Shown: positions 1-64,000 of the stretch, in pieces | Layout: the number at the start of each line of letters is the position of its first letter | Position numbering within the stretch: position 1 is the stretch's first letter | Translations under genes and position numbers: made by a program | Notes under the pieces: generated by a model | What the model was told of the DNA's origin: nothing | Databases searched by the model: none | Seen by the model: the letters and a program-made list of their open reading frames with translations, nothing else | Assembly (NCBI GenBank): GCA_014859965.1 | Contig: JACZKQ010000089.1 | Span: forward strand, 1-64,000 | Direction of reading: 5' to 3' | Source of the DNA: Phycisphaerae bacterium | GTDB taxonomy: Bacteria > Planctomycetota > Phycisphaerae > Sedimentisphaerales > Anaerohalosphaeraceae | DNA length: 64,000 nucleotides

Positions 1-2
1 AT

Positions 3-137
3 GTCGGAGCGGGCGGAGAAGGCGTTGTGAAGGGGGTACAGCGGGAGATCATCGCGGATATTGTTGCCCGCGATATTGCCTTGTACAGCGGCCGCGCGTT
101 TAGACCGCGGAGATGGCCGGAGCAGGCGAAGAAGTAG
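3..137 (+). CDS. Possible C-terminal end of a truncated gene, function unknown
   Basis: A frame open from the left edge runs to a TAG at 135-137 and would encode about 44 residues rich in Gly, Val and Ile at first and basic at the end. It resembles the tail of a soluble protein but is too short to assign. A second frame beginning with ATG at base 1 stops after nine codons. I cannot tell which, if either, is translated, so this is a weak call. Confidence 0.2.
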   Translation, partial: VGAGGEGVVKGVQREIIADIVARDIALYSGRAFRPRRWPEQAKK

Positions 138-210
138 AGGATCGGCGTCGCCTTGGCGACGGCGGGACTGTCTTTGAGGGTGATGAAACGGCCGAGCGGG
201 CACGGGGTGG

Positions 211-1077
211 GTGCGATTGGACGTTTTCATGCTGACACGAATACTTGAAATCGGGCGAGAGTACTGGGCGGATGTCTGTCTCTGGACGGGGCTTGCGGTC
301 GTCGCCGCCCTGCTGCTGGGCGTTCATTTGGTCGACCTTCGCCGCAGGCGACGATCCTCAGGCAAGAGGCCGGACGAGGGCGGAGGCGGCTATGAACGGC
401 CGCCGTTTCCCGTGGATTACGGCCCGTCGCGTGGGCCGGACGATCCGCCGGGGCGGGGTTCGGATGGCGCTGCCGGCGGGTCCGGGGGAACGGACCCCGA
501 AGACAGCAGGTCCGCATCAGGCGAGGGCGCGCCGCGGCGAAACGGCTGCGATCGCGTGATGGACTGTATCAATGGTATTCAGGGGGAGTTTCGGTCGATT
601 CTGCTGGCGGCGGCAAAACGCAAGCACCTTCCGGCGTCGATTCCCGCCAGCGCGGCGATTCACATTGCCATTACGGGCAAGCGGTGCCTGCTGATCGATC
701 TGGACACGAAGAACAGCGATATTGAGGGGTATTTCGGCATTCCGGAGGAGGCCTCCGAAGCGGGCGATTCGGGCAGTCGCCGCATCCTGCCTCTGCCGAG
801 CGCGACCGGTTATGACAATCTGCAGGTGTGGCCGGGGCATAAGGTCAGGCAGCACAACATTGTGGACATCGCGGAGATGGTCAGCGATGCCCGGAGCAGC
901 TTCGATACGGTGCTTGTGTATGCCCCCTGCTTTGGCGACAACCCCGCCGACAAAGCGCTGGCGCGGCTGTGCGGGCACGGGCTGGTCTTCTGCGGCAACA
1001 CAGGTCAGGCGATGCGGCCGGCGGCGATCATGAGAGACGCGGGCTGCGAGGTGGTCGGTACGATCAAGGGGCTGTGA
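211..1077 (+). CDS. Membrane-anchored ParA/BY-kinase-like protein with degenerate ATPase motifs
   Basis: The 288-residue protein has one transmembrane helix (about residues 23-42), a stop-transfer run of arginines, a disordered Gly/Pro/Asp-rich linker to about residue 112, and a C-terminal domain. That domain resembles the MinD/ParA/bacterial tyrosine kinase fold: GKRCLLIDLD (156-165) matches the Walker A' strand, and FDTVLVYAPC lies where Walker B is expected. The P-loop before the A' strand is missing (PASIPAS occupies its place) and the Walker B aspartate is tyrosine. ATP hydrolysis therefore looks unlikely and a structural or regulatory role is possible, for example in polysaccharide export. 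The start is GTG at 211 behind a GGGGTGG run; ATG at 229 is an alternative with no clear ribosome site. The fold assignment is inferred from motifs only. Confidence 0.5.
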   Translation: MRLDVFMLTRILEIGREYWADVCLWTGLAVVAALLLGVHLVDLRRRRRSSGKRPDEGGGGYERPPFPVDYGPSRGPDDPPGRGSDGAAGGSGGTDPEDSRSASGEGAPRRNGCDRVMDCINGIQGEFRSILLAAAKRKHLPASIPASAAIHIAITGKRCLLIDLDTKNSDIEGYFGIPEEASEAGDSGSRRILPLPSATGYDNLQVWPGHKVRQHNIVDIAEMVSDARSSFDTVLVYAPCFGDNPADKALARLCGHGLVFCGNTGQAMRPAAIMRDAGCEVVGTIKGL

Positions 1078-1125
1078 TTTCTCTTACGTTACGGATGATA
1101 AGAACCATATCCATCTAAAATACGT

Positions 1126-1154
1126 TTGGCTATCCCTTCGGCACTCCGTATAAT
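1126..1154 (+). promoter_or_regulatory. Sigma-70-type promoter upstream of the hybrid kinase gene
   Basis: TTGGCT at 1126-1131 and a perfect TATAAT at 1149-1154 are separated by 17 bases. Transcription would start near 1161, giving a leader of about 230 bases before the kinase ATG at 1391. The rest of the 313-base gap (1078-1390) shows no convincing gene or terminator. Confidence 0.55.
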
Positions 1155-1390
1155 AACCACTTTGACGATGATTTGGACCGTTTGACGGATGCCGACTATC
1201 TCGTCGATGGCGGCACGCCGGACCGCGAGAATTTTTGTGATGGACAGCCTCGGCGACAGAACAGGCATGCAGACCTTAGGCGACGACACAGTCACCTTTT
1301 TTACCGTGCTGTCGTCGACCACACAGCACACCTCGGACCGGCGCCGCGGTACGCGCGGGTTTCGAGAACGCCTAAGCAGGAAGGCGGTCC

Positions 1391-3958
1391 ATGCCCATGA
1401 GTAAGCGTCATCAGATCGCCGCCGCGTGGCTGGTCCGCTTTGCCTGGCTTCCCGTGCCGGCATTCTTCATAGCCATAATTGTCTTGTGGATGTCGGACCT
1501 GCGAACCTCTTACCATTTGCCCGTTCTGCTGCTGACAATGAACGGTGTCTTCTCGGGGCTGGTCTCCCTGTGCATTGGTTACCTGGCGGGGCGAGGCTTT
1601 CTGAACACCGGCCGAACCGGACCGTTCATGCTCGGCTGCGGCGCAACGGTGTGGGGCGTCGCCTGCGTGGTTTCTTCGATACCCTTTCTTCAGGACGCGA
1701 ATACGGCCGTCACCATCCATAACGTCGGCGCGCTCGGGTGTGCAGCGTGTCACCTCGCGGGCTTGCTGTGGGGCGGCCGGGTAAAGCGGCCGGCATGGTG
1801 GCTTGCGGCAGGCTACACAGGCGTATTGGCTGGCGTGGGGCTGCTTGTATATGCAGCGTCCGCCGGATGGACCCCGGCGTTCTTCGTCGACGGAGTTGGC
1901 GGCACCGCCTTCCGCCAGCAGGTGCTCGTCCTGACGATCGCCATGCTCGGACTCACGGCCTACCGCATGCTGCGGATCCACCGCAGGCAATCCTCGGCCT
2001 TTCTGTACTGGTATGCGCTGGGCCTGATAATGTTGGCGCTGGGGCTGGCCGGCGTGATGATGCAGTCGGTTTTCGGCAGCCTGCTCGGCTGGACGGGACG
2101 CGCGGCACAATTCCTTGCCGGCGGATACATGGTGATTGCAGCCGTCTCCGCCGTGCGACAGTCGCCCATCTGGATGATCACGCTCTCGTCGGCGCTGCGC
2201 GATGCGCGAAGACGATATGCCGATCTCCTGGATCTGGCCGACGACGGCATCGTGGTCCACGATATGGTCGGTCGCACGCTGGACGGCCGTTTTCTGCAGG
2301 TCAATCCGGCATTCTGCCGCATGATCGGTTACACATCGCGCGAGTTGCGCGAATTGACCCTGCTTGACCTCACTGCCCCCGAGGAACTACCTGCCGGGCC
2401 AAACGAGATCGAAACGCTCTGGAGCCGAGGCGCTTTGCGGCACGAAAAGACACTCGTCGCCAAGTACGGCCGGCGCATTCCCACCGAAATCGCCACGCGG
2501 CTGTTCAAGCAGGCCGACCGGCAGATGGCCATGTCGATCGTGCGCGACACCTCCGAGCGGAAACAGGCTGAATTGCAGATTCGACGATCCGCCGCCGATC
2601 TCCAGGCGGCTAACGCGGCCCTCCGTGAGTCCCGCAGCTCAGCGGTCAATCTCATGGAAGATGCACTCGAAGCCCGCCGCCAGACGGAACGCGTCAACGC
2701 AGACCTTCAGCGCGAAGTCGCCGAGCGCGGGCAGGCCGAGGCGGCCCTGCGCCAGAGTGAGGAACACCTGCGCCAAGTAAACGAATCGCTGGAACAGCGG
2801 GTGCGCGAACGCACCGCCGAACTGGCCCTCAAGAATGTTCAGTTGAAGTCCCGCGCCGAGCAATTGTCGCGTCTGGCCTCAGAGTTGACCCTCACCGAGC
2901 AGCGTGAGCGCCACAGGCTCGCCAAGGTGCTGCACGATCATCTCCAGCAGCTCCTTGTGGCCGCAAAGATAGGCCTGCAAGGCGCGGCCCATTCCGCCGT
3001 CGATCCCGAGCAGAGCGAGGCCTTGGGAGGCGTCCACAACCTGATCAAGGAGTCCATCGCCACGTCCCGTTCGCTGACGGTCGAGCTTTCGCCCACGATC
3101 CTGCACGAGGCGGGACTGCCCGCCGGCCTGGAATGGCTGGCCCGATGGATGGAAAAGAAACACGGTCTCCGTGTCGACCTGCAATGCCAGAGCGAGGCGA
3201 GGACCGAGCGCGAAGACATCCGCATACTTCTGTTCGAGTCCGTTCGCGAGCTGCTCTTCAACGTCGTCAAGCATGCCGGCGTAACCAGCGCCAAGGTCCG
3301 TATGGCCCGCCGGAACACGTCGCTTGAAATCATGGTCAGCGACGAAGGCGTAGGCTTTGACCCCCAGCGGCTGCACGCCGCAGCCGGCGAGATGGCCGGC
3401 GGTTTCGGCCTTTTCAGCATCCGCGAGCGGCTGGAACTCCTCGGCGGAAGCGTTAAAATCGAGAGCTCGCCGCATGGCGGGTCGCGTTTTACGCTGATCG
3501 CGCCCGCTGTTTTTTCCGCCGAAGCCGTCGAGCCCCAACTCGAAGAAGCCCAACCGGCCCGACCCGCCGAAGCTGCAAGAACCGCCGACGGCGGGACAAA
3601 GCTGCGCATCCTTGTCGTGGATGACCACAGCATGCTGCGGCAGACTATGGCGGTACGGTTAAGACGCGAGCCTGACATCGAGATCGCCGGCGAGGCCGCA
3701 AATGGCGTCGAGGCTATTGAAAAGGCCCGACAAGTGCGGCCGGACGTCATATTGATGGATTGCAACATGCCCCGGATGGACGGCGTCGAGGCGACCCGAA
3801 GGATACACGCCGAATTGCCGCGCATCCGCATTGTCGGCCTATCCATGCATGAAGACGGCGACAGGGCGAAGGCCATGCTGGATACCGGGGCGTCAGGATA
3901 TGTCAACAAAACCGCCAGTCTGGAGGAGTTGCTCAAGGCCATCCGGTCGGGGGCATAG
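1391..3958 (+). CDS. NarL-type hybrid sensor histidine kinase/response regulator
   Basis: The 855-residue membrane protein has about seven hydrophobic segments (residues 15-255), a PAS domain (275-390), a long coiled coil (395-490) and a HisKA_3 dimerisation domain. Its phosphoacceptor is probably His515, in an ERHRLAKVLHD motif typical of the NarX/DesK class. A HATPase_c domain (about 610-705, with DEGVGFDP and GGFGLFSIRER) and a receiver (737-853, phosphoacceptor Asp790 in LMDCNMP, conserved Lys840) follow. The receiver resembles the N-terminal half of NarL/LuxR regulators but has no DNA-binding helix-turn-helix after it, so phosphate is probably passed to another protein. No partner regulator is adjacent. 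ATG 1391 follows AGGAAGG. The signal sensed is unknown. Confidence 0.9.
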   Translation: MPMSKRHQIAAAWLVRFAWLPVPAFFIAIIVLWMSDLRTSYHLPVLLLTMNGVFSGLVSLCIGYLAGRGFLNTGRTGPFMLGCGATVWGVACVVSSIPFLQDANTAVTIHNVGALGCAACHLAGLLWGGRVKRPAWWLAAGYTGVLAGVGLLVYAASAGWTPAFFVDGVGGTAFRQQVLVLTIAMLGLTAYRMLRIHRRQSSAFLYWYALGLIMLALGLAGVMMQSVFGSLLGWTGRAAQFLAGGYMVIAAVSAVRQSPIWMITLSSALRDARRRYADLLDLADDGIVVHDMVGRTLDGRFLQVNPAFCRMIGYTSRELRELTLLDLTAPEELPAGPNEIETLWSRGALRHEKTLVAKYGRRIPTEIATRLFKQADRQMAMSIVRDTSERKQAELQIRRSAADLQAANAALRESRSSAVNLMEDALEARRQTERVNADLQREVAERGQAEAALRQSEEHLRQVNESLEQRVRERTAELALKNVQLKSRAEQLSRLASELTLTEQRERHRLAKVLHDHLQQLLVAAKIGLQGAAHSAVDPEQSEALGGVHNLIKESIATSRSLTVELSPTILHEAGLPAGLEWLARWMEKKHGLRVDLQCQSEARTEREDIRILLFESVRELLFNVVKHAGVTSAKVRMARRNTSLEIMVSDEGVGFDPQRLHAAAGEMAGGFGLFSIRERLELLGGSVKIESSPHGGSRFTLIAPAVFSAEAVEPQLEEAQPARPAEAARTADGGTKLRILVVDDHSMLRQTMAVRLRREPDIEIAGEAANGVEAIEKARQVRPDVILMDCNMPRMDGVEATRRIHAELPRIRIVGLSMHEDGDRAKAMLDTGASGYVNKTASLEELLKAIRSGA

Positions 3959-4022
3959 GCCTCCTAAAGGGCGGACATCTGCCATGCCCGCCGGGGGACT
4001 GGATGTTCAACTCGGCGACCGC

Positions 4023-5117
4023 TTATATATCCGATTCGTGGCGGCGGGTCTGTACAAAGTACGCCGCAGCGGCGCCGAAGGAGAAACCGCCGATGTGGGC
4101 GAACCATGCGACGCTGGAGATTTCGCCTGTGCCGTAGAGCAGGCCGTTTGCCACCTGGAGGGTAAACCATATTCCTAAGTAGAACACGGCAGTAACCTCC
4201 GTGATGTTGCCCCAGACGAAAAGCTTTACGTTGGCCCTGGGATAGAACACCATGTAAGCGCCCATGAGGCCACTGACCGCGCCGCTGGCGCCGATGCTGG
4301 GCGCAGTGGAACTGAAATTCATAACGGCGTGAGCAAAGCTGCCGGCGAGGCCCGCGGCAATGTAAAACGGCACAAACCATACACGCCCGAGCCGGTCTTC
4401 AATTCTGTTGCCGAAGAGCCAGAGGAAGTACATGTTGCCCAGGAGATGAATGATATTGGCATGAAGGAACATGGACGTAAAAAGCGTTGCGCTGAAGCAT
4501 TCGGCGGGCGTGTGTCCCCAGGTTCTGAACGCCATGCGTGAGCTGCTGAAGTCATGTGTTGTCAGGCCGAAGACGAGGCCGCACAGGACGATGACGCCAA
4601 GGGTCAATACGGGGAACCGCTGCCGCCGCAGGTCGTCGCCGATGGGCAAGAAATGCGGCAGGTAGAACATAAGGGGAGACAATGGCTGCGGCTTTTCGGC
4701 GATCTTGTCCAGGTAAACCTGCCGTTTCATGAGATCGCGGCCGATCTCCTCCACCCGGGGGTCGCCCTTGAGATGGGCGGCCACCTGCCGGATTTCGCCC
4801 CTGTCGGTCCAGACACCGCCGCACTGGGGACACTTGTCCAACAGAATATTGGAGTCATAGCCGTAGTTGAAGTTGCGAAGGGATACCGTGCAGCGCGGAC
4901 ACAGCCTGCGTGTGTCGGAGATCGCCTCCTGCACCTGCCGCGGCTTAAACAGGAATGTCAGGTCGGCGGTGGAATTCGTCTTGTCCGCCAGGGCCTGCGC
5001 CACCGGCAGAAAGGCGCCCGGTTCGAACCAGATGCCGTCGCAGGACGGACAGGTTTCGACGGCGATGTCGCCGATCCTGGCCTTTGTCATTTTCGACCCG
5101 CATACGGGACAGTTCAT
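4023..5117 (-). CDS. Rhomboid intramembrane serine protease with N-terminal zinc ribbons
   Basis: The 364-residue protein begins with two zf-TFIIB-like zinc ribbons (Cys pairs 3/6, 23/26, 73/76 and 96/99). A six-helix rhomboid domain follows from about residue 168. The catalytic dyad is visible as Ser278 in GASGA and His341 in WFAHIGG, and the HANIIHLLGNM motif supplies the conserved His and Asn. It should cleave transmembrane substrates within the inner membrane; the ribbons may select them. I start it at ATG 5117 rather than the longer frame because AAGGA sits 8 bases upstream and the first ribbon begins exactly there. It converges with the hybrid kinase and diverges from the RNA helicase. 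Confidence 0.93.
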   Translation of the reverse strand: MNCPVCGSKMTKARIGDIAVETCPSCDGIWFEPGAFLPVAQALADKTNSTADLTFLFKPRQVQEAISDTRRLCPRCTVSLRNFNYGYDSNILLDKCPQCGGVWTDRGEIRQVAAHLKGDPRVEEIGRDLMKRQVYLDKIAEKPQPLSPLMFYLPHFLPIGDDLRRQRFPVLTLGVIVLCGLVFGLTTHDFSSSRMAFRTWGHTPAECFSATLFTSMFLHANIIHLLGNMYFLWLFGNRIEDRLGRVWFVPFYIAAGLAGSFAHAVMNFSSTAPSIGASGAVSGLMGAYMVFYPRANVKLFVWGNITEVTAVFYLGIWFTLQVANGLLYGTGEISSVAWFAHIGGFSFGAAAAYFVQTRRHESDI

Positions 5118-5293
5118 CGCCTGATTCCTTGCTTCAAAACCGCCTTGTAATCGCGACAAGGTTTTTCAGAATACTTGGAAAGGCGGCAATGTGCAATCTT
5201 TTAATGGATTATTATTACTGATTTCGCCTTTGCACGCTGCGTGGGGCGTTCAGCAGTCCGGCACACTGCAATTAGAAATTGCGGAAAAATTAT

Positions 5294-5322
5294 TTGCAAT
5301 TGGGATGAACTTACTTTATTAT
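5294..5322 (+). promoter_or_regulatory. Promoter of the RNA helicase gene
   Basis: TTGCAA (5294-5299) and TATTAT (5317-5322) are 17 bases apart. The leader would be about 125 bases and ends in a pyrimidine-rich stretch before the AAGGA ribosome site. A long leader is common for cold-induced helicase genes, but no cold-shock element can be claimed here. The rest of the 336-base divergent gap (5118-5453) shows nothing else recognisable. Confidence 0.55.
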
Positions 5323-5453
5323 CAGCCATAGATTGTGCATAGGCCGCTATTCGCGGGTGCGGAACGGCGATGGACAGTCGGTCCTCGGTTTGCTTCTTTC
5401 CGATCGATCTGCACGTGTTTTTTCATTTTATTTCTTTTCTGAAGGATGGTTTG

Positions 5454-6809
5454 ATGCCATTTACGACATTTGGTCTTACGGACCCGCTGGTGCGGGGGAT
5501 ATTGGCGACGGGTTATACGGCGCCTACGGATATACAGTCGCAGGCGATTCCTGCGGCCCTTGCGGGCAGCGATATCATCGGCTGCGCGCAGACGGGAACG
5601 GGCAAGACGGCGGCGTTTGTGCTTCCGATTCTGGATCGTCTCAGCCATGAGCCGAACGCCGGGCGCAAGCGGGTTGTCCGGTCGCTGATTTTGACGCCCA
5701 CACGGGAACTGGCCGTGCAGATCGAGAAATCGATCTTGGGGTATGGGCGGTTTACGGAACTGAAGGCGCTTGCGGTTTACGGGGGCGTGAGCATCCCCGG
5801 GCAGATCAAGGGCCTGACGGGGGGCGTGGATATCGTGGTGGCGACGCCGGGGCGGCTTATCGACCACCTTCAGCGCAAGACGATCGACCTGAGCAAGGTC
5901 GAGGTGCTGGTGCTGGACGAGGCGGACCGCATGCTGGATATGGGGTTCGTCAAGGACGTGCGGCGGATCGTGAGCGGGCTTCCGAAGAAACGGCAGACGC
6001 TGCTGTTTTCGGCGACGATGTCGCCGGAGGTCAACCGGCTGGCGGCGGACATGCTGAAGACGCCGAAGGTCATTCAGATCGGTCGGCCGCGCAACCCGAT
6101 CGAGACGATTACGCAGCATTTCTATACGGTGGAGAAGTCGCTGAAGATGGACCTGCTGGTGCACATGATCGAGGACTGGCGGATGTTCAGCGTGCTGGTG
6201 TTCTCACGGACGAAGCACGGGGCGGACAAGATCAGCCGACGGCTCAAGACCGCAGGCGTGATAGCGGTGTCGATTCATTCGGGGCGGACGCAGAATCAGC
6301 GGCAGCGGGCGCTGGACGGCTTCCGCAGCGGAAAGTTTCAGGTGTTGGTCGCCACGGATATCGCGGCCCGCGGGATCAATGTCGAGGGGATATCGCACGT
6401 GATTAATTACGACGTGCCGACGCACGCGGAGGATTACGTGCACCGGATCGGCCGGACGGGACGGGCGACGGCGACGGGCGATGCGATCACGTTTGTTTCG
6501 AAGGATGAGGAGAAGTATTTGCGCGAGATCGGCAAGTACATCGAACGCCGGCTTTCGGCACAGCCTTGCAAGGGGTTTTCGTATGTCAAGTCGACGCCGG
6601 ACGAGCCGAAGCCCGCTAAGAGCACCGGACCGGCTCAAGGCGAGCGGTCCGGTAAAGGGATGCGGCCCGCCAAGAGCAGCAGGCCGCATCATGGAAAAAG
6701 GCCGGTGGAAGGCACGCGAGGCGACCAGAGCAATCGGCCGCCCCGGAGCAAGACCGCTTCGGGCGCCAAGAAGCCCTACCGCGGTCAGCGCAGACGCTCG
6801 GCAAGCTGA
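5454..6809 (+). CDS. rhlE: DEAD-box ATP-dependent RNA helicase, RhlE type
   Basis: All helicase motifs are present in this 451-residue protein: Q motif (GYTAPTDIQ), motif I AQTGTGKT (45-52), PTREL, TPGRL, DEAD (155-158), SAT (186-188), ATDIAARG and HRIGRTGR. After residue 385 comes a basic, repetitive tail rich in Lys, Pro, Gly and Arg (several PAKS/GKRP-like units), typical of RhlE tails that bind RNA. It should unwind short RNA duplexes during ribosome assembly and RNA decay. The start is ATG 5454, preceded by AAGGA at 7 bases; an upstream in-frame ATG at 5370 lies in a non-conserved stretch. The gene stands alone with its own promoter. Confidence 0.95.
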   Translation: MPFTTFGLTDPLVRGILATGYTAPTDIQSQAIPAALAGSDIIGCAQTGTGKTAAFVLPILDRLSHEPNAGRKRVVRSLILTPTRELAVQIEKSILGYGRFTELKALAVYGGVSIPGQIKGLTGGVDIVVATPGRLIDHLQRKTIDLSKVEVLVLDEADRMLDMGFVKDVRRIVSGLPKKRQTLLFSATMSPEVNRLAADMLKTPKVIQIGRPRNPIETITQHFYTVEKSLKMDLLVHMIEDWRMFSVLVFSRTKHGADKISRRLKTAGVIAVSIHSGRTQNQRQRALDGFRSGKFQVLVATDIAARGINVEGISHVINYDVPTHAEDYVHRIGRTGRATATGDAITFVSKDEEKYLREIGKYIERRLSAQPCKGFSYVKSTPDEPKPAKSTGPAQGERSGKGMRPAKSSRPHHGKRPVEGTRGDQSNRPPRSKTASGAKKPYRGQRRRSAS

Positions 6810-6927
6810 TAGCGGAACGCAGCAGCCTGTTGTGAAGGCCGGCATTCGCCTCTCGGCCTGCGGCATTCACCTGCGGATGTAAGCGCAAAAGGTCTCTTTT
6901 TCTGTGGTCCTAAGGGGTTGATTGCGG

Positions 6928-6956
6928 TTGACAGGGGCGCCGGGCAGGGGTAACAT
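6928..6956 (+). promoter_or_regulatory. Promoter for the isocitrate dehydrogenase-lpxK transcript
   Basis: A perfect TTGACA (6928-6933) lies 17 bases upstream of TAACAT (6951-6956), with a predicted start near 6963 and a leader of about 127 bases to the ATG at 7090. Because lpxK follows isocitrate dehydrogenase with almost no gap, this promoter may feed the start of the lipid A/core run. Confidence 0.6.
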
Positions 6957-7089
6957 GGCGGGCTGTGCGTATCGGGCGGGCCGTGGTGTGTTTGAAGGCG
7001 TGCGGCGGGATAAAACCCGTTCTGCCGAGTTCGACACGGGCGGCGCGATGCGGGAGTGTTGTGGGATTGCCATTGATCGGAGTTAGTGA

Positions 7090-8172
7090 ATGACGAAGGT
7101 TACGCTGATTACGGGGGACGGGATTGGACCTGAAATTGCGGAGGCGACGCGTCGCTGCGTCGATGCGACGGGAGCGGCCCTGGAGTGGGAGACGGCCGAA
7201 GCGGGGATCGACGTCATGGCAAGGCTGGGCACCCCCCTGCCGGAGTCGACCATCGACTCGGTGCGGAAGAACGGCATTGCGCTGAAGGCCCCGATCACCA
7301 CGCCGGTAGGGACCGGCTTTCGGAGCATCAACGTCTACCTGCGGCAGGCGCTGGATTTGTACGCCTGTGTTCGGCCTTGCAAGAGCTATAAGGGCGTGCG
7401 GAGCAAGTACTCGGATATCGATCTGGTTGTTGTGCGTGAGAACACCGAGGACCTTTATGCGGGGATCGAATTCGCGAAGGGCGCCGACGAAACCGGCGAA
7501 CTGATCGACTGGCTCAACGCACACAGCAAGCGGGTCATCAGCAAGACGACAGGCATCAGCATCAAGCCGATTTCCGTGGAGGGTACGGAACGGATTGTGC
7601 GATATGCGTTTGACTATGCGCGGAAGATGGGCCGGCGCAAGGTGACCAGCGTCCACAAGGCCAACATTATGAAATTCACCGACGGGCTGTGGCTTGAAGT
7701 GAGCCGCGAGGTCGCCAAGAGCTATCCGGAGATCGAATTCGAGGACCGGATCGTCGACAATATGTGCATGCAGTTGATCCAGAAGCCGGAACTGTACGAC
7801 GTGATCGTACTGCCGAATCTGTACGGCGACATTCTGAGTGATCTCTGTGCGGGGCTGGTGGGCGGCCTGGGTGTTGCGCCGGGTGCTAATATCGGACTCA
7901 AGGGTGCGATCTTCGAGGCGACGCACGGCAGCGCGCCGAAGTACGCGGGCCAGAACAAGGTCAATCCGACGGCCGTAATTCTGAGCGGCGTGCTGATGCT
8001 GAGGCACCTGGGCATGGTTTCCGAGGCCGAACGGCTGGAGAAGGCGGTGGCGTCGGTGATCGCCGAAGGCAAGTACGTGACGTACGACCTCAAGGAAGAC
8101 CGCAACGACCCATCGGCCGTAGGAACCAGCGAGATGGCGGACGCTATTATCTCGCGGATCGCGACAGGGTGA
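7090..8172 (+). CDS. icd: Isocitrate dehydrogenase, probably NAD+-dependent (isocitrate/isopropylmalate family)
   Basis: The 360-residue protein belongs to the beta-decarboxylating dehydrogenase family. It opens with [10 protein letters not shown] and carries the substrate-binding stretch [18 protein letters not shown], the [13 protein letters not shown] motif and [13 protein letters not shown]. The length and the [15 protein letters not shown] coenzyme loop fit short, NAD-linked enzymes related to mitochondrial IDH3 rather than the longer NADP-linked E. coli type; the coenzyme assignment is inferred. It would convert isocitrate to 2-oxoglutarate in the TCA cycle. Homoisocitrate dehydrogenase is a less likely alternative. 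It is the first gene of a tightly packed plus-strand run and its stop overlaps a possible GTG start of lpxK. Confidence 0.85.
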
Positions 8173-8207
8173 CAGTTCGAAACAGGTCGCAACTGAAGGA
8201 TGGATCT

Positions 8208-9266
8208 TTGAACCAGAACTCGTACCGCAATCTGATCAGCGTGCGCGGGGGCCGAGTGGACAAGCGTCTGTTGCGGTCGGCACTGAGGCTGGTTTCTCTG
8301 CCTTACGGGTCGGCCGTGGCGGTTCGGAACCTGGGCTACAACACCGGGTTGCTGAAGTCGCATGCCGCGGACGTTCCGGTCATCAGCGTGGGGAATATCA
8401 CCACGGGCGGAACGGGCAAGACGCCGCTGGTTGTATGGCTTTGTCGACGCCTGCATGAGAAGGGTCTGCGGTGCGCGGTGCTGACGCGCGGGTATAAGAG
8501 CACCAACGGCGGGGTGGACGACGAGCCGGCGATTCTGAAGAAGGCGTGCCCGGAGGCGAAGGTGATCGTCAATCCGGACCGCGTGGCCGGGGCGGCGCGG
8601 GCGGTCAGCGAATTCGGGGCGGACGTGCTGGTGATGGACGACGGTTTTCAGCATCGGCGGCTGAGGCGCGACCTGGACATTCTGGCGGTCGACGCGACGC
8701 GGCCGTTCGGCTATGGGCGGCTTCTTCCGGCGGGTCTGCTGCGCGAGCCGGTCGGGGCGATTGAGCGAGCCGACGCGGTGGTGATTACGCGGTACGATCA
8801 GATCGCTCCGTTTCATATCGACCGGCTGGAGAAGGAGATCCTGCGGATCAAGCCGAAGATGGTGGTGGCCAAGGCGATTCACCAGCATCCGTGCGCCAGG
8901 GGGACGGGCGGCGCGGTGTACAGCCTGGAGGACCTCAAGCAGCAGCGTCTTTTTGTGTTCTGCGGGATCGGCAATCCCGAGGCGTTCCTGAAGCGGCTCC
9001 GGGAGCATGGGCTTTGCATTGCGGGCAAGCAGGTCTACAACGACCACCATCACTATACGGAGTCGGATTTCGGGCAAATCCAGCAGGCCGCCAAGGCCGT
9101 GGACGCGACGATGATTTTGGCGACCGAAAAGGACTGGGTCAAGACGGCGCTGGCGACTCAGAAATACAACGAACTTCCATTGGTTTATCTTGTGGTTGAA
9201 CTGGAATTCGTTGCGGGAGTTGATAAAATGGATGCGTTGATCGACGGCGTTTTGAACAGGCCGTGA
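8208..9266 (+). CDS. lpxK: Tetraacyldisaccharide 4'-kinase (lipid A biosynthesis)
   Basis: LpxK phosphorylates the 4' position of the lipid A precursor at the inner membrane. The sequence shows the family P-loop in SVGNITTGGTGKTPL, LTRGYKS, the catalytic DDGFQHRRLRRDLDI segment and the RPFGYGRLLPAGLLREP block. I chose the TTG at 8208 because AAGGA sits 7 bases upstream, giving 352 residues; a GTG at 8169 overlapping the previous stop would add 13 residues but has no ribosome site. It is the first dedicated envelope gene in the run and is followed by heptose genes, which indicates a genuine lipid A pathway in this organism. Confidence 0.93.
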   Translation: MNQNSYRNLISVRGGRVDKRLLRSALRLVSLPYGSAVAVRNLGYNTGLLKSHAADVPVISVGNITTGGTGKTPLVVWLCRRLHEKGLRCAVLTRGYKSTNGGVDDEPAILKKACPEAKVIVNPDRVAGAARAVSEFGADVLVMDDGFQHRRLRRDLDILAVDATRPFGYGRLLPAGLLREPVGAIERADAVVITRYDQIAPFHIDRLEKEILRIKPKMVVAKAIHQHPCARGTGGAVYSLEDLKQQRLFVFCGIGNPEAFLKRLREHGLCIAGKQVYNDHHHYTESDFGQIQQAAKAVDATMILATEKDWVKTALATQKYNELPLVYLVVELEFVAGVDKMDALIDGVLNRP

Positions 9267-9436
9267 CATTTCACCGTCCGGAGCCAAACGCCGCGATGCG
9301 TTTAGAGAATCGACAGATGATGCACAGTCGTGCAGATGAAAAAAGAGAACACAAAGCAGCTCGGCAGGCGCGAGGATTTTCGGATCGAACGCGCCGGCGT
9401 GTGGCCGAAAGTAACAAACAATAACGGGGCGGATGC

Positions 9437-10936
9437 ATGCAGAAAGATCTCTTGACAACGGTAACGAATTTGGGTTCGCCGCGCGTGCTGCTGGTGGGCG
9501 ATTTCGTTCTGGACAGCTACGTATACGGCGACGCACTGCGCATCAGCCCGGAAGCGCCGGTGCAGGTCTTGAAGGTGGTGGACCGGCAGCATAGCTGCGG
9601 GGGAGCGGCTTCGGTGGCGGCGGACGTGATGGCGCTGGGGGGGCAATGCCTGTGCGTGGGCGTGGTGGGGGTCGACGGCAACGGGGCCCTGCTCAGGACG
9701 CTCCTGGCGGCGACCGGGGCCGACACGTCGGGGCTGACGGAGATGCCGGACCGCCCTACTACGAGCAAACAGCGTCTGATCGGTCTGGCCCAGCACCGGC
9801 ATCGCCAGCAACTGCTGCGGATCGACGAAGAAAACAGCGACGTCCTCGATGGTGCGACAATCGAACGCATACTGGCGTTATGCGCGGCGCGTCTCGCCGA
9901 GGTCGACGTGGTCTGCCTTCAGGATTACAACAAGGGGGTTCTGGCGCCGGGTCTTTGTCGGCGGCTGATCGACATGGCGGCGGCGGCCGGCAAACCTGTA
10001 CTCGTCGATCCGCCGATGACTTGCGACTATTCGCGCTATGCCGGGGCGACGATCATAACGCCGAATCGACGTGAAGCGTCGCAGGCGGCGGGCATGACAA
10101 TCGAAAGCATCGAGGATGCGGCCCGGGCGGCGGAGATACTGCTGGAGAACTTCAAGGTGGCCGGTGTTGTGATCACTCTTGATAAGGAAGGGGCGTATCT
10201 CAAGACCGCGGACATCAGTGTGCACGTGCCGACGGTGCCCCGCAGCGTCTACGATGTGACGGGTGCAGGCGATATGGTGTTAGCGATGCTGGCCGTCAGT
10301 CTTGCCGCCGGGTGCGATCCGGTGACGGCGGTGGAGCTGGCGAATATCGCGGGCGGCCTCGAGGTGGAAAAGTTCGGCGTCGCCACGGTCACGATCGAAG
10401 AGATCGTCAACGAACTGGTGGTCACACGCCGCGGCACAACCGGTAAGATACAGGACCTTGACGCGCTCGTGCGGGAACTTCAGTACCACCGTTATCGGAA
10501 GCAGGCCATCGTCTTTACCAACGGCTGTTTCGACGTACTGCACCGCGGGCACATTGAATACCTCCAATTGTGCCGCAGGCAAGGCGATATTGTCGTCGTT
10601 GGACTCAACAGCGACGCCTCGGTGAAGCAAATCAAGGGCCCGGAGCGGCCGATTAATATTGAACATGACCGGGCGGCGGTGCTTGCGGCGCTGGAGATGG
10701 TGGATTATATTGTCATTTTTGACGAGCCAACGCCTTTGGAGCTGATTACGCGTGTGTCGCCCGACGTGCTTGTAAAGGGCGAAGACTGGGCGGACAAGGG
10801 CGTTGTTGGGCGCGAGTTTGTGGAATCGCGCGGCGGCAAGGTCGTGCTGGCGCCGCTGGTCGCCGGCCGGAGTTCGACGGCGACCATCGAGCGACTGAAA
10901 TCGGTGAAGGTGCAAGACGCCCCGAAAACCCTGTGA
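9437..10936 (+). CDS. hldE: Bifunctional heptose-7-phosphate kinase/heptose-1-phosphate adenylyltransferase
   Basis: This 499-residue fusion performs two steps of ADP-heptose synthesis. Residues 1-330 form a PfkB-type sugar kinase (LLVGDFVLDSYVYGD near the start and the VTGAGDMVLA anion-hole/catalytic motif near 275). Residues about 350-490 form a nucleotidyltransferase with FTNGCFDVLHRGH and GLNSDASVKQIKG. Length and order match E. coli HldE. Together with the next gene (GmhB) and the downstream WaaF it completes most of the route from sedoheptulose 7-phosphate to a heptosylated core; the isomerase gmhA is not in this window. A 170-base gap upstream holds no clear promoter. Confidence 0.95.
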   Translation: MQKDLLTTVTNLGSPRVLLVGDFVLDSYVYGDALRISPEAPVQVLKVVDRQHSCGGAASVAADVMALGGQCLCVGVVGVDGNGALLRTLLAATGADTSGLTEMPDRPTTSKQRLIGLAQHRHRQQLLRIDEENSDVLDGATIERILALCAARLAEVDVVCLQDYNKGVLAPGLCRRLIDMAAAAGKPVLVDPPMTCDYSRYAGATIITPNRREASQAAGMTIESIEDAARAAEILLENFKVAGVVITLDKEGAYLKTADISVHVPTVPRSVYDVTGAGDMVLAMLAVSLAAGCDPVTAVELANIAGGLEVEKFGVATVTIEEIVNELVVTRRGTTGKIQDLDALVRELQYHRYRKQAIVFTNGCFDVLHRGHIEYLQLCRRQGDIVVVGLNSDASVKQIKGPERPINIEHDRAAVLAALEMVDYIVIFDEPTPLELITRVSPDVLVKGEDWADKGVVGREFVESRGGKVVLAPLVAGRSSTATIERLKSVKVQDAPKTL

Positions 10937-11050
10937 TACAACGCAGGACGTGACGCTGCATGGGCAGGATGCCCGTGTCGCGTGCCGGCGGACCCATACA
11001 ACGAACGATGTGTACAGAAGTAATGACTGTACCTTGTTAAGGAAGCGATC

Positions 11051-12442
11051 ATGGCCAACGCTGCAATATTCCTGGACCGGGACGATACCATTATCGAGGA
11101 TCCCGGCTACATCAACGATCCCGACCAGGTGAAGCTTTTGCCCGGCGCCAGCGAGGCGCTGAGCCAATTGAAGAAGATGGATTACAAGCTCGTCGTGGTG
11201 ACAAATCAGTCGGCAGTCGCGCGGGGCATGGTCAGTGAGGAAGTGCTCGAAGAGATTCACGAGCGTCTGCGCAAACTGCTTGGCCGCAAGCGGGTGTACC
11301 TGGATGGCGTGTATTACTGTCCGTATCATCCTGACGCCGCCATTCCAAGGTATCGACGGGACAGCGATTTCCGCAAGCCGAATCCGGGCATGCTGTTTCA
11401 GGCGGCGGAAGAACTGGCGCTGGATCTTTCGCAATCATGGATGATCGGCAATTCGTACAGCGACGTGGCGGCCGGCGTCAGCGCGGGCTGCCGGACCATT
11501 CTGATTCGTTCATCGATCAATCCGCCCACCAAGAACCCGGGCGACCCGGATCCGGACAAGATCGCGGTCAACATCAAGGAAGCCGTGAATATCGTCAAGA
11601 TGTATCGGCAGCAGAGCATGATGACACCGAGGCCGACGACGCCGCGCCAAACGGTTGAAGCGGCGCCGGAAACGACCGAGGATCTGTCTGAAACGGACGA
11701 TGCGCCTCTTGAGGAAGTCGAGGAACCGGTTACGTTGCCGGTCGTACAATCTCGGCCGGCAATAAACGACGACGCCGACGGCGATATCGCACAGGACACG
11801 AAAAAGCAGAAGCCCGCACCCAAAAAGCGACGCACTGCCGTGGCTAAACGGTCGATTAGCCCGAAGCCGGTTGCGACAAAGGACCCCGGGCCCGTTGCGA
11901 CGAAAGAACGCGAGCCCATTGCGCTGAAAGCGCGCGACGCCGTTGCGGCGAAAAAAGAAGAATTGCCGGCCGAGGAACCGCCGCAGTGCGAAGCCGAACC
12001 GACGTTTGAAGAAAGCCCTGAAGAAAAAGCGGAAGAAAGGGCAGCGCCCGAACCGCTCCGGGCGGCCCCTGCTGTAACAACCATTCCTTCGACGGCCAGC
12101 GGCAGGCGGTTTGTGCCGCCGCACGGAGGTAAACCGTCGGCCCGCGTCGCCGCGCCTTCGGCAATACCTTCATCGGCGGATAACTCGCGGACACAGGAAG
12201 TACTCAACGAGGTGATGCGTTATCTCAAGAAGGCCGATCGCCTCAACATGTACGACGAATTTTCATGGGTGAAGGTCCTTGCGGGCATTCTGCAGGTGGT
12301 GGTGCTGTTTTTCCTGCTGCTGAGTCTTTGGTTCCAACTGGACCCGACGCGCGAAGACGGCGCGGTGCTCATCGTGCTCGGCTATGCCGCCGTTCTGCAG
12401 CTCATGGTGATCGCATTTCATCTGATGCGTGACCGGAGGTGA
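11051..12442 (+). CDS. gmhB: D,D-heptose 1,7-bisphosphate phosphatase fused to a low-complexity membrane tail
   Basis: Residues 1-180 are a HAD phosphatase of the GmhB/HisB-N type: nucleophile Asp9 and acid Asp11 in FLDRDDT, VVTNQS, and Lys109 in RKPNPGM. The usual zinc loop keeps Cys90 and His93 (CPYH), but the second cysteine pair is replaced by Asp104-Ser-Asp106. The usual GD(S/K) near residue 133 is GNS. About 220 residues rich in Ala, Pro, Glu and Lys follow, with repeated units such as PVATKD/PVATKE/PIALKA. Two transmembrane helices close the protein (about 410-430 and 440-457). Normal GmhB has roughly 190 residues and no membrane part, so the fusion would tether heptose synthesis to the membrane. 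Its stop overlaps the region of the waaF start. Confidence 0.85.
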   Translation: MANAAIFLDRDDTIIEDPGYINDPDQVKLLPGASEALSQLKKMDYKLVVVTNQSAVARGMVSEEVLEEIHERLRKLLGRKRVYLDGVYYCPYHPDAAIPRYRRDSDFRKPNPGMLFQAAEELALDLSQSWMIGNSYSDVAAGVSAGCRTILIRSSINPPTKNPGDPDPDKIAVNIKEAVNIVKMYRQQSMMTPRPTTPRQTVEAAPETTEDLSETDDAPLEEVEEPVTLPVVQSRPAINDDADGDIAQDTKKQKPAPKKRRTAVAKRSISPKPVATKDPGPVATKEREPIALKARDAVAAKKEELPAEEPPQCEAEPTFEESPEEKAEERAAPEPLRAAPAVTTIPSTASGRRFVPPHGGKPSARVAAPSAIPSSADNSRTQEVLNEVMRYLKKADRLNMYDEFSWVKVLAGILQVVVLFFLLLSLWFQLDPTREDGAVLIVLGYAAVLQLMVIAFHLMRDRR

Positions 12443-12444
12443 CG

Positions 12445-13551
12445 GTGACGGACGAGCAGCTCGGTATGCCGATTCCATCCTCAGGGGCAGTTCCGGCGCG
12501 CGTGGAGCGGGCGGGGTCGGCCGACCGAAAGATTGCCGTTTGGCTTCCGTCGCCCATGGGCGATGCGATTCTGGCGACACCGGCGCTCCGGGCCATTCGG
12601 GATGGGTTTGGCGATGCACATATCTCCTTCATCTCGAATGCGACGGTGCGTCAGGTGCTGTCGCCCTGCCGATTTACTGACGCATGGATCGACAGCCGGC
12701 AGGCTCATGCCGCGGCCACGGGTCTAAAGCTTCGCGCGGCGCGTTTCGATCTGGCGATCCTCTTTAAGAATTCGTTTTCGTCGGGCGCGGCGGCTTTTGT
12801 GTCGGGTGCAAAAGAGAGGATCGGCTATGCCCGGGACGGACGATCTTTATTGCTGACCCAAAGGATCAAGCCGCCGCGGGATTCGCAAGGGGCTTTTGCT
12901 CCGGCGAGCATGGTGGACTATTATCTGACGCTGGCGCGCGAGGCGGGATGTTCTGCGGAGCAGAGATCGCTGGAGCTGGCGGTCGACGAGGAGGACGTGC
13001 TTTCGGTTTCGGGCAAGCTGCCGGCCGTGATGTCATCGGATGCGCCGGTGGTGATACTCGTGCCCGGAGGCAGTTTCGGGCCCAGCAAATTCTGGCCGGC
13101 GGAACGGTTCACCCGGATTGCCGAGCGGCTGGTCGAAGAATACGGCGCCACGGTGGTCGTCTCGATCGCGCCCAACCCCGTGGAGAAGGCGGTGGCCGGG
13201 ACGATCTGCAGTCAGAGCCGTCATCGGCTGGTCAATCTTGCCGAATATCCCCTTTCTCTGGGTGAGCTGAAGGCACTGTTCAACGAGGCGGCACTGGTCA
13301 TCACCAATGACACGGGGCCGCGGCACATCGCGGTGGCCCTGGGACGGAAGGTCGTGTCGCTGTTCGGGCCCAACGACGCCCGATGGACGCAGACAGGTTA
13401 TGCGGATGAGATCCAACTTGTGGGCCGCGCGGATTGCGCACCCTGCGAGAAACCCCACTGCACGCAGGAGCGGCATCTCTGCATGGAATCGATCACGGTG
13501 GACATGGTCTGGACGGCCGCACAGAAACTCATCAAGGCGGGCAAAGCATGA
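12445..13551 (+). CDS. waaF: Glycosyltransferase family 9, ADP-heptose:LPS heptosyltransferase
   Basis: The 368-residue protein has the GT9 fold. WLPSPMGDAILATPAL is the N-terminal acceptor loop, VPGGSFGPSKFWP the donor-site loop, and TNDTGPRHIAVALG the ADP-heptose binding motif. It should add heptose to the inner core. I start it at the second GTG (12445) because GGAGG lies 5 bases before it; the first GTG (12439) lies inside that ribosome site. WaaF is more likely than WaaC by overall pattern, but this is not certain. It is translationally coupled to waaP through an ATGA overlap. Confidence 0.88.
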   Translation: MTDEQLGMPIPSSGAVPARVERAGSADRKIAVWLPSPMGDAILATPALRAIRDGFGDAHISFISNATVRQVLSPCRFTDAWIDSRQAHAAATGLKLRAARFDLAILFKNSFSSGAAAFVSGAKERIGYARDGRSLLLTQRIKPPRDSQGAFAPASMVDYYLTLAREAGCSAEQRSLELAVDEEDVLSVSGKLPAVMSSDAPVVILVPGGSFGPSKFWPAERFTRIAERLVEEYGATVVVSIAPNPVEKAVAGTICSQSRHRLVNLAEYPLSLGELKALFNEAALVITNDTGPRHIAVALGRKVVSLFGPNDARWTQTGYADEIQLVGRADCAPCEKPHCTQERHLCMESITVDMVWTAAQKLIKAGKA

Positions 13552-14402
13552 GCGAGCAGGACTTCGTTGAAGTGAGCAGCGGTTTTTTTGCTGATCGCCG
13601 GTATGTGGAGCCCCTGGGGCGTTTAGGCCTGAATTCAATGGAGGCGGTCTTTGCTTTTGAAGGGGACCGAAATCTCGCCAAGGCCAATCTGGCCCGGCAC
13701 AGGAGCCGCATTCAGTTTTTGATGCCGGAAACGGGTAAGGCGTATTTTTTGAAGCGTTATGACCGGCCGCCGCAACTTCAGCAGGTGCGCAACTGGATCG
13801 ATCATTTTGAGCGCGCCAGCACGGCCGCGTACGATCGACAGCCCGCCGAGCAATTAGCCGCCGCAGGCATCCGCACCGCGCGGGTCGTCGCGTACGGCGA
13901 AGGATGGGACGGCCTGTTTGAGGAACGCAGCTTCATCATTACCGAGGAAATCGCCGAAGGCCATTCGCTCGAGCAGAGACTGCCGGAGTGCTTCTCTACA
14001 AGTGGTCCGTTTACGAATATCGCTGCAAAGCGGCAATTCATCCAGAGGCTTGCGGATTTCGCCCGGCGGTTTCACGAGACAGGCCTGCGGCATCGGGACT
14101 TCTACTTTTGCCACATTTTCATGACAGCGGACGAGGCGTTTCATCTGATCGACCTGCAGCGGACTTTCCGGCCGCTGGTTTGGGAGGAGCGATTCCGCGT
14201 CAAAGACATCGCACAACTGCATTATTCGGCGCCGGGCAAGATTATCTCGCGGACCGACCGTCTCCGTTTCTATCTGCATTATGTGGACCGGGAAGCACTC
14301 ACCGCGGCCGATCGCCGCTTCCTGCGTCAGGTCAAGAACCGGGCATGGCGCATGGCCGATCACGATATCAAGCACGGGCGGCCTGTGCCCTTTGCAGAGT
14401 AG
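13548..14402 (+). CDS. waaP: Lipopolysaccharide core heptose kinase (WaaP/Kdo kinase family)
   Basis: The 284-residue protein is a eukaryotic-like kinase of the Kdo/WaaP family. FLKRYD supplies the ATP-site lysine, FIITEEIAEG is the hinge, LRHRDFYFCHIF is the catalytic loop with its Asp, and IDLQRTF is the metal-binding segment. WaaP phosphorylates heptose in the LPS inner core in the cytoplasm. The true start is ATG 13548, overlapping the waaF stop as ATGA, not the longer upstream frame. Its position between waaF and a WaaG-like transferase supports the core assignment. Confidence 0.88.
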   Translation: MSEQDFVEVSSGFFADRRYVEPLGRLGLNSMEAVFAFEGDRNLAKANLARHRSRIQFLMPETGKAYFLKRYDRPPQLQQVRNWIDHFERASTAAYDRQPAEQLAAAGIRTARVVAYGEGWDGLFEERSFIITEEIAEGHSLEQRLPECFSTSGPFTNIAAKRQFIQRLADFARRFHETGLRHRDFYFCHIFMTADEAFHLIDLQRTFRPLVWEERFRVKDIAQLHYSAPGKIISRTDRLRFYLHYVDREALTAADRRFLRQVKNRAWRMADHDIKHGRPVPFAE

Positions 14403-14426
14403 GGGCAACGTGTTATAATCCAGCCG

Positions 14427-15605
14427 ATGATAAGAACCGCGATTATTATTGAACGGGCGGACGTTGCGCTCGGCGGGGCCGAACGGTCGGTGTTTGAACT
14501 TGCCGGGCAGTTGCGCACGCTTGGGGTGGATGCCGAGATTCTGGCCGCTACAGGGGCTCAGGAGACGGCGCAGGTGAAGGTTCTGTGCGGCCAAAGCCGC
14601 GGCAAACGAACATCCTTTCGGGATTTCGGGCGGGCGCTCAAATCGCATTTGGCCCAGACGCGCTACGACGTCGTCCACAGTACGCTTCCGTTCGACTTTG
14701 CCGACATCTATCAGCCGCGCGGGGGCAGCTATGCCGAGGCCAGCGAGCGAAATATCGCCAGTTACGACCATCGGGCTGTCCGGTTTTGTAAAACTGCCAC
14801 GCAGCATTTCAATCTGCGGCGGACCGTGCTGTTAAACGCGGAGAAACGTCTTTGCCGGCCGCAGCGGCGGACTATCATCGCGGCCTTGAGTGAGTATGTG
14901 AAATCGCAATTCATGCGGCACTACAATGTTGCCGAATCGCGAATTCGCGTGATAGGAAACGGTGTCGCCATGCACCAGCCGCCCGACCCGGTGCAGGCGG
15001 AGGCGCTGCGAAGCCGCATCCTTGGCGACCTGGGCGCCGGGCCCGGCGGGCAGCCGGCGGTTTTCCTTTTTGCCGCCAACAATTTTCGGCTTAAGGGGCT
15101 GGGCGCGATCGTCCGGGCACTGGCCCTTCTCAAAGGCGGTCTCGAACCGCGGCCGGTGTACGTCGCCGTTGCCGGGAGCGGCCGCACGGAGAATTACCGC
15201 GCGCTGGCGGACGAACTGGGTGTCTCCGATCGCCTCGTTTTCCTTGGTGCGCTGAGCGACGTGCACCAGGCCTTGGCCGCCGCCGACGCCGCCGTACTGC
15301 CGACATACTACGACCCCTGCTCGCGGTTCATTCTGGAAGCGCTCACCCACGCCAGGCCGGTCATTACGACACGATTCAACGGCGCCGCGGAGCGCTACGT
15401 CGACAGGCGCCATGGAGCGGTCATCGACGACCCTCGCGATACACGGGCGCTGGCCGAGGCCTTTGCGTGGGTTGCGGACGTCGACAACGCTCGCTCGGCC
15501 GCGGAGGCCATTCGGCGGGACAATCTGGCGGAGAACATTTCTATTGCCAGACACGCCGAGATGCTGGTAGAGTTATATCGTTTTATTACGGGAATCAATC
15601 TATGA
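14427..15605 (+). CDS. waaG: Glycosyltransferase family 4, WaaG-like LPS core glucosyltransferase
   Basis: The 392-residue GT-B enzyme starts ATG 14427, 24 bases after waaP. It carries ALGGAER near the N-terminus, DVVHSTLPFDFADIYQPRGG as in WaaG, a donor-side RIRVIGNGV strand, NFRLKGLGA, and the retaining-transferase catalytic region DPCSRFILEAL with its glutamate. WaaG adds the first outer-core hexose to heptose II, which fits its place after waaF and waaP. Donor and acceptor are inferred. Its stop overlaps the plsY start (ATGA). Confidence 0.85.
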   Translation: MIRTAIIIERADVALGGAERSVFELAGQLRTLGVDAEILAATGAQETAQVKVLCGQSRGKRTSFRDFGRALKSHLAQTRYDVVHSTLPFDFADIYQPRGGSYAEASERNIASYDHRAVRFCKTATQHFNLRRTVLLNAEKRLCRPQRRTIIAALSEYVKSQFMRHYNVAESRIRVIGNGVAMHQPPDPVQAEALRSRILGDLGAGPGGQPAVFLFAANNFRLKGLGAIVRALALLKGGLEPRPVYVAVAGSGRTENYRALADELGVSDRLVFLGALSDVHQALAAADAAVLPTYYDPCSRFILEALTHARPVITTRFNGAAERYVDRRHGAVIDDPRDTRALAEAFAWVADVDNARSAAEAIRRDNLAENISIARHAEMLVELYRFITGINL

Positions 15606-16249
15606 CATGGGTCGCGTTGACAGTTGCGGCGTATCTTTTGGGGTCCATCCCGTTCGGGCTGCTCATTGCACGGGCGCACGGCGTCGACCTGCGGCAGGTC
15701 GGGTCGGGCAACATCGGGGCGACGAATGTCTCGCGGGCGTTGGGCAAACCTTGGGCGGTCGTGTGCTTTGTGCTGGATTGCCTCAAGGGGGTCGTTCCGA
15801 TGCTGGTTGCCGGGATGCTGATCGATCAGACGTACGACGGGATCACGGTCGGCGTGCTTTGGCGATGGCTCGCCGTGGGGTGTGCCGCGATTGTCGGTCA
15901 CGTTTTTCCGGTGTATCTGAAATTCAAGGGCGGCAAAGGCGTCGCCACGAGCCTCGGCGTGGCCGTGGGGCTGTACCCGTACATGACGCAGCCGGGGCTG
16001 GTCATTCTGCTGATCTGGCTGGGGGCGATGCTGATGTGGCGGTATGTGTCGCTTGCGTCGCTGCTTGCGGCGGTGTCATTCCCCGTCGTGCTTGCGGCGA
16101 TGATCTGCACGCGGCCGGACTGGCATTTCGCCGTGCTGTGGCCGCTGCTCATCGTCGCATCGGCTATCGCCGTCCTCGTCGTCGTGCGGCACGTGGAGAA
16201 CATCAAGCGGCTGCTGGAAGGCTCCGAAAGCAAGGCATTTCAAAAATAA
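15602..16249 (+). CDS. plsY: Acyl-phosphate:glycerol-3-phosphate acyltransferase
   Basis: The 215-residue integral membrane protein shows the three PlsY signature blocks: LGSIPFGLLIAR, GSGNIGATNVSR, and KFKGGKGVATSLG, plus about five to six hydrophobic helices. It transfers an acyl group from acyl phosphate to glycerol 3-phosphate, the first step of membrane phospholipid synthesis. The start at 15602 forms an ATGA overlap with the WaaG-like gene; the longer upstream frame is spurious. Ending the core run with plsY links LPS and phospholipid supply. Confidence 0.95.
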   Translation: MTWVALTVAAYLLGSIPFGLLIARAHGVDLRQVGSGNIGATNVSRALGKPWAVVCFVLDCLKGVVPMLVAGMLIDQTYDGITVGVLWRWLAVGCAAIVGHVFPVYLKFKGGKGVATSLGVAVGLYPYMTQPGLVILLIWLGAMLMWRYVSLASLLAAVSFPVVLAAMICTRPDWHFAVLWPLLIVASAIAVLVVVRHVENIKRLLEGSESKAFQK

Positions 16250-16266
16250 CAGATGTGCGGCTTTGG

Positions 16267-16287
16267 GCGCGGCACCGCGCATTTTCG
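16267..16287 (+). terminator. Weak hairpin after plsY
   Basis: GCGCG (16267-16271), a four-base loop and CGCGC (16276-16280) are followed by ATTTTCG. The stem is short and the T-run brief, so this is only a candidate terminator for the lipid A/core run. Confidence 0.3.
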
Positions 16288-16310
16288 TGCCCGCGGAACA
16301 GCACCAGGCC

Positions 16311-17777
16311 CTACAGTCCGAGTTTTTGGTTGAGGATGTCGGCGACGACTTTGGGGTTAGCCTGTCCTTTGCTTTTCTGCATGACCTGGCCCATGAGGAA
16401 GCCTAATGACTTCTTGCTCTTTTTGCCTCCGGAGGTCACTTCGGCGACGGCCTCGGGGTTGGCTGCGATGGCTTCGTCGACCATGGCTTCGATTTCGCCG
16501 GCGTCACTTTTCTGGATGAGATTCAGTCTTTGCGCGACGTCTTCAGGCCGGCCGCCCGCAGCGATCATTTCCACGAAGATAGCGGTCGCGGCTGTGGCGC
16601 TGATTTCGCCGCCGTCCGCCATGGCGGCCAAGCGGGCCAGCGATTCGGCGTCGACGCCGAGTTGTCCCACGGTGCACCCCTTTTCGTTGGCGATCTTCAG
16701 GCCGGTCTGGGTGAGCAGATTGCAGACGCGCTTGGCGTCGGCGCCGGCCTTGACCGCCCTGTCGAACAATTCGGCCGTCGCGCGGTCGGCGGTAAGAACG
16801 CCGGCATCGTAGTCGCTGAGGCCGTATTCGACGGCGAATCGGCTTTGCATGGTCAGGGGCAGTTCGCACAGGCGCGCGCGGATTTCCGCGAGCCAGTCGG
16901 CACTCATCTCCACGGGCACCAGATCCGGCTCGGGGAAGTAGCGGTAGTCGTGGGCCTCTTCTTTCTCGCGCTGCAGGACGGTCCGCTGGTTGACGTCGTC
17001 CCAGCCGTAGGTTCGCTTGTTGCCCATTTTCAGGGTGCGGCCGGTTTCCCGAAAGTCGTTCAACTGGCGCTGGGCCTCGAAGGCGACACTCCGTTCGATG
17101 GCGCGAAAACTGTTGAGGTTTTTGACCTCCGAAATGGGCGTCTTGTGAAGCTGCCCGTCGCGGGTGATGTGCAGATTGATGTTGGGCTCAAAACGCATGT
17201 GGCCTTTTTGCATATCGGCCTCTGAGACGCCCAGATACCGCACGATCCGCTGGAGCTCCCTGGCGAGGGCGCCCACCTCCTGCGGTGAATTCATGTCCGG
17301 CTCCGTCACGATCTCAAGCAGCGGCGCCCCGGCCCGGTTGAGATCGACCGCCGAGAAATTGCCCAGCGTGTGGATGTTTTTGCCCGCATCCTCCTCCAGG
17401 TGGGCCCGCGTGATGCGGACTTTTTTCGTTCGGCCTGATTCGAGCGGGATCTCGATATAGCCGGGTCCGCCGAGCGGCAGATCGTACTGGCTGATCTGGT
17501 AATTCTTGGGCAGGTCGGGATAATAGTAGCTCTTGCGATCCCACTTGGTGAACGAGGCGACCTGGCAGTTCAGCGCCAGCGCCGTGAGCACCGCGTATTC
17601 ATAAGCCGTCCTGTTCATCACCGGCAGCACGCCGGGCATACCGATGCACACGGGGCAGACACGCGTATTCGCCTGCTCGCCGTAGGCCATCTCGCAGCCG
17701 CAGAACATCTTGGTCCGCGCGGCCAGGTGCACGTGAATCTCCAGCCCCACAACCAGCTTGTAATCGAATTCAGCCAT
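16311..17777 (-). CDS. gatB: Aspartyl/glutamyl-tRNA(Asn/Gln) amidotransferase subunit B
   Basis: GatB binds the misacylated tRNA and holds the kinase site of GatCAB. The 488-residue protein begins YKLVVGLEIHVHLAARTK and contains GMPGVLPVMNRTAYEYA, DRKSYYYPDLPKNYQISQYD, HLEEDAGKN and LNRAGAPLLEIVTEPD, followed by a YqeY-like tail domain. This length is normal. It is the last gene of the minus-strand gat operon, about 58 bases after the PepC-like peptidase. AGGG precedes the ATG at 17777. Confidence 0.97.
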   Translation of the reverse strand: MAEFDYKLVVGLEIHVHLAARTKMFCGCEMAYGEQANTRVCPVCIGMPGVLPVMNRTAYEYAVLTALALNCQVASFTKWDRKSYYYPDLPKNYQISQYDLPLGGPGYIEIPLESGRTKKVRITRAHLEEDAGKNIHTLGNFSAVDLNRAGAPLLEIVTEPDMNSPQEVGALARELQRIVRYLGVSEADMQKGHMRFEPNINLHITRDGQLHKTPISEVKNLNSFRAIERSVAFEAQRQLNDFRETGRTLKMGNKRTYGWDDVNQRTVLQREKEEAHDYRYFPEPDLVPVEMSADWLAEIRARLCELPLTMQSRFAVEYGLSDYDAGVLTADRATAELFDRAVKAGADAKRVCNLLTQTGLKIANEKGCTVGQLGVDAESLARLAAMADGGEISATAATAIFVEMIAAGGRPEDVAQRLNLIQKSDAGEIEAMVDEAIAANPEAVAEVTSGGKKSKKSLGFLMGQVMQKSKGQANPKVVADILNQKLGL

Positions 17778-17835
17778 AGCGCCCTGTGTACTCTACTGTT
17801 CACCGTTTACGCGATGCACGGATTACCTCTGCTTC

Positions 17836-19302
17836 CTATAGCATCGGGTCCCATGCGGGCAGTGCAATCGGCTTCTGTTTCAGTATGTCCAGCACTTTCT
17901 TCGGCACGTACTCTTTTCTGACGATAATGTTGTATACGTGCAGATCGAACCAGTCGTCGTACATCGCCCAGTAGCCGCCCTTGCCCCGCTCGGCGCCCCA
18001 ACTGTTTTCGACCCGCCACTTCACGGCCCGGTCTCCGTCGAGGTCGACGCCCACCAGAACCATGCCGTGGTTTCTAACGCCGTGTCGATACAGTGCGCGT
18101 TCCTGCTTGCTCATTGCCATATCGATGCCGTAGACCGAGTCATAGTCGTACAACCCCGCGGCCATGATGCCCAGTTCGCTGCTCTGATCGACGCTCACGT
18201 TGCACGCGAACATCAGCGGGGTATTGTCGGTTATCGATGCGATCGCGATTGCCTTAAGCGTGTCGATATCCACATTCAGATAGGTGATGTCGCGGCCCTC
18301 CCGGATATTCCTCGACATGGCGATCGTATAACGCTTGCCATAGGGGTGCGTCGTGTCGTTGAAGATATTCACCCAATCGCCCATGTCGACGGCCGCGAAC
18401 TTCTGGAAGAACTCGCGCGGCGTCATGGACAGCTCTGCAATGTCCTGCTTGTTTTCCTTGATTTTCTTATCTTTGCTCTTATCGTCATCTTCAGCGTCGT
18501 CAGACTTCTCATCCTCCTTCTTGCCGCTGCCCGGCTCATATCTCCACACAAACTCGCTGGGGGGCTCGCCCAGGTTCATCGCCAGAACGCGATAGACATC
18601 AGCGAGCATTTTTGTCTTTTCCTGCCGCATCTGCCGCAGACTGGCCCCTTCGGCGTTCATCTTTCGCAGTTTAACGGCATTGGCCCGGAGCAACTGCTCC
18701 AGAATCCCGTTCATCGAACGCGTCGCTTCGGAGCTGTTCGTTTCCGGATACACCTCTTTCGGAACGAGTCCGTACTTGTTCACCAGGTCCACCACGTTCT
18801 CCCAGTAGCCGCCGTCATCGCAGGGTGACTTGAGGGCGATCACCAGCTCGCGATCCATCAGGTCGCGGTCGCGAAAGGTGATCATGCGTTCAAGGAACGT
18901 GTTGGACTTCTCGAACTTATCCCAGAATGTCAGATATATCTGCGAGAACTCGAGGTTTTTCAGGCCCTCCCTGCTGCGTACGCGATGCCGGATTGTGTTG
19001 AGCCCCGCAAAAAGCCAGCACCTGCCGGACGACTTCTGGTTGGTTACGCCTTTGACATCGATCTTATTGGTATAAAGATCGTTGTGGGCCCGCAAGATAT
19101 CCCGGTTCAGCGCAACCTTCGTCACGTCTGTGCTGGTGATGGCGTTATACATCGCCCGCGTATGCGCATCCATCTGGAAGGACGACTGAATGCTTTCGAT
19201 CATTTCGCTGCTCAGTGCGCCCGGGTCGGCATAGACGCCGGCGACACACGACACCACAACGCACACAACCGCCCATTTTACCCTTTTCTTTGCACTTCTC
19301 AT
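17836..19302 (-). CDS. Exported aminopeptidase C/bleomycin hydrolase-like cysteine peptidase (C1B)
   Basis: The 488-residue protein carries a cleavable signal peptide (basic RSAKKRVKW, then about 15 hydrophobic residues ending near GVYADP). The catalytic cysteine is in SSGRCWLFAGLN, the histidine in GVRNHGMVLVG and the asparagine in WRVENSWGAE, all characteristic of the PepC/bleomycin hydrolase family. A highly charged Lys/Asp/Glu insert of about 40 residues lies near the middle. Family members are usually cytoplasmic hexamers, so export is unusual. It sits between gatA and gatB with short gaps. Start is ATG 19302, with AAGGG upstream. Confidence 0.87.
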   Translation of the reverse strand: MRSAKKRVKWAVVCVVVSCVAGVYADPGALSSEMIESIQSSFQMDAHTRAMYNAITSTDVTKVALNRDILRAHNDLYTNKIDVKGVTNQKSSGRCWLFAGLNTIRHRVRSREGLKNLEFSQIYLTFWDKFEKSNTFLERMITFRDRDLMDRELVIALKSPCDDGGYWENVVDLVNKYGLVPKEVYPETNSSEATRSMNGILEQLLRANAVKLRKMNAEGASLRQMRQEKTKMLADVYRVLAMNLGEPPSEFVWRYEPGSGKKEDEKSDDAEDDDKSKDKKIKENKQDIAELSMTPREFFQKFAAVDMGDWVNIFNDTTHPYGKRYTIAMSRNIREGRDITYLNVDIDTLKAIAIASITDNTPLMFACNVSVDQSSELGIMAAGLYDYDSVYGIDMAMSKQERALYRHGVRNHGMVLVGVDLDGDRAVKWRVENSWGAERGKGGYWAMYDDWFDLHVYNIIVRKEYVPKKVLDILKQKPIALPAWDPML

Positions 19303-19314
19303 CACATCACCCTT

Positions 19315-20781
19315 TCAAGCTTCTGGTTTACGCTTGTGCCATTCGGTGTGCTTTTCGAACATCCGGCCGATCCGCAACAGCTTTTCTTCGGTGAATGCGG
19401 GCGTCATGATCTGCAGACCGATGGGCAGGCCCCGGGTGTCGAAACCGCAGGGAATGCTGATGCCCGGCACGCCGGAGAGGTTGGCGGCGATCGTGTATAT
19501 GTCGGCCATGTACATCTGTAGCGGGTCGGCCGTCTTTTCGCCTATCTTAAATGCCGTCGTCGGCGAGACCGGCATCACGATGCAGTCAGCCTTCTCGAAC
19601 GCGCTCATGAAGTCGCCGCGAATGAGATTCCTTACTTTGAGCGCCCGCAGGTAATAGGCATCGTAGTAGCCGCTGGACAGGGCGAACGTGCCTAACATGA
19701 TCCGCCGCTTGACTTCGTCTCCGAAGCCTTCAGCCCTGGATTTGGAGTACACTTCCACCAGATCGCAGGCTTCGGCGGAGCGATGGCCGTAATGGACGCC
19801 GTCGTAGCGGGCCAGATTGCTCGATGCCTCGGCGGTAGCGATCACGTAGTACACGGCAACAGCGTACTGGAAGTTCGGCATGCTCACTTCTATCAGTTCA
19901 ACCCCCTGCCGGCGGTATACCTCCAGTGCTTCGTCAATGGCGTTTCGCGTGTCGATGTCGGCGGCCGCGTTGAATTCCGGCACGATCGCAATCCTCAGGC
20001 CGGCCGGCGGCTCGTCGAGCCGTGCCAGATAATCACAGACCGGGGCAGTGCGCTCGTCGACCGAGGTACTGTCGCGCGGGTCGTGGCCGGCAATGACGCC
20101 GAGCATCAGCGCCGCGTCGGCGACATCGACGGTTAACGGCCCGATCTGGTCCAGACTGGAGCCGTATGCGACCAGGCCGTATCGCGACACCCTGCCGTAG
20201 GTGGGCTTGAGGCCGACGACACCGCAGAATGCGGCCGGCTGGCGAATCGAGCCGCCCGTGTCCGAACCCAGCGCTGCATAACAAAGCCGCGCCGCCGTCG
20301 CCGCCGCCGATCCGCCGCTGCTGCCGCCGGGCACACGGGCCGCATCCCACGGATTGACCGTCTGCTTGAGGCCCGAGTTTTCGGTACTGGAGCCCATCGC
20401 GAACTCGTCCATGTTGGTCTTGCCGACGATGACGGCATCGGCCGCTTTCAAGCGTTCGACAACATGGGCGTCGTATGGTGAATGGAAGTTGGCCAGTATC
20501 TTCGACGCGCACGTCGTCGCGCCGACTTGCGTACACATGTTGTCTTTAATCGCTACGGGCACACCGGCAAGCAGGCCGACCGCACCGCCGCGGGCGACCT
20601 TGCGGTCCACCTCTTCCGCCGCGGCGAGGGCTTCATTTTTGAACAGGCTCAGGTACGCCCCTACCACCGGCTCGACGCGGTCGATCCGCGCGAAAAGCGA
20701 CTGCACCACGTCGACGCTCTTGAGCCGACCCGCCGCAATTTCGTCACGCAACTGTCTGGCGGTGAATTCGTCCATTGTCAT
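19315..20781 (-). CDS. gatA: Aspartyl/glutamyl-tRNA(Asn/Gln) amidotransferase subunit A
   Basis: GatA is the glutaminase/amidase subunit. The 488-residue protein has the amidase Ser-cisSer-Lys site: Lys in VPVAIKDNMCT, cis-Ser in GSDTGGSIRQPA and the nucleophile in GGSSGGSAAA. Start ATG 20781 overlaps the stop of the preceding esterase gene as ATGA; the longer frame would begin inside that gene. It is separated from gatC by the lipoprotein esterase and from gatB by the peptidase. Confidence 0.97.
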   Translation of the reverse strand: MTMDEFTARQLRDEIAAGRLKSVDVVQSLFARIDRVEPVVGAYLSLFKNEALAAAEEVDRKVARGGAVGLLAGVPVAIKDNMCTQVGATTCASKILANFHSPYDAHVVERLKAADAVIVGKTNMDEFAMGSSTENSGLKQTVNPWDAARVPGGSSGGSAAATAARLCYAALGSDTGGSIRQPAAFCGVVGLKPTYGRVSRYGLVAYGSSLDQIGPLTVDVADAALMLGVIAGHDPRDSTSVDERTAPVCDYLARLDEPPAGLRIAIVPEFNAAADIDTRNAIDEALEVYRRQGVELIEVSMPNFQYAVAVYYVIATAEASSNLARYDGVHYGHRSAEACDLVEVYSKSRAEGFGDEVKRRIMLGTFALSSGYYDAYYLRALKVRNLIRGDFMSAFEKADCIVMPVSPTTAFKIGEKTADPLQMYMADIYTIAANLSGVPGISIPCGFDTRGLPIGLQIMTPAFTEEKLLRIGRMFEKHTEWHKRKPEA

Positions 20782-21548
20782 CGGGACCCTGCGGGAACCC
20801 CCTGCTTGCGGGTATGCTTGAGGAACCACTCGTACAGTTCAGGATTGTTGTATGTCGCCGTCCACGAATCGTGGGCTGCCTCGGGATAGACCGTCAGTTG
20901 GGCGTCGCCGCCGGCCCGCTTAACCCCCTGAACCATGACCTCGCTGCGATCCAGCGGCACGACATTGTCTTTGGCCCCGTGGAACGCCCAGACGGGCACA
21001 TTCCTGAGCATAGGTGCAAAGAGCGGCTCTCCGCCGCCGCAGATCGGGGCAATCGCGGCAAAACGCTGCGGATGATCGCACGCCAGCGACCAGGTGCCGT
21101 ATCCGCCCATGCTCAGGCCGGTGAGGTAAATGCGGCTGGTGTCCACGTTGTATCGTTTGACGATGTCGTCCAGCATGCTGATCAGCACCTCGCCCTGTTT
21201 GGGCCACCAGCTGTCTCTCGGGCATTGCGGCGATACGATAATAAAGGGAAGGTCCTTGTCCTTGACGATCTTCGGCGGACCGTGAAGCTCGACCTGTCTG
21301 AGATTGTCGCCGCGCTCGCCGGCGCCGTGCAGGAAGAGGATCAAAGGCCACTTCTTGTCCGCCGTCCCATACTCTTTCGGCAGGTACAGCAGGTACTTCA
21401 ATCCCAGTGTCCTGGTGACTGTCTTTTCAAACGCCTGATCGTGCTGTCCCGGCGGCAACGGCTTGTTCACTTTCGTATCCTCCTCACCAAGGCATCCGGT
21501 CGATAGCGACGTGACCATCACAAAAACAATAAAATGCAAGGCTTTCAT
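20778..21548 (-). CDS. Lipoprotein alpha/beta hydrolase (esterase/peptidase-like)
   Basis: The 256-residue protein begins with a lipoprotein signal ending in LSTGC. Its hydrolase domain has the nucleophile Ser in GLSMGGYGTW, Asp in GAKDNVVP, His in PEAAHDSW, and the oxyanion segment LFLHGAGERG. This resembles the dienelactone hydrolase/feruloyl esterase-like group annotated as predicted peptidases (COG4099). It would act in the periplasm or at the outer membrane on an ester substrate I cannot name. Start ATG 21548 has AGAGGA at 7 bases; the upstream extension of the frame overlaps gatC and is spurious. It is coupled to gatA by an ATGA overlap. Confidence 0.85.
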   Translation of the reverse strand: MKALHFIVFVMVTSLSTGCLGEEDTKVNKPLPPGQHDQAFEKTVTRTLGLKYLLYLPKEYGTADKKWPLILFLHGAGERGDNLRQVELHGPPKIVKDKDLPFIIVSPQCPRDSWWPKQGEVLISMLDDIVKRYNVDTSRIYLTGLSMGGYGTWSLACDHPQRFAAIAPICGGGEPLFAPMLRNVPVWAFHGAKDNVVPLDRSEVMVQGVKRAGGDAQLTVYPEAAHDSWTATYNNPELYEWFLKHTRKQGVPAGSR

Positions 21549-21591
21549 GTTGTGATCCTCTCTTATAAAGTCCCCTGAACAGCTCATCCGC

Positions 21592-21900
21592 TCAGGCCCC
21601 CGAGCCGTCATCCAAAATTTTGGGCACCTTGAAGTACTCGTCATGCCGCTGGGGTGCGTTGGCGAGGGCGGCCTCGGTATCCAGCGACGGCTTGATCTCG
21701 TCGGGCCGAAATACGTTGTGGATCGGCAGGCAATGGGCCAGCGGCTCAACGCCCGTCGTGTCCAGCTCATTGAGTTTTTCGATATACTCAACAATCGCAC
21801 TCAGGTCGGTGCTGAACATGGCGACCTCCTGATCTGTCAATTCCAGTCGCGACAGTTTGGCCACATGCCGCACCTGCGCCTCGTCGATCCGCCCGGCCAT
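21592..21900 (-). CDS. gatC: Aspartyl/glutamyl-tRNA(Asn/Gln) amidotransferase subunit C
   Basis: The 102-residue protein matches GatC: AQVRHVAKLSRLEL near the start and the conserved TTGVEPLAHCLP belt and NVFRPDE stretches that wrap around GatA-GatB. It stabilises the complex that converts Glu-tRNA(Gln) or Asp-tRNA(Asn) to the amidated form. ATG 21900 with GGAG at 6 bases is preferred over a GTG four codons earlier. It follows rpmB on the same strand by 75 bases. Confidence 0.95.
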   Translation of the reverse strand: MAGRIDEAQVRHVAKLSRLELTDQEVAMFSTDLSAIVEYIEKLNELDTTGVEPLAHCLPIHNVFRPDEIKPSLDTEAALANAPQRHDEYFKVPKILDDGSGA

Positions 21901-21975
21901 CAATGACTCCACAAAAAAAAAAGCGAGACCGTAACAGCCTCGCTAAAAACGCAATTTACAACCGCTCCCTGCGAA

Positions 21976-22242
21976 TCAGTCGGCTGCTTTCTCCACTGCC
22001 TTATAGTTGCGCTTGAGCGGTTTTTCAACGAGACCCATCCGAATGGCCTTGGCGGACACATTGATGCGGCAGATTTTGCCGTCCACAACCGCGCGGACCT
22101 TCTGGATATTGGGTTTGAATTTCCGCTTGGTCACGCCGGTGGTCTTCTTGCCGACGCCGCCCAGATACTTGGCCTTACCGCGTCTGGCGATGCTCCGCCC
22201 GCTTCGGGTCTTTCTTCCGGTAAAAATACATTCTCTGCCCAT
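21976..22242 (-). CDS. rpmB: 50S ribosomal protein L28
   Basis: The 88-residue basic protein begins MGRECIFTGRKTRSGRSIA and contains KRKFKPNIQKVR and CRINVSAKAIR, all typical of L28. The usual initial Cys-X2-Cys zinc pair is only partly present (one Cys near residue 5), as in zinc-independent forms. The start ATG 22242 is preceded by GGGAG at 7 bases; a longer frame exists but is not conserved. It leads the gat operon on the minus strand. L33, its common neighbour elsewhere, is not here. Confidence 0.96.
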   Translation of the reverse strand: MGRECIFTGRKTRSGRSIARRGKAKYLGGVGKKTTGVTKRKFKPNIQKVRAVVDGKICRINVSAKAIRMGLVEKPLKRNYKAVEKAAD

Positions 22243-22323
22243 GTTAAACTCCCGTTCTGTAAACTCTACAGGCCGCTTGCGGGCCTCAGTATCCACTGTT
22301 TTAATCACTCCAAGAGCCTTATA

Positions 22324-22351
22324 ACTATAAGCCTCGACGCCGATAATGCAA
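22324..22351 (-). promoter_or_regulatory. Promoter of the rpmB-gat transcript
   Basis: On the minus strand TTGCAT (22351-22346) and TATAGT (22329-22324) are 16 bases apart, about 80 bases before the rpmB start. The -10 is strong and the -35 weak. The other half of this 215-base divergent gap would hold the promoter of the SDR gene, whose ribosome site AAGGAGG is excellent. Confidence 0.45.
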
Positions 22352-22457
22352 GAGCTAAGCGAAAATTTGCAAAAAAAACTGGGAATTCGTCAGAAAACGT
22401 GTTTTCTCTTGCGTTTGGGCGGTTTTCTGAGCAGAATACGGCTCTTAAGGAGGTCTC

Positions 22458-23369
22458 ATGAGCACAAATACGCCGCGAAAACGGGTTTTGATCACCGGCT
22501 GTTCCAGCGGATTCGGCCTTCTGACGGCTGTAGAGGCGGCCAAGGCCGGCTACGACGTCATTGCGACCATGCGGAACATGAAAAAGGCCGATTACCTCGA
22601 AAAGGCACTGAATCAGGCCGGCGTCACGGCCGTTATTGAACATCTGGACGTGACCGACAAGGCCCAAATAGCCCAGATAGCCAAAAAACACAGTCCCGTC
22701 GATGTTTTGGTTAACAACGCGGGCATGTCGATTCTGGGCTCTTTCCTGGACATCACAGACGAGGAAATGAGTCGTGTTTTCGAGACCAACTACTTTGGTG
22801 TCGTCGCCATGACGCGGGCGATGGTACCGGGTATGATCAAGGCAGGCTCGGGGCTCGTCATCAATGTGACCTCGCTGGCGGGCCGTATCGGGCACCCCTT
22901 TAACGCCACTTATTCGGCAACCAAGCACGCACTGGTCGGCTTTTGCAGGTCCATCCGCGTGGAGTTGGAACCCTTCAACGTCCACGTCGTCTCCGTCGAA
23001 CCGGGCTATCACAAAACCGAGATACTCCGCGCAAACGTTAATATCACGGAGAATTTCTACAATCCGGACTCGCCGATGCTGCAATACAATCGGGGGTTTC
23101 TGCGGCTGATGCGCGATGTGATTATCCCGCACGCCGGCGAAGCGCAGCACGTGGTTCGGACGATCCTGCGCGTGATGCAGAAAAGTCACCCGCGGCCGCA
23201 TTATCTTGTCGGCCGGGATGCCCATTTCGCGATTGCCGCCCGATGGCTGGGCCTGATAGGGTTGGCGGAAAAGGAGGTTCGCCACAAATTGGAGGTGGCG
23301 GCCCGTCGAGAAACCCGCCGCGCCGAGGGCAAGCGAAAAAGGAGGCGCGGCGCCGACAAGGAATCCTGA
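22458..23369 (+). CDS. Short-chain dehydrogenase/reductase
   Basis: The 303-residue protein is a classical SDR. TGCSSGFG is the NAD(P)-binding glycine motif, VDVLVNNAGM the NNAG motif, the catalytic Ser is in VTSLAG, and YSATK holds the catalytic Tyr and Lys. A C-terminal extension of about 50 residues ends in a strongly basic Arg/Lys-rich tail. The substrate cannot be told; retinol/17-beta-type SDRs share this pattern. The start has an AAGGAGG ribosome site. It faces rpmB divergently and converges with the asparagine synthetase. Confidence 0.88.
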   Translation: MSTNTPRKRVLITGCSSGFGLLTAVEAAKAGYDVIATMRNMKKADYLEKALNQAGVTAVIEHLDVTDKAQIAQIAKKHSPVDVLVNNAGMSILGSFLDITDEEMSRVFETNYFGVVAMTRAMVPGMIKAGSGLVINVTSLAGRIGHPFNATYSATKHALVGFCRSIRVELEPFNVHVVSVEPGYHKTEILRANVNITENFYNPDSPMLQYNRGFLRLMRDVIIPHAGEAQHVVRTILRVMQKSHPRPHYLVGRDAHFAIAARWLGLIGLAEKEVRHKLEVAARRETRRAEGKRKRRRGADKES

Positions 23370-23451
23370 TGTGCTGTGCAGAACGGACGGCTGTAATATC
23401 AAGCCGGCGCCGTTTTATTCCAATTGCAGGTGTATGACTAATCCACAAAGA

Positions 23452-25326
23452 TCAGAGGGGCCGAATGGCGATCTGGTCGCGCAGCCTGGAAAGCATCTTC
23501 TCCTTGCTGCGTCCGTACAGGCAGACGTCCGCCCAGACCTCCAGTTGCAGCAGTTTTGTGCGCATAAACGGTTTTGAATGATCGAACAAGTATGCCATTT
23601 GCCTTTCGGACAGTTCCAGCAGGTCACAGACATGTGATTTCTGGAAAAAGGTCAGCGGGATCTCCATGCGTTGCCATATATCCACGGCGAAACCCTTTTT
23701 GGGTCGGTATGCCAGGCTGGGGGGAATATAGCGTCTCGCCACTTGCCGCAGCACCCATTTGTCGCAGATAAGATAATGGCTGCTGTTGCCGCGGGCCCGC
23801 AGCGAAAATCGCACCTTGTTGGAATACGGCATATTGACGGCGTCTCGAACGACGGCGGTATGGAGGAAGGGGAAACGGGCCTCAATACTCGCCGCCATTC
23901 CCAAACAATCGTTTCGATGCAAGAGCGACCTGAGATGGTATCCCAGCCAATTCGGTGACAGGAGATCCGGAGGCCGTGCAGTACCGCCTTGCCGACAAAG
24001 GACCCTGTATGTATCCTCGCTTTCGAGATTTCGTTCGTAATGGTTGGCGAGGTCCTTGCGCGGGTCCCCTGTGTAGGCCGCGACCCGCTTGCCCAGCAGC
24101 CATTGCAGGGTGGTCATATACTTGTGGAGCCGCCGCGGCACATACCATTGGGGCTCGCCTGGATTGGCGATCATTTCAGAATACCCGTGGTAACACTCGT
24201 CCGCCCCTTCCCCGGAAAGCACGGCCTTTACGCCGCTGGATCGCACCAGCCGCGAGACGGCAAGGAACGGTGTCGAATTCAGATGCTGGGCGAACGGATG
24301 GCCGTAATGCTCCATGACATCGCACATGGCGTCAATGTAATCGCTGTCGTTGACGTCGACCGACCGGAAATCCAGTTTCAGTCCGTCGGCCAGCGTCCGC
24401 GCCGCCTCGTATTCGCTAAGGGGACCCGCGACATTGGCATGAAAAACCGTCATGTTGCCGTTTATTCGTGCGGCCATGGCCATGATCGTGGATGAATCGA
24501 CGCCGCCGCTGCAGAAGACCCCGACAGGTGCATCAGCCACGAGTTGTGTGGACACACTTTCCACAAGCCTCTGTTCGGTGCGGTCTACGACCTGACGGGG
24601 CGAGAGGCGGCTCAGTTCCTCGACCTGCGCCGCATCCCACATGTCGCCGATCTGCAAATGACGATGAGATGAAACCGTGCCATCCGCGGCGACTTTGATC
24701 ACCGAGCCGGGCTCGACGATGCGAATGCTTTTGTAAAATGTATGCCCCATATAAGGCCCGGGAAAGCTCTGCACATACGCCATGATAGACAACAGGTCGG
24801 GCTCAAAGTTGACCCATGGCCGCATCGCGGGGATGGCGGAGCTGAATAAACAAGTTCCGTTCCCCGGATGGCAGATATACAGGGGTTTTATACCAAAACG
24901 GTCGCGGGCCAGGGTCAGGGTATGTGCATGGCGATCATAAAAGGCAAAGGCATACATGCCCTCGATCCGCGCAAGCGTCCGCTCGACGCCGCAGTGGATC
25001 AGCAGTTCGAGAAGCACTTCGGTGTCGCTGGTCGTTCGGAATACGATCCCCTCGCGCTCCAACTCGGCTCTGAGCTGCTTGAAATTATATATTTCGCCGT
25101 TGTAGACGAGGGCATATCGCCGGCCGGGGTCCCAGAACGGCTGCCTGCTTCGTTCCGACAGATCCAGCAGCGACAAGCGGGTATGGACGAGCCCGATGCC
25201 TTTTTCACAGAAGACATCCTGCTGGTCAGGGCCACGGTGAAAGAGCAGATCCTTGGACCGATGCAGGTCCTGCACAGAAATGTCGACACTACGATCGGGG
25301 TAAAATATGCCAAGAAATCCGCACAT
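23452..25326 (-). CDS. asnB: Asparagine synthetase (glutamine-hydrolysing)
   Basis: This full-length class II enzyme has 624 residues. The glutaminase domain starts MCGFLGIFYPDRS, with Cys2 as nucleophile; RLSLLDLSERSRQP and ALVYNGEIYN build the glutamine pocket. The synthetase domain has the ATP-pyrophosphatase loop FCSGGVDSSTIMA and SGEGADECYHGY. It makes asparagine from aspartate, or amidates a carboxylate in polysaccharide synthesis. Paralogues are present at 42.2 kb (no Cys2) and as a wreck at 46.7-47.0 kb; the remnant aligns well with this protein's last 100 residues. An extended -10 promoter precedes it. Confidence 0.93.
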   Translation of the reverse strand: MCGFLGIFYPDRSVDISVQDLHRSKDLLFHRGPDQQDVFCEKGIGLVHTRLSLLDLSERSRQPFWDPGRRYALVYNGEIYNFKQLRAELEREGIVFRTTSDTEVLLELLIHCGVERTLARIEGMYAFAFYDRHAHTLTLARDRFGIKPLYICHPGNGTCLFSSAIPAMRPWVNFEPDLLSIMAYVQSFPGPYMGHTFYKSIRIVEPGSVIKVAADGTVSSHRHLQIGDMWDAAQVEELSRLSPRQVVDRTEQRLVESVSTQLVADAPVGVFCSGGVDSSTIMAMAARINGNMTVFHANVAGPLSEYEAARTLADGLKLDFRSVDVNDSDYIDAMCDVMEHYGHPFAQHLNSTPFLAVSRLVRSSGVKAVLSGEGADECYHGYSEMIANPGEPQWYVPRRLHKYMTTLQWLLGKRVAAYTGDPRKDLANHYERNLESEDTYRVLCRQGGTARPPDLLSPNWLGYHLRSLLHRNDCLGMAASIEARFPFLHTAVVRDAVNMPYSNKVRFSLRARGNSSHYLICDKWVLRQVARRYIPPSLAYRPKKGFAVDIWQRMEIPLTFFQKSHVCDLLELSERQMAYLFDHSKPFMRTKLLQLEVWADVCLYGRSKEKMLSRLRDQIAIRPL

Positions 25327-25397
25327 ACTTCGCCATAAACAAAGCCTGAGGCCGTTTGCGGCGTTTAGCCGCCTGTTTGCGTTCCAACTTGCATGTA

Positions 25398-25427
25398 AGT
25401 ATAGCAGATTCCGGGTCTTTCAAGCAA
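25398..25427 (-). promoter_or_regulatory. Extended -10 promoter of asnB
   Basis: On the minus strand TTGCTT (25427-25422) and TATACT (25403-25398) are 18 bases apart, and TGC immediately before the hexamer makes an extended -10. The leader to the asnB ATG at 25326 would be about 65 bases. Confidence 0.5.
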
Positions 25428-25455
25428 GCGGATTCGCTATACCCGTGTTCGTGTT

Positions 25456-26256
25456 TTAAACAGACAGACCGGTCGCCTTTCTGAGGTACTTTACCTGACT
25501 TGTGGTGAGTCGTCTGCAACCGCCGACACTGAGGCCTTTGATTGTTATGCCTCCAATTGCGGTCCTCTTCAATGCCTTTACTTTAAAGCCGACATTGGCC
25601 ATCATGCGGCGAACCTGTCGATTCAGGCCCTGACGGATGGTCACCTCGACAACGGATTCATCTCGCCCGCGATGCAGCACACGCACCGCTGATCGGCCCG
25701 TCTTGCCTTCAGCGAGCCAGGTGCCCTTCTTGAGCGATTCGATGGCGTCGCCTTCAATGCGGCCCTTGAGTGTTACTTCGTATGTTTTGGGGAGTTCGTA
25801 CCTCGGATGGGCAAGACGATTGGCCAATTCAGAGTCATTGGTCAGAATTATGCCGCCGGTCGTATCGGCGTCGAGTCTTCCCACACAGAACACACGTTCC
25901 CTGCAGTCGACGAGGTCGACGGCTTTTTTTCGGCCATAGGGATCTGAACTGGTGCAGATCACGTTTTTTGGCTTATTGAGAAGGAAATAGACCTTTGGCT
26001 GGGCATGAATGCGTTTGCCTTCGACGGTGATCACGTCCGTCTGGGGATCGACGAATGCCGGCAGCGTATCGACCACTTTGCGATTTACCCGAACCAGGCC
26101 CGCACGGATGAGGTCCTCGCATGCCCTTCGCGATGCGATGCCGGCGGCGGCGAGGACTTTTTGGAGGCGCTGCTTGCCCGCAGGCTCCGCTTCGGGGGAG
26201 CGTTTGCCCGGGCGGCTGCGGTTCGTACGTGCCGAATTGTCTTTGCGTTGCACCAT
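25456..26256 (-). CDS. rluB: 23S rRNA pseudouridine synthase, RsuA/RluB family
   Basis: The 266-residue protein has a basic N-terminus, an S4 RNA-binding domain (about 28-75: RLQKVLAAAGIASRRACEDL) and a pseudouridine synthase domain with catalytic Asp in GRLDADTTG, plus YFLLNKPKNV and the GLNRQVRRM motif of this family. It modifies rRNA; the target (23S U2605 for RluB) is inferred from family resemblance. It lies upstream of asnB and downstream of the DUF2905 gene, all on the minus strand. Confidence 0.92.
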   Translation of the reverse strand: MVQRKDNSARTNRSRPGKRSPEAEPAGKQRLQKVLAAAGIASRRACEDLIRAGLVRVNRKVVDTLPAFVDPQTDVITVEGKRIHAQPKVYFLLNKPKNVICTSSDPYGRKKAVDLVDCRERVFCVGRLDADTTGGIILTNDSELANRLAHPRYELPKTYEVTLKGRIEGDAIESLKKGTWLAEGKTGRSAVRVLHRGRDESVVEVTIRQGLNRQVRRMMANVGFKVKALKRTAIGGITIKGLSVGGCRRLTTSQVKYLRKATGLSV

Positions 26257-26299
26257 AATTATTAACGGCCCTACATCTTATTACATTTTCGAGACGGCT

Positions 26300-26524
26300 C
26301 TACCGCCGAAAGTACGTCACCAGCCACACGATCAAGGTCAGGATCAGGGACAAAACAATACTGGTCGTGACGGGAATAAACACACGCCAGTTTCTGCCGC
26401 CGAATTCGACATCTCCGGGAAGTTTGAACAGCCCGACACGGGCCAATAAAAGGATTGCCGCCCCCACAACCGCAATGGTCAGTCCCGTAATAACGAGCCA
26501 CTTGCCTAATCCGCCGGGCCCCAT
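26300..26524 (-). CDS. DUF2905 family small membrane protein
   Basis: The 74-residue protein has two hydrophobic helices (about 8-28 and 48-72) separated by LFKLPGDVEFGGRNWRVFIPV, the conserved core of DUF2905 in which a LPGDI-like turn and Phe-Pro are invariant. The function of the family is unknown. Its 44-base spacing to the pseudouridine synthase suggests one transcript. Confidence 0.85.
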   Translation of the reverse strand: MGPGGLGKWLVITGLTIAVVGAAILLLARVGLFKLPGDVEFGGRNWRVFIPVTTSIVLSLILTLIVWLVTYFRR

Positions 26525-26590
26525 ATTGATCCCTTGAAACCTGATGCAAAACGAACACGAGGCTTATGCCGCTTTGCCTGGAATATCGCT

Positions 26591-26618
26591 TTGCAAAAAT
26601 TCAGCATGAGTTTACAAT
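26591..26618 (+). promoter_or_regulatory. Promoter of the HAD phosphatase gene
   Basis: TTGCAA (26591-26596) and TACAAT (26613-26618) are 16 bases apart, giving a leader of about 40 bases to the ATG at 26666. No strong ribosome site is visible before that ATG. Confidence 0.45.
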
Positions 26619-26665
26619 GATGCATCGGCAAACGCAACAGATATTATTACGCGGCAACAGTTTAA

Positions 26666-27367
26666 ATGATCACCACCGTCATATTCGATTTGGACGACAC
26701 GCTTTACGAAGAGGCGGAGTTCTGCCGGAGCGGCTTTCGGGCCGTGGCGGCGTTCCTGGCGGGCGTGCCGAACCTGACCGCCAACCCCGGCGCCGAGGCG
26801 ATATTCAGCGGGCTGTGGGAGCAGTTCGCCAAAGGCAACAGGGGCAAAATCTTCAACGCCGCGATGGAGGCACTTGGCATTGCTTTCGAAGCCGAGACCA
26901 TCGGGCATCTCGTGCGCGTCTACCGTGAGCATACACCCGATATCGCCCTGCCGGCGGAGAGCAGACATGTTCTGGACACCATAAAGACTGAATATACACT
27001 TGGCCTGCTGACCGATGGTTTTCTGCCCACCCAGCCCTTGAAAGTCGCAGCACTGGGCATCGCCCACTATTTCAAGCACATCGTCTACACAGAGGAATTC
27101 GGCCGCAGCGCGTGGAAGCCCTCCACAAAAGGTTTCGAGCACCTCCTCAAAGAGCTCAGAGCCAAACCCCAGGACTGCGTTTACGTTGCGGATAACGCTG
27201 AAAAGGACTTTATCGGGCCCAACGGGCTCGGCATGTCCACGATCCAACTCATTCGCCCCAATCGGCTTCATGACGCGGCCCCAGCCGAACGGCAGGCCGA
27301 GCCGGGGCAGATTATCGCATCTATCACGCAATTGCCCTCAGCACTAAAGCACCTTCGGGGACATTGA
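26666..27367 (+). CDS. HAD-superfamily hydrolase (subfamily IA)
   Basis: The 233-residue protein has the four HAD motifs: FDLDDTLY (nucleophile Asp and acid Asp), GLLTDGF (motif II Thr), the Lys in AWKPSTKGFEHLL, and DNAEKDFIGPNGLGM. The cap domain between residues 17 and 85 is of the helical C1 type. It probably dephosphorylates a small metabolite, but no neighbour indicates which. A terminator follows within 60 bases. Confidence 0.87.
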   Translation: MITTVIFDLDDTLYEEAEFCRSGFRAVAAFLAGVPNLTANPGAEAIFSGLWEQFAKGNRGKIFNAAMEALGIAFEAETIGHLVRVYREHTPDIALPAESRHVLDTIKTEYTLGLLTDGFLPTQPLKVAALGIAHYFKHIVYTEEFGRSAWKPSTKGFEHLLKELRAKPQDCVYVADNAEKDFIGPNGLGMSTIQLIRPNRLHDAAPAERQAEPGQIIASITQLPSALKHLRGH

Positions 27368-27391
27368 CGGCCTTTTCGGCCTTAGAGCGGC

Positions 27392-27416
27392 AAAAAGGCC
27401 CTCGGAGGGCGTTTTT
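27392..27416 (+). terminator. Rho-independent terminator after the HAD gene
   Basis: GCCCT (27398-27402), loop CGG and AGGGC (27406-27410) are flanked by A5 upstream and GTTTTT downstream, so the structure can act in both directions. It separates the HAD gene from the promoter beginning at 27420. Confidence 0.6.
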
Positions 27417-27419
27417 CTA

Positions 27420-27448
27420 TTGACGAAACGAGGCTTTTTTGGCATACT
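27420..27448 (+). promoter_or_regulatory. Promoter of the coiled-coil membrane protein gene
   Basis: TTGACG (27420-27425) and CATACT (27443-27448) are 17 bases apart, directly downstream of a terminator. The leader is about 80 bases and ends with a TTAAGGAG ribosome site before ATG 27536. Confidence 0.55.
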
Positions 27449-27535
27449 AAGGGTATCGCAATGCCCGCTTGGCAGGGGCTCACACTTTGTTAGGTCGGTT
27501 CGTGTGCAGATGTTTTGTAATTAAGGAGTTACGTT

Positions 27536-28975
27536 ATGCCGGCAGGCAAACCATCCCAAAGCAGCGCCATGATGTATACGCTGATCGCATTCGTTACGAT
27601 TTCGATAATTGCAACCGTCTGCGCCGTCTATTTCTACGTCAAAGCAGAGGATTATAAGACCCAGCGCAATACCAAAGACGAGACGCTGATCAAGCACGCC
27701 AACGCCAGTGAGCAAATGCAGACAGCCAAGATCGTTGGAAAGCCTGCCCAGGGAAAAACCATTCTCGGGACCATGGACAACCTGCTGAACGAAATGGTGT
27801 CGGCCATCATTGGTACCATCCCGGAGGATATGCCGGCTACGGTAAAGGCCAACGATGCGAAGGTGAAGATCAACGAGACCTTCGAAGTGCTGGTGAACGA
27901 CGGGATAGTTTCGAGCACCGAAGGCGTCAACCTCATCCAGATTGTTCGGCAACTTAAAGGCCATCTCGACACGCTCAACGAAAATCAGCGGCAGCTTGCC
28001 CAGCGCTATTTGAAACTGCAGGACGATTTCGATGCCGCCGAGGCAGAAAGCCGCTTCAAGGAACAGCAACTGATCGACGAGAAGAACCGCTTCCAGGCAC
28101 TGGCGGACGATGTGCAGGCGAAGTTCGACGAGTTGCGGCGGATTGCGAACAAGAGCACGGAAGAGCAGGTCCAGATCTACATGGACAAGCTCGAAAAGGA
28201 GCAGGCCAAAGTCAAGGAAAGAGGCATGGAACTCCTGACTACGCAGGAGGAACTCAAGAATACCAAGAACTCCCTTGCGATGGCGCTGGAGAAGCTCGAA
28301 GCGATAAAGGGCGGAGGCCTGGATATTGAAGTCGCCGCCTTTAAGCCGGACGCTCGAATCGTACGGATCGACGACCAGGCGAAGGTCGTCTACCTGGATA
28401 TCGGAAGCAAAGATCACGTCTTCAGGGGTTTGACATTCTCGGTATACGACAGAAACGCGCCCATTCCCGATGACGGCAAGGGCAAAGCGGAGATCGAAGT
28501 CTTCCAGGTGAGCGAAAATGTTTCGGCGGCGAAGATCAACGAGTCCTCAAAGAAGAACCCGATTGTACCGGAGGATATCGTCGCCAATCTTATCTGGGAC
28601 AGCCGGACGAGCAACCGATTCGTGGTGGCGGGGGATTTTGACTTCGACGGCAACGGCGCCATCGATGCCGACGGCGACGAGAAAATGATCCAGCTTATCG
28701 AGCGCTGGGGCGGCCGCATTGTCGGCGAGGTCACGATTGAAACGGACTTCGTCTTGTTAGGCATCAAGCCGTCGCCTTTGCCGAGACCGACCACCGAAGA
28801 CATCCAGATAGACCCCACGGTCGAGCAGAAATACGAGGCTTCGCTGCAGGCGGGCCAGCGGTACGAAGAAATCTTCTCACGTGCCGCGTCGCTGCGGGTT
28901 CCGGTGATCAATCAGGAGCGATTTCTGCATCTGATCGGGTATCGGTCTCTGGCGAAGAAGAGCACGCCCTTTTAG
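27536..28975 (+). CDS. Coiled-coil membrane protein with an EF-hand-like motif, function unknown
   Basis: The 479-residue protein has one N-terminal transmembrane helix (about 12-34) and a long coiled coil (about 120-260, rich in Glu, Lys, Gln and Leu). A folded C-terminal region begins near residue 270 (AFKPDARIVRID, VYLDIGSKDHVFRGLTFSVYD). Within it, residues 367-382 (DFDFDGNGAIDADGDE) look like a calcium-binding EF-hand or dockerin loop. The topology suggests a rod projecting into the periplasm from the inner membrane. I do not recognise the family. It has its own promoter and converges with nnrE. Confidence 0.8.
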   Translation: MPAGKPSQSSAMMYTLIAFVTISIIATVCAVYFYVKAEDYKTQRNTKDETLIKHANASEQMQTAKIVGKPAQGKTILGTMDNLLNEMVSAIIGTIPEDMPATVKANDAKVKINETFEVLVNDGIVSSTEGVNLIQIVRQLKGHLDTLNENQRQLAQRYLKLQDDFDAAEAESRFKEQQLIDEKNRFQALADDVQAKFDELRRIANKSTEEQVQIYMDKLEKEQAKVKERGMELLTTQEELKNTKNSLAMALEKLEAIKGGGLDIEVAAFKPDARIVRIDDQAKVVYLDIGSKDHVFRGLTFSVYDRNAPIPDDGKGKAEIEVFQVSENVSAAKINESSKKNPIVPEDIVANLIWDSRTSNRFVVAGDFDFDGNGAIDADGDEKMIQLIERWGGRIVGEVTIETDFVLLGIKPSPLPRPTTEDIQIDPTVEQKYEASLQAGQRYEEIFSRAASLRVPVINQERFLHLIGYRSLAKKSTPF

Positions 28976-28979
28976 AGTG

Positions 28980-29690
28980 TCAGGGCCGTTGCGGCTCGAT
29001 GCCGATCGATGCGATGAAGATATCGCCAGTGACGGCCAGGATGTCTTCGGACAAAGTAAAGCCTTTCTTGGCGGCAACGAATGTCACTGTAGCGTCCGCT
29101 TCTATGCAGACCGGCAGGGGCACGCCCGTGTCGCAATCCAGGCCGCTGGGGATGTCGACTGCAACAACAGGCATGCGCCGGGCATTTATACAGGCGATCA
29201 GTTGGGCACATTCGCTTCGCAGTTCCCCGCTGAGGCCGGTCCCGAAAAGAGCGTCGACAAGAAGCGAACACCCTTCCGTGCATTCGCCGATGCGTTGCGG
29301 CAGCCCTTTTGACAGCAGATCAAGGTGCGAAATCGGCAGTCCCATACGTTCGATAATCTCAAGATTCGTCAGCGCGTCGCCTTTTATTTTGTCGCGCTGC
29401 CCGCAGATGACGACGCGGACCTCGGCGCCGCAGTTGGTCAAAAGCCGGGCAATGACGCAGCCGTCGCCGCCGTTATTTCCGGCGCCGCAGAAAACGGCGA
29501 CCTTCGCACCGTTAACCGCGGCGAGACGGTCGCAGATGACCTGGGTGCATCCTCGGCCTGCGTTTTCCATCAGCACCACGCCGGGCATGCCCATTTCCCG
29601 AATCGCCCACGCGTCAAAGTCCCGCACCTCCTGCCGGGTCATCACGGCGTAGTCGGCCCACTGCCCTGCGATGATCTTTTGCAGCATCAT
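28980..29690 (-). CDS. nnrE: NAD(P)H-hydrate epimerase
   Basis: The 236-residue protein is the YjeF N-terminal domain alone. GVVLMENAGRG and FCGAGNNGGDGCVIARLL are diagnostic, followed by DALFGTGLSGEL and VDIPSGLDCDTG. It epimerises damaged NAD(P)HX so that a dehydratase can repair it. The dehydratase domain (NnrD) fused in E. coli is not present here. GGAG lies 7 bases before ATG 29690. It is divergent from surE. Confidence 0.93.
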   Translation of the reverse strand: MMLQKIIAGQWADYAVMTRQEVRDFDAWAIREMGMPGVVLMENAGRGCTQVICDRLAAVNGAKVAVFCGAGNNGGDGCVIARLLTNCGAEVRVVICGQRDKIKGDALTNLEIIERMGLPISHLDLLSKGLPQRIGECTEGCSLLVDALFGTGLSGELRSECAQLIACINARRMPVVAVDIPSGLDCDTGVPLPVCIEADATVTFVAAKKGFTLSEDILAVTGDIFIASIGIEPQRP

Positions 29691-29802
29691 AAAGCCACTC
29701 CTTCACTGAACATGTCGTTGCCGCCTGCTGTAACCCGCCAGGCCCCGAATCACATCGACGGGCGATCGTTGCGCCTTGAAATTCGAAACCGGCATTCACA
29801 CG

Positions 29803-29831
29803 TTGACATTTTAGCACGGACGCCTTAGACT
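29803..29831 (+). promoter_or_regulatory. Promoter of surE
   Basis: A perfect TTGACA (29803-29808) and TAGACT (29826-29831) are 17 bases apart, with a leader of about 30 bases before ATG 29869, which has AAGGAAGG as its ribosome site. Confidence 0.6.
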
Positions 29832-29868
29832 GGGCATGGAAAAATGACGTGTAAAGGAAGGCATCTTC

Positions 29869-30639
29869 ATGCATATTCTGTTAACAAATGATGACGGTTT
29901 ATTTGCGCCGGGACTGGCGGCCATGTACCGGCGGCTGACCCAACTCGGACATGTCACCGTGGTCGCGCCTGCACAGCCCAAGTCGGGCGCCAGCCACAGT
30001 ATCTCTTTAGAGCCGTTAGTATGCGAAAAGCTGGACCTGATGGGCAAATTCACCGCGCTCAGCGTCGAAGGCTCGCCCGCGGACTGCGTAAAGGTCGCCC
30101 TGTCTCGGCTTGCCGACGATTCGCACGGTCCGGTCGACCTAGTCGTTTCAGGGATCAATCACGGCGCCAATGTGGGCGTTCACGTGTTTTATTCCGGCAC
30201 GGTGGCCGCCGCTGTCGAAGCCGCGTTTGAGGCTGTACCATCCATCGCGGTCAGCGCCGTGTGCGATGAGCACTTCGACATCGAGACCGCGTCGGATTAC
30301 GGTTTTCAGGTCATTCGGCAACTGCTGCCGCTTCATCCGGGCGACGTTGTAAACATCAATGTGCCGAGCCTGACGGACGGCAATCCGAAAGGGATCGTCG
30401 TGGTTCCGCAGTCCATCGGAGGCTTCGAGGAGAACTTCACGATCTCGCAGAGCCACGTGGGGCAGATTGTCTTCGAGTACGCCGGCGGCCGACACCGCGA
30501 CCCGCACGTGACGCCTGCCGATACAAGTTCTCTCCGGCTTGGCTATATTACGGTGACGGCTTTGCATTTTGACATGACCCATTACGAGCGCAACAAGCTG
30601 CTGGCCAAAACTGCGTGGAAGTTGAAGCGCGCAAAGTAA
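29869..30639 (+). CDS. surE: 5'/3'-nucleotidase SurE
   Basis: The 256-residue protein begins MHILLTNDDGLFAPGL with the metal-binding Asp pair. It continues with APAQPKSGASHS, VEGSPADCVKVAL and the VSGINHGANVG metal motif, and then YSGTVAAAVEA. SurE removes phosphate from nucleoside monophosphates and is often tied to stationary-phase survival. The gene is followed after 24 bases by a small membrane-protein gene that is probably co-transcribed. Confidence 0.96.
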   Translation: MHILLTNDDGLFAPGLAAMYRRLTQLGHVTVVAPAQPKSGASHSISLEPLVCEKLDLMGKFTALSVEGSPADCVKVALSRLADDSHGPVDLVVSGINHGANVGVHVFYSGTVAAAVEAAFEAVPSIAVSAVCDEHFDIETASDYGFQVIRQLLPLHPGDVVNINVPSLTDGNPKGIVVVPQSIGGFEENFTISQSHVGQIVFEYAGGRHRDPHVTPADTSSLRLGYITVTALHFDMTHYERNKLLAKTAWKLKRAK

Positions 30640-30662
30640 CTTCCGAATAAGGAGACCGGGCA

Positions 30663-31232
30663 ATGAGCAACGTATTTGAAACGCCCTGGCTGCTGCTGTT
30701 TGTGGCTTTGGTGCTTTTGATCATCGTATGGCTCATACGCCAGAACCTGCCCGAGAAGCGAACATGGCCGCTGCTGCTGGCGCCGCTTGCGGTAGCTGTT
30801 TTGGGCGGCGCTTTGGAATACTTTGTAAAGACCGACTATGAACGTGTTGAGTCACTTATGGAACGCGGAAGGCGGGCGGCGGTTCACGAAGATGCCGCGG
30901 GTTTTGCCGAGGTGCTGGCGCCGAACTATGCCGATCGCGCCCACCGTTCCAAGGCTGCACTGGTCGCCTTTTTCGAATCTTTTTTTCAAACTACGCAAAT
31001 AACCCATATCCGACGGACCGCCAGTCAGGTCGTCATCACACCGCCGTCAGCTACGGCGGAATGCGTGTACCGGGTGCAGTTAGCGCCCGGCAGCGCCTAC
31101 AGCCAGGCTGCAAGTATGTATTATGTGAAACTCCGGTTTCATTTCGCGCAACAGGCCGACGGAGGCTGGCTCATAGACGGGGCCAACCTGCTCGAAGTCA
31201 ACTTCCAGCCGATGGGGTGGGGGGACATCTGA
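30663..31232 (+). CDS. Membrane-anchored NTF2-like domain protein, function unknown
   Basis: The 189-residue protein has two N-terminal transmembrane helices (about 7-25 and 36-54). The remaining 130 residues (ESLMERGRRAAVHEDAAGFAEVLAPNY onwards) have the length and strand pattern of an NTF2/SnoaL-like cone-shaped domain. These domains bind small ligands or oligomerise; no catalytic residue stands out. The domain assignment is by pattern only. It lies just downstream of surE with a GGAG ribosome site. Confidence 0.7.
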   Translation: MSNVFETPWLLLFVALVLLIIVWLIRQNLPEKRTWPLLLAPLAVAVLGGALEYFVKTDYERVESLMERGRRAAVHEDAAGFAEVLAPNYADRAHRSKAALVAFFESFFQTTQITHIRRTASQVVITPPSATAECVYRVQLAPGSAYSQAASMYYVKLRFHFAQQADGGWLIDGANLLEVNFQPMGWGDI

Positions 31233-31381
31233 CGGAACGCACGGCGATTTCCGTGTCTCACGGTCTCAATGAGCGTCCGGGTGTGGAGTGAGCGGCAAAC
31301 GAGTTGGAGGCGGCACACGGCGTGCCGGGAAAATAGGATGCAAGCGGTCGCCGTCGCGCTTTTGCCTGAGAACGGCAGGGA

Positions 31382-31801
31382 CTACCTCATGACGGCTTTA
31401 CGGTGTTCCACCACACTTTCGATCTTTTCGAGCAACTCGCTCAAGTCGAATGGTTTGACGATGTAATCGTCTATGCCGCACGCATTGGCGCGGGCGATGT
31501 CCTGTGTCTGACTGCGGGCGGTAAGCATAATCACGCTGACGTCCTGTCCGCCGGCTTGTTTGCGGAGCATTTCGAGCATTTCGTGGCCGTCCATAATAGG
31601 CATGATCACGTCGAGCAGAATGACATCGGGCCGCTCCTGCTCGAATTTCTGGAGCCCTTCGCGACCGTTGCCCGCGGTGAACACTTCGTACTCGTTCATC
31701 TCCAGGCGGTCCTGCAGCGTTTGAACGATGTTCGGCTCATCATCCACCACGAGGATTCTGGTCTTGCTTGCTTTCTTCTTGAGTCCCAAAAAATCAAACA
31801 T
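31382..31801 (-). CDS. Single-domain response regulator
   Basis: The 139-residue protein is a lone CheY-like receiver: acidic pocket Asp20-Asp21-Glu22, phosphoacceptor Asp64 (LLDVIMP), Thr94 and Lys116 (DDYIVKPF). There is a basic 13-residue lead (LGLKKKASK) and no output domain. It lies 50 bases downstream of the CBS-PAS histidine kinase on the same strand and is its most likely phosphotransfer partner. Confidence 0.93.
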   Translation of the reverse strand: MFDFLGLKKKASKTRILVVDDEPNIVQTLQDRLEMNEYEVFTAGNGREGLQKFEQERPDVILLDVIMPIMDGHEMLEMLRKQAGGQDVSVIMLTARSQTQDIARANACGIDDYIVKPFDLSELLEKIESVVEHRKAVMR

Positions 31802-31851
31802 ACCTGTTCTCCAATACCGCGCTAGTCGCTAAGGCGTACTCTCGATAGAAA

Positions 31852-33621
31852 TCAAAACAGCCGGATCAACTTCCTGCGTGCCATCTTTTCCAGGTCCCGC
31901 ACCTCGCTTGTGTCGCCGGGGTAGAAACCTACCCCCAACATCGGCAGAATCGGGGCCTGCCCGCAGTTTTTCCTGAATCGTGCACGAACAATTTCCTGAA
32001 TTCTCCGGCGCACTTTGTCCAGGCGGACAGATGCCTTGTCACCCACTACAAACACTACTTCGAAGTCCTCGGTTTGGATCGCAAGATCCTGCGGATCGGG
32101 CAGGAAATGGTCGCTTTCCGCCAATAATTCATTTATTATCGACCCGGCCTCGCCGGCGCAGGCGTCAGCTTTCTCCGCCGGCACGTCAAAATGAAGCATC
32201 ATGAAGGCAAAATCGCCCGAAACGCCGCTGCTGGACCGGCTCAGGGAGGACAAATGCTTGTAAAGCATGATAAAGGGGTCCGTCCTCGGCAGCGAAAAGA
32301 AGAAGCGGCTGCCGTGTCCTTCCGTGCTTTCCACCCAGATGGCGCCGCCATGCATCGCGATGATGCCATGACAAATCGCAAGTCCCAGGCCGCTTCCCCG
32401 GCTGCCGGGACCGGCCTCGCGGTGTATCTGGTAAAATGTCCCAAAGATCTGCTTCTGGAGTTCGGCGGCGATGCCGATGCCTGTATCCTGCACGACGGTC
32501 ACGACGTCGTCGCCGCTGTCAAACGTCCGCACGGTCACCTTGCCGCCCGGCGGCGTAAAGTGAAGGGCGTTGCCGATCAGATTGGTCAGCACCTGGCCGA
32601 TGCGCTGCGGGTCCGCGTAAACGGGCGAAATACGACTGGGCGTTTCGTAATGCAGTTCAACGTTCCGCGCGTGCGCCTGGCTGGCCAACATGTGCATGGT
32701 GTCATTCACTACCGACACCACGCTCATAACGCGGCGGTTGACGGGCATGGAGCCGGCCTGCAATTTGGCCATGTCCAGCAGATCGTTGACGAGATCCGCC
32801 AGTCGATGACAGTCGCTTTTCATCGCGTGAAGATAATCGCTGGTCTTGTCGGTGATCTTGCCGGTGACTCCGGCGAGAATATTCGAAACGCTGTTCTGAA
32901 TCGTGGTCAAAGGGGTCCGCAGTTCGTGGCTGATCGAGGCAATAAATTCTGTCTTGCTTTTTTCGGCAATCTCCTCTTCGGTGACATCCCGAACGGTAAT
33001 CACGTTGCCTAAAAAGCGACCCCATAAATCCGCCATTTGATTCCACCGCATCTTGAGAATTTTATGATGGGTGGAGCGGACCTTAAACCCGCCTTCCTTT
33101 CGGTCGTCCGGATCGTCTTTGCTGGACACCATGTTTCGCAAGCCGAGCCCGTCGATTATGCCCGCCAGCGCGTCCAGTCCATCATCGGGTTTTAAGCCAA
33201 GGAGGACCTTTGCGGAAGGATTGGCGCGTTCGATTTCACCCGTCGGGCCCAGAATAATCAGTCCCTCGGTCATGTGGTCGGTGGCCACCGCAAGTTTATC
33301 CTTTTCCCATTGGACGATGGCCCTGACCCCATCCTGCACGACATCGATCTGATCGGCAATACCGCGCTCGATCTGCTGCTGAAGCTGCATCAGTTGTACC
33401 TGCGAATTATCCAGTTCCAAGAGCAATCCACTGAGGACATCTTCTTTGGAAAGCACTGAACGACCTTTTGTATCATCCTGCATGACCATAATATTGTCAC
33501 ATCCGACTTCCTGCATCTTGCGCAGCGCCTCAGTCACCGGCGTATCCGGCGTGACCGCCACTGTACATTCGGTGGGGATCGTCGAGCCGTCACCACGAAT
33601 CAAATCGGAAATTCTAACCAT
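31852..33621 (-). CDS. Soluble sensor histidine kinase with CBS, PAS and decayed GGDEF-like domains
   Basis: From ATG 33621 the 589-residue protein has an N-terminal CBS-like segment (1-70), a coiled coil, a PAS domain (about 110-210) and HisKA with His232 in ASISHELRTPL. HATPase follows (330-447; N351, DTGIGI, GSGLGLAI). The C-terminal 120 residues resemble a GGDEF domain: TEDFEVVFVVGDKASV takes the place of the GGDEF turn, and MLGVGFYPGD matches the SIGVAxYP strand, but the signature glycines are gone. No membrane segment is present, so it senses a cytoplasmic cue, perhaps nucleotides via CBS. The longer frame upstream is not conserved-looking; no clear ribosome site precedes either start. 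Confidence 0.88.
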   Translation of the reverse strand: MVRISDLIRGDGSTIPTECTVAVTPDTPVTEALRKMQEVGCDNIMVMQDDTKGRSVLSKEDVLSGLLLELDNSQVQLMQLQQQIERGIADQIDVVQDGVRAIVQWEKDKLAVATDHMTEGLIILGPTGEIERANPSAKVLLGLKPDDGLDALAGIIDGLGLRNMVSSKDDPDDRKEGGFKVRSTHHKILKMRWNQMADLWGRFLGNVITVRDVTEEEIAEKSKTEFIASISHELRTPLTTIQNSVSNILAGVTGKITDKTSDYLHAMKSDCHRLADLVNDLLDMAKLQAGSMPVNRRVMSVVSVVNDTMHMLASQAHARNVELHYETPSRISPVYADPQRIGQVLTNLIGNALHFTPPGGKVTVRTFDSGDDVVTVVQDTGIGIAAELQKQIFGTFYQIHREAGPGSRGSGLGLAICHGIIAMHGGAIWVESTEGHGSRFFFSLPRTDPFIMLYKHLSSLSRSSSGVSGDFAFMMLHFDVPAEKADACAGEAGSIINELLAESDHFLPDPQDLAIQTEDFEVVFVVGDKASVRLDKVRRRIQEIVRARFRKNCGQAPILPMLGVGFYPGDTSEVRDLEKMARRKLIRLF

Positions 33622-33922
33622 CTTGGGGCCGTCAGCGCATCTTTGTCGCGGCCGGGGCACGCTGCCCGGACATTTGCATAAGCCCGTCATCGGCGAAACA
33701 GGTCTGGCGTTTAACTGAAAAACCCTGTCTCGTCGGAGGCGGGCGCCCTTCCCGCTGATTTGGCAGGCACACTGGATTTTACTGGACGTTAACCGGCGTA
33801 ACAGGTATATGAATGTGCATTCGGACCTGCCGCATCCGGCGGGCAAGAAACAGGAGGATCGTCGTCGCATTGGTTCAGCGAGCAGTTGTCAATCTCTGGT
33901 TATTAATGGAAAGGACACGCGT
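33622..33922. other. Divergent intergenic gap with no identified element
   Basis: These 301 bases separate the CBS-PAS kinase (minus) from the GH172 gene (plus). No promoter of good quality, repeat or small gene stands out. An upstream extension of the GH172 frame exists from 33809 but has no signal-peptide start. Confidence 0.4.
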
Positions 33923-35128
33923 ATGAAACCTGGTAATCTCATGTCGATTTACCGTCGGGCGGGCCAATTCCGCTCGGCCGCAATTGCAGGCTTATGTGCC
34001 GCTCTCGTGCTGCTCACGACCGCCCTGCCGAATGCCGGCGCACAGTCATCGGATTTCAACGGACTCGGCATGAACATGGGCAACCTGTCACGCTTGTCGC
34101 GGGCAAAGACCCGGTCGATCAGCCCGGAAAACTTCAGCGGCGAAAAAGGCAAGGGCGGCATGGCCACCGAAGGCACGGGCAAGAACGCAGCCCGCGATCT
34201 CGGCCAGGGCTGGAAGGTCTCGCCCTCCGTACAAATCAAGGCCGGTCAGACCTTCGAGATTGCCAGTATCAAAGGGCCCGGCGCAATACAGCACATCTGG
34301 ATGACGCCCACCGGCAATAATCGTTGCAATATAATCCGCATGTACTGGGATGGCGAGAAGGAGCCTTCCGTGGAGTGTCCGGTGGGTGATTTCTTCGCCT
34401 GCGGCTGGAACAAATTCGCTCAGGTCTCTTCGCTCGCTGTCAATGTCAATCCGGGCAGCGGGTTCAACTGCTACTGGGAAATGCCCTTCCGCAAGAGCGC
34501 CCGCATCACCATGGAGAACATCGACACCCGTGAGATGACGCTGTATTATCAGGTCGACTACACGTTGACGGAAATCCCTGCTGACGCCGCGTATTTCCAC
34601 GCCCAGTTCCGACGCTCCAATCCTTTGCAATACAAGACCGACCATGTCATCCTCGACGGCGTCAAGGGCTGGGGCCAGTTCGTCGGCTGCTATATGGCCT
34701 GGGGCGTCAATAACACAGGCTGGTGGGGCGAAGGCGAGATCAAGTTCTTCATGGACGGCGACAAGGAATTCCCGACCATCTGCGGCACGGGCACCGAGGA
34801 CTACTTCTGCGGGTCCTACTGTTTCATTAATCCCGACACGAACCAGTATCAGGAATACAACACGCCGTACGCCGGCATGCCGCAGGTGATCAAGCCGGAC
34901 GGCAAGTACCAGTCGCAGACGCGCTTCGGCCTGTATCGCTGGCACATCATGGACCCGGTTCGCTTCGAGAAGGATTTGAAGGTGACGATGCAGGCCTTGG
35001 GCTGGCGGAGCGGCGGCCGGTACCTGCCCCTGCAGGACGACATCTCATCGACGGCCTTCTGGTACCAGACCGAGCCCCATGCACCCTTCCCGCCGCTGCC
35101 GGACAAGGACACGCTCGAAATCATTTGA
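33923..35128 (+). CDS. Secreted DUF2961 (GH172-like) glycoside hydrolase
   Basis: The 401-residue protein begins with a signal peptide (about 1-37, ending ALPNAGAQ) and a DUF2961 domain: GPGAIQHIWMTP, then YWDGEKEPSVECPVGDFFA, YYQVDYTLTEIP, and GTGTEDYFCGSYCF, whose Glu is a catalytic candidate. DUF2961 founded glycoside hydrolase family GH172, whose characterised members act on fructofuranose or arabinofuranose linkages. Substrate here is unknown. ATG 33923 has AAGGA at 8 bases. The gene ends in an 8-base tail-to-tail overlap with the transporter gene and has its terminator inside it. Confidence 0.88.
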   Translation: MKPGNLMSIYRRAGQFRSAAIAGLCAALVLLTTALPNAGAQSSDFNGLGMNMGNLSRLSRAKTRSISPENFSGEKGKGGMATEGTGKNAARDLGQGWKVSPSVQIKAGQTFEIASIKGPGAIQHIWMTPTGNNRCNIIRMYWDGEKEPSVECPVGDFFACGWNKFAQVSSLAVNVNPGSGFNCYWEMPFRKSARITMENIDTREMTLYYQVDYTLTEIPADAAYFHAQFRRSNPLQYKTDHVILDGVKGWGQFVGCYMAWGVNNTGWWGEGEIKFFMDGDKEFPTICGTGTEDYFCGSYCFINPDTNQYQEYNTPYAGMPQVIKPDGKYQSQTRFGLYRWHIMDPVRFEKDLKVTMQALGWRSGGRYLPLQDDISSTAFWYQTEPHAPFPPLPDKDTLEII

Positions 35129-36118
35129 TGGGCAGACTGCCCCCTTGAGAAGCATCTGCAGGCCCCGGCCCGGTGTCGGGGCCTGTTCTTTGCGCAGGCG
35201 CCGAACGCCGCCAGAACTCTGCAATCCCCGACGCAGTAATGATGCACACGAAAACGAACAAGGCCGTCGGGATCGCGGATTCCTCGCTCAGATGATTCAG
35301 CGCAAGCACCGTACCCAGCCCGGCGTTCTGCATACCGATTTCTATACTCAGCGTCCGCCGCCGCGAAGTGCCCATCCTGAATAATGCCCCCACCCCATAC
35401 CCGGCGGCCATGCCGTATGCATTGAGCAGGATTACGACGACAATCACCGACAGCGTCAGCATTTCCAGCCGATCGCGGTTCCGCGCGACAACAACCGCGC
35501 AGATGAATATGATGAACGTCACCGAGATAGCGGGAAACACGCATAACACGCGATCGATTTTATCTCTGAGCACGTGCCGAACAAGAAAACCCAGCGCCAG
35601 CGGCAGAACCACCATGCCGAGGACCTCGAACAACGGCCAAACTCGACCGGCATTCGTGCACCCGCCAGCCACAGCGTCAGCGCCGGCGTGACCACCGGAC
35701 ACAGGAGCGTCGAGACGGTCGTGAGCGAAACGGAGTATGCCGTATCGGCCCGGGCGATATAACTCATGACGTTGCTGGACATCGCACCGGGAGCACACCC
35801 CGCCAGGATGAGCCCGGCCGCCATCGCGTCGGGCAGTTGGAAGACGTTGGCCAGAGCGTACGCCCCCAGGGGCATAATCGTGAACTGGGCGACAGAGCCG
35901 ATAAGGACGATTCCGGGCCTTTGCCCGATCCGCTTGAAATCGTCGAGACGCAGCACTGCCCCGATGCCGAACATGGTCAGGGCGAAGAAACACGTCATAA
36001 TGATCGGCTCGACCATAAAAGGGGCGGGAAAGAAATACGCCACAACGGCAAGCAGCATCACCCACACGGCGAAAAACTTGGTGTAGAAGGCTAATACCCT
36101 GTTAAACATGTCGCACAT
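35121..36118 (-). pseudogene. BASS-family sodium/organic anion symporter broken by one frameshift
   Basis: Two overlapping minus-strand frames together spell one bile acid:sodium symporter-family protein of about 330 residues. The first (from 36118) gives the first five to six helices, including FALTMFGIGAVLRL and ILAGCAPGAMSSNVMSYIA. The second continues from FEVLGMVVLPLALGFLVRH to IEIGMQNAGLGTVLALNH, the paired crossing motif of the family. The switch falls at an AAA run near 35639-35641 (TTT on the coding strand); adding one base restores a single frame. This may be a sequencing or assembly error or a real recent mutation. Sequence on both sides is well conserved, which argues against long decay. 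Confidence 0.75.
35159..35191 (+). terminator. Strong rho-independent terminator for the GH172 gene
   Basis: A perfect 9-base stem, CAGGCCCCG (35159-35167) with CGGGGCCTG (35177-35185), has a 9-base loop and is followed by TTCTTT. It lies 31 bases after the GH172 stop, inside the 3' end of the convergent transporter gene. Confidence 0.7.
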
Positions 36119-36127
36119 TCACAGACA

Positions 36128-36964
36128 TTATCTCAAAGCGTTTGCCACGCGAACAACGTCCATCATTTCCGGCACGTCGTGAACCCGAACAATGGAAACG
36201 CCCGCCGCGACCGCCAACGCTACGGTCGCCGCTGTCCCGAAGACCCGATCGGCGGGCACGTCCCTCCCCGTAAGCCGGCCGATGAACCGCTTGCGGCTGG
36301 TCCCCAAAAGAACACGGTAGCCCGAACCCACAAACCGGTCCAGGTTTCGCAGCAACTCAAGATTGTCCTCAGCAGTCTTGCCAAAGCCGATACCGGGATC
36401 GATGAATATCCTGTCGGCGGCAATGCCGCGGCACCGGGCACGTTCGGCGCGATCGAGGAGAAAAGCGAGGACCTCGGCAACCACATCGTCATAATGCGGG
36501 GCCTGCTGCATGGTAGCGGGGGTCCCCTTCATGTGCATCAACACAACTGGAACCTGCCGGTCGGCGGCGAGTTGCGCCATGCGGTCATCGGCAAGGGCCG
36601 TTACGTCGTTAATCATGTCCGCCCCCGCATCTATCGCCGCGGCCGTAACGTCGGGATACCTGGTATCGATACTGATCACGACCTTCGAATCGGCCGCCAG
36701 TTTCTCGATCACCGGAACCGCTCTTCGGATCTGTTCGTCGGCCTCCACCGCCTCGGAACCGGGCCGGGTCGATTCCGGCCCAACGTCGATGATCGCCGCC
36801 CCCGCCTCGGCCATCGCAAGACCGTGGGCAACCGCCGCGTTTGCATCGAGGAACTGCCCGCCGTCACTGAACGAATCCGGCGTCACGTTCAGTATGCCCA
36901 TCACGATGGATCCTGTTGAAAAATCCAGCCGCCCCGCGGGCCACTCAAGGATATCGCTCGCCAT
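36128..36964 (-). CDS. folP: Dihydropteroate synthase
   Basis: The 278-residue protein carries the DHPS motifs in order: MGILNVTPDSFSDGG, IIDVGPESTRPGS, ISIDTRYPDVTAAA, INDVTAL, VLMHMKGTP, IDPGIGFGKTAEDNLELL and LLGTSRKRFIG. It joins p-aminobenzoate to the pterin pyrophosphate in folate synthesis. The start ATG 36964 has AGAGGA at 4-5 bases; the longer frame runs into pdxB. It sits 28 bases after pdxB, so the two are probably co-transcribed. Confidence 0.96.
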   Translation of the reverse strand: MASDILEWPAGRLDFSTGSIVMGILNVTPDSFSDGGQFLDANAAVAHGLAMAEAGAAIIDVGPESTRPGSEAVEADEQIRRAVPVIEKLAADSKVVISIDTRYPDVTAAAIDAGADMINDVTALADDRMAQLAADRQVPVVLMHMKGTPATMQQAPHYDDVVAEVLAFLLDRAERARCRGIAADRIFIDPGIGFGKTAEDNLELLRNLDRFVGSGYRVLLGTSRKRFIGRLTGRDVPADRVFGTAATVALAVAAGVSIVRVHDVPEMMDVVRVANALR

Positions 36965-36992
36965 ACGTTCCTCTTGAACAAAGGACAGATCG

Positions 36993-38138
36993 TCAGGCAA
37001 TATTGAACCCGATGCCCGCAAGTTTGCGCCCAAGCGCATCGTCGGCATCGACACCCTGCACGCCGGTGTTTTGAAACTCACGCCGCGTCGGATAATGCTT
37101 TCGCAGATCATCGAAGAATTTGCCTCGCTGGTCCGGGGCCACCAGCAGAATTTCCCGCGTGTTGAAATCATCGCGGTTAATCACATACACCTGCTGGACA
37201 GCATCGTGGATCGCCGCCTGCTGGTCCTCCACCGGGGCATCGATCCGGATCAGCGGCACCGGCGGCTCGGGCAGGAAATCCGCCGCCTCATGCTGGACTC
37301 CGATGCCGAAGTGCTCGCAGACGGCGCGATATACCATGATCAGCCCCAACACCTTGCCGTCGAACGAATAGCCGGCGATATGCGGTGTCGACAGGTCCGC
37401 CTTAAGAATCAGCTCGCCGTCTATGTTCGGCTCGTTTTCCCAGACGTCCAGCACCGCACCGCCCAATCGCCCGGACAGCAGCGCCCGCTTCAACGCCGGG
37501 GTGTCCACGACGGAGCCGCGGGACGTGTTAATGAAAAAACAGCCTTCTCTGAGCGCATTGAAAAATGCGTCGTCGGCGAGGTGATGCGTTTTATCAAGTC
37601 CTTCGCGCGTCAGAGGCGTGTGCATCGTCACGAAATCACAGTCGTACACCGCCTCCAGCGGCTGGTATTTGGGATCACCGGTTTGCCGCGCCAGCGGCGG
37701 ATCGTTCAGCACCGGCCTCATTCCCAGAGCGGCCGTCTTCTTCTCGACTTTGCCGCCGACGTTGCCCACACCCACAATGCCGATACGTCTGCCGGCAAGT
37801 TCAATTTTGTGCTTGCGGCCCAGCGCCAGCAGCGCCGCCACGATGTACTCGGCGACGGAATTGGCGTTGCAGCCCGGCGCCGATGCAAACCCGATCCCCG
37901 CCGACGCAAGGTAGTCCTGATCCACGTGCTCCATACCGATGGTCGCCGTAGCGACAAATCTGACCGAACTGTTCTTGAGCAGAGCTTCGTTCACTTGCGT
38001 AATGCTGCGCACCAGCAGCACGTCGGCATCTGCCACGACCTGACGTGTGATCGCCCGCCCCCCCACCGTCGTCACTTCGCCTATTGCAGAGAAACACTCC
38101 TTGACGAAGGGTATGTTTTCATCAGCCACGATCTTCAC
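36993..38138 (-). CDS. pdxB: Erythronate-4-phosphate dehydrogenase
   Basis: The 381-residue D-2-hydroxyacid dehydrogenase opens VKIVADENIPF, like the start of E. coli PdxB, and has the NAD-binding GIVGVGNVGGKV, the catalytic Arg in NTSRGSVVDT, and the His in STPHIAGYSFDGK, a PdxB signature. The C-terminal PdxB dimerisation domain follows. It oxidises 4-phosphoerythronate in pyridoxal phosphate synthesis. I start it at GTG 38138, because GAGG lies 7 bases before it and the alignment starts there; an ATG five codons upstream has no ribosome site. Confidence 0.93.
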   Translation of the reverse strand: MKIVADENIPFVKECFSAIGEVTTVGGRAITRQVVADADVLLVRSITQVNEALLKNSSVRFVATATIGMEHVDQDYLASAGIGFASAPGCNANSVAEYIVAALLALGRKHKIELAGRRIGIVGVGNVGGKVEKKTAALGMRPVLNDPPLARQTGDPKYQPLEAVYDCDFVTMHTPLTREGLDKTHHLADDAFFNALREGCFFINTSRGSVVDTPALKRALLSGRLGGAVLDVWENEPNIDGELILKADLSTPHIAGYSFDGKVLGLIMVYRAVCEHFGIGVQHEAADFLPEPPVPLIRIDAPVEDQQAAIHDAVQQVYVINRDDFNTREILLVAPDQRGKFFDDLRKHYPTRREFQNTGVQGVDADDALGRKLAGIGFNIA

Positions 38139-38230
38139 AGTAAAACCTCGCATCACGCAGTTCAAATAGTATCCGCACTTTCGCGGCTATTCTAACGAAG
38201 GCAGAACCGTTTGCACGCTTTTTTCGGGCA

Positions 38231-39271
38231 CTATCCCAAATCCACACCGGCGATATGCGCCCCGCACGCCGGGCAGGCGGAATCCTTGATCGCATTGGAG
38301 CGTATGCTGTACCCGATCCGCTCGATGAGACGCTCGCCGCACCGCCAGCAATGCGTCGACTCGGCCTTCGAGCCGGGCAGGTTGCCCACATAGACGTAGC
38401 GCAGACCCGCCTGGCGGCCGATGTCGAGGGCCCGCTGCAGCGTTGCGGCCGGCGTGGGCGGCGTGTCCGTCATCTCGTAGGTCGGATAGAAGCGGCTCAC
38501 GTGCCACGGCACATCCGGCGAGGCCTCGTTGGCGATGAACCCGGCAATCCGCCCAAGCTCGTCGTCGGAGTCGTTCTCGCCGGGAATGATCAGCGTCGTC
38601 AATTCCATCCAGATATTCGTATTGCGGGCAATATAGCGGATCGAATCCAGCACGGGCTCCAGATGCGCCTTGCAGAGGCTGCGGTAGTAGCCCTCGGTGA
38701 ACGCCTTAAGGTCGATATTGATCGCATCGAGCCACGGCGCGGCGAAATCGATCGCCTGCGTGGTCATGTAACCGTTGCTGACGAAGACGTTGGCCAGTCC
38801 CCTCTGGCGGGCGACAACCGCGGTCTCGGCACAAAGCTCCATGAAAATCGTCGGCTCAGTGTAAGTGTAGGCGATACTGCCGCACCCAGCCCGCACGGCC
38901 GCCGAGACGATCTCCTGCGGACTGTAGGGCTGTCCGTCGATGGCGCCTTTCTCAAGGACCACCTGACTGATCTGCCAGTTTTGGCAGAAGCCGCACCGGA
39001 AGTTGCAGCCGGGCGTGCTAATGGAAAAACTTCGGGTGCCGGGCTGGAAGTGGAACAGCGGTTTTTTTTCAATCGGATCGTCACCTGCCGCACACACTCT
39101 ATCGTAGACGAGCGAATACAGCACGCCGCCGATATTCTTTCGCACCGCGCAGTGTCCGACCTTGCCGTCGGCGATCAGACATCGCCAGTTGCAAAGAAAG
39201 CAATTGACTTTCTTGTCGGCCGCAGGCTCCCAGAGCACGGCCTGCTTCAGCTTGCGTTCTGTGGTCGCCAT
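38231..39271 (-). CDS. amrS: AmmeMemoRadiSam system radical SAM enzyme (AmrS/PFL-activase-like)
   Basis: The 346-residue protein has the radical SAM cluster motif Cys89-X3-Cys93-X2-Cys96 (CNFRCGFC), an N-terminal Cys set (C24, C27, C31, C41) and a C-terminal double CxxC (HCWRCG, ACPACG) that may bind zinc. GCGSIAYTYTEPTIF is typical of the family. In many genomes it occurs with an AMMECR1 protein and a Memo-like protein; neither is in this window. The reaction is not established. It is preceded on the same strand only by a gap with no gene. Confidence 0.9.
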   Translation of the reverse strand: MATTERKLKQAVLWEPAADKKVNCFLCNWRCLIADGKVGHCAVRKNIGGVLYSLVYDRVCAAGDDPIEKKPLFHFQPGTRSFSISTPGCNFRCGFCQNWQISQVVLEKGAIDGQPYSPQEIVSAAVRAGCGSIAYTYTEPTIFMELCAETAVVARQRGLANVFVSNGYMTTQAIDFAAPWLDAINIDLKAFTEGYYRSLCKAHLEPVLDSIRYIARNTNIWMELTTLIIPGENDSDDELGRIAGFIANEASPDVPWHVSRFYPTYEMTDTPPTPAATLQRALDIGRQAGLRYVYVGNLPGSKAESTHCWRCGERLIERIGYSIRSNAIKDSACPACGAHIAGVDLG

Positions 39272-39632
39272 TCTTTTGCTCCTCTGAGCCGTCAGGGCTC
39301 ACAGCAAAAATGTCCCAAACCGTACATCGCTCTTTCGTAAGCGCCCCGGTTGACACAAGGTATATCGTAAATACGGCCGATGCAATGAAATTAAGGTGCA
39401 ATGTGAACTGCGCATGAACGAATGGCCGCCGCATCTTGCGGACCGCAAAAGCCGCTGCCGCCTCGCTCGTGATCATCACCCGCACCGCCAGACCGGACTG
39501 GGCCCGATGCTCCCCATCATCAACAGCCCGATAACTATCAAGGGTTTGCCTCCAGGGTCTTCTACGGAAAATATGCGCATGCACCAGCCCCTCAAAGTAT
39601 CTTCAGGAATCCCCGCTTAGCCTCCCCAGCGC
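39272..39632. other. Gap between amrS and the small-RNA terminator, no gene seen
   Basis: Short frames exist on both strands, but none has a ribosome site or recognisable sequence. The amrS promoter must lie here; a weak TTGCAT/TATACC-like pair near 39360-39385 on the minus strand is the only candidate. Confidence 0.35.
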
Positions 39633-39663
39633 AAAAAGAAAGGTCTGCCCAAAGACAGACCTT
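39633..39663 (-). terminator. Rho-independent terminator of the small RNA
   Basis: On the minus strand AAGGTCTG (39663-39656), an 8-base loop and CAGACCTT (39647-39640) form a perfect 8-bp stem followed by TCTTTTT. Confidence 0.75.
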
Positions 39664-39865
39664 GTATAGTCAGGCAAACCTCCGCAAGAGCCGTGAACGG
39701 CGCCTTTGAAAAGAACCCTCTAATTCAAAGTGGGCAGTCGTTGCTTGCGTCCGAAAGTCCTGTCATGCAGGCGTTTCCGATCCGTCAAGGCCTGACCTCC
39801 CTTTGCGAGGGCATCGGTTCTTTCAAATGTCATCGCCATCACGCACACCACAGGGGTCACCTGCT
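39633..39865 (-). ncRNA. Structured small RNA, candidate 6S RNA
   Basis: A strong promoter, about 200 bases of non-coding sequence and a rho-independent terminator define an RNA of about 230 nt downstream of typA. Its 5' part (CAGGTGACC, then CGTGATGGCG) pairs with the part just before the terminator (CGCCGTTCACGG, then GGTTTGCCTG), closing the molecule into a rod. A CTTTGAA/TTCAAAG hairpin (39712-39741 region) sits on the 3' side of a central unpaired zone, where E. coli 6S RNA has its own CCTTGAAC hairpin. More hairpins cap the far end. Length without the terminator (about 195 nt) also fits 6S RNA, the RNA polymerase decoy. The identity is inferred from architecture; no search was possible. 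Confidence 0.55.
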
Positions 39866-39871
39866 TATTTA

Positions 39872-39900
39872 TATATAGCACAGCTTCGTGCCAAAAGCAA
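39872..39900 (-). promoter_or_regulatory. Promoter of the small RNA
   Basis: On the minus strand TTGCTT (39900-39895) and TATATA (39877-39872) are separated by exactly 17 bases, with an A/T-rich discriminator and predicted start near 39865. It lies between the typA stop (39983) and the RNA body. Confidence 0.6.
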
Positions 39901-39982
39901 GTGAATAATCGGATTTCTGACGTCGCCGCAATCGGCCCTTTACGTAAATCGATAGCGTCCGTCATAAACATTTCGCAGTCAA

Positions 39983-41833
39983 TTATTTGCGCGCATCGCG
40001 CCGCCGGTCCGACTCTTTCAGCAATCGTTTGCGCATTCGAATCGTAGTGGGGCAGGCTTCCACCAGTTCGTCATCCTGAATGTATTCCATCGCCGCCTCA
40101 AGGCTCATTTTGCGTGCCGGACGAACTTTGGCCGCGTCATCCTTGCCGGAGGCGCGCACGTTCGTCAACTGTTTGGCCTTGGCGACGTTTACCGGAATAT
40201 CGTTTTCCTTGCAGTGCTCTCCCACCACCTGCCCTTCGTACACCTGCTCTCCGGGCGCGACAAAAAAGATACCCCGATCAAACAGTCCATCCAGCGCATA
40301 GGCCGTCACCTGCCCGGTGGTCGTTGCGATCATCACACCGGCCTTGCGCTGCGGAATGGACCCGCGCATGGGCTCGTACCGCTCGAACGTATGGTGCATC
40401 ACCGCTCGTCCCTGGGTCGCGTTCAGCATCCGCGCGTGCAGCCCGAACAGGCCCCGCGACGGAATCATAAACTCCATGTGAATAAAATCACTCGCCCCGC
40501 GCTTGGCGTCCATCTTCATAATTTCGCTGCGTCGATCCCCAAGCAGGCTCATCACCGCGCTCTGACAATCCAGCGGGCAATCCACGGCCAGGAGCTCAAT
40601 CGGCTCATACCGACGCCCCTCCACAAGGCGAATGATGACATTCGGCTTGCCCACGCACACCTCATATCCCTCGCGCCGCATGTTTTCCAGCAGAATACCC
40701 AGGTGCATCAGCCCCCGTCCCGATACCGTAAACTCCTCCGGCGTCGCGCCCGGGTCCACCCGCAGCGCCACGTTGCGCTCCAGTTCCTTTCGCAGCCGCT
40801 CGCCGATCTGTCGGCTCGTCACATACTTGCCGTCGCGTCCGGCGAACGGACCGTCGTTGACCCGGAAGGTCATCGTCATCGTCGGCTCATCGACCGCCGC
40901 GACGGACAGGGCCGTCGGCCGATCCGCACAGGCAATGGTATCTCCGATCTCAACCGGATCCAGCCCCGAAATAGCACAAATATCGCCTGCCTGGACCGAG
41001 AAAACCCGCTTGCGCCCCAATCCGTTGAATTGGTGAATGTGCATCACTTTCTGTTGTGTGTGCAGCCCCTGCTTGTCGATCACCGTCACGCGCTGCCCTT
41101 CGCTGACGTCACCTGCAAAAACCTTGCCGATCGCGATACGCCCCACGTAGTCGGACCATTCCTGGTTTGTCACAAGCATCTGCAGCGGTGCATCGGCAAC
41201 CGCCTTTGGCGACGGAACATACTCGATAATCGCATCGAAAATCGCCTTGAGCGTCGTCGTTTTCACCGCCAGATCCGTCGTCGCCCAGCCCTCTCGGGCG
41301 GAGGCGTAGACCACCGGAAAATCCAGCGACGTATCGTTCGCCCCCAGGCTCACCAACAGATCGAACACCTCGTCCACCACGTCGTTCGGCCGGCTGTTTG
41401 CGCGGTCCACCTTGTTCACCACGACGATGGGCCGCAGCCCATTTTCCAGCGCCTTGGTCAGGACGAATCGCGTCTGCGGCATCGGCCCGTCAAATGCATC
41501 CACCAGCAGCAGCACCCCGTCGGCCATCTTGAGCACCCGCTCCACCTCGCCGCCGAAATCGGCGTGGCCCGGGGTGTCAATAATATTGATCTTGTATTCG
41601 TCTCCTGCACCGTTGATGTACTGAATCGAACAGTTCTTGCTCAGGATTGTGATGCCCCGCTCCCGCTCCAGAGGGTTCGAGTCCATGATCAACCCGTGCT
41701 CGCTCCCCGCCAGCTTGTCCAGCTCCTCATCCCGGAACATCCCGGACTGATAAAGTAACCCGTCCACCAGCGTCGTCTTGCCGTGGTCGACATGTGCAAT
41801 AATCGCTACGTTGCGAATAGAATCTGAATACAT
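39983..41833 (-). CDS. typA: Ribosome-associated GTPase TypA/BipA
   Basis: The 616-residue translational GTPase has G1 [10 protein letters not shown]2 in ERERGITI, G3 [12 protein letters not shown] and G4 NKVDR, then EF-G-like domains II, III and V, and the BipA-specific C-terminal domain with [14 protein letters not shown]-like sequence and ERRDARK at the tail. It acts in 50S subunit assembly and stress or cold adaptation. I use ATG 41833; the frame extends to 41887 but [18 protein letters not shown] matches the usual start. No strong ribosome site precedes it. Confidence 0.96.
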
Positions 41834-42080
41834 AATGCGCTCGAATAAACCTATGAGATAACTGTTGACCGGGGCGGAAATCCCCACACATACAAACTCT
41901 CCATTCTAACCGTCCCGAACCCCGAAAGCAACAATTACTTCCGCCCCGCCGAAAAGTTCATTACATCGCCCGCCGGAGATACACTGAGAAAGCTCCTTTG
42001 ATCGTCGATTTGAGGGTCTGCATAATTCTGTCCGAACGGGTCGATGCTGCAGGCAAATCAAAGGAGGAAGTCCGAAGTTA

Positions 42081-42109
42081 TTGACCCGATCAGCCTCTAT
42101 CATTATACT
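42081..42109 (+). promoter_or_regulatory. Promoter at the start of the polysaccharide region
   Basis: TTGACC (42081-42086) and TATACT (42104-42109) are 17 bases apart. The leader to GTG 42243 is about 127 bases. Nothing else is recognisable in the 409-base gap 41834-42242 between typA and this gene. Confidence 0.6.
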
Positions 42110-42242
42110 CTTGCGGTCGCCTTCGCGTTCAAGGCCGTTATGCACACGCAGCAGTGCAGTCGTCGGACCGCAGGGGTCGTTTTCCAGCGGCAAGTGACAA
42201 ATTCTTTAATTTGAACAACTTAATAGACAAAGGAATCCTCCT

Positions 42243-44114
42243 GTGCCGGGAATAAGCCTTTTGTGCGAGATGGGCGACCAGCAGCAGGTTTCGGCGCAAT
42301 CGTTGCGGCGAAGTCTGGAGCGTACCTACCGCGCAGAGGAGCAGTCGGTACGTGTTCTCATGGACACACCGCATTGTATACTCGGCGCGGCGATCCCGGA
42401 GTATTATCCGCTTCGCATTTTCGAGAACGACACCCTGTTCGTGTGTCTGGAGGGCCGTATCTACGGTCTGTCTGACAATGCCGTTGATCGACAGCTTATG
42501 CAACTGGGCCAACGAGTAACCAGCCACCGGGATGAGTTCAAGAACGAACTGCGACAATGGCTTCTTAATACGGATGGGCAGTTCATTTGTGTGATCGCCC
42601 ACAAGGGGTCCGGCAGAACCGTCCTTTTCAACGATGTTTTCGGCCGCCTGCCGCTGTATTACCATCTCTCAGAGCGGCGAGGCGTCTTTTCCAGAGACCT
42701 TTCGCTCGTATCCGAAACAACCGGCCGCAGTGAATTTGATCGCCAGTCCATCTGGCAGTATCTCCTTCTTCTGTACTGCCTTGAATACCGAACCTTGCTG
42801 AAGGATGTATTTCGATTGCCGGCGGCCAGCCTCGTCATGATTGACACAGCGGCAGGCGCGATTCAGAAAGAGGCGGTGTACACTTTTGATTTCCAACAGA
42901 AGCAGAATGAACTGACGTCACTGGAGGCGAATGCCGAACAGTTGGCGGATCTCCTGACGGAGGCATGTCGTACGCGCACGGACGCCGACAGGACGACAGT
43001 TCTGTCGTTGAGCGGCGGACTCGACTCGCGCGCCCTCGCGGGAGCCCTGAAGCGGGCAGGACGCCCTTTCGAGACGGCAAGTTGGCTGGATGCGGGCAGG
43101 CGGGCAAAGACCGATGTTGAGGTTGCCGGCGAGGTGGCCGAGGCGCTCGGCGTCGAACGATGGCTTTGCGAACCGGCGCCGGCGACCGGGGCCGATGTTC
43201 TTGAACTGCTCAGGATCAAGACTGGGCAGGTTTTCCTGGGAATCCCACACGCGTTACAATATTTCAGGAACTTGAATGGCCGGTATGGGGGCAGGCTGAT
43301 TTATTTTTCAGGTAACGGCGGCGACAAAGTTATGCCCGACCTCAGACCTGCCAGGAAACTGCGATCCCTTAACCAACTGGTGGCACACCTGTTGAAGTCT
43401 AACCAAGTGTTCCCCTTGAAGATGGTTTCGCAACTGACAGGAACCGACGAAGAAGAAATCCTTTCGGAACTAAAGACCCTGCTGTCGTCATTTCCGGAGA
43501 GATCGCTTCAGCAGAAATACGTGCATTTCATCATCTGTCAACGCGGCTTCATGCGTTTTCTGGAGGGCGATGAGCGGCAGCGGTTCTTTTTTGAGATCGC
43601 TGCTCCATTCTGGTCGCCGGGCTTCTTTTTCTACGCGATGAATTGTCCGGATGAGCAGAAGCACGGCAACCGGCTGTACGCTCGTATGCTTCAGAATTTG
43701 AATTGCAGCCTGGCAGGCATCGATCGCGCCATAGAGGGCAGACGTGTCGACATTATTGTGCCCGATCCGGCGGCAACCCCGTTGGCGGATCGTTTACGAC
43801 GATTGCCGAATCCGATTCGTTTTGCCCGCAGAACACTGAGGGGGCACGGCAGTATTACACAGACGGTTAAGCCGGCCGGCCACGTTCACTCCGCGTCGGT
43901 ACTGGACTGTCTTCGCAATCAGAGTCGCCGGTGTGCGGTCATTGGCGAATACTTCCTGCTTGATAAGGTGAATGCGCTGCTGGATGATCCGTCCTCCTGT
44001 AAACGAGATGCAGTCTCGGCGATACTGACCGTGTTTTCCACGATGGAATGGCTGACGGATAAGCGAAGCACGCTTGAGGATTATCATGATACGGTAATGG
44101 ATCCCTTTATGTAA
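42243..44114 (+). CDS. Asparagine synthetase-like protein lacking the glutaminase nucleophile
   Basis: The 623-residue protein follows the AsnB plan. The N-terminal Ntn-like domain starts M-P-G-I-S where active enzymes have M-C-G-I, so the catalytic Cys2 is proline and glutamine hydrolysis should be lost. The synthetase half keeps the ATP-pyrophosphatase loop (LSLSGGLDSRALA) and FSGNGGDKVM, which corresponds to the SGEGADE loop but is altered. It could adenylate a sugar acid or peptide carboxylate and use free ammonia or an amine. GTG 42243 has AAGGA at 8 bases. It is the first gene of the polysaccharide region, followed after 32 bases by the flippase. Confidence 0.82.
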   Translation: MPGISLLCEMGDQQQVSAQSLRRSLERTYRAEEQSVRVLMDTPHCILGAAIPEYYPLRIFENDTLFVCLEGRIYGLSDNAVDRQLMQLGQRVTSHRDEFKNELRQWLLNTDGQFICVIAHKGSGRTVLFNDVFGRLPLYYHLSERRGVFSRDLSLVSETTGRSEFDRQSIWQYLLLLYCLEYRTLLKDVFRLPAASLVMIDTAAGAIQKEAVYTFDFQQKQNELTSLEANAEQLADLLTEACRTRTDADRTTVLSLSGGLDSRALAGALKRAGRPFETASWLDAGRRAKTDVEVAGEVAEALGVERWLCEPAPATGADVLELLRIKTGQVFLGIPHALQYFRNLNGRYGGRLIYFSGNGGDKVMPDLRPARKLRSLNQLVAHLLKSNQVFPLKMVSQLTGTDEEEILSELKTLLSSFPERSLQQKYVHFIICQRGFMRFLEGDERQRFFFEIAAPFWSPGFFFYAMNCPDEQKHGNRLYARMLQNLNCSLAGIDRAIEGRRVDIIVPDPAATPLADRLRRLPNPIRFARRTLRGHGSITQTVKPAGHVHSASVLDCLRNQSRRCAVIGEYFLLDKVNALLDDPSSCKRDAVSAILTVFSTMEWLTDKRSTLEDYHDTVMDPFM

Positions 44115-44146
44115 GTGACCATGTCGGCAACGATGCGGGCTTAGCA

Positions 44147-45670
44147 ATGAACGACGATAATGCACAGGTTGAACCCTTCGGGATCGAGCATACACCCGGT
44201 GTCCTTTTTGCGCGCACAGTGAAAAGCGGCTGCTGGATCGTCGCAGGCAAGGTCCTGACACAGGCCCTGTTTACCATCAAATTCATTATCGTACTGCGGA
44301 TGCTGGCCGTTGATGATATCGGGCTCATTGGCGTCGCGGCGCTGATGATGGCGACTTTGACGAATTTCAGCGAGACAGGCTTCCGGGCGGCGATGGTCCA
44401 GAAGAGGGGTGAAATCGAAACCTATCTAAACACGGCCTGGTCTCTGGAGGTCATTCGTGGGGCCGCCTTGTTTACGCTGCTCTTTCTGGCGGCGCCCTTG
44501 GCGGCACAGATGAAAGTGCCTCCGGAGAAGGTGGGACTGACAATCGCCGTAATACGAATCCTTGGGGTATCGTTGCTCCTGGGCCCGCTGGGCAGCATGG
44601 CGACCATATACTTCACAAAAGAGTTGCAGTTCCGAAAAAGCTTTTGGCTGCAAAGTACCGCCGAAATAGTCGATTTTATTGTGACCGTGACTGTGGCGCT
44701 GCTTTACCGCAGCATTTGGGCGGTTGTGGCCGGGAAACTCGCTGCGGGAATCGTCTCGGTGATCGTCAGCTATCGCATGCACCCTTACCGGCCGCGATTC
44801 GCGATTGACCGCCAAAAAGCAAAGGAAATGTGGCGTTTCGGGCGATGGATCTTCAGTATAAACGTAATTGGTTTTCTGATGACCCAAGGCGACGACTATT
44901 TCGTCTGGGGAACCCTCGGAGTAATGGCCCTGGCATACTACCAGACTGCCTATAAGTTCGCCAACATACCGGCGACCCAGATCACCACGGTAATATCACA
45001 GGTTGCATTTCCAGCGTACGCGAAACTTCAGCATGACATACCAAGACTGCGGAACGCGTATTTGAAAGTATTCGAACTGACGGCGTTTCTGGCGTTTCCA
45101 TGTACCGGCCTCATCTTCATATTGGCCCGTGATTTTGTGATTCTGTTTCCGGGCGAACAATGGCTGCCCATCGTGCCGGCGATGCAGATTCTTGCACTGA
45201 AAGGCCTCGAACGCTCCCTGGGGGCCAGCCGAGGGCCGCTCTTTTCGGCTGTCGGGAAACCCGGCACCAGCACAGGCCTCCAGATAGTTAAACTTGTGGC
45301 GCTAATCGCGTTTATCTATCCGTTTACGCACCGATGGGGATTTGTCGGCACATCGGCACTGATCGTGATCATTGGTATGGCGGCCCAGCCATTCGGGCTG
45401 TATTTGGCGAAGCGAATTCTGCAGTGCCGTATGTCGGACTTAATCCGGCCAGCAATCCTTCCGTTGGCGGCAACTCTGATCATGGTCGCCACGGTTATGC
45501 TGATTCGTACGGTGGCTTTGCAGAAAACAAATGTCACCTCATTCCTGCTGCTGGGTTTACTGGCGTCAGCAGCTTATCTCGTTGTGGTCTATGTCGGTGA
45601 CCGTTTGGTCCGGGGCCGGATCAGGGAAATTATTGCTGAACAGGTGACATTTCTGCTTAAACAAAGATGA
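44147..45670 (+). CDS. Wzx-type polysaccharide flippase/lipopolysaccharide exporter
   Basis: The 507-residue protein has about 12-14 transmembrane helices of the MOP superfamily polysaccharide exporter branch (WzxC-like). Typical features are the conserved stretch FSETGFRAAMVQK in the loop after the second helix, WLQSTAEIVDF, and FGRWIFSINVIGFLMTQGDDYFV in the middle. It should flip lipid-linked oligosaccharide units across the inner membrane. It is preceded by the AsnB-like protein and followed after 18 bases by a phosphatase-superfamily gene, suggesting one operon from 42.1 kb. Confidence 0.88.
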   Translation: MNDDNAQVEPFGIEHTPGVLFARTVKSGCWIVAGKVLTQALFTIKFIIVLRMLAVDDIGLIGVAALMMATLTNFSETGFRAAMVQKRGEIETYLNTAWSLEVIRGAALFTLLFLAAPLAAQMKVPPEKVGLTIAVIRILGVSLLLGPLGSMATIYFTKELQFRKSFWLQSTAEIVDFIVTVTVALLYRSIWAVVAGKLAAGIVSVIVSYRMHPYRPRFAIDRQKAKEMWRFGRWIFSINVIGFLMTQGDDYFVWGTLGVMALAYYQTAYKFANIPATQITTVISQVAFPAYAKLQHDIPRLRNAYLKVFELTAFLAFPCTGLIFILARDFVILFPGEQWLPIVPAMQILALKGLERSLGASRGPLFSAVGKPGTSTGLQIVKLVALIAFIYPFTHRWGFVGTSALIVIIGMAAQPFGLYLAKRILQCRMSDLIRPAILPLAATLIMVATVMLIRTVALQKTNVTSFLLLGLLASAAYLVVVYVGDRLVRGRIREIIAEQVTFLLKQR

Positions 45671-45688
45671 TAAACGCAGGTGAGACCA

Positions 45689-46657
45689 ATGGAACCTCTC
45701 GACATTATCGGCGAAAAGTGGGACTGCCTTATTATACTTGATGCCTGTCGGTACGACTATTTCGAGCAGGTCTGGGGCGACTATCTGGAAGGTGAACTCA
45801 GCCGCAGGCAATCCGTGGGTTCCAGTACGAATGAATGGCGAAACAAGTCCTTTACGGGTCGCTATGACGACATCGTTTATATCACCGCCAATCCCCAGAT
45901 CAGCGCCTCTTCACACGTCTACGGGTTCTGCGCGGGTGAGCATTTTCACGCAGTGCATGAGGTGTGGAAAACGCACTGGGTACGGGGGACCGTGCCTCCG
46001 GAGGCGGTAACAGCGGCGGCGGCGCGCATCATTGCCAATACGCCGGGCAAACGGTTTATCGTGCATTACATTCAGCCCCATGCACCCTATCTGAGCCTTG
46101 GCGAAGATGCACGCGGCTACGAACACGCGGACATTAACGCGCCGCGGCATCTGGTCGGTGTCGTAGGCGGCGCAGCCCGCAGCAAAACGATGCTGTACCG
46201 CTTGCTGCTGCCGTTGTGCAGGTGCACAGGCCTTCTGGGCAATCATCCCGACTGGATGCTCAGAAAGTGGTTGAACATGCCGCCTAAAGCCCCCATGGAA
46301 GTCGTGCTGCGCCGCCATACCGTCGAACAACTGCGGGAGGCATACAGGGACAATCTCCAAAGAGTGCTCGTGCAGACGGCCCTTCTGATCAAACAACTCT
46401 CCGGCCGAATCATAGTCACTTCTGACCACGGAGAACTGCTGGGAGAGGATCGCTGTTTTTCCCATCCGACCGGCTCGGACCATCCGATCCTTCGCCAGGT
46501 CCCCTGGCTTGTGATCGATAAGACATCGGCAGACGCTTCTGCAAGCCGAATAATCGATAAGGTCGCCGACCGGCCGCAGTCATCACCTCCACCGGCCTGT
46601 ACGCAAGACGAACGCGAACTCACGGAAAAACTCAAGGCGCTGGGTTACCTGGATTAA
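45689..46657 (+). CDS. Alkaline phosphatase/sulfatase-superfamily hydrolase, soluble
   Basis: The 322-residue protein lacks signal or membrane segments. ILDACRYDYF holds the first metal aspartates, GSSTNEW offers the nucleophile Thr/Ser, FIVHYIQPHAPY is the mid-domain motif, and VTSDHGELLGE with FSHP supplies the remaining metal ligands. It ends with KALGYLD, a tail seen in bacterial sulfatase-like proteins and almost identical to the end of the phosphodiesterase-like protein at 47.1 kb. It could cleave or transfer phosphate or sulfate groups on a glycan. ATG 45689 follows AGGTGAG; a GTG three codons earlier lies inside that ribosome site. Confidence 0.8.
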   Translation: MEPLDIIGEKWDCLIILDACRYDYFEQVWGDYLEGELSRRQSVGSSTNEWRNKSFTGRYDDIVYITANPQISASSHVYGFCAGEHFHAVHEVWKTHWVRGTVPPEAVTAAAARIIANTPGKRFIVHYIQPHAPYLSLGEDARGYEHADINAPRHLVGVVGGAARSKTMLYRLLLPLCRCTGLLGNHPDWMLRKWLNMPPKAPMEVVLRRHTVEQLREAYRDNLQRVLVQTALLIKQLSGRIIVTSDHGELLGEDRCFSHPTGSDHPILRQVPWLVIDKTSADASASRIIDKVADRPQSSPPPACTQDERELTEKLKALGYLD

Positions 46658-46703
46658 ATCGGATGGCAACGCGGGGCTATACCTGGAACAGCCCATCGGG
46701 TAA

Positions 46704-47039
46704 TCACATCGAATTAATGGTGCTGTGGGTATTTAGCCGCTCAAGAATTGCCTCTTCACTCATGCCGTACAGGCACATGTGGGCCCAGACCTCCAGGTGA
46801 AGCAGACGGGTTCGGTACGTCTGGTCGCAATGTTCGAAAAGGTATTCCAGTTCCCTTCGTCCAAGACCCAGCATCTCGCACGTCAATGATTTCTCGAAGA
46901 ACGCCTTGGGAATATTCATACGGAAATAAGCATCGGAGGGAAATCAAAGCTTCTGGCGGTGCGCCAGCCCGGGCGGCAAATACCGACCGGCGACGACCGC
47001 GTTGTCGTCATGCTTCATAATCCCGAAGATTCCGCACAT
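46704..47039 (-). pseudogene. Decayed asparagine synthetase: N-terminus joined to C-terminus, with a stop
   Basis: Reading from 47039 gives MCGIFGIMKHDDN, a perfect asparagine synthetase start with Cys2. It is followed at once by AVVAGRYLPPGLAHRQKL, which matches residues about 525-545 of the intact asnB at 23.5 kb. A TGA (46946-46944) sits where the intact enzyme has Gly. The frame then continues FPSDAYFRMNIPKAFFEKS to the C-terminus, including HLEVWAHMCLYGMSEE against QLEVWADVCLYGRSKE. About 500 internal codons are deleted in frame. No part should be active. It lies between two phosphatase-superfamily genes, showing that an extra AsnB once belonged to this polysaccharide locus. Confidence 0.88.
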
Positions 47040-47093
47040 GTGTTCAGACGTCGCTTCTATTGGTGCCGTCAGCGCCTTCTTGCCCGGGTCTTA

Positions 47094-48740
47094 TTACAGA
47101 TAGCCGAGATCTGACAAGTGCTTTTCGACTTGGCGTTGTTCATCATCCGAGTATTCCGTTGCCGACGAGGCGCCGTAGCTGACATCTTTAAAGAGCACGT
47201 GGAGCGGCTCCGAAAAAAGCGACTCCATCACCTGACCGTCCATGTATCGCGGCACCGGGATGTCCAGATACGCAAGGATTGTCGGCACGATGTCGACAAT
47301 CTCCGCATCGAATTTGCCGGCGGGGCGAATGGCGGGGCCATGCGCGACAAATATGCCGCTTCGACTGTGCGTCCCCTGCTGTTTGCCTTTGAAGGCGCCT
47401 GGCATAATCACCTCCTCGCCACCCGGATGAATCCGCGACTCATAACCGGCTGCAAACTCGACCACGAGATCGGGAAGATAATCCTGCTGCTCCTCCAGGC
47501 TGTATACCTCTCGGCCCGCACGGATGCCCGTTATCACCGGATCTTTCGCCTGCGGCCCGAACGCCTCCAGCAATTCGCCGGCAAGTTGCTGCCCGAAAAG
47601 GGCCCGCTCGCACCTGTCTCCATTGATGTAGATCATTCCAGCCATGCCCCCAAGGCAGAAGGCCCGGCTTGTTTCAAAGTCGACGACTGTCCTGATGTGC
47701 GCGGTCAGCGTGTCGGCATACATGCGCGTACTGCCGGGTTTCTGCATTTTCTCACGAATACGTTTGCAGCCGCCCGATACGCCGCCGCGAAGCGAGCCGT
47801 AGGTCTTCGCCATCGATTTTAGTACGGGGTGATTGTCTTTCAGTCGATTCTTGGCGGCCGCGAAACCTACAGCCGGCGGCCTGCCAACGAGTTGCAAATA
47901 ACCCTTTTGGCGAAGCCACGTGTTGACGCCAACGTCGGCCTTCTTTGCACAGAAGCCGTGGTCTGAAACAAGCAGCTTAAGCGTTTCCGGTCCGGCCGCA
48001 TCTACAAGCCGACCTATGTTCTCGTCACAACTTCGATAAAAACGCATGGCATCGGTGTGCTCCTCCGCAGAAGCGCCCGCTGAAATCGGATCGATCGCCC
48101 ACCAGATCTTGTGCTGCAGCGCATCACTGCTTTGCACCTGCACGCAGAAAATATCCCAGTCGATATCCTGCATCATATCGAGCGCCACGTCGCAACGGAC
48201 GCGTTCTGTCGCAATCGCCTGGTCAACGAACTGCCCTACCGTGTCCTGCCAGTCGTGGTTGACAATAAGATAGCCTCTTCGAGGTTTAATGTACCTGTTA
48301 TAAGCCTCCGGCGGCTGGACTGTCTCGCAAGACAGCTTCGGGCACAGCAGCCCCGGAACAATGACCCCCCTGAGCCGCGGCGGCGGAGAACTAACCGGCA
48401 TGTTCAGGCTCACGACCGTCTTGCCGGCTTTGTCCGCCAGTTCCCATATGCTCGGAACGGCAATATCCGAAAAACTGTTCAGGCGAACCGTTCTGTTCGC
48501 TCTGTCATAGGTATGGAATGCGAATACGCGGGTCTTGCCGGGCAGGCATCCCGTTTGAAATGAGGACCATGCCGGCGATGTCTCGAACGGCATGACACTT
48601 CTCAGATCGCCCGACCCGCCTCCCTGGACCAGAGCCGCCAGACGGGGCATGACTCCCTGTTGCATAAAGTGCCGCCCGAGATTCCATGTAAAACCGTCGA
48701 GGCCGATAATCAGTACACGTTTTTTTGTATTTGGTCCCAT
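47094..48740 (-). CDS. Type I phosphodiesterase/nucleotide pyrophosphatase-like enzyme
   Basis: The 548-residue protein is an alkaline phosphatase-superfamily member of the NPP type: LIIGLDGFTWNLG (first metal Asp), TSPAWSSFQTG (nucleophile region), VQSSDALQHKIWW and LLVSDHGFCAK (second metal set). No signal peptide or membrane helix is seen, so it is cytoplasmic. It ends VEKHLSDLGYL, like the KALGYLD end of the enzyme at 45.7 kb. Substrate is unknown; modification of a glycan precursor or nucleotide sugar is plausible from context. It is oriented against the neighbouring genes and sits next to the asparagine synthetase remnant. Confidence 0.83.
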   Translation of the reverse strand: MGPNTKKRVLIIGLDGFTWNLGRHFMQQGVMPRLAALVQGGGSGDLRSVMPFETSPAWSSFQTGCLPGKTRVFAFHTYDRANRTVRLNSFSDIAVPSIWELADKAGKTVVSLNMPVSSPPPRLRGVIVPGLLCPKLSCETVQPPEAYNRYIKPRRGYLIVNHDWQDTVGQFVDQAIATERVRCDVALDMMQDIDWDIFCVQVQSSDALQHKIWWAIDPISAGASAEEHTDAMRFYRSCDENIGRLVDAAGPETLKLLVSDHGFCAKKADVGVNTWLRQKGYLQLVGRPPAVGFAAAKNRLKDNHPVLKSMAKTYGSLRGGVSGGCKRIREKMQKPGSTRMYADTLTAHIRTVVDFETSRAFCLGGMAGMIYINGDRCERALFGQQLAGELLEAFGPQAKDPVITGIRAGREVYSLEEQQDYLPDLVVEFAAGYESRIHPGGEEVIMPGAFKGKQQGTHSRSGIFVAHGPAIRPAGKFDAEIVDIVPTILAYLDIPVPRYMDGQVMESLFSEPLHVLFKDVSYGASSATEYSDDEQRQVEKHLSDLGYL

Positions 48741-48868
48741 TTTTCTCGAATTAGTCGATGAATCATAGTATCAGAAAATCTTCTCAAATCCAACCCTTTT
48801 GTTATTCATCAACCATGAACAGGCAACAGGTTCATGCACGTCAAAACCGGCTTATCAGCGGATTGCGG

Positions 48869-48896
48869 TTCACTTTCGGTCAGACCATGATATAAT
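48869..48896 (+). promoter_or_regulatory. Extended -10 promoter of the glycosyltransferase operon
   Basis: TTCACT (48869-48874) and a perfect TATAAT (48891-48896) are 16 bases apart, with TGA directly before the hexamer (extended -10). Transcription would begin near 48903, leaving about 255 bases of leader before the GT9 gene in the 418-base gap 48741-49158. Confidence 0.65.
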
Positions 48897-48906
48897 ACAA
48901 TGGTCT

Positions 48907-49071
48907 ATGGCGATTCACGGCAAATTCGACCAGGACCTGAGCATAATGGACCTGATTGCCTGTGTTTCTTGTTCGCCGTCGTCAGATGTTTGTGACGGTT
49001 TCGCAAGACGAATGTTCGACCAAATTTGCAGGATAGACGAACAATTCATCTACATTTTGCCTAAAATGTGA
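48907..49071 (+). CDS. Possible leaderless small protein in the operon leader
   Basis: An ATG lies only about four bases after the predicted transcription start and opens a 54-codon frame with four cysteines (CVSCSPSSDVCDGF among them). No ribosome site could fit, so translation would have to be leaderless. It may equally be untranslated leader. No family is recognised. Confidence 0.2.
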   Translation: MAIHGKFDQDLSIMDLIACVSCSPSSDVCDGFARRMFDQICRIDEQFIYILPKM

Positions 49072-49158
49072 TACAGTGCTCAGAATCAAGAAATTCTGTT
49101 TTCGAACTCTATTTGTGTGCCATAATTACAATTATCTGGCGATATTGATGGTTCGGTA

Positions 49159-50256
49159 ATGAAATTTGCATCGTTGCTGAAAATAGTCCACCTTGATGGT
49201 TTCGTTCAATGCATAGTGGAAGCGTGCACGGGCTGTGCGCAGAGATTGTCAGCGCAAGTTAAGCGTATTGCGTATCGCCGGGCACTCAAGGGCCGCCGTG
49301 ACGATCTGTCACGCACGGACTTCGGCCCCAAAGTGCTTGTTGTAATCAGTGGCGGCGGGATCGGCAACGCCGTGGAGGCGACACCGCTCGTTCAGGGAGT
49401 CAGGGCATTGTGGCCCAAGGCCGTAATGACAGTTGTTGTCCCGCACGGTGATCTCTTTGAAAACTGGTGTGTGCCTGACCATATCACGGATTCCCAGGAA
49501 GATGTGCGGGGCGCGTCGTTCGACCACAGTTTTTTTCCTTATCCGTTTTTGAGTGCGATCTCGCCGTGGCGGCAGGTTTGCGACCTTGGGGTGGTCCATC
49601 ACCCCCGTGTGTGGCTGAGACAGTATTTTCTGAAGCCTGAACGCCAGTACTTCATGGATATGCTGAAACCTTTAGGCGGCAAAGGGATCATGCCGCCGCT
49701 TTATGTGTCGTTAAAGGAGCCGCAACGGCATCTGCCCGAAGCGAGTATGCGCGTGTGCATCGCGCCAGGCGGCAAGAACGAGCTTCGTTGGCGACATAAA
49801 CGCTGGCTTCTATATGGATCGTTAGCCGGCATGATACGCCAGACCTATCCGCACGCTCAGATCTGTATTATCGGAACGGAAGAAGATGACTTTCCGGCAG
49901 AGCAGCGCGACGATCCTCATATTGTCGATTTGAGAGGCAAGCTGACGCTTGCCGAAACCGCCTGGATTCTGAAGAAGGCTTCGCTCGCCGTGGGTAACGA
50001 CTGCGGGCCCATGCACATCGCCTGCGCTGTTCAGACGCCCGCCATTACGATCTTCGGGCCCACTTGCGCCATTAAGAATGCGCCGTGGAACAAGGGGGTT
50101 GCGCTGATTACCCCGGCGGAATGCGGACCTTGCCAGTATGATGCACGACTGGAGACCTGCTCAGATCCGCGATGCCTGAATGAAATCACTCCGCAAATGG
50201 TCATGGCCAAAATGACCGAAATACTGAAGCAGACGGAAATTGTCGGACAAGTATGA
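49159..50256 (+). CDS. Glycosyltransferase family 9 (heptosyltransferase-like)
   Basis: The 365-residue protein has the GT9 pattern: VISGGGIGNAVEATPLVQG at the acceptor loop, CIAPGGKNELRWRHKRW at the donor phosphate site and VGNDCGPMHIACAVQTP. After a basic N-terminal segment the first strand starts near residue 55. Four cysteines near the C-terminus (CGPCQYDARLETCSDPRC) echo a cysteine cluster in the WaaF homologue at 12.4 kb (CAPCEKPHCTQERHLC) and may bind a metal. It is first in a tightly spaced operon with an epimerase, a GT2 and a GT4. No ribosome site precedes the ATG. Confidence 0.86.
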   Translation: MKFASLLKIVHLDGFVQCIVEACTGCAQRLSAQVKRIAYRRALKGRRDDLSRTDFGPKVLVVISGGGIGNAVEATPLVQGVRALWPKAVMTVVVPHGDLFENWCVPDHITDSQEDVRGASFDHSFFPYPFLSAISPWRQVCDLGVVHHPRVWLRQYFLKPERQYFMDMLKPLGGKGIMPPLYVSLKEPQRHLPEASMRVCIAPGGKNELRWRHKRWLLYGSLAGMIRQTYPHAQICIIGTEEDDFPAEQRDDPHIVDLRGKLTLAETAWILKKASLAVGNDCGPMHIACAVQTPAITIFGPTCAIKNAPWNKGVALITPAECGPCQYDARLETCSDPRCLNEITPQMVMAKMTEILKQTEIVGQV

Positions 50257-50338
50257 AACACGAAGCATTGTCGACAGCATTGCTGACAACTCACATCAAG
50301 AGGCCGGGCCCGCGCATGCCCGGCTGGGAGCGATGGCT

Positions 50339-51316
50339 ATGAAAATACTGGTTACCGGCGGGGCCGGATTCATCGGTTCACACCTTGTGGAAAGGCTGCT
50401 CAATGCGCAGCACGAAGTCGTTGCCGTGGACGACCTCAGCACCGGCAGCATGGAAAACCTCACCGTTGCCGGAAAAAATCCGCGCTTCAGCTTCGTGTAT
50501 GATAACGTGCGGAACGCCGAGACGATGCATATCCTTATCGAGCAGTGCGACGCGGTGTTTCACCTGGCCGCGGCGGTGGGCGTGCAGTTGATCGTGGACC
50601 GCCCCGTACACACGATCGAAACAAATATCCATGGCACGGAAGTGGTGCTTGCTGTGGCGAACAAATTCAGAAAGAAGGTCCTTATTGCCAGCACCAGCGA
50701 AGTTTACGGCAAGAGCGAGGCGGTGCCCTTCCACGAAGACGACGACACCGTATCCGGCAGCACGCGCTTTTCGCGATGGTCTTATGCGTGCAGCAAGGCC
50801 ATTGATGAGTTCCTCGCGCTGGCTTATCATGACCAGTTCGGGCTGCCGGTGATCGTGGCAAGGCTCTTCAATACGGTTGGGCCGAGGCAGACCGGACAAT
50901 ACGGCATGGTGATTCCCCGGTTTGTCGAGCGGGCACTGAAGAACGAACCGCTGCTTATCTACGGGACGGGCAGCCAGAAACGCTGCTTTGCTTCGGTCGA
51001 CGACGTGATCGGCGGCCTGATCTCCCTGATGGATTGCCCCACGGCCCCCGGCCGGGTGTACAATGTAGGCGGCACCGAAGAAATAACGATTGAAGCACTC
51101 GCCGAAAAGATCATCCGCATGACCCGCAGCAGCAGCACACTGCAACATCTGTCCTATGAAGAAGCCTATGGCAGGCCTTTTGACGACATGGCGCGACGAA
51201 TGCCTTGTCTGGATCGAATCAGAGAGACCGTGGGATACGAACCGCGGACCACTTTGGACGAGATACTGCAGGCGGTCATCGACCATACCAGAAAGAAAAT
51301 GGAAGCCTCCGCATAA
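50339..51316 (+). CDS. NAD-dependent nucleotide-sugar epimerase/dehydratase
   Basis: The 325-residue extended SDR begins MKILVTGGAGFIGSHLVERL, with NAD-ribose motif VDDLSTG, catalytic Ser-Thr in ASTSEVYG and Tyr-X3-Lys in WSYACSKAIDEF, and RLFNTVGPRQ. It would convert a UDP- or GDP-sugar for the polymer built by this operon; 4-epimerase, 4,6-dehydratase and decarboxylase types cannot be separated by eye. The start is ATG 50339 with GGGAG at 8 bases; the longer frame overlaps the GT9 gene. The GT2 gene begins on the next base after the stop. Confidence 0.88.
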   Translation: MKILVTGGAGFIGSHLVERLLNAQHEVVAVDDLSTGSMENLTVAGKNPRFSFVYDNVRNAETMHILIEQCDAVFHLAAAVGVQLIVDRPVHTIETNIHGTEVVLAVANKFRKKVLIASTSEVYGKSEAVPFHEDDDTVSGSTRFSRWSYACSKAIDEFLALAYHDQFGLPVIVARLFNTVGPRQTGQYGMVIPRFVERALKNEPLLIYGTGSQKRCFASVDDVIGGLISLMDCPTAPGRVYNVGGTEEITIEALAEKIIRMTRSSSTLQHLSYEEAYGRPFDDMARRMPCLDRIRETVGYEPRTTLDEILQAVIDHTRKKMEASA

Positions 51317-52294
51317 ATGATGGACACCGACATCCATATGACAGTTACTGCAGTAATCCCTGCCTATAACGCCGCAAAGCACATTGGGAGGGCAATCGAC
51401 AGCATCCTTGCGCAAACCCGTCCCGCCGAGGAGATTATTGTCGTCGACGATGGCTCAACGGATGACACCGGCCGTGTCGTCGAAGCGTACGGCGAGCAGG
51501 TACGTTACGTATACCAGCAAAACGGCGGCGCCAGTGTCGCCCGTAACACCGGCATAGAGGCAGCCCATGGCGAGTGGATTGCCTTTCTCGACGCGGATGA
51601 CGAATGGCTGCCCCAAAAGCTTGCCGAACAGGTTGAACTCCACAGGAAGCACCCCGATCTGGCATGGTCTGCGACCAATTACGAGATTCATCCAATAGAC
51701 GGAACGCCGCCAAGACTGACTTTTGCACCTGAAACATTGGGATTCCTGTGCAGTGACACAGACCGATTAGAGAATTACTTTGATGCGCTTACCGCCGGGT
51801 TTGCGCTTTCGACAATCACGATCATGGTAAAAAAGAGCGTGCTTCTTGATGCGGGCATGTTTCGCGTCGGGCAGTGGTGGGCCCAGGACACCGACCTGTT
51901 TTTTCGTATAGCATATAGATGGCCTCAAATTGGATACTTGCAAACCCCCCTTTCGGTTAACCATTTCGGCAGACCGGAAAGCATCACTCAGGCCAATAAG
52001 TATCTGACGGAGCAGAGGTGCGACTTAATTGTAAGACACCTCCACCTTGCAGCCGAGCACAACATGAGTGAGTCATTTCGCCCGTGCGCAGCAAGACTGC
52101 TGACCCGGTGGCTGAGGGGATACGTTGCCGAGCCTTCCGTGGATATCCGTCCGATGCTTGATCGATTTAGCGACCTTTTGCCGCGAAATCTCCGGGTTGA
52201 GATGCGTATGCGCATTGCATTTCCAAAGTTTACTGACCGGCTTTTCATGCTCTATTTTGGCGTCAAGCGGTTCCTTCTATCAAAGCAGGGCTGA
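51317..52294 (+). CDS. Glycosyltransferase family 2
   Basis: The 325-residue GT-A enzyme has VTAVIPAYNAAKHIGRAI, VVDDGSTDDTG, NGGASVARNTGIEAA and the metal-binding FLDADDEWLP. The C-terminal region is soluble with no membrane helices. It transfers a sugar from a nucleotide donor to a growing chain in the cytoplasm. ATG 51317 abuts the epimerase stop; an internal ATG ten codons later (TVTAVIPAYN) is an alternative start. The next gene starts four bases after its stop. Confidence 0.9.
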   Translation: MMDTDIHMTVTAVIPAYNAAKHIGRAIDSILAQTRPAEEIIVVDDGSTDDTGRVVEAYGEQVRYVYQQNGGASVARNTGIEAAHGEWIAFLDADDEWLPQKLAEQVELHRKHPDLAWSATNYEIHPIDGTPPRLTFAPETLGFLCSDTDRLENYFDALTAGFALSTITIMVKKSVLLDAGMFRVGQWWAQDTDLFFRIAYRWPQIGYLQTPLSVNHFGRPESITQANKYLTEQRCDLIVRHLHLAAEHNMSESFRPCAARLLTRWLRGYVAEPSVDIRPMLDRFSDLLPRNLRVEMRMRIAFPKFTDRLFMLYFGVKRFLLSKQG

Positions 52295-52297
52295 GGA

Positions 52298-53536
52298 ATG
52301 AAAATTGCCGTCATAACCACCTCGTTCCCCTGCCTTTCTGAGACGTTCATTCTCAATCAGATCACCGGTCTGATCGACCTGGGGCACGACGTTCGGGTTA
52401 TTGCCTGGCGGGATTCGGCCGATTCCGTCGTCCACCCCGATGTGGCGAGGTATAATCTGCGCGCCCGCACGCGATATATACCGCCGGTCCCGCAGAGCAA
52501 GGCATTGTGCCTTATTAAGGCGCTCCAGTTGATCGTTACGAATCTTCCCAAAGGCCCCGGGCCTCTCCTGCGGTTTGTACACATGTTCGCGCGCCGCAGA
52601 AAGGGCCTTTCGCTTCAGCACCTCTATTTTCTCCTCTACTTTCTGGACGATGGTTTCGACGTAATACATTGCCACTACGGCCCTAACGGCCTGATCGGGG
52701 CATTTCTGAAGGAAGCAGGCATCAACTCAAAGGTGGGTACGGTTTTTCATGGGTTCGATGTGTCCAGATACCCCCTTACCAGCGGTTTGGACGTTTATAA
52801 TACTCTGTTCGAAAAGTGCGATTTATGCATGCCGATCAGTGAGTACTGGAAGCATCGACTGGTTGAATTGGGCTGCAAGCCCGATAACATTGTTGTTCAC
52901 CGGATGGGGATCGATTTGCAGCGGTTTGCATGTGTCGACCGAAAATACGATGCCGGCCCGTTCAAACTGCTAACCCTGGGGCGGCTTGTCGAGAAGAAAG
53001 GGCATGAATACGTGCTCAGGGCCATCGCCAAACTCATCGACAAGGGATACGATGTTGCGTACACCGTTGCCGGGGACGGGCCGCTGAGAGACTCCCTGGA
53101 GGCATTAGCCGCACATCTTGGCATAGGCAGCCACGTGACGTTTGCCGGTCCCGTGACCGGCGATGAGGCAATCATGCTTTATCACAGTGCACACATTTTT
53201 CTGCTGCCGAGCGTGACGGCCGCCGATGGCGACATGGAAGGGGTCCCGGTGGTGCTCATGGAGGCGCTGGCCACGGGAATGCCTGCGGTGGCGAGCGACC
53301 ATAGCGGCATTGGCGAGATTATTATCGACGGGGAAACAGGCTTCCTCGTGCCTGAAAGAGACGTTGACGCCTTGGCCGAGCGTGTACAGTATCTTCTCGA
53401 CAATCAGCAGCTTTGGCCCGCCACGGGACGGCAAGGCCGCAGTCTGGTCGAAGAGCAATACGACATAAGCAAGCTGAATCGCAAACTCGAATTGACCTAT
53501 CGACAACTCTGGGCCGGTGAGAAACCGAGGACCTGA
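52298..53536 (+). CDS. Glycosyltransferase family 4
   Basis: The 412-residue GT-B enzyme begins MKIAVITTSFPCLSETFI, a motif shared by WcaL/colanic-acid-like transferases, and has FHGFDVSRYP, LLTLGRLVEKKGHEY and VAGDGPLRDSLE. The retaining catalytic segment is EGVPVVLMEALATGMP. It is the last gene of the GT9-epimerase-GT2-GT4 set and would elongate the repeat unit. A bidirectional hairpin lies 137 bases downstream. Confidence 0.91.
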   Translation: MKIAVITTSFPCLSETFILNQITGLIDLGHDVRVIAWRDSADSVVHPDVARYNLRARTRYIPPVPQSKALCLIKALQLIVTNLPKGPGPLLRFVHMFARRRKGLSLQHLYFLLYFLDDGFDVIHCHYGPNGLIGAFLKEAGINSKVGTVFHGFDVSRYPLTSGLDVYNTLFEKCDLCMPISEYWKHRLVELGCKPDNIVVHRMGIDLQRFACVDRKYDAGPFKLLTLGRLVEKKGHEYVLRAIAKLIDKGYDVAYTVAGDGPLRDSLEALAAHLGIGSHVTFAGPVTGDEAIMLYHSAHIFLLPSVTAADGDMEGVPVVLMEALATGMPAVASDHSGIGEIIIDGETGFLVPERDVDALAERVQYLLDNQQLWPATGRQGRSLVEEQYDISKLNRKLELTYRQLWAGEKPRT

Positions 53537-53667
53537 ACACAACGGCTCACTCAAAGCCGCAGGATGAATTGACCATCTTAACGCAGCCTGGATTGAAACT
53601 TCGCCACGTAATCTGATGAACATGCCTGGCCCTTGAAGCGGCACGTGCGATAATTCTGAATGCCCAT

Positions 53668-53701
53668 GAAAAACGGCCTCTCGCTTGTTGCGAGAGGCCG
53701 T
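53668..53701 (-). terminator. Strong bidirectional hairpin terminator
   Basis: ACGGCCTCTCGC (53673-53684), loop TTGTT and GCGAGAGGCCGT (53690-53701) make a perfect 12-bp stem. On the minus strand it is followed by TTTTTC, so it mainly ends the pseudopilin transcript; on the plus strand the T-run is poor. Confidence 0.7.
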
Positions 53702-53734
53702 TTGCTTGTACATCATGCAAAATGGACGATGAAC

Positions 53735-54679
53735 TTAGTTCGGTTTAGAGTCACCCACAAGAAAGGAATCTTCCTTTGTTGTAGGATGAAGGGGGGAATT
53801 GTACGCGAACGTATACGGCCCCAAGGTGCCTTGACGAATCCGGCGGCTCTCAGGATCAGCTCCGGTGCCTGGGGTCCGAATCGTGTAAATCTGGTCATGG
53901 TTAATGCCCACATCGGGCGTCTTTTCGTAGCTGCTGTGGCCATCACCAAACAGCACGTTTTGACCTTCACGACCATGCGCTGCGCTATTGGCCCGTTCAA
54001 CTTCCCACTTTTCCCAGGCTAGGCCTGTTACCCAATAGGGTCTCAGGTTTCCAACGCGACTCGTCCAATCCTCTTTGGTGGGATCCAGGGTGCTGAGCTT
54101 CTCGTCGAACCACGGACTTCTGTCGGCCATCACTGCGAACGAGGCAGAGGACGAGCCGTCGGCCGGATAGCGCCCGTACGGGAAATGATAGGCATAACTC
54201 TGCGTCCGGGCGGGACCCGTGTTTTCATAGTTAGGATGACCGAAATCCCAAAGTTCCGTGATATCCCAGTTGTTCTGGTTCTTACCATCGAACACGGTCT
54301 GCCCGCCGCCGCCGCAAACAAAGCTCTTGGGGCTCACGTCGGCTTCTCTCACCAGCAGGTACAGACTGGCGCCGATCGAAATAGCGTCGGGCGTACTCCA
54401 GTTCTTGCCCGGGCCCTGCTGCCAGCCGCCCGTCATGCCGACGGTGTCGGCCGTCCAGGTATGGGCGACGCCGCGACCCTGCTTAACATACTGGTCATCA
54501 TAGTCGTTGGCGTAGACCATTTGTGCGGTGCCAAGACCCTTCAGGTTGGTGCCGCATACGACGCGCTGGGCGATCTTCTTTACCTTGCTCAGCGCAGGCA
54601 TGAGGATCGCCAACAGCATAGCTATGATCGCAATAACGACCAATAGCTCGATCAGTGTGAACCCTTTTTTTCTCTTCAT
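53735..54679 (-). CDS. Type II secretion/pseudopilin-like protein with H-X9-DG domain
   Basis: The 314-residue protein starts MKRKKGFTLIELLVVIAIIA, the prepilin peptidase site (cleavage after Gly7, Glu12 conserved) and hydrophobic helix. Near the C-terminus, HGREGQNVLFGDGHSSY fits the H-X9-DG signature found in many planctomycete pseudopilins. Such proteins occur in large numbers per genome and their roles are mostly unknown; surface display or assembly into a pseudopilus is likely. AAGGAGC precedes the ATG. It has a long leader and its own terminator. Confidence 0.92.
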   Translation of the reverse strand: MKRKKGFTLIELLVVIAIIAMLLAILMPALSKVKKIAQRVVCGTNLKGLGTAQMVYANDYDDQYVKQGRGVAHTWTADTVGMTGGWQQGPGKNWSTPDAISIGASLYLLVREADVSPKSFVCGGGGQTVFDGKNQNNWDITELWDFGHPNYENTGPARTQSYAYHFPYGRYPADGSSSASFAVMADRSPWFDEKLSTLDPTKEDWTSRVGNLRPYWVTGLAWEKWEVERANSAAHGREGQNVLFGDGHSSYEKTPDVGINHDQIYTIRTPGTGADPESRRIRQGTLGPYTFAYNSPLHPTTKEDSFLVGDSKPN

Positions 54680-55784
54680 TTCTTGCTCCTTTAAAAATTG
54701 TTGAAAAGACTCGCTCAGAACCGCCTCCAGCGACAGTATCAGATTGATGATTGCCGCTCATTGCCCAACGCCGGACAAGTGAGCACCTGCTGCCTCTGAG
54801 CAAATCTCTCCAGGTTTACTTTTGCGCGACCGGAGAGCGGTTACTTGGACCCTTCAGGACATCACGCCGCCGCAAGCTTTGTGATTCCGCAACCGTATAA
54901 GAAGTGGACAAGCAGACCTTCTGCCGCTGAAATGAAGTGAAGTGAAAAACTGCTGAGACGGGTTCATACTATGACAATATGGTTTATAATGGCTTTTTGA
55001 AATTATATTTTTGAACCCTACCTCACCTCGCACTATTCAGCCACTTCCACTAATGTAATTTAACACTACTTGCCCTGCCTGTCAAGCAGTTTTTTTCCGA
55101 AATAAATGAACAAGTTGAAAAAAACATCGGTCTTTTGTACTTACGGGACAGTATACTGTGTGCGATTCGGCATTACAAGGCCGTTATAACTGCCCGACCT
55201 GTCCAGATCGGGCAAAAAAGAGGGCCCTTGCGACCCCGTTTTAAGCTCTAAATCATGCACGGCATGGCTTGCAACTGACATTAACGGACATTGGCGGCCA
55301 TTTGGAACCATGACAAAGATTTGTATAGCACTAATAGCGGTTATGCGCATTAAAGTCTTTTTTTTGCTCCGAACCCGCACTTCACTGAGACAGTGTCTTT
55401 TCGCGGCCGGCATAATTGCAGCGGTTGATCGATGGGTTGCGAGCATTTCGCCCCAAATGCTCGGTGCCGCCAACCGGTTCGAGTTCACCGGCACCGATCT
55501 GACCAGCGGGCTCCTGAGTCCGGACGTGTGGACCGAGTTTCCGTACCACCTCCACTCTCCAGGTAAAGCTCAAAGGGTGGCCAGCCAAAGGAGACGCCCT
55601 GGCTGGACTTGGCGGAGGATTTCCGCAAGCGGTCAGCCCAATCTGACGAATCAATCAACTATCGGCTGGACTCTCATTAAACGCCGCATGGGCACCGCAT
55701 TGCTGCACACAGGATAGCACAATGGATCGGCAACCAGGACTGGGTACAACTAAACCCACAGAACTAAGGAAGTGAACTGCGATT
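54680..55784. other. 1.1-kb gap: pseudopilin leader, dyad and an apparently non-coding remainder
   Basis: The left third is the pseudopilin leader, with a long imperfect hairpin around 54805-54840 (CTCTCC paired with GGAGAG). A perfect 12-base palindrome, ACAGTATACTGT, lies at 55148-55159. From 55310 to about 55690 pieces of protein-like sequence occur in two plus-strand frames (SPDVWTEFPYHLHSPGK, then WLDLAEDFRKRSAQSDES) without a ribosome site, perhaps a decayed gene. The last part must hold the promoter of the pyrophosphorylase gene; none is obvious. Confidence 0.4.
55057..55085 (-). promoter_or_regulatory. Promoter of the pseudopilin gene
   Basis: On the minus strand TTGACA (55085-55080) and TAAATT (55062-55057) are 17 bases apart, with a start near 55050. 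This predicts an unusually long leader of about 370 bases. Confidence 0.55.
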
Positions 55785-57218
55785 ATGGAAATGAAATGTG
55801 ATCTCGACTGCCAAAGTGTCAGGCAAATCCTGAAACAACATGGACAGATGCACCTGCTTGACTTCTATGATGGCCTGGATGAGGACAAAAGGACGCAATT
55901 ACTTCATCAGATCCGACAATTAGATTTTTCGGTGATGTCTGAGTGGATTGAAAAGTATGTGCGGCGCGATGTCGCGTTAAGCGTGCCCGAGACTCTCAAT
56001 CCCGCCCCGTTTTACCCTGCCGCCGGGCAGGCGTCGAAGCAGGATAGATATCAGGAGGCCGTGAAATACGGCAGCAATCTTCTTGCCGCCGGCAAGGTCG
56101 CCGGCTTCGTGGTGGCGGGCGGACAGGGTACGCGGCTGGGATTTGAGGGGCCGAAGGGGGATTTTCCGGTGAGCCCCATCCGGAGTAAGACGCTGTTCCG
56201 CCTGTTCGCCGAGACTATTCTGGCAGCCGGCAGGAAGTACGGCACAACGCCGGCATGGTATGTCATGACCAGTCCGTTGAATCATGAGGCGACCGTTGAA
56301 CTCTTCGAATCGAACGACTACTACGGACTCGCCAGGTCCGATGTCTTTCTGTTCCAACAAGGCACAAATCCAAACTTCTCTTTCGACGGCAAGATCCTCC
56401 TGGCCGACAAAGGCACTCTTTCGACCAGCCCCGACGGACACGGCGGCAGCCTCAAGGCCCTTTACCGGAGCGGCGCCATCGAAGACATGAAGAAACGCGG
56501 CGTAGAATATATCAGCTACTGGCAGATCGACAATCCGCTCATTCACATCTTTGACCCGCTTTTCATCGGACTGCACGCCATGGACGGCGCCGAGATGTCG
56601 TCCAAAGCCCTGATAAAAGCCCATCCGACTGAGAAAGTAGGCAATTTTTGCCTCGTCGACGGCAGGGTCACGGTCATCGAGTACAGCGACCTCTCCGATG
56701 AGCAGGCGTCGCGGCGCAACCCCGACGGCTCGCTGGTCTTCGAACTCGGCTCTATCGCCATTCATATCATCAACCGAACCTTCGTAGAGAAACTCAACGC
56801 TCAGGGTTTTGCCCTGCCCATCCATCGGGCCGTAAAAAAAATCCCGCATATCGATGAAGCCGGCAATCTGGTAGAACCCCGGAAGCCAAATGGCGTCAAA
56901 CTGGAGACTTTCATTTTTGACGCTTTGCCGCTCGCCGAGCGGTCCATCATTCTGGAGACGCTGCGCCAGGAGGAATTCGCCCCGGTCAAGAACGCCACCG
57001 GCGATGACAGCCCCGAGGTCACCCGCCGCATGATGATCGAACGGGCGGCCAACTGGATCGAGGCCGCCGGTGTGAAAGTGCCCCGAAAAGAGGACGGCTC
57101 GCCGGATTGTACACTTGAGATCGCCCCCAGTTTCGCGCTGACAAAAGAAGACCTGGCGGGCCGCCTTGATGAAAGATTGCCTGTAATCAATCCAGGGGTT
57201 ATAGTGTACCTGGAGTGA
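55785..57218 (+). CDS. UDP-sugar pyrophosphorylase, eukaryotic UDPGP/UAP type
   Basis: The 477-residue protein has the UDPGP-family loop AGGQGTRLGFEGPKG (about 111-125), the uridine-binding ISYWQIDNPLIHIFDP and the sugar-site KANGVKLE-like stretch (RKPNGVKLETFIFD). Overall order matches UDP-N-acetylhexosamine pyrophosphorylases (UAP1) better than GalU or GlmU. It should form UDP-GlcNAc or a related UDP-sugar from UTP and the sugar 1-phosphate for polysaccharide synthesis. Its stop overlaps the next gene's GTG start. Confidence 0.88.
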   Translation: MEMKCDLDCQSVRQILKQHGQMHLLDFYDGLDEDKRTQLLHQIRQLDFSVMSEWIEKYVRRDVALSVPETLNPAPFYPAAGQASKQDRYQEAVKYGSNLLAAGKVAGFVVAGGQGTRLGFEGPKGDFPVSPIRSKTLFRLFAETILAAGRKYGTTPAWYVMTSPLNHEATVELFESNDYYGLARSDVFLFQQGTNPNFSFDGKILLADKGTLSTSPDGHGGSLKALYRSGAIEDMKKRGVEYISYWQIDNPLIHIFDPLFIGLHAMDGAEMSSKALIKAHPTEKVGNFCLVDGRVTVIEYSDLSDEQASRRNPDGSLVFELGSIAIHIINRTFVEKLNAQGFALPIHRAVKKIPHIDEAGNLVEPRKPNGVKLETFIFDALPLAERSIILETLRQEEFAPVKNATGDDSPEVTRRMMIERAANWIEAAGVKVPRKEDGSPDCTLEIAPSFALTKEDLAGRLDERLPVINPGVIVYLE

Positions 57219-58669
57219 AAAGAGGCGAGATTCCCGCCTTGTACGAAACCGCACAGACGGCACTTGATTGGAAAAAGAAGATGGTACAGGAAGTTCAGAG
57301 AAACACTGTCGTAAGGTACGCTCTGGCGCTTTGCCTGTTGGCATTTGCCATACTGATAAATCCGTATTTTCTTCTTGCGGTGGCCGGGGGCATTGTGGGT
57401 CACGAATTAGAGTTGACAAACGAGATTATCTGCTGGCTGCTGAGCATCGCTGTGCTACTGGTAGCTGGCGTCATTTTGCTTAAAGGCAGGACGGCCGAGG
57501 CGAGAAAGCGAATTGCTTTTGCGGTTGCAGCCGCCATTCTCATGGTCATCCTGGTCGAGGTCCTGTTGCAGGCGGCTGTTTGGGCTGGCGGGAAGTTTCA
57601 GACCGGTTCGCGGGGGAGACCTTCTTTGTTGTCCCATTCTGCTTACGCAGAAAAAGACTGGGCAAAACAACTTCTCACTGAATGGAAACAGACGCCGTTG
57701 GATTATGAGCCCTTTCTCGGCTGGGATCGAAGATTTTTCAAAGGCAAGTTTGTCAACATTGATGCCGGAGGCGTGAGGAAGACCTGGAATCCGGAGTTTT
57801 TGGAAGAGAGCCCGAGAGAGATTTACATGTTCGGCGGCTCGACTATGTGGGGAGCCGGGGCACGAGATGACTTTACGATTCCGTCATGGGTATCCAAGCA
57901 ATTAGATGCTGCTGGCGTGAATGCGCGTGTCCACAATTACGGTGAGCGGGGCTATGTCTTCTTGCAGGAAATCGTGCAGCTTATTCTGTTGCTGCGAGAA
58001 GGACAACGACCTGACTTGGTTGTTTTTTATGATGGCGTTAATGATGTGTACGCCGCCTATCAGGCTGGTCGCGCGGGGGCCGTGCAAAATACCGCGCAAA
58101 TGAGGGCTAAACTGTCGACCCCTCAACCATCCACCTGGGCATGTTTTCGCATGGGCGTTGAGCAGCTCATCAAAACGAATTCCGTGATTTATAAGGCCAT
58201 TGATCGAATTGCTGCCGCCTCGCAGGGTCGCGGCACCGGCAGAGAAGTTGCTGCCTTGTACGATGAAGATGAACTCGCAAGGCTGTCGGAGGACATCGTG
58301 CGGCAATATGGCAAGTCGCTGTTGCTTCTGAAGGACCTTTCAAGGATTTATGGGTTTAATTACATCTGTTTCTGGCAACCTGTGAGTTTTCTTGAGAAGA
58401 CACTGACTGAAGAAGAATTTGGCAGTGACCCCAGAATACGAGACGAGTGCTTGGCCCGCCTTTCTGGAAAAGTACACGCGTTACTGCAGCAGAAACCACT
58501 TGATAACCACATCGACATGGTCGATGTTCTTGCACACAGAACCCAATCGGTCTACTTTGATTTTTGTCATATTACCGAAGAAGGCAACGAAATGGTTTCG
58601 CAAAGAATAACTTCCGCAATAATCGGAAAGTTCTCCAACGGAACGGTAGATAAAAGTTCGGAGCAGTAG
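57215..58669 (+). CDS. Membrane-anchored SGNH/GDSL-family hydrolase
   Basis: The 484-residue protein has three transmembrane helices (about 37-58, 68-88 and 97-118) and then an SGNH domain. MFGGSTMWGAG is block I with the nucleophile Ser, GERGYVFLQE block II, FYDGVNDVYAAY block III (Asn-Asp), and DFCHITEEGNEMV block V with Asp and His. It probably adds or removes acyl groups on a cell-surface glycan outside the inner membrane. GTG 57215 overlaps the upstream stop (GTGA), indicating coupling to the pyrophosphorylase. Confidence 0.85.
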   Translation: MKRGEIPALYETAQTALDWKKKMVQEVQRNTVVRYALALCLLAFAILINPYFLLAVAGGIVGHELELTNEIICWLLSIAVLLVAGVILLKGRTAEARKRIAFAVAAAILMVILVEVLLQAAVWAGGKFQTGSRGRPSLLSHSAYAEKDWAKQLLTEWKQTPLDYEPFLGWDRRFFKGKFVNIDAGGVRKTWNPEFLEESPREIYMFGGSTMWGAGARDDFTIPSWVSKQLDAAGVNARVHNYGERGYVFLQEIVQLILLLREGQRPDLVVFYDGVNDVYAAYQAGRAGAVQNTAQMRAKLSTPQPSTWACFRMGVEQLIKTNSVIYKAIDRIAAASQGRGTGREVAALYDEDELARLSEDIVRQYGKSLLLLKDLSRIYGFNYICFWQPVSFLEKTLTEEEFGSDPRIRDECLARLSGKVHALLQQKPLDNHIDMVDVLAHRTQSVYFDFCHITEEGNEMVSQRITSAIIGKFSNGTVDKSSEQ

Positions 58670-58704
58670 TTCTGCTTCGCTGCATCGCGGGAAATGCGGT
58701 TCTG

Positions 58705-58725
58705 AAGGGTGAAAGTTGCACCCTT
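58705..58725 (+). terminator. Hairpin between the SGNH gene and queA
   Basis: AAGGGTG (58705-58711), a 7-base loop and CACCCTT (58719-58725) form a perfect stem between two convergent genes. The following T-run is short on either strand, so it is a tentative terminator. Confidence 0.35.
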
Positions 58726-58739
58726 GGTTTCCTCCCTGC

Positions 58740-59789
58740 TTAAACAATCAGCATTGCGTCGCCGTAGGAAAAAAAGCGATAGCGTTGTTCCACAGCGTGC
58801 CGATACGCGGATAAGACATTTTCCAGGCCGGCAAACGCCGCCACCAGCGCCAGCAAAGTCGATCGCGGCAGGTGAAAATTGGTAATTATTGCATCCACCA
58901 CCTGAAACTCATACCCCGGCCGGATGAACAGGGCTGTTTGGCCGACCCCCGCGCTGATATGCCGCCCCTGAGCGAGTGTTTCGAGCGTGCGGACGGACGT
59001 TGTTCCCACCGCCACAATGCGCCCGCCTTGTGCCATGGTCTCATTAATGATCTCCGCGTCGGCGGCTTTCACTTCATAGTGCTCCGAGTGCATCTGGTGG
59101 TCCTCAAGCCGGTCGGCCGTGACCGGTTTGAACGTACCCGCCCCGACGTGAAGTGTCACATGCGCCCTGCGGACCCCTTTTACCTCCAATTGTTCAAGAA
59201 GAGCCTCCGTAAAGTGCAATCCCGCCGTCGGCGCCGCAACTGCGCCCGGCCGGCTTGCATAAACCGTCTGATAGCGTCCAAGGTCGATCTTTGCTCGGGC
59301 GGCGTCGGCATCGCGTTTGATATACGGCGGCAGCGGTGCAAAGCCGATCTCGTTAAGAATTGTTAAGGCATCTTTGTCGCTCTTGACGCTCAGCCTCCAA
59401 CGGCCATCGCCCAGGCGTTCAACCGCTTCGGCCTCACCCCAGTCGCTTTCCCCCCTGTCGCAGAAAATGATCCGTTCATGAGGCTTGACCCTGCGGCTGT
59501 TCTTGAGCATGACCACCCAGCGTCCCGTGGCATCCGCCTCCAAAAATAATCCTTCCAGCCGTGCACCTGTCGCCTTGCGGGCAAAAAAACGTGCCGGCGT
59601 TACTTTGGTATTGTTAAGCACGAGACAGTCGCCAGGTTCGATACAGTCGGCAATGTCTGCAAATCCGCGGTCGCGCAGCGCGGCCGTTTTGCGGTTCATC
59701 ACAAGCAGACGCGACGCACTCCGCTGGTCAGCGGGCGTTTGTGCGATCAGCTCCGGCGGTAAGTCATAGTCAAGAGTATTCGTTTGCAT
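58740..59789 (-). CDS. queA: S-adenosylmethionine:tRNA ribosyltransferase-isomerase
   Basis: The 349-residue protein matches QueA: YDLPPELIAQTPADQRSASR, LVLNNTKVTPARFFA, PLPPYIKRD, YQTVYASRPGAVAAPTAGLHF, and VGAGTFKPV with HSEHYEV. It transfers and isomerises ribose from SAM onto 7-aminomethyl-7-deazaguanine in tRNA to make epoxyqueuosine. The start ATG 59789 gives the usual beginning; a GTG four codons before is possible. No other queuosine gene is nearby. Confidence 0.96.
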   Translation of the reverse strand: MQTNTLDYDLPPELIAQTPADQRSASRLLVMNRKTAALRDRGFADIADCIEPGDCLVLNNTKVTPARFFARKATGARLEGLFLEADATGRWVVMLKNSRRVKPHERIIFCDRGESDWGEAEAVERLGDGRWRLSVKSDKDALTILNEIGFAPLPPYIKRDADAARAKIDLGRYQTVYASRPGAVAAPTAGLHFTEALLEQLEVKGVRRAHVTLHVGAGTFKPVTADRLEDHQMHSEHYEVKAADAEIINETMAQGGRIVAVGTTSVRTLETLAQGRHISAGVGQTALFIRPGYEFQVVDAIITNFHLPRSTLLALVAAFAGLENVLSAYRHAVEQRYRFFSYGDAMLIV

Positions 59790-59983
59790 GAGCAGGTTCA
59801 CCGTAAATCGATACTGCAAGTTTTGAGATGATGGTCTATGCAGCGACTGACAATACAGGAATTTTGCGTTCAACACAAAAAAAATAATGACCTCGTTGCA
59901 CGCAAGTTAATTGAGCTTAAAAATAATCCGAAGAAATCGGCGTCCTGGTGTCAAGCTTACCCTTTCTGGAGAATATCTAACTT

Positions 59984-60184
59984 ATGATTTCGGCAAGTTC
60001 ATTTGATAAACTGGCATCGAGCATTGCGTCACTCGACGAGTCCGAGGTCAAAACGCGATTAAAAAGCTTCACCGGGCTCAAGCTTGACTTCACGGATAAG
60101 TACCTTGACGGGCAGAGCACCGACAAGCTTCGCCACATTCTGCTGGCGGCCATGGCGACGCGGATGAGGGGTATCGGAATCTGA
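59984..60184 (+). CDS. Small conserved-looking hypothetical protein
   Basis: The 66-residue protein is helical and acidic-to-basic (SFDKLASSIASLDESEVKTR, then LDFTDKYLDGQSTDKLRHIL and LAAMATRMRG). There are no cysteines, membrane helices or known motif. GGAG lies about 12 bases before the ATG, rather far. An AT-rich stretch upstream (TTGCAC near 59897) could provide a promoter. Likely a real gene by composition, but the function is unknown. Confidence 0.55.
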   Translation: MISASSFDKLASSIASLDESEVKTRLKSFTGLKLDFTDKYLDGQSTDKLRHILLAAMATRMRGIGI

Positions 60185-60367
60185 GACCGCCGGCGTGCCC
60201 GTGCGATCCGGGCGCAATCGGTCCCCGCCATCGGCATTTCATGCGTCCGCCCTGGAGTGACAACCTCGAACATGGGTTGACAGGGTCCGGCACGCTGTTC
60301 CCGCTGTATACAACTGTTTTGCATGCACAGGCCCCGCCCCAAGCCGTATCTTAACAATGCGCCGGCG

Positions 60368-60452
60368 ATGGGGGTCAATCACCTATTATCCAAAAAAGAG
60401 CGGCAACGTTTTCTTGTTCCTGCCAGCGGCATTTGCCTGTTTTGACCCCCAT
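60368..60452. repeat. 11-base perfect inverted repeat upstream of rpsB
   Basis: ATGGGGGTCAA (60368-60378) and TTGACCCCCAT (60442-60452) can pair across a 63-base loop. It may cap a small RNA or act as an operator or processing site. It is the only notable element in the 438-base gap 60185-60622 besides the rpsB promoter and leader hairpin. Confidence 0.45.
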
Positions 60453-60526
60453 TTTGGGCCGAAGGAACGCGTGGGGCGGAAATCAGCCGGCAAATTCAGG
60501 ATTTTTGCCCGAATTTGCAAAAAATG

Positions 60527-60555
60527 TTGACACACGTAATGCCTTGTATTAAGGT
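60527..60555 (+). promoter_or_regulatory. Promoter and leader hairpin of rpsB-tsf
   Basis: TTGACA (60527-60532) and TAAGGT (60550-60555) are 17 bases apart, about 68 bases before the rpsB GTG. In the leader TCTCTAT pairs with ATAGAGA around 60564-60585, a 7-bp hairpin that could serve autoregulation by S2, as in other bacteria; this is inference. Confidence 0.55.
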
Positions 60556-60622
60556 GTTACGATTCTCTATCTCCGGTTATAGAGAGCAAACGGTAACGTT
60601 CATTTAATGGAGGTTAGTTTCT

Positions 60623-61519
60623 GTGAGTAAGGAACTGGCTCGCGACCTTATCAGCGCGGGCGTACATTTTGGTCACGCGGTCAGCCGCTGGAATCCGAAA
60701 ATGGCACCGTATGTTTTCGGAAAACGCGGGATGATCCACATTATTGACGTGAAGGAAACGCTAAAGGGGCTGTTGATTGCCAAGAAGCTCCTTGCCGATG
60801 TAGTTTCCTCGGGAAAAGACGTTGTTTTTGTGGGCACCAAGCGGCAGGCTCAAAAGGCAGTCATCAAGACGGCTGAAAAATGCGGCATGCATTATGTTTC
60901 GCAGCGGTGGCTCGGCGGAATGCTCACCAATTTCCGCACCATCCGCACGCGGCTTCAGCGGCTCGAAGAGCTTGAGGCGCTGCAGGCCAGCGGCAAGTTG
61001 GATGCCGAGAGCAAGAAGCAGGCCGCCAGGCTCAAACGGGAAATGAACAAAATCCTGGTCAACCTTGGCGGGGTTCGCAAAATGAACCGGCTGCCGGGCG
61101 CGCTGGTGGTTGTTGATGCCAAAAAAGAGACCACCGCCCTTCGCGAAGCTGCGAAACTGGGTGTGGTGACAGTCGGCATCATTGACACCGACTCGGACCC
61201 GGACACCGTGGATGTGGCGATTCCGGCCAATGATGACTCCATCAAGGCGGTCGACATCCTGCTGAGCGAACTGGCCGAGGCGGTTGCACTGGGCAAGACC
61301 ATGGTGCGGATAACGCCGCAGACAGAGGTCACCGGACGAGGCCGGTCGAGAAGGCGTGCGCTGGCCAGCGCCATGGCTGAGGAAGAAGGGGCCGCTACCG
61401 AGCAAGCTCCGCCAGCCGCCAGAGAGGAGCCTGAGCCCGAGGAAGCCGCGGTGGCAGTAGAAAGCGGCGAGCAGTCGCCCGAAGCGCAGAGTCCTTCTTC
61501 GGAAGGCCCGGCCCAGTAA
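60623..61519 (+). CDS. rpsB: 30S ribosomal protein S2 with acidic C-terminal extension
   Basis: The 298-residue protein begins VSKELARDLISAGVHFGHAV and contains the S2 core (WNPKMAPYVFGKRGMIHIID, VFVGTKRQAQ, QRWLGGMLTNFRTI, LPGALVVVDAKKE, GIIDTDSDPD, IPANDDSIKA). Residues from about 255 form an Ala/Glu/Pro-rich extension absent from E. coli S2 (241 residues). GTG start with GGAGG at 9 bases. It leads the usual rpsB-tsf-pyrH-frr cluster. Confidence 0.97.
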   Translation: MSKELARDLISAGVHFGHAVSRWNPKMAPYVFGKRGMIHIIDVKETLKGLLIAKKLLADVVSSGKDVVFVGTKRQAQKAVIKTAEKCGMHYVSQRWLGGMLTNFRTIRTRLQRLEELEALQASGKLDAESKKQAARLKREMNKILVNLGGVRKMNRLPGALVVVDAKKETTALREAAKLGVVTVGIIDTDSDPDTVDVAIPANDDSIKAVDILLSELAEAVALGKTMVRITPQTEVTGRGRSRRRALASAMAEEEGAATEQAPPAAREEPEPEEAAVAVESGEQSPEAQSPSSEGPAQ

Positions 61520-61654
61520 GGCTTTGGGTTCTCTGCTTTCGGTTAAAATTGAATTGATAGGCGTGCCCCGCCGATGACCTGTGCGGCGTGCGCATAAAAC
61601 AATCGCTCGAGCCGATTAGGCGCGGGTGTATATACACTGACAGGAGTTTGAGGA

Positions 61655-62515
61655 ATGGCTGACATTTCGGCTGCATCGGTAATGAAACTCCGCAAGATGA
61701 GCGGACAGGGAATGATGGACTGCAAGAACGCGCTGACCGAGTGCGGCGGGAACCTGGAAGAGGCTATGGCGCTGCTCCGCAAGAAGGGGCTGGCAACTCT
61801 CCAGAAACGGGCCGGGCGCGAGACCTCCGAAGGTCGTGTAATCTGCAACAAGAGTCAGGACGGCAAGATCGTCGCCATGGCGACGCTGTGCTGTGAAACC
61901 GATTTTGTCGCCAAAAGCGATGACTTCATCGCGGCCGCAGATGTCCTGACGGAATGTACACTGCTGGCGGCGGCCGACACGGGCGCCGACGTGCTGCTCA
62001 ACACCGAATACAAAGGCAGGAAATTCTCCGAGATTCTCACTGATACCGTCAGCAAGACGGGCGAAAAGACCGAAATCGGCGAGTTCGTCCGCTACAGGGT
62101 CAGCGGACGCGGCGTCATCGGGACATATGTGCACTTCAATAACAAGGTCGGCGCCATGGTCGAGATCGAAACGAGCAGCGACGACGTGTCCTGCGCCGTT
62201 GCGGCCACAGCGATCGACATCGCCATGCATATCACGGCGATCAATCCCGCGGGCGTCGACCCGGCGGATATCAGCCCGGATGTGATCGAGAAGGAGCGAG
62301 CTATCGCTGCAGAACAGGTCAAGAACAAGCCGGCCAATATCATCGACAAAATCGTTGACGGGAAAATCGCCAAGTTTTTCAAAGATAATTGCCTGGTCGA
62401 GCAGCCGTTTGTCAAAGACGACTCTAAGACCGTCGGGCAGGCACTGGCAGATGTCGCCAAGAAGGCCGGCGGCGAGGCAAAGATAAAACGATTTGTACGG
62501 CTGGAAATCAGCTGA
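61655..62515 (+). CDS. tsf: Translation elongation factor Ts
   Basis: EF-Ts exchanges GDP for GTP on EF-Tu. The 286-residue protein has the N-terminal UBA-like domain MKLRKMSGQGMMDCKNAL, the core motif CCETDFVAKSDDF and HITAINPAGV, and the C-terminal module IDKIVDGKIAKFFKDNCLVEQ. AGGAG precedes the ATG by 8 bases. It is followed by a strong terminator-like hairpin before pyrH. Confidence 0.97.
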   Translation: MADISAASVMKLRKMSGQGMMDCKNALTECGGNLEEAMALLRKKGLATLQKRAGRETSEGRVICNKSQDGKIVAMATLCCETDFVAKSDDFIAAADVLTECTLLAAADTGADVLLNTEYKGRKFSEILTDTVSKTGEKTEIGEFVRYRVSGRGVIGTYVHFNNKVGAMVEIETSSDDVSCAVAATAIDIAMHITAINPAGVDPADISPDVIEKERAIAAEQVKNKPANIIDKIVDGKIAKFFKDNCLVEQPFVKDDSKTVGQALADVAKKAGGEAKIKRFVRLEIS

Positions 62516-62530
62516 CAACGCTTACATCAG

Positions 62531-62561
62531 AGGCGCCCGCAACAGGCGCCTTTTTTTTTTT
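62531..62561 (+). terminator. Terminator or attenuator between tsf and pyrH
   Basis: AGGCGCC (62531-62537), a 7-base loop and GGCGCCT (62545-62551) form a perfect stem followed by an uninterrupted run of about 11 T. It should end most rpsB-tsf transcripts, so pyrH-frr would be expressed by read-through or a promoter I cannot place in the remaining 17 bases. Confidence 0.8.
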
Positions 62562-62577
62562 GGAGCCACGGAGATTT

Positions 62578-63297
62578 ATGGCGGAGATCAGGTACAAACG
62601 GATTTTACTAAAACTCTCCGGTGAGAGTTTCTGCAAGCCCGGAGGGTACGGGCTGGATATTGCATCGCTCGAATCCATCGCCTCACGGATTGACCAGGTG
62701 TGCAGTTTGGGTCCGCAAGTGGCCATCGTGGTGGGCGGGGGCAATTTTCTGCGCGGCCATACATTCTCGGCAAACAGTCCGATCCCTCGAAACACGGCCG
62801 ATTACATGGGCATGCTGGCTACTGTGCTGAACGCCTGTGCGTTGCAGGAGTTGCTCGAAAAGGCCGGCCGGCCCACGCGTGTCCTCAGCGCCATCGAAGT
62901 GCCCGCGCTGTGCGAAGCCTTCATACGGAGACGCTGCATCAAGCACCTCGAAGGCGGCAAGGTGGTGATCCTGGCTGGCGGAACCGGAAATCCATTCTTC
63001 TCGACGGACACCTGTGCGGCTCTGAGGGCGGCAGAACTCGACGTGGATCTTATCATCAAGGCTACGAAGGTCGACGGTGTCTACACCGACGATCCCATGA
63101 AAAACCCCGATGCCCAACTGATTGAGAATATCTCATACCAGGAAGTACTGCAGAAAAACCTCAAGGTCATTGACCCCGCGGCGATCAGCCTCTGCAGCGA
63201 AAACAACATTCCTATCGTCGTTTTGAACATCTTCAGAATGGGCAGTATCGAAAGCACGCTGCGCGGCGAAAAGGTGGGCACACTGATCGCCCGCTGA
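62578..63297 (+). CDS. pyrH: Uridylate kinase
   Basis: The 239-residue hexameric UMP kinase starts MAEIRYKRILLKLSGESFC and carries VAIVVGGGNFLRG, RNTADYMGMLATVLN, VVILAGGTGNPFFSTDTCAALRA (shown in part) and KVDGVYTDDP. It makes UDP from UMP. ATG 62578 has GGAG a few bases upstream; the frame extends six codons to a TTG within the terminator tail, which is unlikely to be used. Confidence 0.97.
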   Translation: MAEIRYKRILLKLSGESFCKPGGYGLDIASLESIASRIDQVCSLGPQVAIVVGGGNFLRGHTFSANSPIPRNTADYMGMLATVLNACALQELLEKAGRPTRVLSAIEVPALCEAFIRRRCIKHLEGGKVVILAGGTGNPFFSTDTCAALRAAELDVDLIIKATKVDGVYTDDPMKNPDAQLIENISYQEVLQKNLKVIDPAAISLCSENNIPIVVLNIFRMGSIESTLRGEKVGTLIAR

Positions 63298-63333
63298 CAA
63301 CGACCAGGATTTGACGGATGTGGAGTTCAAAAG

Positions 63334-63894
63334 ATGAACATGCAAAGCACGATCGCAGAACACGAGAACGGTATGAAAAAGGCCGTGGAATTCCTGCAGC
63401 ACGAACTCCGGGCCGTCCGCACGGGAAGAGCGTCAAGCGGACTTGTTGAAAACCTCAGCGTCGAGTACTACGGCTCACCGACGCCCCTGAAGCAACTGGC
63501 TACGATTGCCGTTCCTGAGCCGGACGCGATCGTCATTAAGCCGTTCGATCCGGCCAGCCTCAAAGACATCGAAAAGGCGATAAGGAACAGCGAGTTGAAC
63601 CTGGCTCCCCTTTCCGACGGCAAAGTCGTTCGGCTCAGTATCCCCGCACTCAGCGGGGAAAGACGTGACCAGCTCGCCAACCAGGTCAGACAAATGGGGG
63701 AGAAGAGCAAGATCAGCATTCGCAATATCAGACGTGACGGCAACAAGTCGCTCGACGATGCACAAAAGGACAAACTCATCACGGAAGATGAACGCGACAA
63801 GGGCAAGAAGGACATCGATAACCTGACGAAGAAATATACCGATAGGATCGATGCCATCGTAAAAGCCAAGTCCGACGAAATAATGCTCGACTGA
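63334..63894 (+). CDS. frr: Ribosome recycling factor
   Basis: The 186-residue protein has the RRF pattern: MKKAVEFLQHELRAVRTGRA, VEYYGSPTPLKQLA, IKPFDPASLKDIEKAI, and KVSIRNIRR-like SIRNIRRDGNKSLDD. With EF-G it splits post-termination ribosomes. It lies 36 bases after pyrH and completes the rpsB-tsf-pyrH-frr arrangement. The last 106 bases of the window hold no recognisable gene. Confidence 0.97.
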   Translation: MNMQSTIAEHENGMKKAVEFLQHELRAVRTGRASSGLVENLSVEYYGSPTPLKQLATIAVPEPDAIVIKPFDPASLKDIEKAIRNSELNLAPLSDGKVVRLSIPALSGERRDQLANQVRQMGEKSKISIRNIRRDGNKSLDDAQKDKLITEDERDKGKKDIDNLTKKYTDRIDAIVKAKSDEIMLD

Positions 63895-64000
63895 GTATCC
63901 GCCGATAGCAAATGTATACGGTGGCGGGGCAGCCAGCGGCCGCGGACAAGTGCAGGTCCGCTTGTCGGCCGGTTGTCTGTAGATAAATACCAGTCGAATT

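Follow-up and report, generated by a model that had tools for sequence, protein, structure and literature searches.

The window analysed here, a stretch of 64,000 nucleotides (64 kb) from a Phycisphaerae bacterium, contains about 195 bases between a promoter-like site and a terminator on the minus strand, downstream of typA. The locus raises the question of whether these bases encode the 6S RNA of the organism, as the initial annotation had proposed, or a similarly shaped RNA of a new class, which it had offered as the alternative. 6S RNA, which is widespread in bacteria, holds RNA polymerase by mimicking an open promoter. The features considered are as follows, in the order in which they are read along the minus strand.

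39983-41887, minus strand: typA, with TypA/BipA domains (domain scan)
39872-39900, minus strand: promoter-like site TTGCTT-17-TATATA, seen in the sequence; most relatives have a site of this kind about equally far away
39669-39865, minus strand: match of R1, a clade model made from the relatives together with the window sequence; 5' end expected near 39865
39675-39859, minus strand: 6S RNA body, RF00013 positions 1-187 (score 52.2 bits, gathering score 46.4; covariation in 51 sequences)
39816-39827, minus strand: 5' strand of the helix that adjoins the central bubble, TTTGAAAGAACC, predicted to serve as the product RNA template as well (helix supported by pair counts)
39813, minus strand: U44-equivalent, where the template of the product RNA AUCGGUUCUUUCAAAUGUCA is predicted to start, at the same RF00013 position as U44 of E. 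coli ssrS
39705-39718, minus strand: 3' strand of the same helix, GGGTTCTTTTCAAA, which pairs with 39827-39816
39633-39663, minus strand: intrinsic terminator (10-pair stem, 4-base loop and T-rich tail)
38231-39271, minus strand: radical-SAM gene (domain scan)

The 6S model RF00013 of Rfam release 15 matched the minus strand at 39859-39675 over its full length (model positions 1-187 of 187). The score of 52.2 bits exceeded the gathering score of 46.4 by only 6 bits. In the whole window RF00013 was the only Rfam family to score above its threshold, and it did so once. The suhB model gave a weak hit at the terminator (20.3 bits, with a cut-off of 41), which was set aside as a match to terminators in general. 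The RF00013 match spans 185 nt, and about 200 nt lie between the expected start and the terminator stem, in line with the approximately 180-200 nt of 6S RNAs. The search with RF00013 and the search with the model built from relatives both gave a single 6S copy in the genome. The window sequence is itself a member of R1, so its own match to R1 is by construction. Together with the covariation found in related planctomycetes, the match bore out the proposal of a 6S RNA and left the new RNA class superfluous. The best explanation, almost certainly correct, is that a planctomycete of the Phycisphaerae (Sedimentisphaerales-type) carries its single 6S RNA (ssrS) gene here, with its own promoter, its own terminator and an open-promoter-like fold, and comparison with the Rfam family and with relatives serves to identify the gene. 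The locus is a canonical 6S RNA, a further member of a known family, which Rfam-based annotation would call.

The ends of the gene were also compared with those of its relatives. On the minus strand, TTGCTT (39900-39895) is separated by 17 bases from TATATA (39877-39872). The site scored 7 of 12 against the sigma-70 consensus, which is weak, and the promoter scan reported none at the locus, the site lying under the threshold of the scan. The promoter with 17-base spacing claimed in the initial annotation is thus present though weak, and most relatives carry a TTGNNN-17-TATANT-like site at a comparable distance. The position of this site suggests a 5' end of the RNA near 39865. The terminator had been noted as well, and it was found as a 10-pair stem, AAGGTCTGTC-TTTG-GGCAGACCTT, followed by TCTTTTT (39663-39633); relatives carry terminators at the same place.

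To evaluate the structure of the RNA, folding energies and pair counts were compared with those of controls. The minus strand folded with -86.4 kcal/mol (z -2.89), which none of 200 shuffles equalled, and the opposite strand gave a z of -2.01. In the RNAalifold structure of the 51 aligned sequences, which is favoured by having been derived from the same alignment that was used for the test, 93.9% of cells were in standard pairs compared to 83.8% in shuffles, and sliding one strand lowered the paired cells to 35-45% (at most 44.8%). Double changes occurred in 27 of the 42 pairs, and the double-changed cells numbered 224, compared to 69.7 in shuffles. The Rfam consensus structure, as fitted to the window sequence, was also put to the covariation test. 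It had 77.9% of cells paired, compared to 73.0% in shuffles and 42-47% in slid versions, and its covariation score was 0.227 compared to 0.140 in the control; the inner-arm pairs (helix 4) were formed in only 61.3% of cells. These comparisons strongly support a rod, kept by covariation, in which a central bubble lies between a closing stem and a terminal arm. The rod had originally been proposed from the pairing of the ends of the roughly 195 bases, and both the folding and the compensatory changes in homologues agreed with it.

In E. coli 6S, synthesis of the product RNA begins at U44, which is the last base of GCCGAU. To place the equivalent of this base, E. coli ssrS was aligned to RF00013, and the window carried ACCGAU at the position of GCCGAU, with its U at 39813. 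Among the 51 sequences the motif was CCGAT in 43, CCTAT in 7 and CTAAT in 1, and comparison in this way shows the template site. Reading the template back from 39813 gave the predicted product RNA 5'-AUCGGUUCUUUCAAAUGUCA. The helix adjacent to the bubble, formed by TTTGAAAGAACC (39827-39816) and GGGTTCTTTTCAAA (39718-39705), was paired in 83.0% of cells, which is close to the 79.3% of the same helix slid by one column, and its covariation score exceeded those of all shuffles.

Based on these features and on what is typical of the 6S family, a mechanism can be proposed. The gene would be transcribed from its own promoter, starting near 39865, to the terminator ending near 39633. The RNA would fold into the rod described above and, by resembling an open promoter, would tie up RNA polymerase that carries the primary sigma factor; membership of the 6S family is what suggests the binding. 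Members of this family are typically abundant transcripts whose level rises in stationary phase. The genome encodes a primary sigma factor (TIGR02393, RpoD-type, 362.9 bits against a cut-off of 354). Release would come once a short product RNA has been made, with the U at 39813 as the template start and copying running back into the 5' strand. For transcription and product RNA synthesis, too, we infer the behaviour of this RNA from its family.

The internal CTTTGAA/TTCAAAG hairpin described in the initial annotation can form in the window sequence, but it found no support in relatives, where 56.4% of its cells were paired, no better than in slid versions. The 3' strands of the relatives, when folded, showed no average gain over shuffles (mean z -0.11) in a rough test, as the start of the segment was set by a short motif and was misplaced in several sequences. 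What the 3' bases of the hairpin pair with in relatives is the 5' strand TTTGAAAGAACC. A hairpin on the 3' side of the central bubble was therefore rejected as a conserved release switch, on the pair counts and on the folding compared with shuffles. Once product synthesis opens the TTTGAAAGAACC/GGGTTCTTTTCAAA helix, its 3' bases would be free and could fold into the CTTTGAA/TTCAAAG hairpin. Since the hairpin lacks conservation in the clade, it was left out of the proposed mechanism. Two loci (L009 and L012, in genomes G042 and G046) have a 10-pair hairpin in the GATTGCAAGG...TTGCAATC region, with z about -3, on the 3' strand of the central bubble, a site where most relatives have none.

The RNA lies between typA and the radical-SAM gene, and all three are on one strand. 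Instead of a free-standing RNA gene, this arrangement would fit part of a neighbouring transcript, either the 3' untranslated region or an attenuator belonging to typA or the leader of the radical-SAM gene that lies downstream. In relatives, however, the RNA adjoins other genes and has its own promoter-like site and terminator, and neither typA nor the radical-SAM gene was found beside it in the other loci tested (tblastn, about 1.5 kb on each side). We therefore regard a part of either neighbouring transcript as exceedingly improbable. The position by typA holds true in the window but is peculiar to its genome among the loci tested. The upstream same-strand neighbour in 26 of 51 related loci belonged to one protein family, whose scanned representative was PheT, the phenylalanyl-tRNA synthetase beta chain. 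In these 26 loci (L002-L031, L062-L081) the 6S gene comes after a pheT-type gene, mostly at 50-400 bases, and in the genome of the window it comes after typA. Evidently the 6S gene of the window moved or its surroundings were rearranged. In E. coli, by contrast, ssrS is located beside zapA and fau. On the plus strand of the window, a 623-residue open frame at 42243-44114 has an asparagine-synthase-type look by eye.

Rod-like RNAs can resemble 6S, and the RF00013 score at the locus was modest, 52.2 bits compared to 139.8 bits for E. coli ssrS. A structured RNA of similar shape with another partner might thus be considered, such as a binder of the core enzyme. PMC9130861 describes Ms1 of actinobacteria in these terms, as a small RNA that is structurally related to 6S and yet binds core RNA polymerase, and its likeness to the RNA of the window lies in this small, 6S-related shape. 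Here the 6S model itself matched, over its full length and including the U44-equivalent CCGAU that is conserved in relatives, and the window had no other Rfam family at threshold. Nothing at the locus points to Ms1, and an RNA of this type appears very unlikely. The 6S RNA gene accounts for the full-length match, the rod with its central bubble, the U44-equivalent, the length, and the flanking promoter-like site and terminator.

To investigate the distribution of the gene, relatives and a larger sample of the phylum were searched. Among 59 genomes belonging to the same family or order, RF00013 matched 51, and a plain DNA search found the gene in 38. Four of the eight genomes missed by RF00013 (G001, G021, G036 and G056) were recovered by DNA similarity. 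A 30-base motif of the RNA was found in named assemblies of Sedimentisphaerales, Phycisphaerales and other Planctomycetota, and the lineage assigned to the gene rests on these occurrences. In 393 planctomycete genomes that were at least 90% complete, searched with the stricter filters of Infernal, under which a non-match is not absence, RF00013 matched 175 at E <= 0.001, and just 91 exceeded the Rfam cut-off. The other 84 fell under the cut-off, and routine annotation would therefore miss them. The clade model matched 139 of the 393 genomes, 21 of them having no RF00013 match, which brought the union to 196. On balance, we are inclined to regard 6S RNA as widespread but divergent in Planctomycetota, present in about half of the 393 genomes (196), with many matches below the cut-off. 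The gene of the window is one well-supported example of planctomycete 6S RNA and settles a small annotation question, in that a planctomycete carries a canonical 6S RNA. For a lineage whose 6S RNA was scarcely treated in the literature searched, it also yields an alignment of 51 sequences and a prediction of the product RNA. One genome of the phylum sample (G284) had two 6S matches, on contigs C1 and C12, by both models.
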